DNA of 48,367 nt from an uncultured Ruminococcus sp. (GTDB lineage: Bacteria; Bacillota; Clostridia; Oscillospirales; Acutalibacteraceae). The notes beneath the pieces are model-generated. The model saw only the letters and a program-made list of their open reading frames with translations. It made no database searches and had not been told where the DNA came from. Each line of letters opens with the position of its first letter. Position 1 is the stretch's first letter. Location of the stretch: positions 60,663 through 109,029 of the forward strand of contig CADBWP010000007.1 in the NCBI GenBank assembly GCA_902798365.1. Reading direction: 5' to 3'. Both the position numbers and the translations under genes were made by a program. Positions 1 through 48,367 of this stretch are shown here, piece by piece.

Positions 1-822
1 ATTCAAAGCAGCGGCGTCAAAGCCGCCGGGTCGCTTTGCCTTAACGCCTGCGCCGTAAAGCAGATGCTTAAAACGGGCGTGCTCGGGCGTGAGCTTGTCG
101 TGCTTGAGTCCGCAGGCTCAACAAACGATATACTCAAAGACATGGCGGCAAAGGGAGCGTCGAGCGGCATGGTCGTTGCGGCGCGCGAGCAGACGCAGGG
201 CAAGGGCAGGCTTGGCAGAGCGTGGCACAGCCCAAAGGACGAGTGCCTTATGTTCTCCGTGCTTCTTCGCCCCAATACTTCTCCGCGCGGAGCGGCGGCG
301 ATAACCCAGCTTACGGGGCTTGCCGTGTGCAGGGCGATCGCAGAGCTGACGGGCATTGACTGCAAAATCAAATGGCCGAACGATATAATCGCCGGCGGCA
401 AAAAGCTTGCCGGCATCCTCACCGAGATGAGTGCGGAGCAGGACTCCGTGGATTACGTCGTGACGGGTATAGGCATAAACGTCCTGCAAAGCAGCTTTCC
501 CGAAGAGCTTGCGCACAAGGCGACCTCGCTTCTGCTTGAAACAGGCAAAGGCTTTGACCAAAACAGCCTTCTTGCGGCTTTGCTTGCCCGTCTTGAGCAT
601 TGCTACACCGAAACGGGTCTGTCGCTTACCGACAGGGCGTTGGGCGAGTATTCAGCCCTGTGCGCCACCCTCGGCAGGCAGGTGAGCTTTGTACGCGGCG
701 GCGCTGTGCACAGCGGCAGGGCAGAGGCGATAGCCCCCGGCGGCGAGCTTCTCGTCAGGCTTGGCAGCGGAGAAACGGTGCCGGTCGGCTCGGGCGAGGT
801 AACGGTGCAGGGAATCTATTAA
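1..822 (+). CDS. birA: Biotin--[acetyl-CoA carboxylase] ligase, 5' end outside the window
   Basis: Biotin-protein ligase, which activates biotin to biotinyl-AMP and transfers it to the carrier lysine of biotin-dependent carboxylases. The catalytic domain is clear: the STND motif that opens the BPL/LplA fold is followed by the biotin/ATP-binding signature QTQGKGRLGRAWHSP, then KWPND and the KLAGILTE strand, and a C-terminal SH3-like domain ending near VTVQGIY. The frame is open to base 1 with no stop, and residues before the internal ATG at 64 (LNACAVKQMLKTGVLGREL) match the usual lead into the catalytic domain. I therefore read the gene as truncated by the window edge; an N-terminal helix-turn-helix repressor domain could lie upstream but is not visible. 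The stop codon lies inside the terminal inverted repeat of the small element at 819-973. Identification is firm; the start is unknown. Confidence 0.93.
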   Translation: MQSSGVKAAGSLCLNACAVKQMLKTGVLGRELVVLESAGSTNDILKDMAAKGASSGMVVAAREQTQGKGRLGRAWHSPKDECLMFSVLLRPNTSPRGAAAITQLTGLAVCRAIAELTGIDCKIKWPNDIIAGGKKLAGILTEMSAEQDSVDYVVTGIGINVLQSSFPEELAHKATSLLLETGKGFDQNSLLAALLARLEHCYTETGLSLTDRALGEYSALCATLGRQVSFVRGGAVHSGRAEAIAPGGELLVRLGSGETVPVGSGEVTVQGIY

Positions 823-973
823 GGCAATACCGCATAATTCAGGTGTACGGATTGCGCAGCAAGATTTTTCGTCAGGTTGAACAAATAAATCGAGGTAAGG
901 CTGACGCCTTGCCGAGCTGACGGAATAATATTCAAGCAAGCCGTGCGCCTTGATTTGTGCGGTGTTGCCTTAA
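819..973. mobile_element. Small palindromic MITE-like element, full-length copy
   Basis: The left end TTAAGGCAATACCGCA (819-834) is matched by the inverted right end TGCGGTGTTGCCTTAA (958-973) with one mismatch. The similarity of the two arms continues imperfectly inward for about 50-60 bases, so the whole unit can fold as one long hairpin. No protein is encoded. The first 97 bases (819-915) are identical to 10466-10562, which shows it is an interspersed repeat. The element begins inside the birA stop codon region. CTA flanks both ends and may be a 3-bp target duplication, but that is short enough to be chance. Confidence 0.8.
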
Positions 974-993
974 CTATACAAACAAATAAAAAC

Positions 994-1037
994 CGGCTGA
1001 CCTATGCTAAACAAAGCATGGTCAGCCGTTTGGTTTT
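994..1037. terminator. Bidirectional intrinsic terminator between birA and the DUF4358 gene
   Basis: CGGCTGACC (994-1002) pairs with GGTCAGCCG (1020-1028), with further TATGC/GCAT pairing toward the loop. A T-rich run follows on the plus strand and an A run precedes it, so it can end both the plus-strand birA transcript and the minus-strand lipoprotein transcript. Confidence 0.85.
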
Positions 1038-1044
1038 TCTGCGC

Positions 1045-1512
1045 TTATTGACCTGTTCCTATGCGGAAAATTTCCTCTATTGTTTCATGCTCGGGCGACA
1101 CTATCATCGACACATACAAGCCGTTTCTTTCGACCTTGCACTTTTCGGTCATCGCCGCCTGTTCGGGGTTGTAGTTTTTGTTTTGAGCCAGCTTTGACTC
1201 ATATCTTTTGTCGAGCTTTTCCTTTATTGCTTTCGCGCTTTCGTCGTCTGTCGCCTTAACAAGCACAATCTCCTCCTGGTTGGTGCCCGAGGAGTTTACG
1301 CCGCCTGCAAATTCCGTCGCCATATCCTCTGTTATACCGTATCGGCGGTCAAGTGCGTCGGCGTCGCTCAGCTCCAAAAAGTCCTCAAAAGCGACCTTTT
1401 CCTTAATGTCGCTCCAGACCTCGCTCAACGGCTTTGCCGTATTTCCGCCCGAGCAGGCGCACAGCAGCGCGCACAGGCAGAGCGAAAGCAGTATTGCCGC
1501 AGTTTTCTTCAT
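1045..1512 (-). CDS. DUF4358 family lipoprotein
   Basis: Predicted lipoprotein of about 155 residues. The N terminus MKKTAAILLSLCLCALLCAC is a lipoprotein signal with the lipobox cysteine at about residue 20, so the protein should be anchored on the outer face of the membrane. The remainder resembles the DUF4358 family of clostridial lipoproteins (pattern around YGITEDMATEF, then a lysine-rich helix and a C-terminal VSMIVSPE segment). I chose the ATG at 1512 because the signal peptide starts there and AAGGGAG lies upstream; a longer reading would add unrelated residues. The start codon overlaps the stop of the upstream SGNH gene by one base (TGATG), so the two are probably translationally coupled. 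Family function is unknown. Confidence 0.8.
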   Translation of the reverse strand: MKKTAAILLSLCLCALLCACSGGNTAKPLSEVWSDIKEKVAFEDFLELSDADALDRRYGITEDMATEFAGGVNSSGTNQEEIVLVKATDDESAKAIKEKLDKRYESKLAQNKNYNPEQAAMTEKCKVERNGLYVSMIVSPEHETIEEIFRIGTGQ

Positions 1513-2297
1513 CACACATTCTCCCTTAAATATTTCACCCACAGCTCGCACGCGGCGTCGGTAAAGTGTATGCCCTGAGCCTCCTGGTCTCCGCAGTATT
1601 CACTCGGCAGATAGCCGTCGCCGTCGGCAAGCAGCCCGTAAATGTCCAGATATTTGCAGTCGCTTTTCTCGCACAAGCCTCTGAGCATATCGTTGAACAG
1701 GCGGATGTTTTCGTTGGTCAGCTCGCCCGTTTCCTTGCCGAAAAATACGGGGGTGACGGACTGGATGTAAATGCTAACGCCGGGCGATTTTGCTCTTATC
1801 TGCGCCACAAGAGTTTCGGCGCTTTGCAGCGATTCGTCAAGCCCGTACAGGTCGATGTCGTTTATACCCAGCATTATAAACACGTTGTGTGCGCCGGTTA
1901 TCGCCGCGCAGTCGCTCGAAAGACAGGTCTCGCCGCGGTAAAACGGGTGAACCGCGTCCTCGTGGTCAAGCTCCCACAGCGAGTTGGTGTAGCCCAGGCT
2001 TCCGGCGCAGAAGAATTGTGCTCCGCCCAGCGCTTCGGGGTATTCCTCGCAATAGTAGCTGAGCTTGAGCGTAACGCTGTCGCCCACAAAAACCGCGTCG
2101 TCAAAGGGGTCGTATTCGGCGGGCGAGGTGGTTTTCTCCTCAGGTGCGGTGATATCGACTTGTATAGAATTGCTTTGCGGAGCGGAATCTGCCGTGCTTT
2201 CGTCAAACAGATAGCTTTCACAGCCTGTAAAGCAACCGAATATAATAAATAAGCAAAATAATGCGGTGATGATCCGCGGATTTTGCATTGTTTTCAT
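1512..2297 (-). CDS. SGNH/GDSL-hydrolase-like lipoprotein
   Basis: Secreted, lipid-anchored SGNH-fold esterase candidate. After an N-terminal hydrophobic segment ending in FGCFTGCES (lipobox cysteine) and a Ser/Thr/Pro-rich spacer, block I is seen as FVGDSVT (nucleophile serine in GDS), block III as LGINDID (GxND), and the C-terminal block with the catalytic histidine as GIHFTDAACELW. In the usual DxxH block, the aspartate position is less clear here. SGNH proteins often deacylate or acylate envelope glycans; the substrate here is unknown. The start at 2297 is preferred over 2309 because the predicted transcription start from the promoter at 2323-2351 leaves only a short leader with GGGTGAT just upstream. 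It is first in a two-gene operon with the DUF4358 lipoprotein. Confidence 0.8.
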   Translation of the reverse strand: MKTMQNPRIITALFCLFIIFGCFTGCESYLFDESTADSAPQSNSIQVDITAPEEKTTSPAEYDPFDDAVFVGDSVTLKLSYYCEEYPEALGGAQFFCAGSLGYTNSLWELDHEDAVHPFYRGETCLSSDCAAITGAHNVFIMLGINDIDLYGLDESLQSAETLVAQIRAKSPGVSIYIQSVTPVFFGKETGELTNENIRLFNDMLRGLCEKSDCKYLDIYGLLADGDGYLPSEYCGDQEAQGIHFTDAACELWVKYLRENV

Positions 2298-2322
2298 TTT
2301 ATCACCCATTTCCTATTGCATT

Positions 2323-2351
2323 ATTATAGGCTTTGCGAGGGCTTATGTCAA
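2323..2351 (-). promoter_or_regulatory. Consensus sigma-A promoter for the SGNH-DUF4358 lipoprotein operon
   Basis: On the minus strand TTGACA (2346-2351) and TATAAT (2323-2328) are separated by 17 bases, a perfect match to the vegetative consensus. Confidence 0.9.
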
Positions 2352-2593
2352 GATTATGAAAACAAAAAACAAAAAACTGCTTTAAATAACGGCAAACAAG
2401 CAATAGTGATGAATCTTTGCTTTAAAAAAGATATTTGTGCAATAAATTTGTAGATATTTGCCCGGCTATATGATAGAATAATATCGAATATGTGCGGACT
2501 GATACCGCGCATAGTCGAGAGATCGGTATAAAGTAAAACAATCCCGAATACAATGGGACAACGGCATTCATTTGCGGTCAGGATGGTAAATGT
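2352..2593 (+). other. AT-rich gap and leader upstream of the phosphate cotransporter
   Basis: No gene is seen here. The first 130 bases are AT-rich. Around 2448-2479 there are imperfect -35/-10-like hexamers (TTGTAG, TATGAT, TAGAAT) but no pair with good spacing. A good Shine-Dalgarno, AGGATGG (2580-2586), precedes the start codon at 2594. Confidence 0.4.
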
Positions 2594-4255
2594 ATGAACA
2601 TGGATATTCTGTTTAATTTTATCGGCGTGCTCGGCGGTCTGGGACTTTTCCTCATAGGCATGAAGTACATGGGCGAGGGTCTTGAGCTTGCCGCCGGTAA
2701 CAAGCTGAGGGTAATGCTGCAAAAAATCACAAGCAACAAGTTTATTGCCATGCTTGTGGGCGTTCTGGTAACGGCGGTCATCCAGAGCTCCTCCGCCACC
2801 GACGCCATGGTGGTCGGTTTTGTAAACGCGGGTCTTATGGACATCTATCAAAGCATAGGTATCCTGTTCGGCTCCAAAATAGGTACCACCGCCACTTCAC
2901 TTCTGCTTTCCATCGACATCAAGGCATATGTGCCCATATTTGCCTTTGCGGGTGCGGTAGTAATAACCTTTGCAAAAAAGAACAACCACAAGTACTACGG
3001 TCAGATAGCCGCAGGCTTTGGTATTTTGTTCATGGGTATGGATTTGATGAGCCAGAACTTCGGCTTTTTAAAGGAATCGCAGCTGTTTGCAGACATGGTT
3101 TCGGGCATGTCCAACCCCTTGCTGGGCTTGCTTGTGGGCATGGTGTTCACGGGCATAATCCAAAGCTCCTCCGCCTCTGTGGGTATCCTTATGGCTTTGG
3201 GCGCCAGCGGCGTTGTAAGCATAGAAAACTGCATTTACATCATCTTCGGCATGAACGTGGGCGCGTGTATGCCCGTGTTCCTCTCCGCAGCGGGAGCCAA
3301 CCGCGAATCAAAGCAGGTGGCGCTGTCAAACTTCTTGACCAGCATGTTTGCCGCCTTGCTCTTCTCGGGCATCGTTATGGCGCTTGAGCCAACGCCCTTT
3401 GCGGTTCATAACATTAAAAACGTTATTCCCACCACCGAAATGCAGATCTCGGCTTTGCACATAGCCTTCAACGTTATGAGGACGGTCGTGTTCCTGCCGC
3501 TTTCAAACCTGATAATAAAGCTGACAAAGCTTATTATCCGCGACGCGGAGGAGGATCACGAGAAGATGCAGGCGGTATATCTGGATACCCGTATTCTCAC
3601 CACGCCGCCTATGGCTGTTTTGCAGGTTGAAAACGAGTGCAAGCGCCTGGGCGATCTGGCAAGAAAGAACTACGGCTATGCCATGAAGGCGTTTTTTGAG
3701 TCCGACGCGTCTTACATTGAAAAGGTTGAGAAAAACGAGAAGGTTATAGACTTTTTAACAAGCGAGATCACGCGGTATATCGTAAAGATCAACGGTCTTG
3801 ACATAGTTGACAGCGACCGCAAAACCATGGGTGTTATGTATTCGGCTATTCAGGACATTGAACGCATAGGCGACCACGCCGAAAACATTACGGATCACGC
3901 CAAGGAAATGATGAAGAACAAGGTGAAGTTTTCCAACGACGCCATGGAGGAGCTGCACAAGCTTGACGCGCTTGTGTCAAGGCTGCTCGACGACGGACTG
4001 ACGCTGTTCAAGGCGCAGAGCGTTGACTTTGACATCGCCAAGTCTGTTATCGAAACCGAAAGCTCGCTTGACAGTCATGTTAAAATATTCAAATACAATC
4101 ACATCGCGCGCATGAACAGCGGAATATGCAGCGCCGAAAACGGCACCATTTTCCTCGACATGCTCACGATCCTTGAAAGAGTCGGCGACCACGCCAACAA
4201 CGTGGCGTTCTCAATTCCCCGCAACAAGCTCGGCTCTATAGTACAAAGAGGCTGA
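2594..4255 (+). CDS. Na+/phosphate cotransporter with C-terminal PhoU-like domain
   Basis: Sodium-dependent inorganic phosphate transporter of the NptA/PNaS family, 553 residues. The membrane part (residues 1 to about 325) contains the two inverted Na_Pi_cotrans repeats, each with the diagnostic QSSSA motif (residues 64-68 and about 190-194), and glycine-rich helices. The cytoplasmic part (about 340-550) is a PhoU-like helical bundle with the paired motifs IERIGDHAENITDHA and LERVGDHANNVAF, which bind metal and modulate transport. Length and architecture are normal for Firmicute homologues. AGGATGG sits seven bases before the ATG. It is followed after six bases by a lipoprotein gene that probably shares its transcript. 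Confidence 0.93.
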   Translation: MNMDILFNFIGVLGGLGLFLIGMKYMGEGLELAAGNKLRVMLQKITSNKFIAMLVGVLVTAVIQSSSATDAMVVGFVNAGLMDIYQSIGILFGSKIGTTATSLLLSIDIKAYVPIFAFAGAVVITFAKKNNHKYYGQIAAGFGILFMGMDLMSQNFGFLKESQLFADMVSGMSNPLLGLLVGMVFTGIIQSSSASVGILMALGASGVVSIENCIYIIFGMNVGACMPVFLSAAGANRESKQVALSNFLTSMFAALLFSGIVMALEPTPFAVHNIKNVIPTTEMQISALHIAFNVMRTVVFLPLSNLIIKLTKLIIRDAEEDHEKMQAVYLDTRILTTPPMAVLQVENECKRLGDLARKNYGYAMKAFFESDASYIEKVEKNEKVIDFLTSEITRYIVKINGLDIVDSDRKTMGVMYSAIQDIERIGDHAENITDHAKEMMKNKVKFSNDAMEELHKLDALVSRLLDDGLTLFKAQSVDFDIAKSVIETESSLDSHVKIFKYNHIARMNSGICSAENGTIFLDMLTILERVGDHANNVAFSIPRNKLGSIVQRG

Positions 4256-4261
4256 TAACAC

Positions 4262-5218
4262 ATGAATCATAAGCTTTTATCGCTGCTGCTCGCGGTCATC
4301 GCGGCGGCAGCGCTTCTCACGGGCTGCAAGGACGGGCAGTCCGGCGCCGCGACGCCCGACGAAGCCGCAACGGCGGATTCGGCTCAGGCTGTTACGGCAA
4401 CTGCCGCAGCAGAAACCACCCTTGCCGCAGAATCGACACAGGCTGACCCCGAAACCACTCAGGCGCCTGCAACACAAGCAACTCAGACCGCAACTCAGGC
4501 TGCGACCACCCAGCCCGCCACCGTGCAGGCAAACGTGCCCAAGGATAACATAACGGGCGAAAACCTCAATCCCAACATGGGCGCAATACAGGGACAGGTG
4601 GCGGCGGAGATAGACGCTCTCACCGTTCAAAGCATAGGGCTCAGCGAAAACTTCCTCACAATAAACGTGGGCGACGTTCACGAGCTTGCCCTGACCTTTA
4701 CCCCCGAAAACGCGGCGGTAAAGGCATGTGACCTCACCGTCAGCAGCGGCTGTGCCGAGGCTGTGTTTGAGGGCAGGGAAAAAATAAAGGTGACGGGCAA
4801 AAGCGCCGGCACCTGCACCATAATAGTCACCTCAAAAAACGGTCACAAGGCGTACTGCGACGTCACCGTCAAGCGCGTTGAGCAGGAGATAACCGACGAC
4901 ACCGAGCTTGAACACGCCGACCTGTGCACGCCGATAAACGCCGACAGGTGGCGCGCCGCCATGGCAAAGCATTGTGCGGAGCTCGGCATGAAGGAAAATA
5001 CCGCGCTTCAGGGCTCGGGCAACAGCGTGAGCACCGCCGACGACAAAACGCCGCGCTCTTATAACTCGGCTGAACGGGATTATGTTCAGCAGGCGGAGAT
5101 TTGGGCGCAGACCGCAACAAACGGCGAATTTGAGAGCTACGAATTTAACGTGGTTTCAAAGCCCGAGGACGGCGAGTTTGTATTTACGCTGATAATCAAT
5201 AAAATAGAAGAACAATAA
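4262..5218 (+). CDS. Lipoprotein with Big2-like domain
   Basis: Surface lipoprotein of 318 residues and unknown role. The signal peptide ends in LLTGC (cysteine about residue 22). Residues about 30-92 are a low-complexity Ala/Thr/Gln linker built from TQA-like units. Residues about 124-205 look like a bacterial Ig-like (Big2) domain: SENFLTINVGDVHELALTF opens it and AGTCTIIVTSKNG closes it. The C-terminal 110 residues resemble no family I recognise and contain a short helical region with conserved-looking cysteine and tryptophan. The ATG lies six bases after the phosphate transporter stop, so the two form an operon ended by the hairpin at 5226-5274. An accessory role to the transporter is possible but only inferred from position. 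Confidence 0.75.
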   Translation: MNHKLLSLLLAVIAAAALLTGCKDGQSGAATPDEAATADSAQAVTATAAAETTLAAESTQADPETTQAPATQATQTATQAATTQPATVQANVPKDNITGENLNPNMGAIQGQVAAEIDALTVQSIGLSENFLTINVGDVHELALTFTPENAAVKACDLTVSSGCAEAVFEGREKIKVTGKSAGTCTIIVTSKNGHKAYCDVTVKRVEQEITDDTELEHADLCTPINADRWRAAMAKHCAELGMKENTALQGSGNSVSTADDKTPRSYNSAERDYVQQAEIWAQTATNGEFESYEFNVVSKPEDGEFVFTLIINKIEEQ

Positions 5219-5225
5219 TAATGCA

Positions 5226-5274
5226 AAGCCGGTTTTACCCGTTTGAAATAACAACAGGTAAGACCGGCTTTTTT
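5226..5274 (+). terminator. Intrinsic terminator after the Big2-like lipoprotein gene
   Basis: AAGCCGGTTTTACC (5226-5239) pairs with GGTAAGACCGGCTT (5257-5270) with one mismatch or wobble, followed by a run of Ts. Confidence 0.9.
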
Positions 5275-5300
5275 GTGTGACAGGGAAGCATTTCGTTGTT

Positions 5301-5343
5301 GTATAAGGGGATTTCTCCATGCGCTTCGCTTCGTTGAAATGAC
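5301..5343. repeat. Probable fragment of a dispersed intergenic repeat
   Basis: The segment containing GGGGATTTCTCCATGCG and TTCGTTGAAATGACA resembles a dispersed intergenic sequence type I recall from several Firmicute genomes. No second copy is present in this window, so this is recognition from memory rather than shown by the sequence. Confidence 0.35.
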
Positions 5344-5379
5344 AGTTTTGGTTATAATAGGCTTAATGCGACAGCTCTG

Positions 5380-6036
5380 TTAGGCGAGCTTTTCTCTCAG
5401 CAGGGCGAGAAGCTTTTTTTCTCTGCGGCTTACCTGAACCTGAGTCATGCCAAGCCTTTGTGCCGTCTGCACCTGCGTCAGCGAGCAATAGTAGCGCAGC
5501 TCTATCAGCCGCCTGTCCTGCCCGGGCAGGTCGGCAAGCGCTGCGCGCAGGCTCAGCCGTTCCGCTGCTTCATCCTGAATGTCGGGCACGGGCACGTCGA
5601 GCTGCGGGCTTCCGTCCTCATCATAAAACGCGGTGAGCGACAGCGGCGCCTGTGCGCCGGCAACGGCGCGGGTCACCTGCTCCGGGCTAACGTCAAGCCG
5701 CTTTGCAAGCTGTGACACCGTAAGCTCCTTGCCCGTGCTTTGCAAGCTTTCGCGGTTCAGCCGCGCTGTTTTCAGCGCCAGCTCCTTCATGCTGCGGCTC
5801 ACCCTTACGGCTCCGCTGTCGCGGAACAGCCTTTTCAGCTCGCCCATGATAACGGGGAAGGCATAGGTCGAAAACTGCAGCCCGCGCCCGGGCTCAAAGC
5901 GGTCGATCGCCTTTGCAAGCCCAAGGCAGCCTGCCGCGTACAGCTCCTCATAGGCGATGCCCTTGTCGCGGAACCTTTTGCAGCAGGCGTGAACCAGTCC
6001 AAGGTGGCTTTGGGCAAGCACGTCGCGCTCAGTCAT
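5380..6036 (-). CDS. sigF: RNA polymerase sporulation sigma factor SigF
   Basis: Forespore-specific sigma-F (SpoIIAC), 218 residues, which directs early forespore transcription after asymmetric division. Region 2 is seen as ELYAAGCLGLAKAIDRFEPG and FSTYAFPVIMGELKRLFRD, region 3 follows around residues 85-130, and region 4 ends with the helix-turn-helix SLTQVQTAQRLGMTQVQVSR. The related factor SigG is excluded mainly by context: this gene lies directly behind the anti-sigma-F genes spoIIAB and spoIIAA. It overlaps spoIIAB by eight bases, consistent with coupled translation, and has only a weak Shine-Dalgarno of its own. It is last in the operon. No strong terminator was recognised downstream. 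Confidence 0.95.
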   Translation of the reverse strand: MTERDVLAQSHLGLVHACCKRFRDKGIAYEELYAAGCLGLAKAIDRFEPGRGLQFSTYAFPVIMGELKRLFRDSGAVRVSRSMKELALKTARLNRESLQSTGKELTVSQLAKRLDVSPEQVTRAVAGAQAPLSLTAFYDEDGSPQLDVPVPDIQDEAAERLSLRAALADLPGQDRRLIELRYYCSLTQVQTAQRLGMTQVQVSRREKKLLALLREKLA

Positions 6037-6463
6037 GCCGATCTATCCGCTTTTCAAGCGTTACGGTCGTGCCCTTTTGCTGCTGCGACTTAACGCGCAC
6101 CCTGTCGCAAAAGCTCTGCATAACGGCAAAGCCCAGACCCGCGCGTTCTTCGTCGGGAGCTGTGGTGAACAGCGGCTGCATCGCCTGTTCAACGTTTTCT
6201 ATGCCGCAGCCCTTGTCGCGTATCTTCACCGTAACGCGTCCGTCCTCAAAAATCTTGCCGCTTATGTATATCATGCCGCCCATGCGGCGGTAGCCGTGCA
6301 CTATGCAGTTGGTCACCGCCTCGCTCACGGCGGTCTTAAGGTCGCTCAGCTCACTCAGCGTGGGGTCAAGGTTCATTATGAACGCCGCCACGGCGCTTCG
6401 CGCAAACGCCTCGTTGCAGCTTTTTGACGGAAAGCTAAGCTTCATTTCGTTAACGGTTTTCAT
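6029..6463 (-). CDS. spoIIAB: Anti-sigma F factor and SpoIIAA kinase
   Basis: SpoIIAB, 144 residues, a GHKL-fold serine kinase that binds and holds sigma-F and phosphorylates SpoIIAA. The ATP site is visible as SEAVTNCIVHGYRR (N box), IRDKGCGIENVEQA (G1-like box) and ERAGLGFAVMQSFCD (G2-like box). Length is normal. Its start overlaps the spoIIAA stop by four bases (ATGA) and its end overlaps sigF, so the three products are likely made in fixed ratio. Confidence 0.95.
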   Translation of the reverse strand: MKTVNEMKLSFPSKSCNEAFARSAVAAFIMNLDPTLSELSDLKTAVSEAVTNCIVHGYRRMGGMIYISGKIFEDGRVTVKIRDKGCGIENVEQAMQPLFTTAPDEERAGLGFAVMQSFCDRVRVKSQQQKGTTVTLEKRIDRHD

Positions 6464-6762
6464 GCCAGCACCCCCAATGCCTCAAGCCCCGACATCGCAA
6501 AAATCTTGTATGCCGAGTCCGAATAGTTTTTTACGGCGAGAGCTCCGCCCAGCAGCTTCATTCGGCGGTATCGCCCCATAACGAGCCCCACGCCCGACGA
6601 GTCCATAAAGCTGACGTCCTTAAAATCGAGGCAGAGCAGCGACGGCCTCAGCGACTGCGCCATGGCGTCAACCTGAGTGCGGATAGCGGCTGCCGAGTCA
6701 TGGTCGAGCTCGCCCTTTAAATAAGCGGTCAGCACGTTGTTTTTGTATTCGGTTTCAATCAT
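6460..6762 (-). CDS. spoIIAA: Anti-sigma F factor antagonist
   Basis: SpoIIAA, a 100-residue STAS-domain protein that frees sigma-F by binding SpoIIAB when unphosphorylated. The conserved phosphorylation site is the serine in FMDSSGVGLVMGRY (about residues 52-65). The N-terminal strand pattern MIETEYKNNVLTAYLKGELD is typical of the family. TTGGAGGGTG precedes the ATG at 6762. It is the first gene of the spoIIA operon; its phosphatase SpoIIE is not in this window. Confidence 0.95.
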   Translation of the reverse strand: MIETEYKNNVLTAYLKGELDHDSAAAIRTQVDAMAQSLRPSLLCLDFKDVSFMDSSGVGLVMGRYRRMKLLGGALAVKNYSDSAYKIFAMSGLEALGVLA

Positions 6763-7003
6763 TTTACACCCTCCAAAATAAAATCAAGCCATACCTATAA
6801 TAAAAGGTACGGCGTAAAAATTCTGTAAAAGCCTGTCGGGCGTGTTTATTTTGTTGAACCTATTAACAGTAACAACGCACATCGTAATACGAGGTGTTGC
6901 AGAAAAAGCAAGGGGCGCAGAAAGTGCAAACGTCGGCAGTATTTCCAAGAAAAGAAACCCGCGACCGACCATCATCTTTCGCGCCCGCTCAAATCATAGC
7001 AGG
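6763..7003 (-). other. Gap between folC and the spoIIA operon
   Basis: The spoIIA operon is normally read from a sigma-H promoter. I looked on the minus strand for an AGGAWWT/RGAAT pair and found no convincing match; GAAT occurs near 6818-6823 without a good -35 at the right distance. A small dyad TACC...GGTA lies near 6793-6812. A 63-codon minus frame at 6784-6975 has no ribosome-binding site and is probably not a gene. Confidence 0.4.
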
Positions 7004-8311
7004 TTATTTGTATTTGTCAATAGTTTCCGAAATCTTTCTGATTATATACGGTCTTATCTCTCCGGCAAGGTAAAGCGAGCCGCAGATGATCACCGCGCCG
7101 TCCTCGGCTTTAGCAAGCTCAAGAGCTTTGTCAAAAGCCCTTTCGGCGCTGTCAAAAGAGGTCGCGTCGGCGCAGGCGGAGGCAAATTTTTGAGCGAGGG
7201 CTTCGGGGGTCATAGCCCTCGGATTGTTGACGGGAACGGTGAACACACGCTCAAACACGCCGTTTAACAGGGCTATGGAGCTGTCAACGTCCTTGTCGGC
7301 GAGCATACCCATTACGCAGGTGATTTTTTTGCCGGGCAAAAACTCCGCTATCGCCTCCTTGAGTGCGGCTATCCCGTTTGGGTTGTGAGCGCCGTCGAGC
7401 AGCACAACGGGGTCTTTGCAAAGCAGCTCGAGCCTCGCGGGGTTCACCGCCTCGGCACAGCCTTTGATGACAGCGCTGTCGGGTATATTCATCGCTCCGC
7501 GTTCCCTGAGCGCGAACACCGCCGCAAGAGCGGTGGCGGCGTTTTCTATCTGGTGAGCGCCTGCAAGCGGCAGGCTGAGTTTCAGCCCGTTCGCCTCAAA
7601 GGTGCTTCCTTCAAGCGAAAGCGAGGCGTTTTGTATGCTGACCGAATCGCTTGTAACAAGTGGGATGTCAAGCTCCTCGGCGGTCGATTTTATGACGCGC
7701 ATGGCTCTCTCGTCCTGACGGGAGCTTACCGCGAACGAGCCGCGCTTTATAATGCCGCATTTCTGCTCCGCAATTTTTTCGATAGTGTCGCCCAAAACTG
7801 CCGTGTGGTCAAGCCCTATTGTCGTGATGACCGAGCACAGGGGAGGGAGGATAACGTTCGTGCAGTCCAGCAGGCCGCCCATGCCCGTTTCGAGCACCAC
7901 AATGTCGCAGTTTTCGTTTGCGTGAATATAAAACTCCAGCGCGTTCACGTACTCAAACTCGGTGATTATTGTTCCCTCGGCGCGAAGCTGCTCAACAACG
8001 GGAAAGGTCTCGCTTACCGCCCGGGCAAGCGTTTCACGGGAGATCATGCGGTTGTTTATCTGTATCCTTTCACGAAAGTCGGTTATGTAGGGCGAGATGA
8101 ACAGACCCGTTTTGTACCCTGCACGCCGCAGCACCGCCGACAGCACGGCACATACGGAGCCCTTGCCGTTGGTGCCTGCAACGTGGATGTATTTTAATTT
8201 GTCCTGGGGATCGCCCAGCCTGCGCAAAAGCTCACGCATGCGGTCAAGCCCCGGGCGCGACCCGAAGGTCAGCAGAGAATGTATTTTTTCCAAAGCGGTT
8301 TCATAGGTCAT
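7004..8311 (-). CDS. folC: Bifunctional dihydrofolate synthase / folylpolyglutamate synthase
   Basis: FolC, 435 residues, adds glutamate to dihydropteroate and then to folates using ATP. The Mur-ligase-type P-loop is HVAGTNGKGSVCA (about residues 43-55). Further family motifs are FISPYITDFRERIQIN, the TGMGGLLDCTN loop, ITTIGLDHTAVLGDT and the C-terminal LLDGAHNPNGIAAL. The ATG at 8311 is chosen because it overlaps the rsmI stop by four bases (ATGA), has AGGGAG upstream, and starts the typical MTYETALEKIHSL N terminus. It is the last gene of the trmN6-rsmI-folC unit. Confidence 0.96.
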   Translation of the reverse strand: MTYETALEKIHSLLTFGSRPGLDRMRELLRRLGDPQDKLKYIHVAGTNGKGSVCAVLSAVLRRAGYKTGLFISPYITDFRERIQINNRMISRETLARAVSETFPVVEQLRAEGTIITEFEYVNALEFYIHANENCDIVVLETGMGGLLDCTNVILPPLCSVITTIGLDHTAVLGDTIEKIAEQKCGIIKRGSFAVSSRQDERAMRVIKSTAEELDIPLVTSDSVSIQNASLSLEGSTFEANGLKLSLPLAGAHQIENAATALAAVFALRERGAMNIPDSAVIKGCAEAVNPARLELLCKDPVVLLDGAHNPNGIAALKEAIAEFLPGKKITCVMGMLADKDVDSSIALLNGVFERVFTVPVNNPRAMTPEALAQKFASACADATSFDSAERAFDKALELAKAEDGAVIICGSLYLAGEIRPYIIRKISETIDKYK

Positions 8312-9132
8312 TTCAGCAGCTCCCTGTATATCTCGTTTTTTCTGCAGCCCGTAAGCGCCGCAGCCTGCTTTGCGGCGTCGGTAGGCTTTGCGCCTTTTTC
8401 GCACAGTTCGGCGGCGATGGCAACCGCCTGTTCAAGCGTGCAGCCCTCTTCCGTCGGTTCGGGCGCACCCTCAAGCACAAGCACTATCTCGCCCTTTATG
8501 CTTCCGTCGCAGTATTTTTGCGCGGCCTCGGCGGTGGTGGTGCGAATGACTTCCTCGTGTATCTTTGTAAGCTCGCGCACTATGCTCAGCCTGCGGTCGC
8601 CGAAATATGAATACAGATCCTTAAGCGTTGCGGGCAGCTTGTGGGGAGCCTCGTAAAAAATCATGGTACGCCGCTCGCCTGCAAGCCCCTGCAGGTGCTC
8701 GCCGCGGCTTTTTTTGTTCACGCTCAAAAAGCCCTCAAAGCAAAATCTGCCGGTTTCAAGCCCCGACACCGCCAGAGCGGAGATCACCGCGCTGGGGCCC
8801 GGTATAACAACGGTCTTTATGCCGCGCAGGGCGCACAGCCTTATCAGATCCTCGCCCGGGTCGGAAATGCACGGCATTCCGGCGTCGGTCACAACGGCGC
8901 AGCTCTCGCCCTGTTCTATCCTGTCGCATATCATCTCGCCGCGCTCGCGCTTGTTGTGTTCATAGTAGCTCACCATCGGCTTTTTTATGCCCAGGTGATT
9001 GAGCAGCTTAAGGGTCACGCGGGTGTCCTCGGCGGCGATAAAATCAACCTCGGCAAGCGTCTGTGCCGCTCTCGGCGACAGGTCGGACAAATTGCCTATC
9101 GGCGTGCCCGTTACATATAAAATTCCGCTCAT
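8308..9132 (-). CDS. rsmI: 16S rRNA (cytidine1402-2'-O)-methyltransferase
   Basis: RsmI, 274 residues, a tetrapyrrole-methylase-fold enzyme that 2'-O-methylates C1402 in the ribosomal decoding centre using S-adenosylmethionine. Family motifs are the N-terminal LYVTGTPIGNLSDLSPRA, FIAAEDTRVTLKLLNHLGI, VVTDAGMPCISDPG and VIPGPSAVISAL. The C-terminal extension with LTGCRKNEIYREL is also typical. The ATG at 9132 lies nine bases after the trmN6 stop, and the end overlaps folC. In Bacillus the same neighbourhood (holB, ricT, trmN6-like yabB, rsmI) is conserved, which supports the call. Confidence 0.96.
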   Translation of the reverse strand: MSGILYVTGTPIGNLSDLSPRAAQTLAEVDFIAAEDTRVTLKLLNHLGIKKPMVSYYEHNKRERGEMICDRIEQGESCAVVTDAGMPCISDPGEDLIRLCALRGIKTVVIPGPSAVISALAVSGLETGRFCFEGFLSVNKKSRGEHLQGLAGERRTMIFYEAPHKLPATLKDLYSYFGDRRLSIVRELTKIHEEVIRTTTAEAAQKYCDGSIKGEIVLVLEGAPEPTEEGCTLEQAVAIAAELCEKGAKPTDAAKQAAALTGCRKNEIYRELLK

Positions 9133-9141
9133 GCTGTCCTC

Positions 9142-9876
9142 TCAGTCTGCGCTTTTGTAGCTGCCGTATATTTTCATCATTTCGGGTGAAAAGTCCCCGT
9201 TTTCGTCCTCGATAAATAAGGTGGGCAAAACGTCCATATATCCGCGTTTGCCGCCCTTTCTGCCCTCAAGCAAAAACAGCTTGGGAGCCTTTGTTTTGCG
9301 CTGCTGCACAAGCCTCAGCCGCTTTGGCTCAACGGAATACCGGCGCATGGCTTCCATTGCGTCGGCAAGCCTTTCGGGGCGCTGGCAAATGCACAGCCTG
9401 CCGCCGAACTGCAAAAGAGCGGACGCCGCCCTGCACACGTCGTCAAGTGTGCACTCCGCCTCGTGACGCGCGATAAGCCTTGCCTGCTCCGGGTTTTTTA
9501 TGCCCGTGCCGCCCTGCTTGTAGGGAGGATTGCACGCCACAACGTCAAAGGCGCCGAGCGGCAGCCTTCCCTTAAGGTCGTTAAGGTCGCAGTTAAGTAT
9601 GTCAAGGCTTTGCTCAAGCCCGTTGTGAGCGCGGCTTTTTTCAATCAGGGCGCAAGCGCCGGGCTGCAGCTCAACCGCAGATACCTTTAGGTTTGGATTG
9701 TTTTTAAGCCAGAGCAGCGGTATGGTGCCGCAGCCCGTGCCCAGATCGGCGCATTTTTTGGCGCCCGGGGGCAGCGAAAAATCCGCTAAAAGAATGGTGT
9801 CGGTGGTAAAGCGGTAGCTGTCCGACACAAATATCTCAATTCCGTTTCCAAGGGGTTCAAGGTGAAGGTTAGTCAT
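9142..9876 (-). CDS. trmN6: tRNA1(Val) (adenine37-N6)-methyltransferase family protein
   Basis: SAM-dependent N6-adenine methyltransferase of the TrmN6/YabB family, 244 residues. The Rossmann core shows the SAM-binding CADLGTGCGTIPLLWL (about residues 36-51) and the N6-amino methyltransferase motif NPPY in FDVVACNPPYKQGG. The start with GNGIEIFVSDSYRFTTDTI is characteristic. The ATG at 9876 has GGAG upstream; an upstream extension lacks support. It is the first gene of an operon with rsmI and folC, driven by the promoter at 9908-9936. Assignment to the exact tRNA target is by family only. Confidence 0.9.
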   Translation of the reverse strand: MTNLHLEPLGNGIEIFVSDSYRFTTDTILLADFSLPPGAKKCADLGTGCGTIPLLWLKNNPNLKVSAVELQPGACALIEKSRAHNGLEQSLDILNCDLNDLKGRLPLGAFDVVACNPPYKQGGTGIKNPEQARLIARHEAECTLDDVCRAASALLQFGGRLCICQRPERLADAMEAMRRYSVEPKRLRLVQQRKTKAPKLFLLEGRKGGKRGYMDVLPTLFIEDENGDFSPEMMKIYGSYKSAD

Positions 9877-9907
9877 GGCTTTTCTCCGTTGTATCAGTCT
9901 GCCTATT

Positions 9908-9936
9908 ATTATACTATACAGCCGACGCCGTGGCAA
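9908..9936 (-). promoter_or_regulatory. Sigma-A promoter for trmN6-rsmI-folC
   Basis: Minus strand TTGCCA (9931-9936) and TATAAT (9908-9913), 17-base spacer. Confidence 0.85.
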
Positions 9937-9971
9937 GAGAAAAATCGGTTGCTCTAAGCTAACCGATAATC

Positions 9972-10001
9972 AAAAAGAGCGGCGAGGGTAACCTCACCGC
10001 C
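9972..10001 (-). terminator. Intrinsic terminator after the ferredoxin gene
   Basis: On the minus strand GCGGTGAGG pairs with CCTCGCCGC across a short loop, with one G-U pair, and is followed by CTTTTT. Confidence 0.85.
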
Positions 10002-10020
10002 CGTGTTTGTTATAACCGAA

Positions 10021-10191
10021 TCAGCCCTCTACGGGTGCTCCTACGGGGCAAACCTCAGCGCATGCGCCGCAGCCTGCGCAGGTGTCAGCGTCGATAACGT
10101 ACTTGCCGTCGCCCTCGGAAATAGCGGAGCAGGGGCACTCGTCAGCGCAAGCGCCGCACATGATGCATTCATCGTTGATAACATATGCCAT
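10021..10191 (-). CDS. 2[4Fe-4S] ferredoxin
   Basis: Small clostridial-type ferredoxin of 56 residues, a soluble low-potential electron carrier. Two cluster motifs are visible: CIMCGACADECP (about residues 9-20) and CAGCGACAEVCP (about 38-49), each CxxCxxCxxxCP, in the usual two-fold symmetric layout separated by ISEGDGKYVIDADT. An additional cysteine directly follows the first motif (CPC). The ATG at 10191 follows a strong AGGAGG with a ten-base gap. The gene stands alone, with its own promoter (10225-10252) and terminator (9972-10001), so it is probably well expressed. The electron partner cannot be told from the context. Confidence 0.95.
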   Translation of the reverse strand: MAYVINDECIMCGACADECPCSAISEGDGKYVIDADTCAGCGACAEVCPVGAPVEG

Positions 10192-10224
10192 GGAAACATG
10201 ACCTCCTTTAATAATTTCAATTAC

Positions 10225-10252
10225 ATTGTAACATATATTTGCGGAAATGCAA
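10225..10252 (-). promoter_or_regulatory. Promoter of the ferredoxin gene
   Basis: Minus strand TTGCAT (10247-10252), 16-base spacer, extended -10 TGTTACAAT with TACAAT at 10225-10230. Confidence 0.8.
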
Positions 10253-10274
10253 GTATTTTGTTTAATTTTTTATT

Positions 10275-10308
10275 TTTATTTGTCTGATTATTTTATTTGT
10301 CTGATTAT
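10275..10308. repeat. 17-bp tandem duplication
   Basis: TTTATTTGTCTGATTAT occurs twice back to back in the AT-rich gap between the ferredoxin promoter and the broken gene. Confidence 0.85.
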
Positions 10309-10344
10309 TTGTTGCGGGGAATTGCCGGATCACGCCTGCGCGTT

Positions 10345-10608
10345 TTAATCCCGGTCTATTTCATCAATGCCGACAGTTTCCGGGTCTGCCTCTGCGGATT
10401 CAAGCTCCTTGCGTTCCTGCGGGGTAAGCTTGGTGAAATCGGGATCCCATGCGAGCACAAGCTTTTTAAGGCAATACCGCATAATTCAGGTGTACGGATT
10501 GCGCAGCAAGATTTTTCGTCAGGTTGAACAAATAAATCGAGGTAAGGCTGACGCCTTGCCGATATCGTATGCAAGATTTTGGCCTTGCTCGGGTAACATA
10601 TCGATCAT
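10345..10608 (-). pseudogene. Small gene interrupted by a repeat fragment
   Basis: Minus-strand remnant. The N-terminal part (ISAEMIDMLPEQGQNLAYD) ends at 10563; after the 97-base repeat copy the frame resumes as KKLVLAWDPDFTKLTPQERK and runs to a TAA at 10345. Joined, these give a compact acidic protein of about 60 residues. From memory this resembles a family of short clostridial proteins, often annotated as antitoxin-like or hypothetical, with an LAWDPDFTK core; I would not assign a function. The insert length (97) shifts the frame and brings stops, so the gene should be inactive. The first ATG is at 10608, but coding similarity (ISAE) appears to begin upstream, overlapping the end of ricT. 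Confidence 0.65.
10466..10562. repeat. Partial second copy of the palindromic element
   Basis: The 97 bases are identical to 819-915. They include the left terminal repeat TTAAGGCAATACCGCA and the internal hairpin GGTAAGGC/GCCTTGCC but lack the right arm and right terminal repeat present in the first copy. The copy lies within the coding frame of a small gene. Confidence 0.9.
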
Positions 10609-10616
10609 TTCCGCGC

Positions 10617-11483
10617 TTATTCCAGACCGCTCAGCTGTTCAAGCTCCTTTTTGTTTACCTTGATGTATCCGTCCTTTACAAGCTTGCATTGGCGCACCTT
10701 AAACAGCTTCGGAGCTACGTCGGCGGGGGCGTTGTCGAGCTTTACCTTAAGCGTGCGCGCGATAAGGTTGTTTTCAACAACCAGACCCTTGCCCTCGGGC
10801 GTGTTGACTATTGCGCCCACCTTGGGCGTGTGCTTAAGCAGGTCGGTGTATGCCTCCTGCTCATACTTAAGGCAGCACATAAGCCTGCCGCAGGTACCCG
10901 AGATCTTGACAGGAGACAGCGACAGTCCCTGCTCCTTTGCCATTTTGATGGACACGGGCTGAAACTCACCCATAAAGCCGTTGCAGCAGAACGGTCTGCC
11001 GCAAACTCCCAGTCCGCCAAGCATTTTTGCCTCATCGCGCACGCCTATCTGCCTAAGCTCTATGCGTGTGCGGAACACCGAGGCAAGATCCTTTACCAGC
11101 GCGCGAAAATCCACCCTGCCGTCGGCGGTGAAGTAGAAGATTATCTTGCTGTTGTCAAAGGTGTATTCAACGTTGACAAGCTTCATTTCAAGACCGTGGT
11201 TTTTTATCTTCTGCTCGCATATCTTGCGCGCATCCTTTTCCTTGATGTGGTTTTCCGCCACATGGTTAAGATCCTGCTCGGTGGCTATTCTTATAAGAGG
11301 CTTAAGCGGATGGCTGAGATCCTCGTCCTTTATTTTTTTGTTTGCCATGGCGACTTCGCCGCATTCCAAACCGCGGGCGGTTTCAACTATAACCATGTCG
11401 CCCGTGTTGAGCTTGTTTTTCAGCGGGTCAAAGTAATAAACCTTGCCAACCTCTTTGAATCTTACTCCTATTACCTCTGCCAT
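10617..11483 (-). CDS. ricT: PSP1 domain protein RicT (YaaT)
   Basis: RicT/YaaT, 288 residues, PSP1 family. In Bacillus it works with RicA and RicF as a complex that carries Fe-S clusters, promotes RNase Y-dependent mRNA processing and helps the sporulation phosphorelay. The conserved cysteine cluster is seen as GVCGRPFCCNGFM and GTCGRLMCCLKYEQE (about residues 154-195), and the N-terminal start MAEVIGVRFKEVGKVYYFDP is typical. The ATG at 11483 has AGGAGG upstream and overlaps the end of holB by 13 bases. The 3' end abuts the broken gene at 10345-10608. Confidence 0.93.
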   Translation of the reverse strand: MAEVIGVRFKEVGKVYYFDPLKNKLNTGDMVIVETARGLECGEVAMANKKIKDEDLSHPLKPLIRIATEQDLNHVAENHIKEKDARKICEQKIKNHGLEMKLVNVEYTFDNSKIIFYFTADGRVDFRALVKDLASVFRTRIELRQIGVRDEAKMLGGLGVCGRPFCCNGFMGEFQPVSIKMAKEQGLSLSPVKISGTCGRLMCCLKYEQEAYTDLLKHTPKVGAIVNTPEGKGLVVENNLIARTLKVKLDNAPADVAPKLFKVRQCKLVKDGYIKVNKKELEQLSGLE

Positions 11484-12343
11484 GTTATCCTCCTGAGCTC
11501 TCCGCACATCTGTGTGCAAAGAAGATTGATGTTGCAATTTTGCCTGATGTTGTCTTCGCAGCTGCCGCACAGCTCGATCATCTTTATCAGCTTTGCCCGT
11601 GTAAGCCTCGCGGCAAGACGCCCGGCAAGCTCCTTTTCGCCCGTTGGTTCGCCGCCGCACAGAGTTACCAGCGCGTCGCGCAAAATGCCTTCAAGGGCGG
11701 CAAGCGTCTCTGCGGCAAGCTCCTTGTCTTTTAAGGCATACAGCGATTTCAAAAGCGGATATTCCGTCGCCGCTATAATGCCCTCCGCTATCTGCGCCGC
11801 TGTCTGAGCCGCCGTTTCGCCGATCGCCCGTCCGCCTCCGGCGCGTATCATCGTGCAGCGCGACAGCACGGTAGGCAAAAACCGCTGCGACCGCTCGCAA
11901 AGCAGCAAAAAGCTGACGTTGCGCGGCGGTTCCTCCAACAGCTTTAAAAAAGCGTTTTGAACAATGGGCGACATTCGCACGTCGGCTCGTTCAAAAACAT
12001 ACACCTTGGCGTCGGCGTCGTTTGGCTTTATCTGCGCGTCGGTTATCCACTCGCGCACCTGCTCAATCGAATAAGAGTCGGATTTATGCTTTTTGTCGGG
12101 CTTTGCATAGCTTATGTCGGCGTGGGCTTTGCTTTTTGCGTTGCGGCAGTTTTTACATTCTCCGCAGGGGCGTTCGCCGTCCGATGTGCATACCGAGTAC
12201 ATCGACAGCAGCACGGCGATCTCTGCGGCTGTATCCTCGCTTTGGCTCTCTATAATAACGGCGTGGGGCAGCCGCCCGCCGCGGTCGAGCCGCTCAAGCA
12301 GCGCCGCCGTTTTTTCGTCAAATTCAAATCCGTTTGTGTTCAC
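11471..12343 (-). CDS. holB: DNA polymerase III delta-prime subunit
   Basis: Clamp-loader delta-prime subunit, 290 residues, the non-ATPase wrench of the replication clamp loader. AAA+-fold traits: the zinc-binding cysteines in CTSDGERPCGECKNCRNA (about residues 51-67), VYVFERADVRMSPIVQNAFL and LKLLEEPP (the sensor-1-proximal helix), and LPTVLSRC with the SRC motif. A Walker A lysine is absent, as expected for delta-prime. It uses a GTG start at 12343 with AGGTAA upstream, six bases after the metallophosphoesterase stop. The position next to ricT matches the Bacillus order. Confidence 0.92.
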   Translation of the reverse strand: MNTNGFEFDEKTAALLERLDRGGRLPHAVIIESQSEDTAAEIAVLLSMYSVCTSDGERPCGECKNCRNAKSKAHADISYAKPDKKHKSDSYSIEQVREWITDAQIKPNDADAKVYVFERADVRMSPIVQNAFLKLLEEPPRNVSFLLLCERSQRFLPTVLSRCTMIRAGGGRAIGETAAQTAAQIAEGIIAATEYPLLKSLYALKDKELAAETLAALEGILRDALVTLCGGEPTGEKELAGRLAARLTRAKLIKMIELCGSCEDNIRQNCNINLLCTQMCGELRRITWQR

Positions 12344-12349
12344 GGCGCG

Positions 12350-12826
12350 TTACCTGCCGTTAAGGCGGACTATATTGGTGACTATGCCGCCGCTTTCGGT
12401 GATGTCTATATAACCGTAGCTCGCTGTGTAGCCGCAGCAGGAGCCCGGGTTCATCATGTACAGACCGTCGTGATAGTCGGTCATGGCCTGATGAGTGTGA
12501 CCGAAAAGCAGAATGTCGGCGTTCTCCTCGCGCGCGGCATACTCCATGCGCTCGGTGGTGAACTTGGCGTTGTACAGGTGCCCGTGGGTCACAAAAATGC
12601 GCTTTCCGCACACCTCAACTATCTCCCTGCCGGGCAGCTTGCTTGTCCAGTCGCAGTTGCCGCACACGCCGACCACCTGTTTGTCCGTCACGTTTTCTTT
12701 AAGATATTTATACTGCTCGTTTCCGTCGCCGCAATGGATTATAAGCTCCGCCTGCGGCTGGGCGTTGAGCGCCTGCATAAGGGAGTGAAAATCGCCGTGT
12801 GTGTCCGAAACAACCAAAATACGCAT
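12350..12826 (-). CDS. YfcE/MJ0936-type metallophosphoesterase
   Basis: Calcineurin-like phosphodiesterase of 158 residues. Metal-binding motifs in order: SDTHGD (residues 7-12), HCGDGNE, GNCD, FVTHGHLYN and FGHTHQA (about 109-115), with NPGSCCG closing the fold. Members cleave phosphodiesters in vitro with manganese; the natural substrate is unknown. It is first in a unit with holB and ricT. The promoter lies in the 60-base gap to the divergent small gene at 12887, but no clear hexamer pair was found. Confidence 0.9.
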   Translation of the reverse strand: MRILVVSDTHGDFHSLMQALNAQPQAELIIHCGDGNEQYKYLKENVTDKQVVGVCGNCDWTSKLPGREIVEVCGKRIFVTHGHLYNAKFTTERMEYAAREENADILLFGHTHQAMTDYHDGLYMMNPGSCCGYTASYGYIDITESGGIVTNIVRLNGR

Positions 12827-12886
12827 GATTTTTAAAACTCCGTTCTATTTTTATACCTCTTGCATATTATATGTTGAGGTGGTTTT

Positions 12887-13120
12887 ATGGCCGATAATGT
12901 CAACAAGCTTTACGAAAGCCTGTCAAAGCAGCTCAACATGCCGCCGGGGCAGATAAAATCAGCCGCGTCAGAAGGCAATGCCGAGGCGCTGCTTAAAAAC
13001 GCAGACCCCGACGCCGCAAAGCGCGTAAGCGAGGTGCTGAGCGACCCCGAAAAAACAAAAAGGCTGCTTGAAAGCCCGCAGGCGCAGGCTTTGATGAAGC
13101 TGTTGAATAATAAAGGATGA
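12887..13120 (+). CDS. Small protein of unknown function, first of a three-gene module
   Basis: 77-residue soluble protein, mostly helical, charged, without signal peptide or membrane segment. I do not recognise a named family. A C-terminal pattern (VLSDPEKTKRLLESPQAQALMKLL) is partly echoed in the next gene (IMSDPEAMKQVQSLSRQLG), so the two may be paralogous or interact. GAGGTGG precedes the ATG. The next gene starts six bases after the stop and the third follows after 11 bases, so the three are surely cotranscribed. It diverges from the metallophosphoesterase-holB-ricT unit. Confidence 0.75.
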   Translation: MADNVNKLYESLSKQLNMPPGQIKSAASEGNAEALLKNADPDAAKRVSEVLSDPEKTKRLLESPQAQALMKLLNNKG

Positions 13121-13126
13121 CGATAT

Positions 13127-13462
13127 ATGTCCGAGATACAAGACGCTCTCAGCCGGATAATGAGCGACCCCGAGGCGATGAAGCAGGTGCAGAGCCTCTC
13201 GCGCCAGCTCGGTCTTTCGGGCGCTCAGCCCGAGCCCGAGGCTCCTGCCGCGCCCGGTGACAGCGGCGAAATGCTATCTGCAATAACAAGGCTCGCGCCG
13301 CTTATGAGCAAGGCTGCTCCCAATGACGAGACCACTGCTCTGCTCAACGCGCTTGCGCCGTTTTTAAGCGGCGAAAAGCTGAAAAGGCTTCAACACGCCC
13401 AAAGGCTGATGCGGCTTATCCGCATGATACCGCTGCTTAAGGACAGCGGACTGTTTTTGTAA
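13127..13462 (+). CDS. Small protein of unknown function, second of the module
   Basis: 111 residues. The N terminus has the SDPEAMKQVQSL helix shared with the preceding protein, followed by a Pro/Ala/Glu linker (about residues 35-48), then a helical C-terminal half ending in basic and hydrophobic residues (RLMRLIRMIPLLKDSGLFL). This tail could associate with a membrane but is short. No catalytic motif is seen. It has no gap to its neighbours that would allow separate expression. Confidence 0.75.
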   Translation: MSEIQDALSRIMSDPEAMKQVQSLSRQLGLSGAQPEPEAPAAPGDSGEMLSAITRLAPLMSKAAPNDETTALLNALAPFLSGEKLKRLQHAQRLMRLIRMIPLLKDSGLFL

Positions 13463-13473
13463 AGAGGTGACCC

Positions 13474-13758
13474 ATGCCCGGCTTTGAGGAGGAGGCGCTT
13501 GAACGCGCCCGTCAGATGTCGCACAACAGACAGCGCCAAAGGCGCGAGGAACAGCCAAAGCCCGAGCCAAAGCCCGAGCCGCCCGTGCCCGAGCCGAAAC
13601 CTGAGTCGCCGAAGCCGACGCCCAAGCCCGCGCAGGGTGTGCTGCAAACCCTTTTAAAGGACAAGGAAAGCGGACTTATTATGCTGCTGCTTTTGATCCT
13701 GATGGACGAAAGCAACGACCCGTCCTTGCTGTTCGCGCTGATGTATCTGCTTATTTAG
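13474..13758 (+). CDS. Small proline-rich protein with hydrophobic C terminus, third of the module
   Basis: 94 residues in three parts: a charged N-terminal helix (EEEALERARQMSHNRQRQRR), a proline/lysine/glutamate-rich linker with PEPKPEP-type repeats (about residues 27-54), and a hydrophobic C-terminal end (IMLLLLILMDE ... LLFALMYLLI) that may insert in the membrane. There is no signal peptide, so the topology would be tail-anchored. AGAGGTG precedes the ATG. The composition suggests a small membrane adaptor, but this is inference; no family was recognised. Confidence 0.75.
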   Translation: MPGFEEEALERARQMSHNRQRQRREEQPKPEPKPEPPVPEPKPESPKPTPKPAQGVLQTLLKDKESGLIMLLLLILMDESNDPSLLFALMYLLI

Positions 13759-13787
13759 GGGCAGATGGGATTTATCTTATCTGTCCC
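13758..13787. terminator. Hairpin between convergent transcripts
   Basis: GGGGCAGAT (13758-13766) pairs with ATCTGTCCC (13779-13787) with one G-U pair, at the junction of the small-gene module and proA. There is no clear T run, so termination is only suggested. Confidence 0.45.
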
Positions 13788-15016
13788 TCGCCCTTGATAA
13801 TATACTTGCTGCTAACAAGCTCGCCCAAGCCCATGGGGCCTCTGGCGTGAAGCTTCTGGGTGGAAATGCCTATCTCTGCGCCGAGCCCGAACTCACCGCC
13901 GTCGGTAAAGCGCGTTGAGGCGTTTACATACACGGCAGCAGAATCCACACAGGCGGTGAACTTGTTCGCCGCGGAGTAATCGCTCGTTATTATGCACTCG
14001 CTGTGACCCGTGCTGTATTTTGCGATGTGGTCAAGCGCGTCGTCAAGACTGTCAACCACCTTAACGGCAAGGATATAGTCCAAAAATTCTATCTCATAGT
14101 CGCGCTCTGTGGCGGGAACTACGCAGTCGCCCAGAATGGCGCGCGTTTTTTCGCAGCCGCGAAGCTCAACGTTCTTTTTGTCAAGCTCTGCTTTTATTGC
14201 GGGCAAAGCCTTTTCGGCAGCGTCCTTGTGGACAAGCACGGTCTCAAGGGCGTTGCACACCGAGGGGCGCGAGGTTTTGCCGTTGAATACTATATTTTTT
14301 GCCATGTCAATGTCGGCGCTTTTATCCACATAAAGGTGGCAGTTGCCCACGCCGGTCTCAATAACGGGTACCTTTGCGTTTGCCACAACGCTTTTTATAA
14401 GTCCCGCGCCGCCCCTGGGGATAAGCACGTCAAGATATTCCGAAAGCTGCATAAGCTCCGTGGCGCTCTGACGGGTGGTGTCGGTCACAAGCCCGATGCA
14501 GTTGCGCGGAACCCCTGCGGCTTCAATCGCGTCGCGCATTATGCCGGCAATGGCGGTGTTGGAGTTTATCGCTTCCTTGCCGCCGCGCAGGATGACCGCG
14601 CTGCCTGCCTTAAGGCACAGCGCCGCCGCGTCCGAGGTCACGTTGGGGCGCGCCTCGTAAATTATGCCGATAACGCCCATGGGTACGGTGATTTTTTCGA
14701 TTTGCAGACCGTTTTTCAGCGTTCTGCCGTCAAGTATTTTGCCGATGGGGTCGGGCTGCGCGGCAACCTGCCGCACACCTTCCGCCATGCCCTCTATGCG
14801 TGCCTTGTCAAGTCTGAGGCGGTCAAGCAGAGAGTCGGTCAGTCCGGCAGCCCTGCCGTTTTCGATGTCGGTGTCGTTTGCTTTGATTATTTCGTCCGCG
14901 TGGTCGGTAAGAGCCGTTGCTATCGCCAGCAATGCCTCGTCCTTTTTGGCTCCGGCGGTCATCAAAAATCTTGCCGCCTGCTTTGCAGCGGCGCCCATTG
15001 TTTCAAGCGTTGTCAT
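13772..15016 (-). CDS. proA: Gamma-glutamyl phosphate reductase
   Basis: ProA, 414 residues, the NADPH-dependent second step of proline synthesis, giving glutamate semialdehyde. Aldehyde-dehydrogenase-like motifs: VPMGVIGIIYEARPNVTSDA, SAVILRGGKEA, LIPRGGAGLI, and the catalytic cysteine in TSRPSVCNALET (about residue 255), followed by GGEFGLGAEIGISTQKLHARGP cut here to its sense: the usual C-terminal signature. Full length. It lies 18 bases after proB in a two-gene operon under the promoter at 15857-15885. Confidence 0.97.
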   Translation of the reverse strand: MTTLETMGAAAKQAARFLMTAGAKKDEALLAIATALTDHADEIIKANDTDIENGRAAGLTDSLLDRLRLDKARIEGMAEGVRQVAAQPDPIGKILDGRTLKNGLQIEKITVPMGVIGIIYEARPNVTSDAAALCLKAGSAVILRGGKEAINSNTAIAGIMRDAIEAAGVPRNCIGLVTDTTRQSATELMQLSEYLDVLIPRGGAGLIKSVVANAKVPVIETGVGNCHLYVDKSADIDMAKNIVFNGKTSRPSVCNALETVLVHKDAAEKALPAIKAELDKKNVELRGCEKTRAILGDCVVPATERDYEIEFLDYILAVKVVDSLDDALDHIAKYSTGHSECIITSDYSAANKFTACVDSAAVYVNASTRFTDGGEFGLGAEIGISTQKLHARGPMGLGELVSSKYIIKGEGQIR

Positions 15017-15034
15017 ATTATCTGTCCTTTCAAA

Positions 15035-15820
15035 TCAAATCTGAGCGAGAAATCTTGTGCCGACGTTCTTGCCGTCGAGCACCTCGTACAAGGTTTTGGG
15101 GTCGCTTCCGTTTATCACAAAAACCTCGATGCCGCGCTTGGTGGCGTAGTCCGCCGCCTGCAGCTTGGTTATCATGCCGCCCGTGCCGCGGTTGGAGCCG
15201 CTGCCCGCCGCCATGTCAAAAATGCTTTTGTTTATTCTTTCAACCACGTCAAGCTTTTGTGCGTTGGGGTTTGTGCGCGGATTTTCGTTGTACAGACCGT
15301 CAATATCTGTCAGGATAATCAGCCTGTTCGCTCCCACAAGACGCGATACTATAGCCGACAGCATGTCGTTGTCGCCGAAGTTGTTGCCCTCCAGCTCGTC
15401 GATTGCCACGGTGTCGTTCTCGTTTATTATGGGGATTATGCCCATGTCCAGCAGCTCGTCGATAGTGTTGTTTATGTTTTGGCGCTTTTTGTCGGTTTCC
15501 ACCGCGTCGGCGGTCAGCAGTATCTGAGCTACCGAGTGGTTGTACTCGCCGAACAGCTTGTCATACATAAACATAAGCTCGCATTGACCTATCGCCGCCA
15601 GCGCCTGCTTCTTTTTGGTGTCGGTCGGGCGGCGCACAATGCCGGTTTTGCCCATGCCCACGCCGATCGCGCCGGACGACACAAGCATAATGTTTTCGCC
15701 GCGGTTTTGCAGATCCGCAAGCACCTTGCACAGCGCCTCAATGCGCCTGTAATTGATCCTGCCGTTGTCATAGGTCAGCGTAGAGGTGCCCACCTTTACA
15801 ACAGTCTTGTTTTCAGCCAT
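15035..15820 (-). CDS. proB: Glutamate 5-kinase (short form without PUA domain)
   Basis: ProB, about 261 residues, phosphorylates glutamate in the first step of proline synthesis and is normally inhibited by proline. Amino-acid-kinase motifs: VVKVGTSTLT at the N terminus, VSSGAIGVGMGK, INENDTVA, FGDNDMLSAIVS and GTGGMITKLQAAD. The C-terminal RNA-binding-like PUA domain of many homologues is absent, as in other short-form enzymes. The ATG at 15820 follows AGGTG at good distance; an in-frame GTG two codons upstream is possible. Confidence 0.96.
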   Translation of the reverse strand: MAENKTVVKVGTSTLTYDNGRINYRRIEALCKVLADLQNRGENIMLVSSGAIGVGMGKTGIVRRPTDTKKKQALAAIGQCELMFMYDKLFGEYNHSVAQILLTADAVETDKKRQNINNTIDELLDMGIIPIINENDTVAIDELEGNNFGDNDMLSAIVSRLVGANRLIILTDIDGLYNENPRTNPNAQKLDVVERINKSIFDMAAGSGSNRGTGGMITKLQAADYATKRGIEVFVINGSDPKTLYEVLDGKNVGTRFLAQI

Positions 15821-15856
15821 ATTCACACCTGTCTTTATTTTTCATATACGAGTACC

Positions 15857-15885
15857 ATTATAGCATACTATCCGCACGACTTCAA
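15857..15885 (-). promoter_or_regulatory. Promoter of proBA
   Basis: Minus strand TTGAAG (15880-15885), 17-base spacer, extended -10 TGCTATAAT with TATAAT at 15857-15862. The leader is only about 30 bases, too short for a T-box. Confidence 0.88.
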
Positions 15886-15953
15886 CAATTTTTTTATTTG
15901 GTTACATGTCAATCTGAATATTGAATAATGCTTTCTTATCGTAAGTATTGCCT

Positions 15954-15983
15954 GAAAAAAAGAGCCGGCGCCCTGCCGACCCT
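15954..15983 (-). terminator. Intrinsic terminator after the ECF S component gene
   Basis: On the minus strand GGTCGGC and GCCGGCTC pair around a short loop and are followed by seven Ts. Confidence 0.75.
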
Positions 15984-15991
15984 TAATAATA

Positions 15992-16543
15992 TCACGTTTT
16001 AAACCATCTTTGCTTCAGCCTTGCCGCGTCTGTCGCGGTGCCCAGAGCGATGAACAGCGCTGCCGCTACTGTCGCCTGAATCATGTTGTACGGTATCTCC
16101 GCCGCCGCTGCCGCCGCGTCATAAAGCAGCAGGTTCGCCGCAAAATAGCCGACCACGGTTATGAGCCCCGAGGGAACAAGCATTGACACGATGCCTGCCG
16201 ACACGGCGCGGGTGTCTTTATTTTTCTTTTTGAGAACTATTCTTATCAAAACAAAGGGCAGCACATTCAGCATTTTTATAATCGCCGTGGGAATCGCCCA
16301 CACCGCGTAGCCCGAAAGCAGATCGGCAGCCGCTCCGCCTATGCCTGCCGCGGCAAAGCTCAGGGGAGAGGGCAGCAAAACCGCCGCTAAATATACCACC
16401 GAGTCGCCGGCATGGGTGTAGCCGAAGGGCGTTGGCAGCTTAACGAATGCCGTAGCCGCAGTTATCAGCGCCGCAAACATTGCGGTCATCACAAGCAGCT
16501 TTATGCTGCTGTCTTTTTTTTCTGTTGATTTAACCGTTTGCAT
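15992..16543 (-). CDS. ECF transporter S component, probably for a B6 vitamer
   Basis: Substrate-binding membrane subunit of an energy-coupling-factor vitamin transporter, 183 residues. Five to six hydrophobic helices follow a short cytoplasmic N terminus; the first contains the alanine-rich AMFAALITAATAF that binds the shared EcfT subunit, then the conserved loop FVKLPTPFGYTHAGDSVVYL and a conserved AAGIGGAAADLLSGY helix. The gene overlaps the upstream B6 kinase by 14 bases, which suggests pyridoxine, pyridoxal or pyridoxamine as the substrate. EcfA and EcfT are not in this window. The family call is good; the substrate is inferred from the neighbour. Confidence 0.85.
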   Translation of the reverse strand: MQTVKSTEKKDSSIKLLVMTAMFAALITAATAFVKLPTPFGYTHAGDSVVYLAAVLLPSPLSFAAAGIGGAAADLLSGYAVWAIPTAIIKMLNVLPFVLIRIVLKKKNKDTRAVSAGIVSMLVPSGLITVVGYFAANLLLYDAAAAAAEIPYNMIQATVAAALFIALGTATDAARLKQRWFKT

Positions 16544-17366
16544 TTATACTCCTCCATAGCACATGTAAATGTTTTTCAAAATCAACGCCGTAAAGCGGAT
16601 CGTGAGGCTCCTTTACCGTGTCGGCAGCCGCACGGCAGATAAAATCCGCCGCAAGCCGTGCGCCCTCTTCAACGCTTTTATCGTTTAAAACCGCGCCGCA
16701 AAGCACCGCCGCAAACAAATCGCCCGTGCCCGAAAAGCTTTCGTCAAAGCGCTGCGCGGTAACCGAAACCGTTTTATCGCCGCTTACAACGAGGTTGCCG
16801 ATACCGTTTTCGCGGCGTATGCCCGTAACGACAGCCTGCGCACCGCTTTTCATAAAACTTCTGCACAGCTCCGCTATTGCTTCCTCGCTTTCGCCTTGCG
16901 AAAGGGCGTCATAGTCCGCGCCGGTCAGCAGGCAAAGCTCCGTCAGATTCGGCGTTATTATATCCGCCGCCGCCGCAAGCTCCTTCATCTTAAGGCACGC
17001 GTCATGTCCGTAGCCCGGGTAAAGCCTGCCGTTGTCGCCCATAACGGGGTCAACTATCAGCGGAACTCTCGTGCCGCCGAACACCGATGCGAACCCGAGC
17101 ACCGTTTCAAGCTGTGCTGCGTTCGGTGCGTATCCGGTCAGTATAGCGTCAAAGCTTTCGCCGTTTAGTCGCCACATCCGTATGAATTCGGGCATTTCTG
17201 CGGTGAGATCGACCATGTGACAGCGCTCAAACTCCGACTGTGCGCTCAGCACCGCGGTCGGCAGGGGACAGGGCGAGACCTGCATTGCAGACAGTACGGC
17301 GATAGCCGCAGTAAGCGAGCACCGACCGAACCCCGAAAGATCGTTGATGACCGCAACACGTTTCAT
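16530..17366 (-). CDS. pdxY: Pyridoxal/pyridoxamine kinase
   Basis: Ribokinase-fold kinase of 278 residues that phosphorylates B6 vitamers for salvage into pyridoxal phosphate. Seen: the N-terminal VINDLSGFGRCSLTAAIAVL, the PLP-kinase-type VDPVMGDNGRLYPGY, DIITPNLTELCLLTG, VVTGI and the C-terminal anion hole with catalytic aspartate in FSGTGDLFAAVLCGA. The relation to PdxY and to the pyridoxamine kinases of Clostridia is clear, but the precise vitamer preference is not. It is first in an operon with an ECF S component. A 109-bp element lies in its leader between promoter and start codon. Confidence 0.9.
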   Translation of the reverse strand: MKRVAVINDLSGFGRCSLTAAIAVLSAMQVSPCPLPTAVLSAQSEFERCHMVDLTAEMPEFIRMWRLNGESFDAILTGYAPNAAQLETVLGFASVFGGTRVPLIVDPVMGDNGRLYPGYGHDACLKMKELAAAADIITPNLTELCLLTGADYDALSQGESEEAIAELCRSFMKSGAQAVVTGIRRENGIGNLVVSGDKTVSVTAQRFDESFSGTGDLFAAVLCGAVLNDKSVEEGARLAADFICRAAADTVKEPHDPLYGVDFEKHLHVLWRSINANG

Positions 17367-17385
17367 TTGCCCGTCCCCCTTTTCT

Positions 17386-17494
17386 GCAATGTCGTCAACT
17401 TAACGTTTTTTGATAGCACGTTAGGCTCCCCTTATCGCAGGGGAGGCTTTCTGGTGCAGACAGATATGTTTTGTGCTTAAGCTGACGACATTGC
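17386..17494. mobile_element. MITE-like element with terminal inverted repeats and 8-bp target duplication
   Basis: The left end GCAATGTCGTCAACTTAA (17386-17403) is repeated inverted at 17477-17494 with a single mismatch. Immediately outside both ends lies CCTTTTCT (17378-17385 and 17495-17502), a perfect 8-bp direct repeat, the mark of transposition. The interior is non-coding and holds a second hairpin (GGCTCCCCT...AGGGGAGGC). A related copy, cut by the window edge, begins at 48298. Confidence 0.9.
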
Positions 17495-17512
17495 CCTTTT
17501 CTGATATACTGA

Positions 17513-17541
17513 ATTGTAGCATATAACTGTACCTTAAAAAA
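17513..17541 (-). promoter_or_regulatory. Probable promoter of the B6 kinase operon
   Basis: Minus strand extended -10 TGCTACAAT (TACAAT at 17513-17518), with a poor T-rich -35 seventeen bases upstream. It lies outside the 17386-17494 element, so the element would be in the 5' leader. Confidence 0.55.
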
Positions 17542-17590
17542 TAGACAGTTTCTACAAAAATAAAGAGTACAGATTGCAGGGCGGCAAACA

Positions 17591-17615
17591 GGCGCAGACC
17601 GTGACAGCCTGCGCC
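17591..17615 (-). terminator. Hairpin after the cohesin-like lipoprotein gene
   Basis: GGCGCAG (17591-17597) pairs with CTGCGCC (17609-17615). The following T stretch on the minus strand is weak (TGTTTG). Confidence 0.5.
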
Positions 17616-17630
17616 GTAATGTGTCGGAAA

Positions 17631-18632
17631 TTATTCGTAATTTGCCGTAATGGTCGCGCCGTTGGTGAGCGCGCCATTTGCGGCATAGGTGTTGCCGTCA
17701 AGGTCGGTCACAACATTGAAACTCATAGTCGTTGAGGTAGTGCCCGCCTTGAGCGCCTCGTACTCAACATAAAGGAAATAGTCGCCCGGGTCGGTGTAGT
17801 TGTAGCCGTTGAGCGAGGAGCCGTTGAACTGAATCCTCTGGTCGAGTTTGTAGTTGATTATTCCGCCGTAAGAGGCAGGGGGGAGCAGCTTTGCGGATTT
17901 TACTTTTACATATGTTCCGTCGTAGTTGATAACGCCCTGGAAGTTGAGCATATCGTTGGGAACAAACAAAAAGTAGGTGCAGTAAATCGTGTCGCCAACG
18001 TTGTACTGCTGACCGTCGATGGTGAGCACCTTGCTGTCGTCGTTGTTTATAACACGCGTGGGCTTGGGAGCCGAGCTTTGCGAGTCGGCGCGGCTTGTCT
18101 GTCCCGATCCGCCGTTGTTGTTAGAGCCGCCGTTGTTATTGGAGCCGCCGTTGTTATTGGAGCCGCCGTTGTTGTTAGAGCCACCGTTGTTATTGGAGCC
18201 GCCGTTATTGTTGGAGCCGCCGTTGTTGTTAGAGCCGCCGTTATTATTGGAGCCGCCATTGTTGCCCGAGCCGCCGTTATTCGCGGAACCGCCGTTGTTT
18301 GCGCTGCCTCCGTTGTTCGAGCCGCTGTTGCCGCCCTGAGAGGTCTGACCGCCCGATTGCTGCGGAGAATCGGTCATTCCCTCCGGAGCCGAAACGGGCT
18401 GACCCTTGTCGTCCTTGATGATGTTGCCGTTTTCGTCTGTATAGACGCCGTTCACCACCCTGGTCACCACCTGGGTCTCGGTGATGATCTCGGTTTCAAC
18501 GGTGTCGCCGTCCGAGCCGGATTCCTCGCCGCAGCCCGCCAAAACGCCTGCGGTAAGAATGCACACCGCCAATGCTGCGGCAGCAGAGGCGCGAACCCTG
18601 CGCCCCGCGGAGAAGTATTTTTTGTAAGACAT
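17631..18632 (-). CDS. Lipoprotein with GGSNNN repeat linker and cohesin-like domain
   Basis: Surface lipoprotein of 333 residues. A basic N terminus and hydrophobic stretch end in VLAGC (lipobox cysteine about residue 34). After an acidic Thr/Val-rich segment comes a long flexible linker of about twelve hexapeptides (GGSNNN and variants, eight exact), then a C-terminal domain of about 140 residues starting near KVLTIDGQQYNVGDTIYCTY. The strand pattern, LNFQGVINYDGTYVKV, IQFNGSSLNGYNYTDPGDY and the final strands resemble the beta-sandwich of cohesins and related carbohydrate-binding folds; this is pattern recognition, not proven. It diverges from a dockerin-carrying CotH gene, a natural partner. 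ATG at 18632 has AAGGAAG upstream. Confidence 0.7.
   Translation of the reverse strand: MSYKKYFSAGRRVRASAAAALAVCILTAGVLAGCGEESGSDGDTVETEIITETQVVTRVVNGVYTDENGNIIKDDKGQPVSAPEGMTDSPQQSGGQTSQGGNSGSNNGGSANNGGSANNGGSGNNGGSNNNGGSNNNGGSNNNGGSNNNGGSNNNGGSNNNGGSNNNGGSNNNGGSGQTSRADSQSSAPKPTRVINNDDSKVLTIDGQQYNVGDTIYCTYFLFVPNDMLNFQGVINYDGTYVKVKSAKLLPPASYGGIINYKLDQRIQFNGSSLNGYNYTDPGDYFLYVEYEALKAGTTSTTMSFNVVTDLDGNTYAANGALTNGATITANYE
18108..18330. repeat. Coding tandem repeat of an 18-bp unit
   Basis: Roughly twelve 18-bp units encode the GGSNNN linker of the lipoprotein. Third-position differences between units (GTT/ATT for asparagine on this strand) show that the units are not all recent copies, but the array could still change length by slippage. 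Confidence 0.9.
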
Positions 18633-18696
18633 AACAGTCACTTCCTTAATAAATGCTTTTGACACACCTTCCAACCACGGCATGTCCTCAGGTAGT

Positions 18697-18725
18697 ATTA
18701 TAACAAAGCTTTGCAAAAAAATAAA
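18697..18725 (-). promoter_or_regulatory. Possible promoter of the cohesin-like lipoprotein gene
   Basis: Minus strand TATAAT at 18697-18702; the T-rich hexamer seventeen bases upstream (TTTATT) is a weak -35. The start codon is about 65 bases downstream. Confidence 0.5.
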
Positions 18726-18764
18726 GCATTATTTTAAATTTCTCAAAAATTTGGGAATATTCGC

Positions 18765-18793
18765 TTGCATATGTGAAGCTTACGTGATAAAAT
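18765..18793 (+). promoter_or_regulatory. Promoter of the CotH-dockerin gene
   Basis: TTGCAT (18765-18770), 17-base spacer, TAAAAT (18788-18793). The leader to 18855 is about 55 bases. Confidence 0.8.
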
Positions 18794-18854
18794 AATAATA
18801 ATAAATAATTTTCGTTATTTATGTAAAAAATTTGTAAAAAGAGGTGCATTTTCC

Positions 18855-21197
18855 ATGAAAAAGCTGATATCCGTTGTGCTCTGCCTGATATTATGCCTTT
18901 CGTGCGCGGCGGCAATACCTGCGGGCGCAGAGGAGACCGATCTCGGCGCTCCCACCGCCATGAACATAGGCTCGGCGCTGTATGTTCACGCTGTATCGGG
19001 CTCGGCAGATACCGAGGCGTGGCAGGAATGGCAAAGCCTGCACGACGCGAACAACACGCCTTATACCCCAACAAAAAAATATTTCTTCCTGCCCTCGTCG
19101 GCGTCGGATGATTCCGCGGATATCTACAACGGCTTCCCGTCGGCAGTCACTGTAAACGGAGTTTCCATTCCCTCGGGCGAGACCCGCGCGGTGAGCTACA
19201 GCAAGGGCGCAAGCTACTCGCTCAGAGCAGGAAACGCCAACTACACCATCACATTTATGAAATCAACAGCCGAGGCGGCGATTTATGTCAACAGCACTCA
19301 GGACTTTGACGGCGCCGACCTCATGGAGTATCTTAACGCCGACAAAAGCAACAGCGCTTCGGCAACAGGCGCCATTGTCAACGCAAAGGGCAAAATCGAC
19401 AATACCGCCATCAAAAAAATCAAGGGCAGGGGCAACACCACCTGGGACAAGGACAAAAAGCCCTACAACATCACCTACAGCTCAAAGGTTTCCATAGCCG
19501 GCATGGCAAAGAACAAAAAGTATTCTCTGCTTGCCAACTTCCAGGATGATTCGCTGTCGCGCAACCGCATCCTCTACGACCTTTCCGACGCCGTTGGAAT
19601 GCCCTACGCCTCCGATTCGCGCTATGTCGATTTTTACGCGAACGGCTACTACTGGGGCTCCTACCAGATGTGCGAAAAGGTAGAGGCAGGCAGCCTTGTC
19701 ACCGACGTTGACGACGAAGCCTATCTTGAGGACGACGGCGTAACCGTAAAGGCGGACTTCCCGTTCATAGCCGAGATAGACGCCTCCGCCGGTGCGGACG
19801 ATTACTACGTTACCACCAGCTTCGGCGTAAAGGTCACCATCAAGGCTCCGGAGATAGACCCGGGCAACCCCGGCTACGACGAGGTCAAGGCATATGTAAA
19901 GCAGAAGTTTGAAAATCTTCTCTCTAAATCGAGAGTAGCCACCAACGACCTGACCGAATATGCCGACATCGACTCGCTCACCAAGCTTTACCTGATAAAC
20001 GAGCTCGGCAAAAACTGGGATTCGGGCGTTTCAAGCTGCTTCCTCACCTACAAGCAGGACGAGGACGGAAACTACAAGTTCTTTGGCTCGCCCGTCTGGG
20101 ACTACGACAACTCGCTGGGCAACGCCGTTGGCGTGGGCAGCGACCTCAACCGCTTCGACGTTACCGACTATACACAGTACAGCGGCTGGTGGTGCCGTTA
20201 CAAGGATCGCACCCCCGGACAGAGCAGAACCTCCAACCTTATTTCAAACCTCGCCGTTCACAACCAGATAATGGCGGCGGCTCCGCGCATTTGGTTTGAG
20301 GAATTCATGCCTGCCATCCGCCATTTCAGCGGTGAAACAAACAACGCGGCGGCAGACCTCGACCTGTACAGCGCAGAAAAATACTATTCTCTTATAAACG
20401 GCAGTGCCGAAATGAACTACACAAGCGGCTGGCTGCTAAACACCGGCTCGTGGATAGCCGACCACTCAAGCCTAAAAAAGGCTGTCTTTAACCAAAAGAC
20501 CGGAGCTTATACGGTTTCGGGCAGCAGCATCTCCTATCAAAACACCTTTGAGGGCATGTTCAACTATGCACGCGACTGGATGACAAGCCGCGCGGCATGG
20601 CTTTCAAGCCAGTTCTATCCCGATTACGAATGCGGGCTTATCGACTTTGACGTAAACCTCAACGGCAGGACAGATATTTTTGACGCGACCGAAATGCAGC
20701 GTTTCCTTGCAGAATACTCCGCGCTTACCCCGTTGCAGTTTGAGATCGCCGACATAGACGGCAACGGCGTTGTAGATATCGACGACGTCACTTGTCTGCA
20801 AATGATACTCGCCGAATACACCTTTGCCGAGATATTCGGAGAAGACCCCGATCCAACTGAGCCGACCGAGCCGACCGATCCGACAGAGCCCAAGGACACC
20901 GTTACGGTAACCTTTACCGACGCGCTTGGCTGGGGCGACAACATCTGCATTTACTACTACAGTCAGTCGCAGGGAATAACCTCAAGCGACTGGCCGGGTG
21001 AGCATATGGCAAAGACAGGCGATTTGTTCACCTACGAGGTGCCGAACTGGGCTGAGTACATCATCTTCAACAACGGCGTGGGTACCGGTGCAAACAACCT
21101 TCAGACCCAGAACATACCGTTTGACGGTCAGCCCCATCACTATTACGCAACATCCGAGACAAACGACAAAGGCCGCCACGCGTTTGTTATCGAATGA
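18855..21197 (+). CDS. Secreted CotH kinase family protein with dockerin and CBM26-like module
   Basis: Exported protein of 780 residues. Signal peptide about 1-25 (KKLISVVLCLILCLSCAAA). CotH kinase-fold region about 150-590 with KIKGRGNTTWDKDKKPYNI and the metal-binding-like SPVWDYDNSLG. Two dockerin type I repeats follow (about 597-660): DVNLNGRTDIFDATEMQRFL and DIDGNGVVDIDDVTCLQMIL, each with calcium-binding Asp/Asn positions. After a PTEP-type linker (about 668-682) the C-terminal domain (about 684-780), with NICIYYYS, DWPGEHM, YEVPNWAEYIIFNNG and TQNIPFDG, resembles starch-binding module family 26. CotH proteins in ruminococci are known dockerin carriers. The combination points to a cell-surface complex acting near starch or other glycan. 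The ATG has AGAGGTG upstream. Confidence 0.88.
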   Translation: MKKLISVVLCLILCLSCAAAIPAGAEETDLGAPTAMNIGSALYVHAVSGSADTEAWQEWQSLHDANNTPYTPTKKYFFLPSSASDDSADIYNGFPSAVTVNGVSIPSGETRAVSYSKGASYSLRAGNANYTITFMKSTAEAAIYVNSTQDFDGADLMEYLNADKSNSASATGAIVNAKGKIDNTAIKKIKGRGNTTWDKDKKPYNITYSSKVSIAGMAKNKKYSLLANFQDDSLSRNRILYDLSDAVGMPYASDSRYVDFYANGYYWGSYQMCEKVEAGSLVTDVDDEAYLEDDGVTVKADFPFIAEIDASAGADDYYVTTSFGVKVTIKAPEIDPGNPGYDEVKAYVKQKFENLLSKSRVATNDLTEYADIDSLTKLYLINELGKNWDSGVSSCFLTYKQDEDGNYKFFGSPVWDYDNSLGNAVGVGSDLNRFDVTDYTQYSGWWCRYKDRTPGQSRTSNLISNLAVHNQIMAAAPRIWFEEFMPAIRHFSGETNNAAADLDLYSAEKYYSLINGSAEMNYTSGWLLNTGSWIADHSSLKKAVFNQKTGAYTVSGSSISYQNTFEGMFNYARDWMTSRAAWLSSQFYPDYECGLIDFDVNLNGRTDIFDATEMQRFLAEYSALTPLQFEIADIDGNGVVDIDDVTCLQMILAEYTFAEIFGEDPDPTEPTEPTDPTEPKDTVTVTFTDALGWGDNICIYYYSQSQGITSSDWPGEHMAKTGDLFTYEVPNWAEYIIFNNGVGTGANNLQTQNIPFDGQPHHYYATSETNDKGRHAFVIE

Positions 21198-21222
21198 TCA
21201 TTTATTTCTCCTAAAAAGCACG

Positions 21223-21262
21223 GAGAGCCGGCTTCCTACTCTTTTGAGTATGAGCCGGCTCT
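21223..21262 (+). terminator. Hairpin terminator after the CotH gene
   Basis: AGAGCCGGCT and AGCCGGCTCT form a perfect ten-base stem around a loop that itself can pair (TACTC/GAGTA). The T run after it is short. Confidence 0.7.
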
Positions 21263-21303
21263 TCATGCGTGCGTGATTTGCGTAAAATATTTAGTGTTTC
21301 TTC

Positions 21304-21332
21304 TTTACTTTACCGCCGATATATTGTATAAT
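21304..21332 (+). promoter_or_regulatory. Promoter of the pyrH supercluster
   Basis: TTTACT (21304-21309), 17-base spacer, TATAAT (21327-21332). Confidence 0.75.
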
Positions 21333-21364
21333 GATAGTAACTATAGACAATGAGGTGTTATATC

Positions 21365-22081
21365 ATGCAACCGAAGTATAAAAGAATACTGTTAAAGCTG
21401 TCGGGAGAGTCCTTGGCGGGCGCCGCCAAGCACGGCATTGACTTTGACATAGTTGTAAAAATGTGCGAGCCCATCAAAAAATGCGTCGAGGCAGGCGTTC
21501 AGGTAGGAATAGTCGTGGGCGGAGGCAACTTTTGGAGAGGCAGAAGCTCGGGCGAGATGGACAGAACACGCGCCGACCACATGGGTATGCTCGCCACCAC
21601 CATCAACGCGCTGGGCGTTGCCGACGCGCTTGAGCAGCTCGGCATCGACGTAAGGGTGCAGACAGCTATCTCGATGCGCCAGGTGGCAGAGCCCTACATA
21701 CGCAACAAGGCGGTCAGCCATCTTTCCAAGGGCAGGGTGGTCATTTTCGGCTGCGGCACAGGCAACCCGTTTTTCAGCACCGACACCGCTGCGGCGTTAA
21801 GAGCCGTAGAGATTGAGGCGGACGTCATTATGAAGGCGACAATGGTTGACGGAGTTTATGACAGCGATCCCAAGGTCAATCCCAACGCCAAAAAATACGA
21901 CGTTATTTCCTTCCACGACGTTCTGCGCAAGGATCTGGCAGTTATGGACAGCACCGCGTCTGCGCTGTGCAAGGACAACAACCTGCCTATCATCGTATTC
22001 AGCATCGACGATCCCGAAAACATTTACAAGGCGGTTTGCGGCGAGAGCATAGGCACTCTCGTAACCAACACAACGGAATAA
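21365..22081 (+). CDS. pyrH: UMP kinase
   Basis: PyrH, 238 residues, the bacterial hexameric UMP kinase of the amino-acid-kinase family, making UDP for nucleotide and wall precursor synthesis. Motifs: [13 protein letters not shown] at the N terminus, [45 protein letters not shown] and the [17 protein letters not shown] segment. The ATG at 21365 has GAGGTG upstream; a TTG-type start five codons earlier is less likely. It is first of the pyrH-frr-uppS-cdsA-dxr-rseP-ispG-polC series, the common Firmicute order, though rpsB-tsf do not precede it here. Confidence 0.97.
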
Positions 22082-22121
22082 TTATTTGTATCTTTACCAT
22101 ATTTCTTAAGGAGGCATACGT

Positions 22122-22676
22122 ATGCAAGAGCAATTAAAAAAAGCAGAGGAAAGAATGGGCAGAAGAATCGACCATATGTGCACCGAGTTTTCCGAGATTC
22201 GCGCAGGCAGGGCTAACCCCGCCGTGCTCGACAGGGTCAAGGTGGATTACTACGGCACACCCTCGCCCGTCAATCAGGTGGCTTCCGTGGCGGTTTCCGA
22301 GGCGAGAACCCTCACCATTTCTCCGTGGGACGCCTCGCTTATCAGACCCATTGAAAAGGCGATCCAAAAGTCCGACATAGGCATAAACCCCATGAACGAC
22401 GGCAAGGTGATCAGACTTATTTTTCCGCCGCTCACCGAGGAAAGACGTAAGTCGCTTGCCAAGGACGTTCAGAAGATAGCGGAGGACACCAAGGTTCAGA
22501 TCCGCAACGTTCGCCGCGAGACCATCGAAAAGCTGAAGGCTATGAAAAAGGCAGGCGAGCTGACCGAGGATGACCTTAAGCTTGCCGAGAAAAAGACCCA
22601 GGAGCTTACCGACAAATTTACCAAGAAGGCTGACAGTATCTCTGCCGACAAGCAGAAGGAAATTCTGGAGCTGTAA
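22122..22676 (+). CDS. frr: Ribosome recycling factor
   Basis: RRF, 184 residues, which with EF-G splits post-termination ribosomes. The three-helix bundle is evident, with FSEIRAGRANPAVLDRVKVD, YGTPSPVNQVASV, ISPWDASLIRPIEKAI, and RLIFPPLTEERRKSL. The Shine-Dalgarno TAAGGAGG is near perfect. Full length. Confidence 0.98.
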   Translation: MQEQLKKAEERMGRRIDHMCTEFSEIRAGRANPAVLDRVKVDYYGTPSPVNQVASVAVSEARTLTISPWDASLIRPIEKAIQKSDIGINPMNDGKVIRLIFPPLTEERRKSLAKDVQKIAEDTKVQIRNVRRETIEKLKAMKKAGELTEDDLKLAEKKTQELTDKFTKKADSISADKQKEILEL

Positions 22677-22679
22677 GCA

Positions 22680-23423
22680 ATGGCAATATTCCGTAAAAGA
22701 AAAAACGACGCCCTGCCGGAGGAGCTTGCGCTGCCCGTTCATGTAGGAATCATCATGGACGGCAACGGGCGCTGGGCAAAAAAGCGCGGTCTGCCGCGCA
22801 AGGCGGGGCACAGAGAGGGCGCAAAGGTTTTTCGCAAAATAACCCGTTACTGCGCCTCAATCGGCATAAAATACCTTACGGTGTATGCGTTTTCCACCGA
22901 AAACTGGAGGCGCCCCGAGGACGAGATAGGCGCGCTTATGGGGCTATTCAAGTCATATCTTGAAGAGGCGCTGTCCGACTTTAAGGACGACGACATTGTT
23001 GTAAAATTCATCGGCGACCGCACCGGCTTTTCGCCCGAGCTTCAGGCGCTTATGGACGACAACGAGGAAATATCAAAGGACAGAAAGGGCATGGTGCTCA
23101 ACATAGCCATGAACTACGGTAGCCGCGACGAGATTGTGCGCGCCGTAAAAAACATATCCGCCCGGGTAAGCAGCGGCGAGCTTTCACAGGACGACATCAC
23201 CGCTCAGACCGTGTCCGATTCGCTTTACACCGCAGGTCAGCCCGACCCCGACCTGATAATCCGCCCCAGCGGCGAATACCGCATATCCAACTTTATGCTG
23301 TGGCAGGCGGCTTACACCGAATTTGTCATAATGAACAAGCTTTGGCCGGACTTTAAGGAAGCCGACATGGACGAGGCTATCCAAATATTCAATCAGCGCA
23401 ACCGCCGCTACGGCGGCGTGTAA
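22680..23423 (+). CDS. uppS: Isoprenyl (undecaprenyl diphosphate) synthase
   Basis: Cis-prenyltransferase of 247 residues that makes the C55 carrier lipid for peptidoglycan and other glycans. Seen: HVGIIMDGNGRWAKKRGLPR with the catalytic aspartate, GHREGAKVF, YLTVYAFSTENWRRP, and RPSGEYRISNFMLWQAAYTE near the C terminus with the substrate and metal residues. It starts three bases after the frr stop, using GGAG inside frr. Confidence 0.97.
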   Translation: MAIFRKRKNDALPEELALPVHVGIIMDGNGRWAKKRGLPRKAGHREGAKVFRKITRYCASIGIKYLTVYAFSTENWRRPEDEIGALMGLFKSYLEEALSDFKDDDIVVKFIGDRTGFSPELQALMDDNEEISKDRKGMVLNIAMNYGSRDEIVRAVKNISARVSSGELSQDDITAQTVSDSLYTAGQPDPDLIIRPSGEYRISNFMLWQAAYTEFVIMNKLWPDFKEADMDEAIQIFNQRNRRYGGV

Positions 23424-23474
23424 GCGCGCTGCATCACCTTGCGGCGCGTCCGTGTGCAAAGGGGATCTTTAGCT

Positions 23475-24314
23475 ATGAAATCATCTTTAAAACCCAGACT
23501 CCTCACGGCGGCGGTGGGTATTCCCGCTGCGCTGGTGGTTGTAATTCTCTCTGAGCTGTGGCACCCTCTGCTGGGCATAGTACTGGGAGCTTTTTCCGCC
23601 GTTATGGTCGGTGAGTTTTTATATGCCCGCAGGCTGCTTTCGTGTATCCCGCTGGCGGCGGTGTGCATGCTGTACGCCTTTGCCATGCAGCTGTTCACAA
23701 GCATTACGGCAATGTATATCGTGACCTTCGCGCTGATGATAATTTCGTTCTGCGTCATCATCTTCTATCACGACCGCCTCGGCTTTATGAGCTTTGCCTA
23801 CGCCTTGTTCGGCACCTTGCTCATTACCTACGGCACCCATGCGGTCATACGCGCCTGCAACGGCGGTGTGTGCTTCAGCTTTTATCTGGTGGCTATGCTG
23901 CTGCTCCCGTGGATGGCTGACGGCGGCGGCTACTTTATCGGCTCCAAGTTCGGCAGGCACAAGCTCTGCCCCAATATCAGCCCCAAAAAGACCATAGAGG
24001 GCGCGCTGGGCGGCGCGGTCTTCTGCGTTGCCTCGGCAATGCTTATGGGTCTGCTGTATCAGTTTGTAATAACGCCCGGCTATCAAATCAACTTTGCGGC
24101 GCTCGTTGTTCTGGCGCTGCTCGATTCGGTCGTTTCAATTCTGGGCGACCTCAGCTTCTCGCTCATAAAGCGCAGTCTTAAAATCAAGGACTACGGTTCG
24201 GTCTTTCCGGGACACGGCGGCGTGCTCGACCGCTTTGACAGCATAATCTTCACGGCTCCTCTGACAGTCGTAATGATGAGCCTTGTCCCGCTTGTTTCTG
24301 TGGCGGTGGAATAA
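23475..24314 (+). CDS. cdsA: Phosphatidate cytidylyltransferase
   Basis: CdsA, 279 residues, integral membrane enzyme making CDP-diacylglycerol from phosphatidate and CTP. About eight membrane helices are visible, and the signature is present near the C terminus: the SPKKTIEGALGG segment and LGDLSFSLIKRSLKIKD followed by PGHGGVLDRFDS. The ATG at 23475 follows AAGGGGAT; a TTG-started extension from 23439 adds an unlikely polar N terminus. The stop overlaps the dxr start (TAATG). Confidence 0.96.
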   Translation: MKSSLKPRLLTAAVGIPAALVVVILSELWHPLLGIVLGAFSAVMVGEFLYARRLLSCIPLAAVCMLYAFAMQLFTSITAMYIVTFALMIISFCVIIFYHDRLGFMSFAYALFGTLLITYGTHAVIRACNGGVCFSFYLVAMLLLPWMADGGGYFIGSKFGRHKLCPNISPKKTIEGALGGAVFCVASAMLMGLLYQFVITPGYQINFAALVVLALLDSVVSILGDLSFSLIKRSLKIKDYGSVFPGHGGVLDRFDSIIFTAPLTVVMMSLVPLVSVAVE

Positions 24315-25459
24315 TGAAAAAAACGCTTTCCATCCTCGGCTCAACAGGCTCTATCGGCACCCAGGCGCTCGACGTCGCCGACAAGCTGGGGCTTGAGGTG
24401 TGTGCCCTTACGGCGGCGCACAACATAGATTTGCTTGAGGAGCAGGCGCGAAAATACAAGCCTGCCCTCGCAGTTGTATTTAACGAAGACAAGGCAGCCG
24501 AGCTAAGGCTCAGGCTGGCAGACACCCCCACGCGCGTTTCGGGCGGCATGGAGGGCCTTATAGAGGCGGCTGTGCTTCCGCAGGCGGACATGGTGCTCAA
24601 CTCGGTGGTTGGCATGGTAGGTCTGCGCCCGACAATAGCCGCAGCAAAAGCAAAAAAAGACATCGCCCTCGCCAACAAGGAGACCCTTGTTGCCGGCGGC
24701 GACCTGGTAACCGACGCGGTAAAGGATAACGGCGTGCGCCTGCTGCCCGTTGACAGCGAGCACTCCGCCGTTTTTCAATGCATTCAGGGAATGCCGCGCC
24801 GCTCGGCGCTCAAAAGGCTTATACTCACCGCCTCGGGAGGTCCCTTCTTCGGCAAAACCGCCGAAGAGCTTCGCGGCGTGACCGTTGAGCAGGCGCTCAA
24901 CCACCCCAACTGGAGCATGGGTGCAAAAATCACCATCGACTCCGCTACAATGATGAACAAGGGGCTCGAGATCATCGAGGCAGGCAGGCTGTTCGACGTC
25001 GGCGGCGACCGCATAGACGTCGTTGTTCACCGCGAGAGCATCGTTCATTCCATGGTGGAGTTCGCCGACAACTCGGTGCTTGCCCAACTGGGTGTGCCCG
25101 ATATGCGCATACCCATCCAGTATGCCGTCACCTACCCCGAAAGGTTTGAATCCCCGGTTGCGCAGCTCAACCTTGCGCAGGTGGGCACACTCAGCTTTTT
25201 TGAGCCGGACTACGACACCTTCAAGTGCCTGACCGCCTGCAAAAAGGCGTTCGCCATGGGCGGAGCGGCTACGGCAATTGCCAACGGCGCCAACGAGGAG
25301 GCTAATTCATTATTCCGAAAAGGAAAAATAACCTTCCTCGACATAGGCGAGCTGGTCACGGGCGCAGTCGATAACATCAAAAACTTTACGCCGTCGTGCG
25401 TTGAAGATATTATAGAAGCCGACGCCGAGGCGCGTCGCTATGTGCTCGAGAGGGTATAG
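24314..25459 (+). CDS. dxr: 1-deoxy-D-xylulose 5-phosphate reductoisomerase
   Basis: DXR, 381 residues, the NADPH- and metal-dependent second step of the MEP isoprenoid pathway. Motifs: NADPH-binding LSILGSTGSIGTQAL, ALANKETLVAGG, LLPVDSEHSAVFQC, TASGGPFFG, and MMNKGLEIIEAGRLF. Full length. Its grouping with uppS and ispG shows that this organism uses the MEP route, with three isoprenoid genes in one operon. Confidence 0.98.
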   Translation: MKKTLSILGSTGSIGTQALDVADKLGLEVCALTAAHNIDLLEEQARKYKPALAVVFNEDKAAELRLRLADTPTRVSGGMEGLIEAAVLPQADMVLNSVVGMVGLRPTIAAAKAKKDIALANKETLVAGGDLVTDAVKDNGVRLLPVDSEHSAVFQCIQGMPRRSALKRLILTASGGPFFGKTAEELRGVTVEQALNHPNWSMGAKITIDSATMMNKGLEIIEAGRLFDVGGDRIDVVVHRESIVHSMVEFADNSVLAQLGVPDMRIPIQYAVTYPERFESPVAQLNLAQVGTLSFFEPDYDTFKCLTACKKAFAMGGAATAIANGANEEANSLFRKGKITFLDIGELVTGAVDNIKNFTPSCVEDIIEADAEARRYVLERV

Positions 25460-25516
25460 AGCATATAAGCATATAATTAAATTGCGGAATACATTTTCGG
25501 AGTTGATTCATTTTTC

Positions 25517-26890
25517 ATGCAGGTTTTGGTTACAATAGGGCTCATCATTATTGGCGTTCTGCTGTTTGAGTTCATCATATTCGCTCACGAGTTCGGTCAC
25601 TTCATCACCGCCAAGCGTTCGGGCGTTCAGGTAAACGAATTTGCCCTGGGCATGGGTCCCAGGCTGTTCGGCTTTCAGCGGGGAGAAACAAAATACTCCC
25701 TGCGCCTTTTTCCCATAGGCGGCTACTGCGCCATGGAGGGCGAGGACGCCGAAAGCGATAATCCGCGCGCATTTACCAACGCCAAGGTGTGGAAGCGCAT
25801 GATAATTATTGTGGCAGGCGCGTTTATGAACATTGTCGTGGGCTTGCTGCTCATGACCATAGTGACAATAAGCACCCCCGTTTTTTCCTCAACTCAGGTA
25901 TCGTCGTTCAGCCCCGTGGCTTTTTCGGCAAACACGGGACTTATGGCGGGCGACAAAATACTGGACGTGGGCGGCTACGCCGTGCTCAACGCCAAGGATA
26001 TGCAGTTCGGCATCCAGACCCTGCCCTGTGTGGAGGTCGATCCCGAATCGCTCGAGGTCTATAGGGAGGACTGCTGCATCGCCTCGTTCAACGCGCTTGC
26101 AGAGCTGTACCGCAGCAACACGGTGGGCGACGAAACGCTCGACATGCTGTACGAAAGCGTGCTTATCCCCAAAAACGCCGAGATAAACGCCTGCAAAAGC
26201 AAGGACGACGCATACCGCATAATGAAAGAGGCTATAGACGGCTACTACACGTCGGGAAGCCTGCAAAAGCCTGCGGATTTTAAATATCCCGAAATTGAAA
26301 AACGCGACAAGCGTCTGCGTTATCAGGGCGACGTCACCGTTGAACGCGGCGGCGAGAGGATCACCGTTCCGGACGTTCAGTTTTACACAAGCCTTAAGGA
26401 GGACGGCAAAACCGCCGTGTCGGTCGATTTTTATGTTGAACCGCTCGAAAAGAACTTCGGCACGATAATGAGCGAGAGCTTTACCGGCACCCTCAGCCTG
26501 GGCAGAAGCGTGTGGAAGTCGCTCGTAATGCTGGTTCAGGGCAGGTTCTCGTTTTCGGACATGTCGGGTCCCGTGGGCATCACCAAGGCGGTAAGCGACG
26601 TTGCCGCCATGGGGCTCGAAACAAGCTTCGGCGACGCGGTGCTCAACATAGTGTTCGTCATGGCGCTCATCACCGTTAACCTCGGCGTGGTAAATATGCT
26701 GCCGTTCCCTGCGCTGGACGGCGGACGCTTCGTATTTTTGATAATCGAGGCGATAAGGCGCAAGCCTGTGCCGCGCAAGGCAGAGGCTATAGTAAACGGC
26801 GCAGGATTGGCGCTGTTGATACTGATGATAGTTGCAATATCGATAAAGGATATTGTTCAGTTATTTACGGGAACCTTCCCGACAATGTGA
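25517..26890 (+). CDS. rseP: RIP metalloprotease RseP with interrupted PDZ domain
   Basis: Site-2 intramembrane zinc protease of 457 residues; homologues cut membrane-bound anti-sigma factors and signal peptide remnants. The zinc motif HEFGH is at residues 24-28 in the first membrane helix and the third ligand region is NMLPFPALDGGRF (about 391-403), with a final hydrophobic helix. The PDZ region begins as usual (GLMAGDKILDVGGYAVLNAKD) but the closing strand (DVTVERGGERITV) comes only about 115 residues later. The intervening helical, cysteine-containing insert is unusual in length; typical family members are near 350-430 residues. Start ATG at 25517 is the only one before the helix. Confidence 0.94.
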   Translation: MQVLVTIGLIIIGVLLFEFIIFAHEFGHFITAKRSGVQVNEFALGMGPRLFGFQRGETKYSLRLFPIGGYCAMEGEDAESDNPRAFTNAKVWKRMIIIVAGAFMNIVVGLLLMTIVTISTPVFSSTQVSSFSPVAFSANTGLMAGDKILDVGGYAVLNAKDMQFGIQTLPCVEVDPESLEVYREDCCIASFNALAELYRSNTVGDETLDMLYESVLIPKNAEINACKSKDDAYRIMKEAIDGYYTSGSLQKPADFKYPEIEKRDKRLRYQGDVTVERGGERITVPDVQFYTSLKEDGKTAVSVDFYVEPLEKNFGTIMSESFTGTLSLGRSVWKSLVMLVQGRFSFSDMSGPVGITKAVSDVAAMGLETSFGDAVLNIVFVMALITVNLGVVNMLPFPALDGGRFVFLIIEAIRRKPVPRKAEAIVNGAGLALLILMIVAISIKDIVQLFTGTFPTM

Positions 26891-26903
26891 CACGGAGGCT
26901 GAC

Positions 26904-27947
26904 ATGGGCAGTAAAAAACAGGTGAATGCAGGCGGCGTGCTCATAGGAGGCGGCGCAGAGGTATCGGTGCAGTCGATGCTCAACGTGCCCTCAACCGACA
27001 TCGAGGGCAGCGTCCGCCAGGCAAAGGCGCTGGAGCAGGCGGGCTGTCAGATAATAAGAGCCGCAATACCCGATATGGACGCGGTGCGGCTTATTCCCGC
27101 CCTTAAAGAGGCGGTAAAGGCGCCTGTAGTCGCCGACATCCACTTCAACTACAAGCTTGCGCTCGAGGCGTGCGCCGCGGGCGTTGATAAAATACGCATA
27201 AACCCGGGCAACATCGGCTCGGACGACAGGGTAAAGGCGGTGGCGGACGCCTGCCGCCAAAGAGGCATACCCATTCGCATAGGCGTCAACTCGGGCTCTC
27301 TTGAAAAGGAGATCCTGGCAAAGTACGGCCACCCCACGCCCGAGGCTTTGTGCGACAGCGCGCTGTATCACGCGTCGCTGCTTGAAAAATTCGATTTTAC
27401 CGACATAGTGCTTTCAATGAAAAGCTCCTCTGTCGGCACCATGATACGCGCCTATGAGCTTGCGGCTCAGCGCTGCGACTATCCGCTCCACCTCGGCGTT
27501 ACCGAGGCAGGCACCGAGCGCATGGGCATAATAAAATCGGCGGCGGGCATAGGCTCGCTGCTGCTCAGGGGAATAGGCGACACCATCCGCGTATCGCTCA
27601 CGGCAGACCCCGTCCGCGAGGTATATGCCGCCTACGACATCCTCAAGGCGCTCGACGTCAAAAAGGACGGCGTGCAGTTTGTGTCCTGCCCCACCTGCGG
27701 CAGAACAAGAATAGACCTTGTGGGCATTGCAAACGAGGTTGAAGAAAGGCTGCGCGGCTGCAAAAAGAACATAAAGGTAGCCGTTATGGGCTGCGTTGTA
27801 AACGGACCCGGCGAGGCAAAAGAGGCGGATATAGGCATTGCCGGCGGCGACGGCTGCGGTCTTGTTTTCAAAAAGGGAGAGGTCATCCGCAAGGTTGACG
27901 AGGCACAGCTTGTAGATGCGCTGATCGAGGAAGTTGAAAAGCTGTGA
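26904..27947 (+). CDS. ispG: 4-hydroxy-3-methylbut-2-en-1-yl diphosphate synthase
   Basis: IspG/GcpE, 347 residues, [4Fe-4S] enzyme of the late MEP pathway. The N-terminal TIM barrel starts near VSVQSMLNVPSTD, with PVVADIHFNYKLAL and KIRINPGNIG, and the Fe-S domain ligands are in FVSCPTCGRT and MGCVVNGPGEA, followed by DIGIAGGDG. The ATG at 26904 follows CGGAGG; an earlier in-frame start would overlap rseP. It lies 13 bases after rseP. Confidence 0.97.
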   Translation: MGSKKQVNAGGVLIGGGAEVSVQSMLNVPSTDIEGSVRQAKALEQAGCQIIRAAIPDMDAVRLIPALKEAVKAPVVADIHFNYKLALEACAAGVDKIRINPGNIGSDDRVKAVADACRQRGIPIRIGVNSGSLEKEILAKYGHPTPEALCDSALYHASLLEKFDFTDIVLSMKSSSVGTMIRAYELAAQRCDYPLHLGVTEAGTERMGIIKSAAGIGSLLLRGIGDTIRVSLTADPVREVYAAYDILKALDVKKDGVQFVSCPTCGRTRIDLVGIANEVEERLRGCKKNIKVAVMGCVVNGPGEAKEADIGIAGGDGCGLVFKKGEVIRKVDEAQLVDALIEEVEKL

Positions 27948-28004
27948 CCGAAGCTCGGCGCAAACGGCGCTGTGCAGACAATAAATAAAAAACACGAAGG
28001 TAAT

Positions 28005-31000
28005 ATGAAATCATTAGGAGAACTGTTCGGCTCCTTTGAGGAGTGCGGCGGCGTACCGCAGGATATCCTGTCGGGCGTCGTCACAAAGGTGAATATATTA
28101 AACGAGGTGCGTGTAGTCACCCTGAATGTAAAATTTTCGGGGCTTATAGGCTATGCTCAGCTTTTTGTTGCCGAAAAAAGCTTTTCGTCGGCGCTCAACG
28201 CCTCGGTGGTCATAAAGCCGCGCTTTGACGCAGGTCTGTTTTCGGCGGACTTTTTTCCGCAGCTCTATGCGGCTGTCAGGCGCGAAATGCCCAGCATAAA
28301 CGGCACGCTCAATAACGCCGAGGTCAGGCTTGACGGCAGCACGCTTGTCATAACCCTGCAAAACGGCGGCAAGGCGCTGCTTGATGCAAAGGGCTTTGAT
28401 TCAGCGCTTACACGCATAATATCCGAGCATTTTGGTCTTGACCTGAACATTCGCTACGAGGGTGTTTTTGAGGTGACCGACCAAAGCGAGGAATACAAGG
28501 CGGCAATGCAGAACGCGCACAAACAGATAAAGCGCGAGGCTCTTGCCAAGGCAGCCGACTTTTTCAGAGAAGATGAAGCCGTCAGCGAAGAGGTGCGCGA
28601 GCGTCAGGCTGAGGACGCCGTTACCGAGGTGGAGGTGCGCGAGGGCATATTCGAGACCCCGCAGATAATCCGATCGTCGGTAAGGCCCCTGTACGGCAGA
28701 AGCATCCGCGGCAAAATGATTCCTATAAAGAATATTGCAGGCGGCGAAAAGGGCGCCGTGGTATGGGGCGACGTTATAGAAACGGAAAAGCGCACCACCA
28801 AAAACGGCAAAAATATAATTATGACCATGGACATCACCGACTACACGGGCTCGGTGACGGTCAAGCTTTTTGTGCCCGTAAGGGGAGCCGAGGCTCTTGA
28901 TTCACTAAAGTCCGGTATGACCGTAGTTGTATCGGGCAACATAGAATACGACGAATTCATCAAGGAAACCGTGCTCAACGCGTCGTCCGTAGGCACCGCC
29001 CAAAAGGTAAAGGTGACGGACAAGGCGGAAACAAAGCGTGTGGAGCTTCACCTGCACACCAACATGTCGCAGATGGACGCGCTCACGCCCGCGGGCGACC
29101 TTGTAAAGCGCGCCTATGAGTGGGGGCACAAGGCTATAGCCATAACCGACCACGGCGTTGCCCAGGCGTTTCCCGATGCGATGAAGGCAGCCGAAACCAT
29201 AAAATACAAGCTGGGCGGCGACATAAAGGTGCTGTACGGCACCGAGGCGTACTTTATGGACGACCTTGTCGAGTCCGTTTCCGGCGGCGGCGACGAGCCG
29301 CTCGACGGTACATTTATCTGTTTTGACATAGAAACCACGGGGCTGTCGCCCCTGCGCGACAAAATCACCGAGATAGGCGCGGTAAGGGTGGAAAACGGCG
29401 AGATAACCGACACCTTCCACACCTTTGCCGACCCCGGAATGCCCATCCCGGCAAAGATAACTCAGCTTACGGGTATAACCGACGAAATGGTCAGCGGAGC
29501 GCCGTCTCAGCGCGAGGCTGTCAGGGCTTTTCTCGAGTTTGCAGGCGACTGCGTGCTGGTTGCTCACAACGCGCCCTTTGACACCTCCTTCATCCGCAAG
29601 GCATGCGAGAACATGGGCGAGGATTACAACAACACGTCAATAGATACCGTCGCAATAGCTCGCGCCATCCTGCCCGACATCAAAAACGTGAAGCTGGACA
29701 CCGTGGCTGATTACCTGCGGCTGGGTAGCTTCAACCATCACCGCGCGACCGACGACGCGACCATTCTGGCAAAGATATTCGTGTCGCTCTGCTCGCGCCT
29801 TAAGGACGACTACAACATTCACGTTACAAAGGATATAAATACAAAAATCGCGGGCGGCGACTTTAAAAAGCTGCCGACCTATCACCAAATAATTCTTGCA
29901 AAGAATAAAACGGGCTTAAAAAACCTCTACAAGCTCATATCAACAAGCCATTTGCAGACGTTTTACAAAAAGCCGCGCATCTCAAAAAGCGAGCTGATAA
30001 AGCACCGCGAGGGTCTCATCATCGGCTCCGCCTGCTGCGAGGGTCAGCTTTATAAAAGTATTCTCAAGGGCGCGCCTTGGGGCGAGCTTAAGCAGATAGC
30101 ATCCTTTTACGACTATCTCGAGATTCAGCCCTCGGGCAACAACAGCTTTCTCATACGCAACGGCACCTTCAAAACCGTTGACGAGCTGCGCGAGGTGGAT
30201 CGCACCATTATCAAGCTGGGCAAAGAGCTCGGCAAGCCCGTCGTTGCCACCTGCGACGTCCATTTTATGGATCCTCACGACAACGAATACCGCAAGATTT
30301 TGCAGGCGGCGCTTAAATTCAAGGACGCCGACAACCAGGCTCCGCTGTTCTTCCGCACCACCGCCGAAATGCTCAGGGAGTTTGAGTGGCTGGGCAGGGA
30401 AAAGGCGTACGAGGTGGTTGTTGAAAATCCCAACAAAATCGCAGACATGTGCGAATATATCCGCCCGATACCCGAGGGCACCTTTCCGCCCAACATCGAA
30501 GGCGCTCAGGAGCAGCTCATCAGCATTACGTGGGAGAGGGCAAAGGCAAAATACGGCGACCCCCTGCCCGAGATAGTAAAGGCGAGGCTCGACAAGGAGC
30601 TCAACTCCATCACCACCTACGGCTTTTCGGTGCTCTACATGACCGCCCAGAAGCTTGTTGCCGACAGCGAGGCGCACGGCTATCTTGTTGGCTCGCGTGG
30701 TTCGGTCGGTTCGTCGTTCGTGGCTACCATGTCGGGCATATCCGAGGTCAATCCGCTTTGTCCGCACTATGTATGCCCCAAATGCAGGCACAGCGAGTTC
30801 ATAACCGACGGCAGCTACGGCTCGGGCTTTGACCTGCCGCCCAAAAACTGCCCCGAATGCGGCGAGCAGATGGACAGGGACGGTCACGAGATCCCGTTCG
30901 AGACCTTCCTGGGCTTCAAGGGCGACAAGGTTCCCGATATAGACCTCAATTTCAGCGGCGAGTATCAGTCAAAATCCCACCGCTACACAGAGGAGCTGTT

Positions 31001-32369
31001 CGGCAAAAACAACGTTTTCAAGGCGGGAACAATCTCGACGGTCGCCGAAAAAACCGCCATAGGCTTTGCCAAAAAATATCTTGAGGAGCGCGGGCTCTCA
31101 GCCAACAAGGCGGAGCTTAAGCGGCTTGCCAAGGGCTGCACGGGCGTAAAGCGCACCACGGGTCAGCACCCCGGCGGCATGGTTGTCGTGCCGCGCACCA
31201 ACGAGGTGTATGACTTCTGTCCGGTTCAGCACCCGGCAAACGACATGAAGTCAGACAACATTACCACGCACTTCGACTTCCACTCAATACACGACACCAT
31301 CACCAAGCTTGACGAGCTGGGTCACGATGTTCCCACCATATATCATTATCTTGAGCTGTTCACGGGCATACCCGTTATGAAGGTTTCAATGAGCGATCCC
31401 GGCGTTATGTCGCTGTTCACCTCGACCGAGGCGCTGGGCGTCACCCCCGAGCAGATAGATTCGCAGACCGGCACCTTCAGCATACCCGAATGCGGTACAA
31501 GCTTTGTTCGCGGAATGTTGCTTGAGGCAAAGCCCAAAACCTTTACCGACCTTTTGCAGATTTCGGGACTGTCGCACGGCACCGACGTCTGGCTGGGCAA
31601 CGCGCAGGAGCTTATCCACAACGGCACCTGCACCATTTCGGAGGTAATAGGTACCCGTGACTCTATAATGACCTACCTTATGCACAAGGGTCTTGACGAT
31701 TCCATGGCGTTCAAGATCATGGAGATCGTGCGTAAGGGCAACGCCACCAAGCTGCTCACCGACGAGCACTTCAAGGCCATGCGCGAGCACGGCGTGCCCG
31801 AGTGGTACATAGATTCCTGCATGAAGATAAAATACATGTTTCCCAAGGCTCATGCCGCGGCATACATGATAGCCGCGCTCAGGCTGGGCTGGTACAAGGT
31901 TCACAAGCCCACCGAATACTACGCGGCATACTTTACCGTGCGCAGCGAAAACCTCGACGGCGCCTTGCTTATGCAGGGCAAAAGCGCGGTAAAAACTCGC
32001 ATGAATCAGATAAAGCAGGCGCAGGCGGCGCACTCCTCGACCGACAAGGACGACAAGGACTACGCCACCCTGCAAATAGTCAACGAAATGCTCGAGCGCG
32101 GGGTAGAGGTGCTGCCCGTCGATATTTACAAGTCCGACGCCAAGATGTTTACGGTGGAGGACGGAAAAATCCGCCTGCCGTTTTCATCTCTTGCGGGTGT
32201 GGGCGACGCTGCGGCGGAGGCTCTTGCCGCCGAGGGCAAAAAGGGCGAGTACCTTTCCATAGAGGACATGCAGATAAAAACCAAGGTGACAAAGGCGGTC
32301 ATAGAGACCCTCGCCTCGGTGGGAGTTTTGCAGGGGCTTCCCGAAAGCTCGCAGATGTCGTTGTTTTAG
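28005..32369 (+). CDS. polC: DNA polymerase III alpha subunit, PolC type
   Basis: Main replicative polymerase of Gram-positive bacteria, 1454 residues. Domain order: N-terminal domain (about 1-230), OB fold (about 245-335, SVTVKLFVPVRG), PHP first half (RVELHLHTNMSQMD, about 343), inserted DEDDh proofreading exonuclease (FICFDIETTGLSPLRDK, about 436, with LVAHNAPFDTSF), PHP second half, zinc-binding CPKC...CPECG (about 922-950), polymerase palm with PDIDLNFSG (about 977), HPGGMVVVPR (about 1054), and a C-terminal helix-hairpin-helix and tau-binding tail. ATG at 28005 has GAAGG upstream. The exonuclease insertion in the PHP domain separates PolC from DnaE. Confidence 0.98.
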   Translation: MKSLGELFGSFEECGGVPQDILSGVVTKVNILNEVRVVTLNVKFSGLIGYAQLFVAEKSFSSALNASVVIKPRFDAGLFSADFFPQLYAAVRREMPSINGTLNNAEVRLDGSTLVITLQNGGKALLDAKGFDSALTRIISEHFGLDLNIRYEGVFEVTDQSEEYKAAMQNAHKQIKREALAKAADFFREDEAVSEEVRERQAEDAVTEVEVREGIFETPQIIRSSVRPLYGRSIRGKMIPIKNIAGGEKGAVVWGDVIETEKRTTKNGKNIIMTMDITDYTGSVTVKLFVPVRGAEALDSLKSGMTVVVSGNIEYDEFIKETVLNASSVGTAQKVKVTDKAETKRVELHLHTNMSQMDALTPAGDLVKRAYEWGHKAIAITDHGVAQAFPDAMKAAETIKYKLGGDIKVLYGTEAYFMDDLVESVSGGGDEPLDGTFICFDIETTGLSPLRDKITEIGAVRVENGEITDTFHTFADPGMPIPAKITQLTGITDEMVSGAPSQREAVRAFLEFAGDCVLVAHNAPFDTSFIRKACENMGEDYNNTSIDTVAIARAILPDIKNVKLDTVADYLRLGSFNHHRATDDATILAKIFVSLCSRLKDDYNIHVTKDINTKIAGGDFKKLPTYHQIILAKNKTGLKNLYKLISTSHLQTFYKKPRISKSELIKHREGLIIGSACCEGQLYKSILKGAPWGELKQIASFYDYLEIQPSGNNSFLIRNGTFKTVDELREVDRTIIKLGKELGKPVVATCDVHFMDPHDNEYRKILQAALKFKDADNQAPLFFRTTAEMLREFEWLGREKAYEVVVENPNKIADMCEYIRPIPEGTFPPNIEGAQEQLISITWERAKAKYGDPLPEIVKARLDKELNSITTYGFSVLYMTAQKLVADSEAHGYLVGSRGSVGSSFVATMSGISEVNPLCPHYVCPKCRHSEFITDGSYGSGFDLPPKNCPECGEQMDRDGHEIPFETFLGFKGDKVPDIDLNFSGEYQSKSHRYTEELFGKNNVFKAGTISTVAEKTAIGFAKKYLEERGLSANKAELKRLAKGCTGVKRTTGQHPGGMVVVPRTNEVYDFCPVQHPANDMKSDNITTHFDFHSIHDTITKLDELGHDVPTIYHYLELFTGIPVMKVSMSDPGVMSLFTSTEALGVTPEQIDSQTGTFSIPECGTSFVRGMLLEAKPKTFTDLLQISGLSHGTDVWLGNAQELIHNGTCTISEVIGTRDSIMTYLMHKGLDDSMAFKIMEIVRKGNATKLLTDEHFKAMREHGVPEWYIDSCMKIKYMFPKAHAAAYMIAALRLGWYKVHKPTEYYAAYFTVRSENLDGALLMQGKSAVKTRMNQIKQAQAAHSSTDKDDKDYATLQIVNEMLERGVEVLPVDIYKSDAKMFTVEDGKIRLPFSSLAGVGDAAAEALAAEGKKGEYLSIEDMQIKTKVTKAVIETLASVGVLQGLPESSQMSLF

Positions 32370-32428
32370 CCCCTCGTTTTCCCGATACTTAAAAAATGCG
32401 CCCTTCGGCGTGATTAGGAGTGATAGAA

Positions 32429-33763
32429 TTGAAAAAGCTGCTTACAATGAAAAACGTGCTCATAGCCATAGCCTTTACCGTTTTTCTGCTTTTTGTTAAG
32501 GATCACCTTGACGATTTCTGGGGAATAGTAAAGCTTATCATGGGCATACTCACGCCGTTCTTCATAGGCTTTCTCATTGCCTATATCCTCAACTTTCCCT
32601 ACAAGTTCCTCTATAACAGGGCGTTCGGAAAAATGGGGACAAAGCACAAGCTTCTGCGCGGTCTGCGAAAGCCTCTCGCGCTGGGCATAACCTATGTGGG
32701 CACCTTTGCCATTATAGCCGTGCTGCTTGCCATACTCATTCCTCAGATTGTGGCTAACCTGTCAAACCTTGTGCAAAACTTCCCCGGCTACTACAAGTCA
32801 ATCGAGGGCAGCGTAAGGGGGTTTGCGTCGAGCATCACAAACTCAAACATTCCGTTCGTAAAGGATCTCACCTTTGATCAGGTGTTCAACGGCATCACAA
32901 ACTTCTTTATGGGCGGTCAAAACATGACCAAGCTGCTGCTCAACGCCACCCAGTCCGTTGTTACAAACGCCACCTCCGGCGTGTATAACGCTCTTATGGG
33001 TGTTGTTATCTCGATCTATTTCCTCATATACAAGGAGCAGCTGTGTCACCTGACCAAAAGGCTGGCTGTCGCGTTCATTCCCATCAAGTATCTGCCCAAG
33101 CTGTACGAGATCGTCGATATCACCGACACCAAATGCGGCCGCTTTTTGGTGGGCGACATTCTCGACGCTGCGCTGATAAGCCTGATTTTCTTCGTCACCC
33201 TGTCGGCGTTCCAGTTCCCTTATGCGCCCCTTATCGCGGTGTTCTGCGGCGTGGCGAACATCATACCGTTCTTCGGCCCGTTCATCGGCGCCATCCCCAG
33301 CGCGTTTATCCTGCTGCTGGTCGATCCGATGCTTGTGGTGTGGTTTGTAATAATAACCTTTATAATCCAGCAGATAGACGGCAACATCCTCAAGCCCAAA
33401 ATCATCGGCAACCAGGTGGGACTGTCAAGCTTTTGGGTACTGTTCAGCGTTGTGCTGGGCGGAGCGTTGTTCGGCATTCCCGGTTTCATCCTGGGTACGC
33501 CCATTTTTGCGGTCATTTATTCTCTTGTTGCAAAGCGCACGCGCAACAAGATCGACTCCAAGGGCAGAATAGCTCAGGAGGCGCTCGACTTCAAGGTTCT
33601 CAACTATGCCGAGATCGCCGAGGAGCAGCGGCGTATCCGTGCCGAACGCGAGCACGAGCAGCGCCAGAAGCTTAAAAAGCTCATCCACATCGGAGGCTCC
33701 GGCGACGAGGAGGAGCCCGGTGAGGAGAATACCGGAAAGTTCGAGGATAATATAGAGGACTAA
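32429..33763 (+). CDS. AI-2E family permease
   Basis: Polytopic membrane protein of the AI-2E (PF01594-type) transporter family, about 444 residues and eight predicted helices. Diagnostic features are the N-terminal GILTPFFIGFLIAYILNFPYK cut to its sense, the long extracytoplasmic loop with LVQNFPGYYKSI, and the C-terminal ANIIPFFGPFIGAIPS and DGNILKPKIIGNQVGLSSFW motifs. The C-terminal 60 residues are charged and cytoplasmic. Members export quorum-sensing molecules or act as Na+/H+ antiporters; the role here is unknown. A TTG start at 32429 fits the AGGAG at 32416-32420; the in-frame GTG at 32420 overlaps that site. Confidence 0.88.
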   Translation: MKKLLTMKNVLIAIAFTVFLLFVKDHLDDFWGIVKLIMGILTPFFIGFLIAYILNFPYKFLYNRAFGKMGTKHKLLRGLRKPLALGITYVGTFAIIAVLLAILIPQIVANLSNLVQNFPGYYKSIEGSVRGFASSITNSNIPFVKDLTFDQVFNGITNFFMGGQNMTKLLLNATQSVVTNATSGVYNALMGVVISIYFLIYKEQLCHLTKRLAVAFIPIKYLPKLYEIVDITDTKCGRFLVGDILDAALISLIFFVTLSAFQFPYAPLIAVFCGVANIIPFFGPFIGAIPSAFILLLVDPMLVVWFVIITFIIQQIDGNILKPKIIGNQVGLSSFWVLFSVVLGGALFGIPGFILGTPIFAVIYSLVAKRTRNKIDSKGRIAQEALDFKVLNYAEIAEEQRRIRAEREHEQRQKLKKLIHIGGSGDEEEPGEENTGKFEDNIED

Positions 33764-33782
33764 TCAATAAAGACTAAAAACA

Positions 33783-33812
33783 CCGCCGCACGGTTTAACA
33801 ATCGTGCGGCGG
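33783..33812. terminator. Strong hairpin between the permease gene and the his operon
   Basis: CCGCCGCACG and CGTGCGGCGG form a perfect ten-base stem with a ten-base loop. The T run is on the minus-strand side (GTTTTTAG), so termination of the plus transcript may be rho-independent but imperfect. Confidence 0.7.
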
Positions 33813-33815
33813 GTA

Positions 33816-33844
33816 TTGACAAAAATGTTTTATTGTGGTAACAT
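33816..33844 (+). promoter_or_regulatory. Promoter of the histidine operon
   Basis: TTGACA (33816-33821), 17-base spacer, TAACAT (33839-33844). The leader is about 45 bases, too short for a T-box riboswitch. Confidence 0.88.
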
Positions 33845-33894
33845 ATTAGCACGTTACTACACTAAAGTATTTTTGAACGATCAGAGAGGGTATC

Positions 33895-35064
33895 ATGAAT
33901 CAGTATTTAAAGGTGACCCCCGAGGGCATGAAGGACTTTTTGTTTGCCGAGTGTTCGGCTATGGACGACGTCTGCGGACGCATCGAACAGGTTTTTCGCG
34001 GCAGAGATTTTAAAAGAGTAATAACCCCGGGCATAGAGTTTTACGACGTATTTTCGCTTCCGTGCAGCGGCATCGCGCAGGAGGACATGTTTAAAATGAC
34101 CGACAACCGCGGCAGGCTCATGGTGGCGCGCCCCGACTCCACTCTGCCCATAGCGCGCATGGTATCGTCGCGGCTGAAAAACAGCACGCTTCCCGTCAGG
34201 CTTTATTACAAGCAGGCGGTTTATCGCAACAATCCCACCCTTACCGGCAGGCGCAACGAGTTTTTGCAGATGGGCATAGAGCTTGTTGGCGTAAAGGGAA
34301 TACGCGCCGACCTTGAGGTGCTTACGACGGCGGTGCAGGCAATGCAGGCGGTGTCGCACGACTTCCGCATAGAGCTGGGTCACGCCGAGGTTTTCGACGC
34401 GCTGTCCGACGGGCTCCCCATTGACGCGGATTACAAAGAAAAGATACGCCTTTCCATCGAGGGCAAAAACTACTCCGCGCTCAACAGCCTGCTCGACAGG
34501 CTTCCGCCCTGTCAGGCGGTGCAGGCTATCCGCAGCCTTCCGTCGCTGTTCGGCGGCGCAGAGGTGTTTGACAAGGCGGCTCAGATCTGCCGCGGCACAG
34601 CGGCGGCAGAGGCTCTCGGCTATCTGCAAAGGCTGTACGGCAGCCTTTCGGCTCTGGGCTTGGGCGACGACCTCATCATCGACCTCGGGCTTGTTCAGCG
34701 CAACGACTACTACACGGGCTTTGTTTTCTCGGGCTACATCAACGGCATAGGCGACGCGGTCATCTCGGGCGGTCGCTACGACGAGCTTTTGGCTGAGTTC
34801 GGCGCACCTATGGGCGCGGCAGGCTTTGCCATAGACACCGACGCGGTAACTCTTAAATCGCTGTCCGACGGAAGCGTAAGCTATTCCGACAACCCCGACG
34901 TGCTTGTTTTTGCCGCCGACGGACATGAGATGGAGGCAATAGCCGAAACCGCAAGGCTGAATGCGCAGGGCAGGCGCGCGCGGTTCAGCGTGCTGCCCAC
35001 CCTTGAAGAGACACGGCGATTTGCCGCCGAGCGCGGCATTGCCGAAGTTATCACCGTTGAATAG
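33895..35064 (+). CDS. hisZ: ATP phosphoribosyltransferase regulatory subunit
   Basis: HisZ, 389 residues, a catalytically inactive paralogue of histidyl-tRNA synthetase that binds the short HisG and gives it histidine feedback control. Class II synthetase traits: TPEGMKDFLFAE, the motif-2-like FRQA-equivalent YYKQAVYR, FLQMGIELVG, and DLGLVQRNDYYTGFVFSGYI with GGRYDELLAEFG. The tRNA anticodon-binding domain of HisRS is replaced by a short C-terminal segment. First gene of the operon; AGAGAGGG precedes the ATG. Confidence 0.94.
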   Translation: MNQYLKVTPEGMKDFLFAECSAMDDVCGRIEQVFRGRDFKRVITPGIEFYDVFSLPCSGIAQEDMFKMTDNRGRLMVARPDSTLPIARMVSSRLKNSTLPVRLYYKQAVYRNNPTLTGRRNEFLQMGIELVGVKGIRADLEVLTTAVQAMQAVSHDFRIELGHAEVFDALSDGLPIDADYKEKIRLSIEGKNYSALNSLLDRLPPCQAVQAIRSLPSLFGGAEVFDKAAQICRGTAAAEALGYLQRLYGSLSALGLGDDLIIDLGLVQRNDYYTGFVFSGYINGIGDAVISGGRYDELLAEFGAPMGAAGFAIDTDAVTLKSLSDGSVSYSDNPDVLVFAADGHEMEAIAETARLNAQGRRARFSVLPTLEETRRFAAERGIAEVITVE

Positions 35065-35079
35065 GGAAGGGGACGGAAT

Positions 35080-35709
35080 ATGAAACCGCTTAGAATAGCC
35101 CTTACAAAGGGCAGGCTTGAAAAAACCACCGTCGAGCTGCTCGAAAAAATCGGCTACAACTGCGACGAGGTAAAAAACAAAGGCAGAAAGCTGATACTCA
35201 CGGTCGGCAACAACGATTTCGAGGTCGTGCTTGCAAAGGCTGCCGACGTTATTACATATGTTGAACACGGCGTTTGTGATTTGGGCGTTGTGGGCAAGGA
35301 CACCATTTTAGAGCACGGCAGCTCCTTTTACGAGCTGCTTGACCTGGGCTTCGGCAAATGCCGCTTTGCCCTTGCCGTTAAAAAGGATTTTGACTTTTAC
35401 AGCGGCTACAACACCAAAACAATTGCAACCAAATACCCCAAGGTGACCCGCGCGTTCTTTGACGAAAAAAACATGGACGTGCGCATAATAAAAATAGAGG
35501 GCTCCGTCGAGCTTGCTCCGCTTGTGGGGCTCTCCGACGGCATTGTAGATATTGTAGAGACAGGCTCCACTCTTAAAGCAAACGGTCTTGAGGTGATAGA
35601 GTGGGTAGCCGACATCTCGGCAAGGCTCATCGCCAACACCGCGAGCCTTAAGCTGAGAAAGCGCGAGATAGAAGAGCTTCAAAAGAAACTGGAGGATGTG
35701 ACCAAATGA
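35080..35709 (+). CDS. hisG: ATP phosphoribosyltransferase, short form
   Basis: HisG-S, 209 residues, first step of histidine synthesis. ALTKGRLEKTTVELLEKIG opens it, GVCDLGVVGKDT and VELAPLVGLSDGIVDIVETG (cut to sense) form the substrate sites. It lacks the C-terminal regulatory domain of the long form, which agrees with the hisZ gene directly upstream. The stop overlaps hisD by four bases. Confidence 0.97.
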   Translation: MKPLRIALTKGRLEKTTVELLEKIGYNCDEVKNKGRKLILTVGNNDFEVVLAKAADVITYVEHGVCDLGVVGKDTILEHGSSFYELLDLGFGKCRFALAVKKDFDFYSGYNTKTIATKYPKVTRAFFDEKNMDVRIIKIEGSVELAPLVGLSDGIVDIVETGSTLKANGLEVIEWVADISARLIANTASLKLRKREIEELQKKLEDVTK

Positions 35710-36998
35710 TGACCACAGTTACCGCAGACGGCAAGAAGGAATACGAGTTTATCGACCTGCTCAAAAAAAGAGCGCAGGGCTCCGACAAAAACGTCGTTCC
35801 CGTGGTTGCCGATATAATAGAAAACGTGCGCGAAAACGGCGACGCCGCGGTGCGCGAATACACCGTAAAATTCGACGGCAAGGCGCCCGATAATTTTGAG
35901 GTGACCCACGACGAGCTTGACGCCGCCGCGCAAAAATGCGACCCGGAATTTATTGAAACCGTAAAAAAGGCAGCGGCAAATATCGCCGATTTTCACAAAA
36001 GGCAGGTACAGCAAAGCTGGCTCACCGCCAAGGACAACGGCGTAATAATGGGTCAGCGCGTGCGCGGTCTCAGCCGCGTGGGCATTTACGTTCCCGGAGG
36101 CACGGCGGCGCTGTCGTCGTCTGTACTTATGAACGCCGTCCCCGCCAAAATAGCGGGCGTTAAGGAGCTTGTCATGTGCACTCCGCCGCAAAAGGACGGC
36201 ACCCTCAACCCCGACGTCGCCGCTGCGGCAAAATACGCGGGCGTTGACAGGGTATTCCTTATGGGCGGCGCACAGGCGATAGCCGCCATGGCATACGGCA
36301 CCGATACCGTGCCCAAGGTCGATAAAATAGTGGGCCCCGGCAACATCTTTGTGGCGACGGCAAAAAAGCTGCTCTACGGCACCGTCGATATAGACATGAT
36401 CGCAGGCCCCAGCGAAATACTTATAATAGCCGACGATTCCGCCGACCCCAAATTTCTCGCCGCCGACCTCATGAGCCAGGCTGAGCACGACAGGCTGGCT
36501 TCGTCCATACTTCTCACCGATTCCGCAGAGCTTGCAGAGCAGACTAAGGCGGAGCTTGAGCGTCAGGTGCAGACCCTTTCGCGCAAGGATATAATCGAGG
36601 AGTCGCTTAACAACTTCGGCGCGGTCATTATTTGCAGCGACATGGATCAGGCTGTTGATTTTGCAAACGAGCTTGCGCCCGAGCACCTTGAGGTGTGCTG
36701 CAAAAACCCGATGGAGTATGTGGGCAGGCTCGACAACGCCGGCAGCGTGTTCCTCGGCAACTACAGCCCCGAGCCGCTGGGCGACTACTTTGCGGGTCCC
36801 AACCATGTTTTGCCCACAGGCGGAACGGCGCGTTTCTTTTCACCGCTCTCGGTTGACAGCTTCATCAAAAAATCGAGCTTCATCTGTTACACCCGTGACG
36901 CCCTGCGCACCGACGCGGAGGACATCATCCGCTTTGCGAACGCCGAGAGCCTGACTGCTCACGCAAATTCCATCAAGGTCAGATTTGATATTGATTGA
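35706..36998 (+). CDS. hisD: Histidinol dehydrogenase
   Basis: HisD, 430 residues, the NAD- and zinc-dependent last two oxidations to histidine. Motifs: RVGIYVPGGTAALSSSVLMN, KIVGPGNIFVATAKKLL, DMIAGPSEILIIAD, LMSQAEHD (catalytic/metal residues) and the C-terminal LPTGGTARFFSPLSVDSF. Full length; ATGA overlap with hisG. Confidence 0.97.
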   Translation: MMTTVTADGKKEYEFIDLLKKRAQGSDKNVVPVVADIIENVRENGDAAVREYTVKFDGKAPDNFEVTHDELDAAAQKCDPEFIETVKKAAANIADFHKRQVQQSWLTAKDNGVIMGQRVRGLSRVGIYVPGGTAALSSSVLMNAVPAKIAGVKELVMCTPPQKDGTLNPDVAAAAKYAGVDRVFLMGGAQAIAAMAYGTDTVPKVDKIVGPGNIFVATAKKLLYGTVDIDMIAGPSEILIIADDSADPKFLAADLMSQAEHDRLASSILLTDSAELAEQTKAELERQVQTLSRKDIIEESLNNFGAVIICSDMDQAVDFANELAPEHLEVCCKNPMEYVGRLDNAGSVFLGNYSPEPLGDYFAGPNHVLPTGGTARFFSPLSVDSFIKKSSFICYTRDALRTDAEDIIRFANAESLTAHANSIKVRFDID

Positions 36999-37013
36999 AA
37001 GAGATGAAACAAA

Positions 37014-38063
37014 ATGTACCGGTTAAACGATAAAATAAAAAAGCTCGAGCCCTATGACCCCATCAGCGGAACCTATCAAATCAGGCTCGATGCCAACGAA
37101 TGTCCCGAAAACCTTCCGGAGGAAATAACGGCAGAGCTGCACAAAAAATTGGACGAAATCGCGCTCAACCGCTATCCCGACCCCCTCGCAGCGGGTTTGG
37201 TTAATTCTTTTGCAGAATATTACGACATAGATCCCGAATTTGTCACCGCCGGCAACGGCTCCGACGAGCTTATCTTTCTCATCGAGTCGGCATTTCTTGA
37301 AAAGGGTGACAAAATGCTTGTCGCGGCTCCCGACTTTTCGATGTATAAGTTTTACTCCTCTATCTGCGAGGTGGAGTGCAAAAGCTTTTTGAAGAACGAA
37401 AGCCTCGACATCGACGTTGACGCGCTGATTGATACCGTTGACCGCGAGGACATAAAGCTTGTTATCTTCTCAAACCCGTGCAACCCCACGGGCAGAGGGA
37501 TCACAAAAGAGCAGGCGAAAAAGCTTGTAGGCTCGGTTTCCGCCCTTGTCGTGCTCGACGAGGCATACATGGACTTCTGGGATCAGAGCCTTTTGGACGA
37601 GGTCGGCAGCTATTCCAACCTGATAATCTTCCGCACCGCCTCAAAGGCCGTGGGCTCTGCGGCGCTCAGGCTGGGCTTTGCCGTGGCAAATCCGACCATA
37701 TCAAAGGCTATAAAGGCTGTAAAATCACCCTATAATGTCAACAGTCTGTCGCAGGCGTTCGGCGAGGTGATCTATACCCATAAAAATTATTTGGAAAAAA
37801 GACAAAAAACGATTGTCAACAGCCGTGAAATGCTGTATAATGGTTTAAAAGAAATATCAGAGAACGTCCCCGATTTTCTGCCCTATGAAAGCGTTGCAAA
37901 CTTCGTTTTTGTAAAAACGGACGCTTCGGCAAAAATCTGGGAGTACTTAAAAAGCAGGTCGATCGTCGTTCGCAACATGGGCGGCTACCTGCGCATAACA
38001 GCGGGCACAGCGGCAGAAACAAACGCCGTGCTCGGTGCGATAAAGGATTATTTTGCGGGGTGA
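37014..38063 (+). CDS. hisC: Histidinol-phosphate aminotransferase
   Basis: HisC, 349 residues, PLP-dependent class II aminotransferase fold. Seen: IRLDANECPENLP at the N terminus, VTAGNGSDELIFL, FSNPCNPTGRGI, VVLDEAYMDFW and the PLP lysine in FRTASKAVGSAALRLGFA (about residue 211). RIT in the C terminus (YLRITAGTAAETN) carries the substrate-carboxylate arginine. It starts 15 bases after hisD. Confidence 0.95.
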   Translation: MYRLNDKIKKLEPYDPISGTYQIRLDANECPENLPEEITAELHKKLDEIALNRYPDPLAAGLVNSFAEYYDIDPEFVTAGNGSDELIFLIESAFLEKGDKMLVAAPDFSMYKFYSSICEVECKSFLKNESLDIDVDALIDTVDREDIKLVIFSNPCNPTGRGITKEQAKKLVGSVSALVVLDEAYMDFWDQSLLDEVGSYSNLIIFRTASKAVGSAALRLGFAVANPTISKAIKAVKSPYNVNSLSQAFGEVIYTHKNYLEKRQKTIVNSREMLYNGLKEISENVPDFLPYESVANFVFVKTDASAKIWEYLKSRSIVVRNMGGYLRITAGTAAETNAVLGAIKDYFAG

Positions 38064-38067
38064 CCAC

Positions 38068-38646
38068 ATGAGAAGCGCAACGGTTGACAGAACCACAAAG
38101 GAGACCGACATAAGGCTGAGCCTCTGCCTTGACGGCGGAGAGGTCAGCGTCAGCACGGGCGTGGGCTTTTTTGACCACATGCTCAATTCCTTTGCCACCC
38201 ACGGCGGCTTTGGGCTTACGCTTACGGTAAAGGGAGATCTTGAGGTTGACGAGCACCACACCGTAGAGGACACGGGAATAGCGCTGGGTCAGGCGTTTGC
38301 CGAGGCTCTGGGCGACAAGGGCTCAATAGACCGCTTCGGAAGCTTTTATGTGCCCATGGACGAGGCGCTTGCCTTTGCGGCGGTCGATATAAGCGGCAGA
38401 CCTTATCTTGTGTTTGACGCCGAATTTCCGCAGGAGCGCTGCGGCGGCTACGACTGCGCCATGACGGTAGAGTTCATGCGCGCGCTCGCCTTCAACGCCG
38501 GCATAACCCTGCATTTAAAGTCGCTGTACGGCGACAATTCCCACCACATTACAGAGGCGCTTTACAAGGCGGCGGCTCACGCTCTCAGGCTGGCTGTTCG
38601 CCAAAACGGAAGCGGCGTGCCTCTTTCAACAAAGGGAGTGCTTTAA
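38068..38646 (+). CDS. hisB: Imidazoleglycerol-phosphate dehydratase
   Basis: HisB (monofunctional dehydratase), 192 residues. Metal-binding histidine motifs: FFDHMLNSFATHGGF, DEHHTVEDTGIALGQA and DNSHHITEALYKAAAHALR. The RSATVDRTTKETDI start is typical. The ATG at 38068 follows GGGGTG at the end of hisC; a TTG at 38053 is less likely. No phosphatase domain is fused, so histidinol phosphate phosphatase must be encoded elsewhere. Confidence 0.96.
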   Translation: MRSATVDRTTKETDIRLSLCLDGGEVSVSTGVGFFDHMLNSFATHGGFGLTLTVKGDLEVDEHHTVEDTGIALGQAFAEALGDKGSIDRFGSFYVPMDEALAFAAVDISGRPYLVFDAEFPQERCGGYDCAMTVEFMRALAFNAGITLHLKSLYGDNSHHITEALYKAAAHALRLAVRQNGSGVPLSTKGVL

Positions 38647-39366
38647 TTGATTATTTTACCCGCGATAGATATAAAGGACGGCAGCTGTGTGCGCCTGTTC
38701 AAGGGCGAGTATTCCACGGCGCAAAAGGTTGCGGATTCGCCGTACATGGCTGCAAAGGGCTTTGCCGAGGCAGGAGCCGAGTGGATGCACATGGTCGATC
38801 TTGACGGCGCAAAGGACGCAAGGCTTATAAATGCCGACCTCATTGCCGACGTGGCAAAGTCCTCGGGACTTAAGGTAGAGGTGGGCGGAGGCATCCGCAG
38901 CATGGACGCTGTAGAGTATTACCTCGGCCGCGGCATTGACAGGGTCATCCTCGGCTCGGCTGCGGTCAAAAACCGTCAGCTTGTTATCGACGCCGTCAAG
39001 GCATATGGCGACAGGATCATCGTCGGCATAGACGCCAAGGACGGCATGGTTCGCGCCGAGGGCTGGCTCGACAACTCCGAGATAAACTACATCGAGCTTG
39101 CCAAGCGCATGGAGGACGCAGGCGTCCGCACCATTGTCTTTACCGACATCGACCGCGACGGCACACTTGCGGGTCCCAACCTCAAGCAGCTTGACGACCT
39201 TATTCACGAGGTTGGCTGCGACGTTATAGCCAGCGGCGGCGTTTCGGTGCTCAAGGACATAATCAACCTGAGCGACCTCGATGTTTTCGGCGCGATCTGC
39301 GGCAAGTCCATCTACAGCGGCACGCTCGATTTAAAGCAGGCTATAGAGATAACGTCAAAGATTTAA
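38647..39366 (+). CDS. hisA: ProFAR isomerase
   Basis: HisA, 239 residues, a TIM-barrel isomerase. It is HisA and not the related HisF: the N terminus is LPAIDIKDGSCVRLFKGEYS (HisA type), with the catalytic Asp in AIDIKDG and the second in FTDIDRDGTL. VEVGGGIRS and VIASGGVS bind the phosphates. It uses a TTG start directly after the hisB stop, with AGGGAG eight bases upstream. Confidence 0.96.
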   Translation: MIILPAIDIKDGSCVRLFKGEYSTAQKVADSPYMAAKGFAEAGAEWMHMVDLDGAKDARLINADLIADVAKSSGLKVEVGGGIRSMDAVEYYLGRGIDRVILGSAAVKNRQLVIDAVKAYGDRIIVGIDAKDGMVRAEGWLDNSEINYIELAKRMEDAGVRTIVFTDIDRDGTLAGPNLKQLDDLIHEVGCDVIASGGVSVLKDIINLSDLDVFGAICGKSIYSGTLDLKQAIEITSKI

Positions 39367-39376
39367 GGAATAACAT

Positions 39377-39691
39377 ATGGATCTGGATAAATACTTTGTA
39401 AAGGCGGAGCTTATCCCCGCAATAATTCAGGAGGAAGCAACGGGCGAGGTGCTTATGCTCGCCTATATGAACCGAGAGAGCCTTCAAAAAACGCTTGAAA
39501 CCGGATACACCTGGTTTTGGTCGCGCAGCCGTAGTGAGCTGTGGAACAAGGGCGCTACCTCGGGTCACTTCCAAAAGGTCGTTAAGGTGTTTGCCGACTG
39601 CGACGACGACACGCTTTTGATAACCGTGGAACAGACAGGAGCCGCCTGCCACACAGGCAGCCATTCTTGTTTTTATAAAAAACTTAAATAG
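39377..39691 (+). CDS. hisI: Phosphoribosyl-AMP cyclohydrolase
   Basis: HisI, 104 residues, opens the adenine ring of phosphoribosyl-AMP. Conserved: [39 protein letters not shown], the aspartate cluster DCDDDTLL and the zinc cysteines in [13 protein letters not shown]. It is separate from hisE, as in some Clostridia, rather than fused as hisIE. Confidence 0.97.
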
Positions 39692-39703
39692 GGGGAAACC
39701 ATT

Positions 39704-40042
39704 ATGGTACCAAGGGAAAAATTAGTACTTACCAACCTGTACAAAACCATCGAAGACAGACGCGACAACCCCACCGAAAATTCTTACACCTGTTATCTTT
39801 TGGATAAGGGCACAGACAAGATTCTCAAGAAGATAGGCGAGGAGTGCAGCGAGACAATCATCGCGGCCAAAAACGGCGACAATGTGGAGACCATTTATGA
39901 GATTTCCGACCTGCTGTATCACCTTATCGTTATGATGGTGGATCAGGGCATTCCGCTTGAGGAGGTGCTTGACGAGATCGACGCCAGAAGCAAGAAGATC
40001 GGCAACCTCAAGCCCACCCACAAGGTTGACCGCAACAGCTGA
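39704..40042 (+). CDS. hisE: Phosphoribosyl-ATP pyrophosphatase
   Basis: HisE, 112 residues, all-alpha MazG-like pyrophosphohydrolase of the second step. The metal-binding EE..E pattern is KKIGEECSETIIAAKNGD followed by YEISDLLYHLIVMM. GGGGGAAA precedes the ATG. Last gene of the operon. Confidence 0.96.
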   Translation: MVPREKLVLTNLYKTIEDRRDNPTENSYTCYLLDKGTDKILKKIGEECSETIIAAKNGDNVETIYEISDLLYHLIVMMVDQGIPLEEVLDEIDARSKKIGNLKPTHKVDRNS

Positions 40043-40069
40043 TTGTTAACAATGATAAACGCAAAAACG

Positions 40070-40094
40070 CCCTATGACCTTTTCAGTCATAGGG
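40070..40094 (-). terminator. Terminator for the HPr-like gene, possibly also for the his operon
   Basis: CCCTATGAC and GTCATAGGG form a perfect stem. On the minus strand it is followed by GTTTTTG. On the plus strand the tail is weak. Confidence 0.75.
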
Positions 40095-40117
40095 CTTGCT
40101 GTTAACGTATCAATGTA

Positions 40118-40357
40118 TCAATGTACCGGAGCGGGGGTAAAGCGCGAAATAGCCTGCTTAAACTCTTCGTCGGGCTCTTCTTCCATCAAAAGCTGTATCG
40201 GCTTGTTGATGTCCAGCGAAAAAACGCCGATAAGCGAATGAGCGTCAACCGTGTATTCGCCGCTTCTCAGCATCATTATGTTGGGGAATCTTGAAAGCGT
40301 TTCAAATATATCGATAAGAACATTTTTGTTGATTGCAGACAGGGATAAAGAAAACAT
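40118..40357 (-). CDS. HPr-fold protein without the phosphorylated histidine
   Basis: 79-residue protein resembling HPr of the phosphotransferase system in its second half: RSGEYTVDAHSLIGVFSLDI matches the strand-helix region around Ser46 of HPr (SGNK.VNAKSIMGVMSL type), followed by KPIQLLMEEE. The usual active-site segment with His15 (GIHARPA) is replaced by INKNVLIDIFETLSRFPN, so classical phosphate transfer is unlikely. Such HPr-like small proteins are common in Clostridia and their role is unknown. AGGTGG precedes the ATG. The gene has its own promoter and terminator. Confidence 0.75.
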   Translation of the reverse strand: MFSLSLSAINKNVLIDIFETLSRFPNIMMLRSGEYTVDAHSLIGVFSLDINKPIQLLMEEEPDEEFKQAISRFTPAPVH

Positions 40358-40420
40358 GTGACCACCTCGAAATATGCGAAAAATTTGTCCTAATCGCTTT
40401 GTTTACATTGTTGTAACTAT

Positions 40421-40449
40421 ATTTTAGCATGATTTTATCGGAGAATCAA
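40421..40449 (-). promoter_or_regulatory. Promoter of the HPr-like gene
   Basis: Minus strand TTGATT (40444-40449), 17-base spacer, extended -10 TGCTAAAAT (TAAAAT at 40421-40426). Confidence 0.7.
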
Positions 40450-40456
40450 TGTCAAA

Positions 40457-40484
40457 TTGCAAAATAATTCAATTTCAATATTAT
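40457..40484 (+). promoter_or_regulatory. Promoter of mtaB
   Basis: TTGCAA (40457-40462), 16-base spacer, TATTAT (40479-40484). It lies back to back with the HPr-like promoter. Confidence 0.6.
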
Positions 40485-40507
40485 GACCAAAAAGGAAGCA
40501 CAAAATA

Positions 40508-41800
40508 ATGGATTTTAATATACTTACCCTCGGCTGCAAGGTCAATCAGTACGAGTCACAGGCAATGCGCGAGGAGCTGCTCAGACAGGGCTATACCTTG
40601 TCTGCCGACAGCGACCGCGCCGACATCACCGTTATAAACACCTGCACAGTCACCTCGGTAAGCGACGCCAAAAACCGCAAGCTAATCAGCCGTGTGCGCA
40701 GGCAGAACCCCGGCGGCATAATAGTGGTCACGGGCTGTATGCCGCAGGCGTTTCCCGAGGAGATGCATACCCTTACCGACTGCGACATAATCCTTGGCAA
40801 CAAAGAGCGCTCGCACCTTGTTCCCGAAATAGAAAGATTCATTCGTGAGCGCAGCCAAATCATAGACATTCCGCCTCATCCCAACAAGGACTTTTCCTAC
40901 GAAAGGCTCACCGTGTCGTCCTTTGGCGGTCACACACGCGCCTTTGTAAAAATAGAGGACGGCTGCAACCGCTTTTGCTCCTACTGCATAATACCCTACG
41001 CGCGCGGCAGGGTGCGGTCAAAGCCGCTTGAGGATTTAAAAAAGGAGCTGGAGCAGGTCGCCCTCAACGGCTACCGCGAGGTGGTCTTAGTGGGCATAAA
41101 CCTCTCTGCCTACGGGCTTGGCGAGGATTTTTCCCTTGCCGACGCGGTCGAGCTCGCCTGTCAAACACAGGGCATAGACCGCGTGCGCCTCGGCTCTCTT
41201 GAGCCCGAGGAAATGAGCGACGCCCTGATAAAGCGCCTTGCCGGTCAGGAAAAGCTTTGTCCGCAGTTTCACCTGTCTTTGCAAAGCGGCTGCGACAATA
41301 CGCTCAGGGCAATGAACCGCCGCTATGACAGCGCCGAATACGCGCGTATAGTCGATTCTCTCAGATCGGCGTTTGACAATCCCTCAATGACCACCGACGT
41401 CATGGTGGGCTTTGCCGGCGAAACGGAGGACGATTTTAACGCCTCGCTCAATTTTGTAAGGAGCATCGGATTTGCCAAGGTTCATGTGTTCCCGTATTCG
41501 CGGCGCAAGGGCACAAGGGCAGCCGAAGCGCCCGGTCAGGTGCCGCCTGCCGAAAAGACCCGCCGCGCCGGGCTCATGGCAAAGGCATGTGACGATTCGA
41601 GAAGTGAGTTTTTGCGCTCGCAGGTAGGGCAGCGCGCAGACGTGCTGTTCGAGCGCCTCAGACACGGATATTTGGAGGGCTACACCAAAAACTATACGCC
41701 CGTCCGCGTTACTTCCGCCGACGCGTCGCTGTGCGGAGAGATCCGCCCGGTAACGATCACCTGCGCTCACGCCGACTACTGCGACGCGGAGCTTGCCTGA
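40508..41800 (+). CDS. mtaB: tRNA (N6-threonylcarbamoyladenosine(37)-C2)-methylthiotransferase
   Basis: MtaB, 430 residues, radical-SAM methylthiotransferase that turns t6A37 of tRNA into ms2t6A. The N-terminal UPF0004 domain holds three cluster cysteines (LTLGCKVNQYES, INTCTVTSVSD, VTGCMPQAFPE), the radical SAM motif is CNRFCSYC (about residue 152-159), and the C-terminal TRAM domain ends near 430. The LGCKVNQYES signature separates it from MiaB and RimO. AAGGAAG precedes the ATG. The 3' end overlaps the convergent hydrolase gene by 25 bases. Confidence 0.96.
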   Translation: MDFNILTLGCKVNQYESQAMREELLRQGYTLSADSDRADITVINTCTVTSVSDAKNRKLISRVRRQNPGGIIVVTGCMPQAFPEEMHTLTDCDIILGNKERSHLVPEIERFIRERSQIIDIPPHPNKDFSYERLTVSSFGGHTRAFVKIEDGCNRFCSYCIIPYARGRVRSKPLEDLKKELEQVALNGYREVVLVGINLSAYGLGEDFSLADAVELACQTQGIDRVRLGSLEPEEMSDALIKRLAGQEKLCPQFHLSLQSGCDNTLRAMNRRYDSAEYARIVDSLRSAFDNPSMTTDVMVGFAGETEDDFNASLNFVRSIGFAKVHVFPYSRRKGTRAAEAPGQVPPAEKTRRAGLMAKACDDSRSEFLRSQVGQRADVLFERLRHGYLEGYTKNYTPVRVTSADASLCGEIRPVTITCAHADYCDAELA

Positions 41801-43092
41801 TCGGTCAGACTTTTTTTCAGATTTTCAATTTCATATTCCGCGTCGCCGTCACATAGGCTTGCATAGCTGTACAGCATAAAGCCGCTCACGCGGTCGCTGT
41901 TTTTCAACATGCGGTATTCGCTTGCAAGTATCTCTCCGCCGTCAAGCCATGTGCCCTCGTCGGCGTCGCTGCCTGCCTTGTAGCCTGCCAGCCCCACATA
42001 CATGCGAACGCCTGCGGCAAAGTCAAGCTGCTGCCATTCGTCAAGCGCTTCCTCAAACCCGAGGCGCGGATTGTCGGGGCTGAAATAAAGCTGTGGGCAG
42101 ATGTAGTCGATAAAGCCCCTTTTGCCGCACCAGTTTATCACGTCGGCGCTTAGCATGTCGTTGTTTTTCAGGTTGCCCTGCGGCGATATGCCGAACACAA
42201 CCGACGGGCTTGCGCTGTGTATCCTGATGTACGTCTCGGCAATCAGCAGGTTCACATTGTTCCTGCGCCAGTCTGCAAGCGGCATAACCTCGCCCTTTGC
42301 GGCTTCGGCGTATTCGCGGTAGCTTTCGCTGTCGGCGTCGCCCGTGTCGGGAGGATAAAAATAGTCGTCAAACTGCACCCCGTCAATGTCGTAGTTCTTA
42401 ACTATCTCCTCAACGCCGTCCTCGATCATGCGGCGAGCCTCTTCGCTTGACGGGTCGAGCACTACTCCGCTTTCACATTCAAGGCATATGCCGGGATTTT
42501 TTACATACGGGTTGTCGCTGCTCAGCTTTTTCGGCACATCATTCGCCGTCACGCGGTAGGGGTTGACCCAGGCGTGTATCTTAAGCCCGCGGCTTCTGCA
42601 TGTTTCGCACATTATTTTCAGCGCGTCGTAGCCCGCGTCCTTTCCCTGTTCGCCCGACAGAATATGAGAGGCGGGGTAGAGCGCGGACTTATACAGAGCG
42701 TCGCAGAACGGCCGCACCTGCACAACAAGGGTGTTAAAGCCGAAATCCGCGCAGGCGTCGGCTATCTCGGCAAATTTGCTTCTGAACGCCGCCTCGCTTT
42801 TGTCGCTCTCATATTCCATGCTCAAGTCCATGTAGGTCACCCACACGCCGCGCATGTCGTCAAGGGTTTCATCCGCCGTGGCAGCCTCGCTTGCGGTCGC
42901 AGCGGTATTGCGCGACACGGGCGACGGGTTGACGGGCTTTCGGGCAAGCGAGCCGACGGTGAGCGCCGCCGCAAGCAGCACGGCGGCTGCGGCTATGGGC
43001 AGATATTTTTTACCGATACGGGCAATTGTTTGTCCCTGCCGTTTTAGGTTGCCGTTGTCAACGCAGTTTTGACGGGTGTGAGAAACTGTCAT
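41776..43092 (-). CDS. Membrane-anchored glycoside-hydrolase-like (GHL10/DUF187) protein
   Basis: Extracytoplasmic protein of 438 residues with one N-terminal membrane helix (about 30-48, LPIAAAAVLLAAALTVGSLA). The rest is a TIM-barrel glycosyl-hydrolase-like domain: MRGVWVTYMDLSMEY opens it, with FNTLVVQVRPFCDALY, LKIHAWVNPYRV, VVLDPSSEEAR, YDIDGVQFDDYFYPP (likely acidic active-site residues), GISPQGN and DYICPQLYFS. Homologues are thought to act on cell-wall glycans, but the reaction is not settled. I chose the ATG at 43092 for its GGAG (43101-43104 region) and because further upstream frames add an implausible N terminus. Confidence 0.88.
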   Translation of the reverse strand: MTVSHTRQNCVDNGNLKRQGQTIARIGKKYLPIAAAAVLLAAALTVGSLARKPVNPSPVSRNTAATASEAATADETLDDMRGVWVTYMDLSMEYESDKSEAAFRSKFAEIADACADFGFNTLVVQVRPFCDALYKSALYPASHILSGEQGKDAGYDALKIMCETCRSRGLKIHAWVNPYRVTANDVPKKLSSDNPYVKNPGICLECESGVVLDPSSEEARRMIEDGVEEIVKNYDIDGVQFDDYFYPPDTGDADSESYREYAEAAKGEVMPLADWRRNNVNLLIAETYIRIHSASPSVVFGISPQGNLKNNDMLSADVINWCGKRGFIDYICPQLYFSPDNPRLGFEEALDEWQQLDFAAGVRMYVGLAGYKAGSDADEGTWLDGGEILASEYRMLKNSDRVSGFMLYSYASLCDGDAEYEIENLKKSLTDQASSASQ

Positions 43093-43100
43093 CACATCAT

Positions 43101-43108
43101 CTCCGGAG
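43101..43108. promoter_or_regulatory. Palindromic Shine-Dalgarno used by two divergent genes
   Basis: CTCCGGAG reads the same on both strands. It places GGAG eight bases before the minus start at 43092 and GGAGG five to six bases before the plus start at 43115. Only 22 bases separate the two start codons. Confidence 0.7.
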
Positions 43109-43114
43109 GTTATT

Positions 43115-43390
43115 ATGAAGTATGTATTATTCGCATACCTTGCCGCCGTAAGCCTGTTCGCCGTGGCGGTCACGGTGTTCGACAAGCTGCGCGCAATGCG
43201 GCACGGGCGCAGGGTAAGCGAGAAAAACCTTATTCTTATCTCTTTGTTCGGCGGCAGCGCGGCAATGTTCCTAACCATGCTGCTCATCCGCCATAAAATA
43301 CGCAAAAAGCGCTTCATGCTCGGGATCCCTGCAATAATACTCGTGCAGGCTGCGGCTTGTTACTTCACGTGGAGGGCGCTCCATGCCTGA
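43115..43390 (+). CDS. DUF1294 family membrane protein
   Basis: 91-residue membrane protein with three or so helices: an N-terminal one (VLFAYLAAVSLFAVAVTV), a central ISLFGGSAAMFLTMLLI and a C-terminal LGIPAIILVQAAACYF. The DK.RAMRHGRRVSEKNL loop and the R.K..K.RF loop are typical of DUF1294. Function unknown. It overlaps the pseudouridine synthase gene by eight bases. Confidence 0.88.
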   Translation: MKYVLFAYLAAVSLFAVAVTVFDKLRAMRHGRRVSEKNLILISLFGGSAAMFLTMLLIRHKIRKKRFMLGIPAIILVQAAACYFTWRALHA

Positions 43391-44264
43391 AAAGCTGTAT
43401 TTCACCGTGCCGCCGCGCTTTGACGGAAAGCCTGCCAAGTGGTTTTTAAAGGACTTTTGCGGCGTTTCCACAAGAATGATAACACGTCTTAAGCGAGAAA
43501 AAGACGGTATTTTGCGGAACGGAAAAATTTTGCGCTCGGTCGATCCCGTTCATGCAGGCGAACAAATAGAAATAACCCTTCCGCGCGAGGACAGCTCGTT
43601 CATTATGCCTACAGAGGGCGAGCTTGATATTATCTTTGAGGACGCCCACCTGCTCGTGCTCAACAAGCCGCCGTTTATGCCCGTTCACCCCGTAAAGCAG
43701 CACCAAACCGACACCCTTGCCAACCGCGTGGCTTATTATATGGCGGAGCGCGGCGAAAGCTATGTTTTTCGCGCGGTCAACCGCCTTGACCGCGACACCT
43801 CGGGGCTTGTGCTTATCGCCAAGGACGGGTTCTGTGCCAACGCGCTTAAAAACGCCGTATATAAAGAATACCTCGCCGTTGTTCACGGTGAGGTAAAAGA
43901 CGGCGGAACCGTTTCCGCTCCCATAGCCCTGCGCGGCGATTCCAAAATGGTGCGCTGCGTTGCAGACCACGGTGCGCCTGCGGTGACGCATTATACTGTG
44001 CTCGCCTGCGGTAAGGAGTATTCTCTGCTGCGCCTTGTGCTTGAAACAGGCAGAACGCATCAGATACGCTGCCACATGAGCCACATGGGTCATCCGCTTT
44101 TGGGCGACGACCTGTACGGCGGCAGCCGCGAAGCAATGTCCCGCCAAGCGCTTCATTGCGCGCTTATGCGCTTTGTTCACCCCGTAACGGGCGAAACGCT
44201 TGAGCTTGAGGCTCCGCTTCCGGAGGATATAAATAATTCCATAAAAGAAATAAACTTCAAATAA
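43383..44264 (+). CDS. RluA-family 23S rRNA/tRNA pseudouridine synthase
   Basis: 293 residues. An N-terminal S4-like segment (FLKDFCGVSTRMITRLKREK) is followed by the RluA/RluD catalytic domain: LVLNKPPFMPVHP, the catalytic aspartate in NRLDRDTSGLVLIAK (about residue 138), LETGRTHQIRCHMSHMGHPL and GDDLYGG. Isomerises uridine to pseudouridine in rRNA or tRNA; the exact site cannot be told from sequence. Cotranscribed with the DUF1294 gene. Confidence 0.94.
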   Translation: MPEKLYFTVPPRFDGKPAKWFLKDFCGVSTRMITRLKREKDGILRNGKILRSVDPVHAGEQIEITLPREDSSFIMPTEGELDIIFEDAHLLVLNKPPFMPVHPVKQHQTDTLANRVAYYMAERGESYVFRAVNRLDRDTSGLVLIAKDGFCANALKNAVYKEYLAVVHGEVKDGGTVSAPIALRGDSKMVRCVADHGAPAVTHYTVLACGKEYSLLRLVLETGRTHQIRCHMSHMGHPLLGDDLYGGSREAMSRQALHCALMRFVHPVTGETLELEAPLPEDINNSIKEINFK

Positions 44265-44274
44265 ACTAAAAATA

Positions 44275-44312
44275 CCGGTCGGGTCCGCATTGGAATCCCG
44301 ACCGGCGTTTTA
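44275..44312. terminator. Bidirectional intrinsic terminator
   Basis: CCGGTCGGG (44275-44283) pairs with CCCGACCGG (44297-44305), followed by CGTTTT on the plus strand and ATTTTTAG on the minus strand. It separates the convergent pseudouridine synthase and membrane protein genes. Confidence 0.9.
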
Positions 44313-44350
44313 ATTGGTCTTTGTGTTGTTGCAAGCCGATTTCGCCGGCG

Positions 44351-46066
44351 TTAACTTACCTTAAGTTCATACACGCCGTAGCCGTTCGGCTCTGAAAGCT
44401 GTTCATAGGTCACGCTGCCGTTTTCGGTGTAGTGCTCCGAAAAATAGCGTTCCTTTTTTATAACAAGCGTTTTGTCAATAACGTATATCTTTTTGTTGCT
44501 CAAAACCGCCTCGTAAATGTTTTCGGGCAGGTTTCTGCGCCTCAGCTTTTCGGTCTGATGAAAATACCCGAAGTCGTCAAGGTTGTCAAGATATTCCTCG
44601 CGGAAGCCCCACATCGGGTGAACAAAGTTCTCGGTGTATTCAATCAGCTCCTCGCGTGTTTCGGGATCCAAAACATAGTAGTTGTCGGGGTTTCTGCCTA
44701 TCTCCGACAGTATTCCCCTAATCTCGTCGCCCTCCTTGCGCGGCTCCATGGTGTAAAACACGATGATGCCGTTAACGGTCGCCAGCAGGGCAACCACAGC
44801 GCAGGATATAATCATATAGCCGTTGTTCATGCGCAGCTTTGAGGACGGCTTTTCTCGCCTGAGCACCTCAAAGTTGAACGAATTTAGCAGCATGGCTATC
44901 ATAAACACCCATATGCCGTAGGTCAGGTTTTCGCTTCCGCTGTAAAAGAACCTGAGCATAAAGCCCGAGATAAAGCCCACTATGGCATAGAATAGCGGAA
45001 AAAACGAAAAGCGGTTTTTGTGATAAAAGATGAACACCAGCGACAGCGCCAGATAAACCGCCAGCACCAGCACCGAGTTGTGCAGGCTTACGGCGCTTTC
45101 ATAGTTGTCGCGGAACACCGCCGCCGAAGTGTTTATAAAGTTTTTGGGGTTTTCGCTGAGCTGAATCTCATGCACGGTGCGCAGGGCTTCCACATCAAGC
45201 GAGGTGTTGTCGTCGTAATAGTTGTTTTTCAGCAGCTCATAGTCGCTTTCGCTGTTTATTCCCGCCTCGGCAAACTCTTCCTCGTGATCAAAATAGCCCG
45301 GATAGGGAAGAGAGTCTATTTCGTTTTTGAGCACTGCGTATTCATAGTAATTCTCGGCCTCGGGCGTCGCGTGGTTGACCGAGTACGAAAACTGATGCAG
45401 TCCCAGCGTTATAAGCGACACCAAAATAAACATAAGCAAAAACGGGCGGAAGTACCAGAACAGCTTTTGAAACTGCAAACGGTACTTTCTTTTTGCCATA
45501 AGGTCGCCGAAGAAGAACGCCACCGCAAAGCCAAGCGCTATAAAGAAGTAGGTTATGTTGAAAAACGAGCCCAAAACAATTTCCGCAACGCCCACCCAGC
45601 ACGACATGGTGTAGCGCTTGTTGTATATTGCCAACAGCACCAGCATAAAGCCCGAGGCGCACAGCAGGGCTGCGGTGCGCGTGCTGTCAACGCTTTGATA
45701 GTGGCTCATGGCAAACAGTATGTTGAGCACCGCCGAATACACAAACGCCTTGCGCTTTTGATACTTGTCCGCAAACACAAAGGTCATCGAGCAGAACGCT
45801 ACAAACGACGCTCCCACCTCAAACAGCGCAAAGCAGTTGATGTTGGGAAACGCGTACTCGGCTGTACCTGCAAGCATCGCCAGAATATAGTTTACCGTGC
45901 CGTTGTAGTAAAAGTGGTCGCGGCAAATAAGTACCGATAGGTTGTAGTCGGCGTGGCTGCCATAGGCAAACGAGGTGAAAATAACGCAAAGCGCCAGCGC
46001 CGCCGAGTTGAGCAGCAGCGCAAACAGCGTATTGCTTTTTAACACCTTAAGGGTTTTTTCTTTCAT
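44351..46066 (-). CDS. Polytopic membrane protein of unknown function
   Basis: 571 residues. About six to eight helices in the N-terminal half, an extracellular loop of about 100 residues (acidic, with YYEYAVLKNEIDSLPYPG and LRTVHEIQLSENPKNF), three more helices around 335-460 and a soluble C-terminal domain of about 130 residues (DNYYVLDPETREELIEY). The layout recalls GT-C glycosyltransferase or polymer-export membrane proteins, but I found no catalytic motif and make no functional claim. GGAG precedes the ATG. It lies 71 bases downstream of the pseudokinase gene in the same direction, with a hairpin between them. Confidence 0.8.
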   Translation of the reverse strand: MKEKTLKVLKSNTLFALLLNSAALALCVIFTSFAYGSHADYNLSVLICRDHFYYNGTVNYILAMLAGTAEYAFPNINCFALFEVGASFVAFCSMTFVFADKYQKRKAFVYSAVLNILFAMSHYQSVDSTRTAALLCASGFMLVLLAIYNKRYTMSCWVGVAEIVLGSFFNITYFFIALGFAVAFFFGDLMAKRKYRLQFQKLFWYFRPFLLMFILVSLITLGLHQFSYSVNHATPEAENYYEYAVLKNEIDSLPYPGYFDHEEEFAEAGINSESDYELLKNNYYDDNTSLDVEALRTVHEIQLSENPKNFINTSAAVFRDNYESAVSLHNSVLVLAVYLALSLVFIFYHKNRFSFFPLFYAIVGFISGFMLRFFYSGSENLTYGIWVFMIAMLLNSFNFEVLRREKPSSKLRMNNGYMIISCAVVALLATVNGIIVFYTMEPRKEGDEIRGILSEIGRNPDNYYVLDPETREELIEYTENFVHPMWGFREEYLDNLDDFGYFHQTEKLRRRNLPENIYEAVLSNKKIYVIDKTLVIKKERYFSEHYTENGSVTYEQLSEPNGYGVYELKVS

Positions 46067-46097
46067 TCCGAATACTCCCGGTCTTTTAAAATGCAGT

Positions 46098-46128
46098 AAT
46101 AAGGGAAGAGTATGCTTCTTCCCTTATT
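46098..46128 (-). terminator. Hairpin between the pseudokinase and membrane protein genes
   Basis: AATAAGGGAAGA and TCTTCCCTTATT form a perfect twelve-base stem. The T run on the minus strand (after ACTGCA) is modest, so read-through to the membrane protein gene is possible. Confidence 0.65.
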
Positions 46129-46137
46129 GCACATAGC

Positions 46138-47937
46138 TTATTCATTGCTGTCGTTGTTCTCGCTGTTATCGCCGTCGCCTTGGCTGCTGTCGCTGTCGCC
46201 GTTTTCGTCGTACTCAACGGGATTGTTAAGACCCGCCGAAACCTCAAGCACTATGGTGCTGCCTGCCTCAAGCTCCTCGGTGCCGTCGGGGTTCATGCCG
46301 ATAACATAGCCGTATTCGTAGTAATCGCTGTAGTTGAACTCGCCGATCACCACGTTAAAGCCCTCGTCCTCAAGCACCTTTTGGGCGTAGTCATAGAAGA
46401 AGCCGATAACGTTGGACGGATAATACTTGCCCTCGCGCTTTGTTTCGTCGGGAGCGGTGGTTTCCTCGCCCGGAGCGGTGGTAGCGGGCGCCTGAGATGC
46501 CGCCTGGGTAGTAGCTTGAGCGTCCTGTGTGGCAGCCTGAGTGGCTGCGGTGTCGGTTTGGGAGTCCTTGTTGTCAAACCAGCCGAAGAAGTTGTTTTGC
46601 GACGCATACACGCCAAAGCCCACCAGCGCGGCAAGAAGCACCAGGGCTATAATAAACGCGATTATGGGACCCTTGCGGCGACCCGATTCGGGGGTCTGGT
46701 CGTCGTCTTCGTCGTCGGTGGGGCGGTAAAAGGCGTTGTCCTTGTAAGAGCCGTCGCCGTAATCCGTGTCGTCGTCATAGTTGTCGGGTGCGGGCTCGTC
46801 GTCAAAGTATTCGCCAAAGTCCTTGCTCTCGGCATTTTTAACGTCCTTTATGTTGAACACCTTGGTTTGCAGCTTGTAGTCATCAAACACGCGGTTATCC
46901 ACTTCGTCGCCGGGCTCCTGAGCGGAAGCCTGCGGACGCTGTCTTCTGCTTGCGCCGGTAAGGGCGGGACCCTCGGCAACGGGCGCGGCGTGCTTGGGAG
47001 CCTCCTTTTGCTCGGGAGCCGAAACCTCGTCAAACTCGTCAAAGGCGTATTCCTCAAACACATTGCTGTCAAAGCTGGTGTTTTCGGGCAGCTTAACCGC
47101 AGCCTTGGGCTTTGCGTGCGGCAAAAGCTCCGATTTAATCGAAGCGAGAGCGTTTTTAAGGTTGCCGGCGTTTTTCCAGCGGTTTTTGCCGTCGGGCTGA
47201 CAGGCTATCACAATAACGCTCTTAAGCTTTTCGCCGCCCTCGGCAGGAGCCGTAACGGACGCTCCCGACATGCGCTTTTCAACAGCCTGCTCGCGCGTTG
47301 TGCCGTCGCCCTCAAAGGGCAGCCTGCCGCCGTTTGCCAGCGAATACATAATAAGTCCCAGCGAATAAATGTCGGTGGTGTAGTCGGGCTGCTCGCCGCG
47401 ATAAATCTCGGGCGCGGTAAAAGACAGGTCCTCCGAGCTGCTCTCAAACTCGGTAAAGCCGCCAAGCTTGCAGCCGTCGTCGGTCATATAGATGTTTTCG
47501 GGCTTAAGGTTGCCGTGGAACATGTTGGCGCTCTCAAGCTTTTCAAGCAGGCCGCTCATGCTCAGACCGAAATCCACGATCTCGTTTTCGGTGGGCTTGC
47601 CGCTCATGACCTCGGCAAGCGTGGGAAGCTCCTCGGTCAGAATATACAGCGAAGCCCTGTTTTTGGACGGAACGTTTTCAACGCAGGCGTCAATATAGTT
47701 GCTTACGCCGCGCAGGTTTATAACGCTTTTTACAAAAGCCGCTTCGTCGCTCAGATAGGTGGCGCTGTCGCCGTTGTAGTCCTCGCCCTCAAAGCAAACA
47801 TGGGTGAGCACCGCCTGAACGTCGGAGCCGTCAAACTCGGTTTTGCCCACGCGGTAGGCAGGAAAACCGTTTTTGTCGGGCAGAGCCGAAATCACCTTCC
47901 AGGATTCCAGCTGCTCGGGTAATTTGAGCTTTGACAT
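46138..47937 (-). CDS. PASTA-domain protein with a degenerate (pseudo)kinase domain
   Basis: 599 residues in the layout of the PknB/PrkC cell-wall sensor kinases: cytoplasmic kinase-like domain (about 1-265), acidic linker (about 270-415), one membrane helix (KGPIIAFIIALVLLAALVGF, about 424-443), TQA-rich extracellular stalk (about 455-500) and one PASTA domain (about 505-568, YPSNVIGFFYDYAQKVLEDE to IVLEVSAG). The catalytic residues are lost: no glycine-rich loop or beta-3 lysine, the HRD motif reads HGN (in FHGNLKPENIY), and DFG is replaced by GGF (LGGFTEF). APE is kept (FTAPEIYRG). It should bind muropeptide or lipid II outside but not phosphorylate. ATG at 47937 with AAAGGAG upstream. Confidence 0.9.
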   Translation of the reverse strand: MSKLKLPEQLESWKVISALPDKNGFPAYRVGKTEFDGSDVQAVLTHVCFEGEDYNGDSATYLSDEAAFVKSVINLRGVSNYIDACVENVPSKNRASLYILTEELPTLAEVMSGKPTENEIVDFGLSMSGLLEKLESANMFHGNLKPENIYMTDDGCKLGGFTEFESSSEDLSFTAPEIYRGEQPDYTTDIYSLGLIMYSLANGGRLPFEGDGTTREQAVEKRMSGASVTAPAEGGEKLKSVIVIACQPDGKNRWKNAGNLKNALASIKSELLPHAKPKAAVKLPENTSFDSNVFEEYAFDEFDEVSAPEQKEAPKHAAPVAEGPALTGASRRQRPQASAQEPGDEVDNRVFDDYKLQTKVFNIKDVKNAESKDFGEYFDDEPAPDNYDDDTDYGDGSYKDNAFYRPTDDEDDDQTPESGRRKGPIIAFIIALVLLAALVGFGVYASQNNFFGWFDNKDSQTDTAATQAATQDAQATTQAASQAPATTAPGEETTAPDETKREGKYYPSNVIGFFYDYAQKVLEDEGFNVVIGEFNYSDYYEYGYVIGMNPDGTEELEAGSTIVLEVSAGLNNPVEYDENGDSDSSQGDGDNSENNDSNE

Positions 47938-48105
47938 TTTTCTTTCTCCTTTATTGTCGGTTTTTCTTTTCATATTTTTATTATACACAGTCATTATATC
48001 ATATACATGAAAATATTTCCACTATTTTTTAAAAATAAACAAAAATTTTTCCAAATAAGAAATAAGAGGGCAGTATTAAAACGCAACAGCGTTCCGAAGG
48101 TGGTT
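47938..48105 (-). other. AT-rich upstream region of the pseudokinase gene
   Basis: No gene. On the minus strand two TATAAT boxes occur near 47979-47998 (in GTGTATAATA and GATATAATGA), but neither has a good -35 hexamer at the right distance. The rest of the segment to 48105 shows nothing recognisable. Confidence 0.45.
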
Positions 48106-48297
48106 GATAGCATATTAGGCTCCCCTGCGCTAAGGGGAGCTGTCGCCGTTAGGCGGCTGAGGGGTCGGAGACGTTTGGCAATCAACAAACACCGACAAGG
48201 AACAGAAAGGTCTTCGATCCCTCCGTCAGCTATCGCTGACACCTTTTTCTGCGAAAACGGCAACCCTTTTGTCGCTGCGCGACATTTTCCCTGTCAG
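48106..48297. repeat. Dispersed palindromic intergenic repeat
   Basis: GATAGCATATTAGGCTCCCC... (from 48106) matches 48324-48367 with three mismatches over 44 bases and matches the interior of the 17386-17494 element more loosely. It contains hairpins such as GGCTCCCCT/AGGGGAGC and GTCAGC/GCTGAC. No coding sequence. Boundaries are approximate. Confidence 0.65.
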
Positions 48298-48367
48298 GCA
48301 ATGTCGTCAACTTAACGTTTTTAGATAGCGCGTTAGGCTCCCCTGCGCTAAGGGGAGCTGTCGCCGT
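48298..48367. mobile_element. MITE-like element, cut by the window edge
   Basis: Begins with GCAATGTCGTCAACTTAA (48298-48315), identical to the left terminal repeat of the element at 17386, followed by the same CGTTTTTnGATAGC interior. The right end is beyond the window. Confidence 0.8.

Follow-up and report, generated by a model that had tools for sequence, protein, structure and literature searches.

A predicted lipid-anchored cohesin encoded divergently from a CotH-dockerin protein in an uncultured Ruminococcus sp.

A gene for a single-cohesin lipoprotein and a gene for a secreted CotH-dockerin-CBM26 protein are transcribed divergently in the genome of an uncultured Ruminococcus sp., and the same divergent pairing is conserved within the genus. 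The two genes lie in a stretch of 48,367 nucleotides, which is called the window here. That the pair couples an anchored receptor to a CotH-dockerin protein is well supported. With moderate confidence, the lipoprotein is regarded as a monovalent membrane-anchored scaffoldin that displays CotH, and probably other dockerin proteins too.

In the proposed mechanism, the lipid-modified N-terminus would fix the lipoprotein in the membrane, and the long flexible tether would cross the wall and present the C-terminal cohesin outward. The dockerin of the secreted CotH kinase-fold protein would plug into a cohesin of an amylosome- or cellulosome-like system; the adjoining anchored cohesin would be its likeliest partner and probably not the sole one. 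As a result, a CotH kinase, here together with a starch-binding CBM26, would be shown on the surface, in the part of the complex that faces the cell. By analogy with their families, the CotH-dockerin protein and probably other dockerin proteins would attach in a calcium-dependent manner, and the same is expected of binding between the two window proteins.

Resistant-starch breakdown in R. bromii relies on cohesin-dockerin complexes, and the surface anchors described in PMC5814915 are sortase-type scaffoldins. A conserved cohesin on a lipid or membrane anchor would be an additional means of keeping enzymes at the cell, near the membrane, and the recurrent CotH-dockerin neighbor offers a concrete candidate system for the role of the CotH kinase in cellulosome-like complexes. 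If the R. bromii-like genome (G148) is representative, the pair is directly testable in R. bromii.

Domain structure of the two proteins

The features of both genes are summarized in Table 1.

Table 1. Features of the divergent gene pair (window coordinates)
Feature	Position	Strand	Remarks
Single-cohesin lipoprotein gene	17631..18632	-	333 aa from ATG at 18632, stop included
Predicted lipoprotein signal peptide, lipobox L-A-G-Cys34	18531..18632	-	motif read from sequence
Tether, ~165 aa, Gly/Ser/Asn-rich	18036..18530	-	conserved segment ETQVVTRVVNGVYTDENGN first, GGSNNN repeats after
Cohesin domain, residues ~200-333	17634..18035	-	C-terminal
Upstream region common to both divergent genes, 222 bp	18633..18854	.	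promoter-like sites are consensus matches only
Secreted CotH-dockerin-CBM26 protein gene	18855..21197	+	780 aa, signal peptide
CotH kinase-fold domain, residues 138-591 of model	19266..20627	+	
Dockerin module, two Ca-binding repeats, residues ~597-655	20643..20819	+	
Pro/Thr/Glu linker, dockerin to CBM	20846..20890	+	tandem repeat 20848-20890
CBM26 starch-binding-type module, residues 685-780	20907..21194	+	

The N-terminus of the lipoprotein shows positive charges and a hydrophobic stretch, followed by the LAGC motif, which we take to be a lipobox; the protein is predicted to be lipidated and located at the surface. The short segment after Cys34 is common in some form to most lipobox-bearing orthologues. 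The GGSNNN part of the tether is encoded by a DNA array at 18109-18299 with an 18-bp period and 10.6 copies. The cohesin family profile (A1) matched PDB entries 7uvg (E 2.7e-9), 7urp (7.6e-7) and 2y3n (0.016), and a confident model of the C-terminal domain is a cohesin beta-sandwich, matching the cohesins of R. bromii Sca5. Pfam PF00963 matched four of five family members and failed on the window cohesin, so that Pfam alone would have overlooked it. A starch-binding module was not found in the lipoprotein by Pfam. Since the chain holds one cohesin only, where a primary scaffoldin has several, the protein is described as monovalent and not as a primary scaffoldin; as in an anchoring scaffoldin, the cohesin is joined to a cell-surface anchor, here the predicted lipobox anchor.

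The CotH domain (PF08757, E 6.7e-25) agrees with the CotH family in both sequence and fold. Its profile alignment to B. cereus CotH (5jd9) covers only 5jd9 residues 45-131, and the identity in the structural alignment is 13%. The stretches GRGN..W..KK.., D.S..RN and WDYDNS are largely invariant among relatives; the acidic motif lies outside the 5jd9 profile alignment. One type I dockerin is present, with two 12-residue Ca-binding loops, read from the sequence, and the helices following them. It scored 22.3 bits against PF00404 in one search and 28.3 bits in another (cut-off 22.9), and reached E 9.7e-25 against a profile of the dockerins of its own genome, which includes the window copy. The C-terminal module matched CBM26 in Pfam (E 9.6e-12) and has the sequence and fold features of that family. 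The first-pass annotation had reported a divergent pair of this kind, a CotH fold with two dockerin repeats and a starch-binding-like module opposite a lipoprotein with a cohesin-like beta-sandwich, and had proposed to compare the predicted structure of the sandwich with cohesins. Both genes are present as described; the comparison, together with the profile matches to 7uvg and 7urp, identified the sandwich as a cohesin, and the two repeats are the two loops of one dockerin.

Genome setting and conservation of the pair

The source genome (2.03 Mb, 86% complete) contains 54 dockerin matches (E up to 1), five CotH matches and 14 PF00963 cohesin matches (E up to 10), the window cohesin not being among the latter. 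For two of the further CotH matches (C25, C11), the frame is as long as that of a dockerin match, and the nearest cohesin match is at least 9.4 kb away. A cohesin protein of 1406 aa has three cohesin matches, with more cohesins and a C-terminal membrane segment visible by eye. The genome also encodes proteins combining cohesin and dockerin, and short ones with a single cohesin and, by eye, a membrane segment at the C-terminus. The other cohesins are possible alternative partners for the CotH dockerin. The earlier notion of a minimal scaffold formed by the two proteins is too small for a genome with these other cohesin proteins, one of them with three cohesin matches.

A fragment of R. bromii Amy16 matched genome G148 at 97% identity in a search of 161 genus genomes, so that the source genome shares its genus with an R. 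bromii-like genome; G148 appears to be R. bromii or very near to it. The catalytic region of Amy16 has four matches in the source genome (32-40% identity). Each is accompanied, on its own contig and strand, by a dockerin match whose frame is equally long, which fits an amylosome-like system. An amylosome setting of the window pair is therefore plausible from genus and amylase-like genes, as the first-pass annotation had suspected; the CBM on which it had based the link is not a fixed part of the neighbor (see below).

The cohesin domain was matched in 72 of the 148 relatives searched, all of them among the 90 that belong to the genus, and the CotH region (E up to 1e-30, paralogues included) in 90 of 90 genus genomes. 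Adjacency was compared for one cohesin place per genome, two for G006, in 66 of the 72 matching genomes (six had no listed place), which gave 67 cohesin places, against 74 CotH places, a set that excludes rows of lower identity and part of the second copies. CotH adjoins the cohesin at 32 of the 67 places, in 31 genomes and always divergently, with 673-961 bases separating the two matches. The divergent pair thus occurs in 31 of the 90 genus genomes searched; G148 has it as well. It is kept though cohesin identity drops to 27%, and it stands in several genomic contexts, the flanking genes varying between groups. The two contig sets are not independent, being partly identical records (e.g. L069 and L085, with the same length and the same cohesin place), and alignment A2 is without L076, L077, L079, L080, L081 and L083. 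The other 35 places have no CotH neighbor; the anchored cohesin therefore also exists without CotH beside it. A further dockerin gene adjoins the cohesin gene convergently in L099 and L101.

Among the 33 adjacent cohesin proteins (window counted), 27 have lipobox-like starts, 10 strict and 17 looser (MTKC of L104 is doubtful), and six begin with a strongly hydrophobic, TM-like stretch (L119, L157-L161), which is consistent with the lipoprotein assignment first made for the window protein. All 31 complete adjacent CotH neighbors (L107 and L108 are incomplete and not included) contain a dockerin, and 10 of them a CBM26, that of G148 not being one of these. In 17 other, non-adjacent CotH proteins a dockerin was present in 10 and CBM26 in two; the Fisher p of 0.0003 for adjacent versus these 17 hand-picked proteins is not an independent-sample value, the genomes being related. 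The CBM26 search used the window copy alone as query and leaves unlike modules uncounted, e.g. one seen by eye in L110; in L093 the CBM26 match lies outside the CotH frame. With dockerin in every complete neighbor and CBM26 in 10, the constant unit is the anchored cohesin plus the CotH-dockerin, and CBM26 is accessory. The suggested pairing of a CotH-dockerin protein with an anchored cohesin next door is thus a conserved feature of the genus.

Partners of the anchored cohesin

The first distance-matrix test of cohesin versus neighbor dockerin gave a partial correlation of 0.352 (permutation p 0.0002, 31 pairs). Given the CotH domain, the partial correlation was 0.328 (28 of the 31 pairs), versus 0.317 for the control, the amylase dockerins of the same genomes (30 regions taken, 28 of which yielded a dockerin; G052 had no match); the bootstrap interval of the difference is -0.20 to 0.23. 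Private co-evolution of cohesin and neighbor dockerin was rejected as evidence because the control is equal. Without the insert group the values were 0.202 versus 0.43 for the control, and without the TM group 0.401 versus 0.115. Where the cohesin has one extra residue (..PG[YD].. versus ..GG..), the dockerin has lost its usual G-D start; the two traits agree in all 31 pairs, 10 of which have both and 21 neither. Both traits were chosen by eye after viewing the alignment, and each changes twice on the CotH tree, so that they carry no statistical weight. Among the dockerins of its own genome, those closest to the window CotH dockerin belong to the main class and have the same helix residues; by mean distance it ranks 37 of 51, slightly more divergent than most. 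Binding of the CotH dockerin by the cohesin is possible, but probably not to the exclusion of other dockerins.

These data bear on how exclusive the pairing is. The first-pass annotation had taken the lipoprotein for a dedicated receptor, specific for the neighboring CotH dockerin and binding little else. The conserved divergent adjacency, the dockerin in every complete neighbor, the agreement of insert and G-D loss and the rank of the CotH dockerin are in its favor, but the amylase-dockerin control correlates as well as the neighbor does, the agreeing traits change just twice, and the nearest dockerins share the helix residues of the CotH dockerin; a dedicated pair is accordingly considered unlikely. 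It is a good deal more conceivable, if still short of probable, that the lipoprotein is a general anchor in the manner of R. flavefaciens ScaE or clostridial OlpA, binding the main enzyme-type dockerins or the dockerin of an adaptor scaffoldin, with adjacency reflecting shared regulation only; that CotH docks wherever enzymes do is conceivable to the same degree. The persistence of the anchored cohesin without CotH at 35 of 67 places, the closeness of the CotH dockerin to the main class, the source-genome proteins with both cohesin and dockerin, and the convergent dockerin genes in L099 and L101 all point this way. Such a general role does not by itself explain, however, why CotH, among about 50 dockerin genes, recurs as the neighbor in changing contexts. 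A coincidental neighborhood, inherited vertically and devoid of functional meaning, would agree with the confinement of all 72 cohesin-matching genomes (148 searched) to one genus. It is very improbable, as the pair has been retained despite cohesin identity down to 27% and changing flanks, and the dockerin in every complete neighbor.

The preferred reading of a monovalent anchor for CotH and probably other dockerin proteins can be joined to a named R. bromii protein only tentatively. It is possible, though rather doubtful, that the R. bromii orthologue is scaffoldin Sca4, whose cohesin was assayed in 2015, and that just the lipid anchor and the CotH neighbor are unreported. R. bromii has six cohesin modules, and Sca3 and Sca4 are drawn in cell-free complexes (PMC9112005, PMC5814915); of three short single-cohesin candidates in G148, only the cohesin of the pair is without a C-terminal membrane helix (by eye). 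The presence of the other single-cohesin candidates in G148 speaks against the identification.

As a further role, CotH-dockerin docked on the anchored cohesin might phosphorylate serines of the tether, or of scaffoldins and enzymes brought next to it, thereby regulating amylosome assembly or release, which is considered quite improbable. Tether serines are possible CotH substrates, but adjacency lends this no support: cohesin proteins next to CotH have a mean Ser content (0.203, n=33) similar to that of non-adjacent ones (0.192, n=13).

Comparison with known systems

For R. bromii, six cohesins are described, along with Sca2 and Sca5 as anchors of the sortase type (PMC5814915, PMC9112005). 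CotH is absent from the main texts of both papers and from that of PMC3672088 (Vodovnik et al. 2013), which a review cites for CotH; the single mention of a lipoprotein in PMC9112005 concerns Bacteroides. A 2024 survey (PMC11557425) recognizes a 'single-cohesin' protein class of unknown function and gives LPxTG, LysM, C-terminal TM and Cu-amine-oxidase-like regions as examples of anchors; the words lipoprotein and lipobox are absent from its main text. A lipid-anchored cohesin beside CotH was not found in the literature searched, which is a weak negative. CotH modules are among the cellulosomal proteins listed in the table of PMC6083626, and their role in cellulosomes is called 'not clear yet' in PMC12484212, where structural and kinase roles are named.

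In both profile and fold, the nearest cohesins of known structure are those of R. bromii Sca5 (PDB 7uvg, 7urp). Sca5 carries two cohesins together with X25 modules that bind starch and a sortase signal (PMC9112005), whereas the window protein has a single cohesin and a predicted lipid or membrane anchor at the N-terminus. In combining one cohesin with a surface anchor it is like the single-cohesin proteins and non-SLH anchoring scaffoldins of cellulosomes, and its predicted lipobox anchor sets it apart from the examples given in PMC11557425. The window CotH protein resembles R. bromii Amy16 in having a dockerin beside CBM26. Unlike the B. cereus spore-coat kinase CotH (5jd9), it is secreted and multi-domain. 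Cellulosomal CotH proteins such as CseP and Cthe_0044 are also near counterparts, from which it differs in the conserved divergent anchored cohesin and in the CBM26 found in 10 of 31 neighbors.

Anchor and tether of the cohesin protein

A short segment resembling ETQVVTxVVxGVYVDENGN lies immediately C-terminal of the lipobox and is kept in many orthologues, whereas the remaining tether varies freely. In one sub-clade of genus relatives in the CotH tree (loci L119 and L157-L161) an N-terminal transmembrane helix seems to take the place of the lipobox. Ser and Lys are abundant in several tethers of this group, and the CotH gene remains the divergent neighbor of the cohesin gene.

Neighboring genes and the CotH protein

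Two loci, L095 and L074, carry CotH-dockerin genes in tandem next to the anchored cohesin, with CBM26 on one copy and not on the other. In L099 and L101, which lack CotH, a different large dockerin protein adjoins the cohesin lipoprotein. Upstream of the CotH fold, a beta-rich N-terminal domain is predicted with block pLDDT values of at least 90, except for one block at 77; Pfam gave no match to this domain. The window also encodes a protein that combines a protein kinase domain with a PASTA domain.

Features and their positions
Feature	Locus	Position	Strand	Basis
Beta-rich N-terminal domain of CotH protein, residues about 39-137	window	18969-19265	+	model
Conserved post-lipobox segment	window	about 18405-18530	-	comparison with orthologues
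Protein kinase-domain protein with PASTA domain	window	46138-47994	-	
Large dockerin protein, convergent to cohesin lipoprotein	L099	2822-5872		
Large dockerin protein, convergent to cohesin lipoprotein	L101	3841-5934		
Short single-cohesin proteins, C-terminal membrane helix	L136, L145 (G148); L230, L231 (source genome)			by eye

Further cohesins and dockerin classes

The source genome and G148, an R. bromii-like genome of the same genus, each encode two additional short proteins that have one cohesin and, judged by eye, a membrane helix at the C-terminus. The main dockerin class of the source genome is DATxIQRYLAEY-like. A second, distinct class has helices of the form A[KR]DRI.LTR..A..W (L021, L024, L026, L033-L035 and L193). 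The presence of two distinct dockerin classes suggests at least two cohesin-dockerin specificities in this genome.
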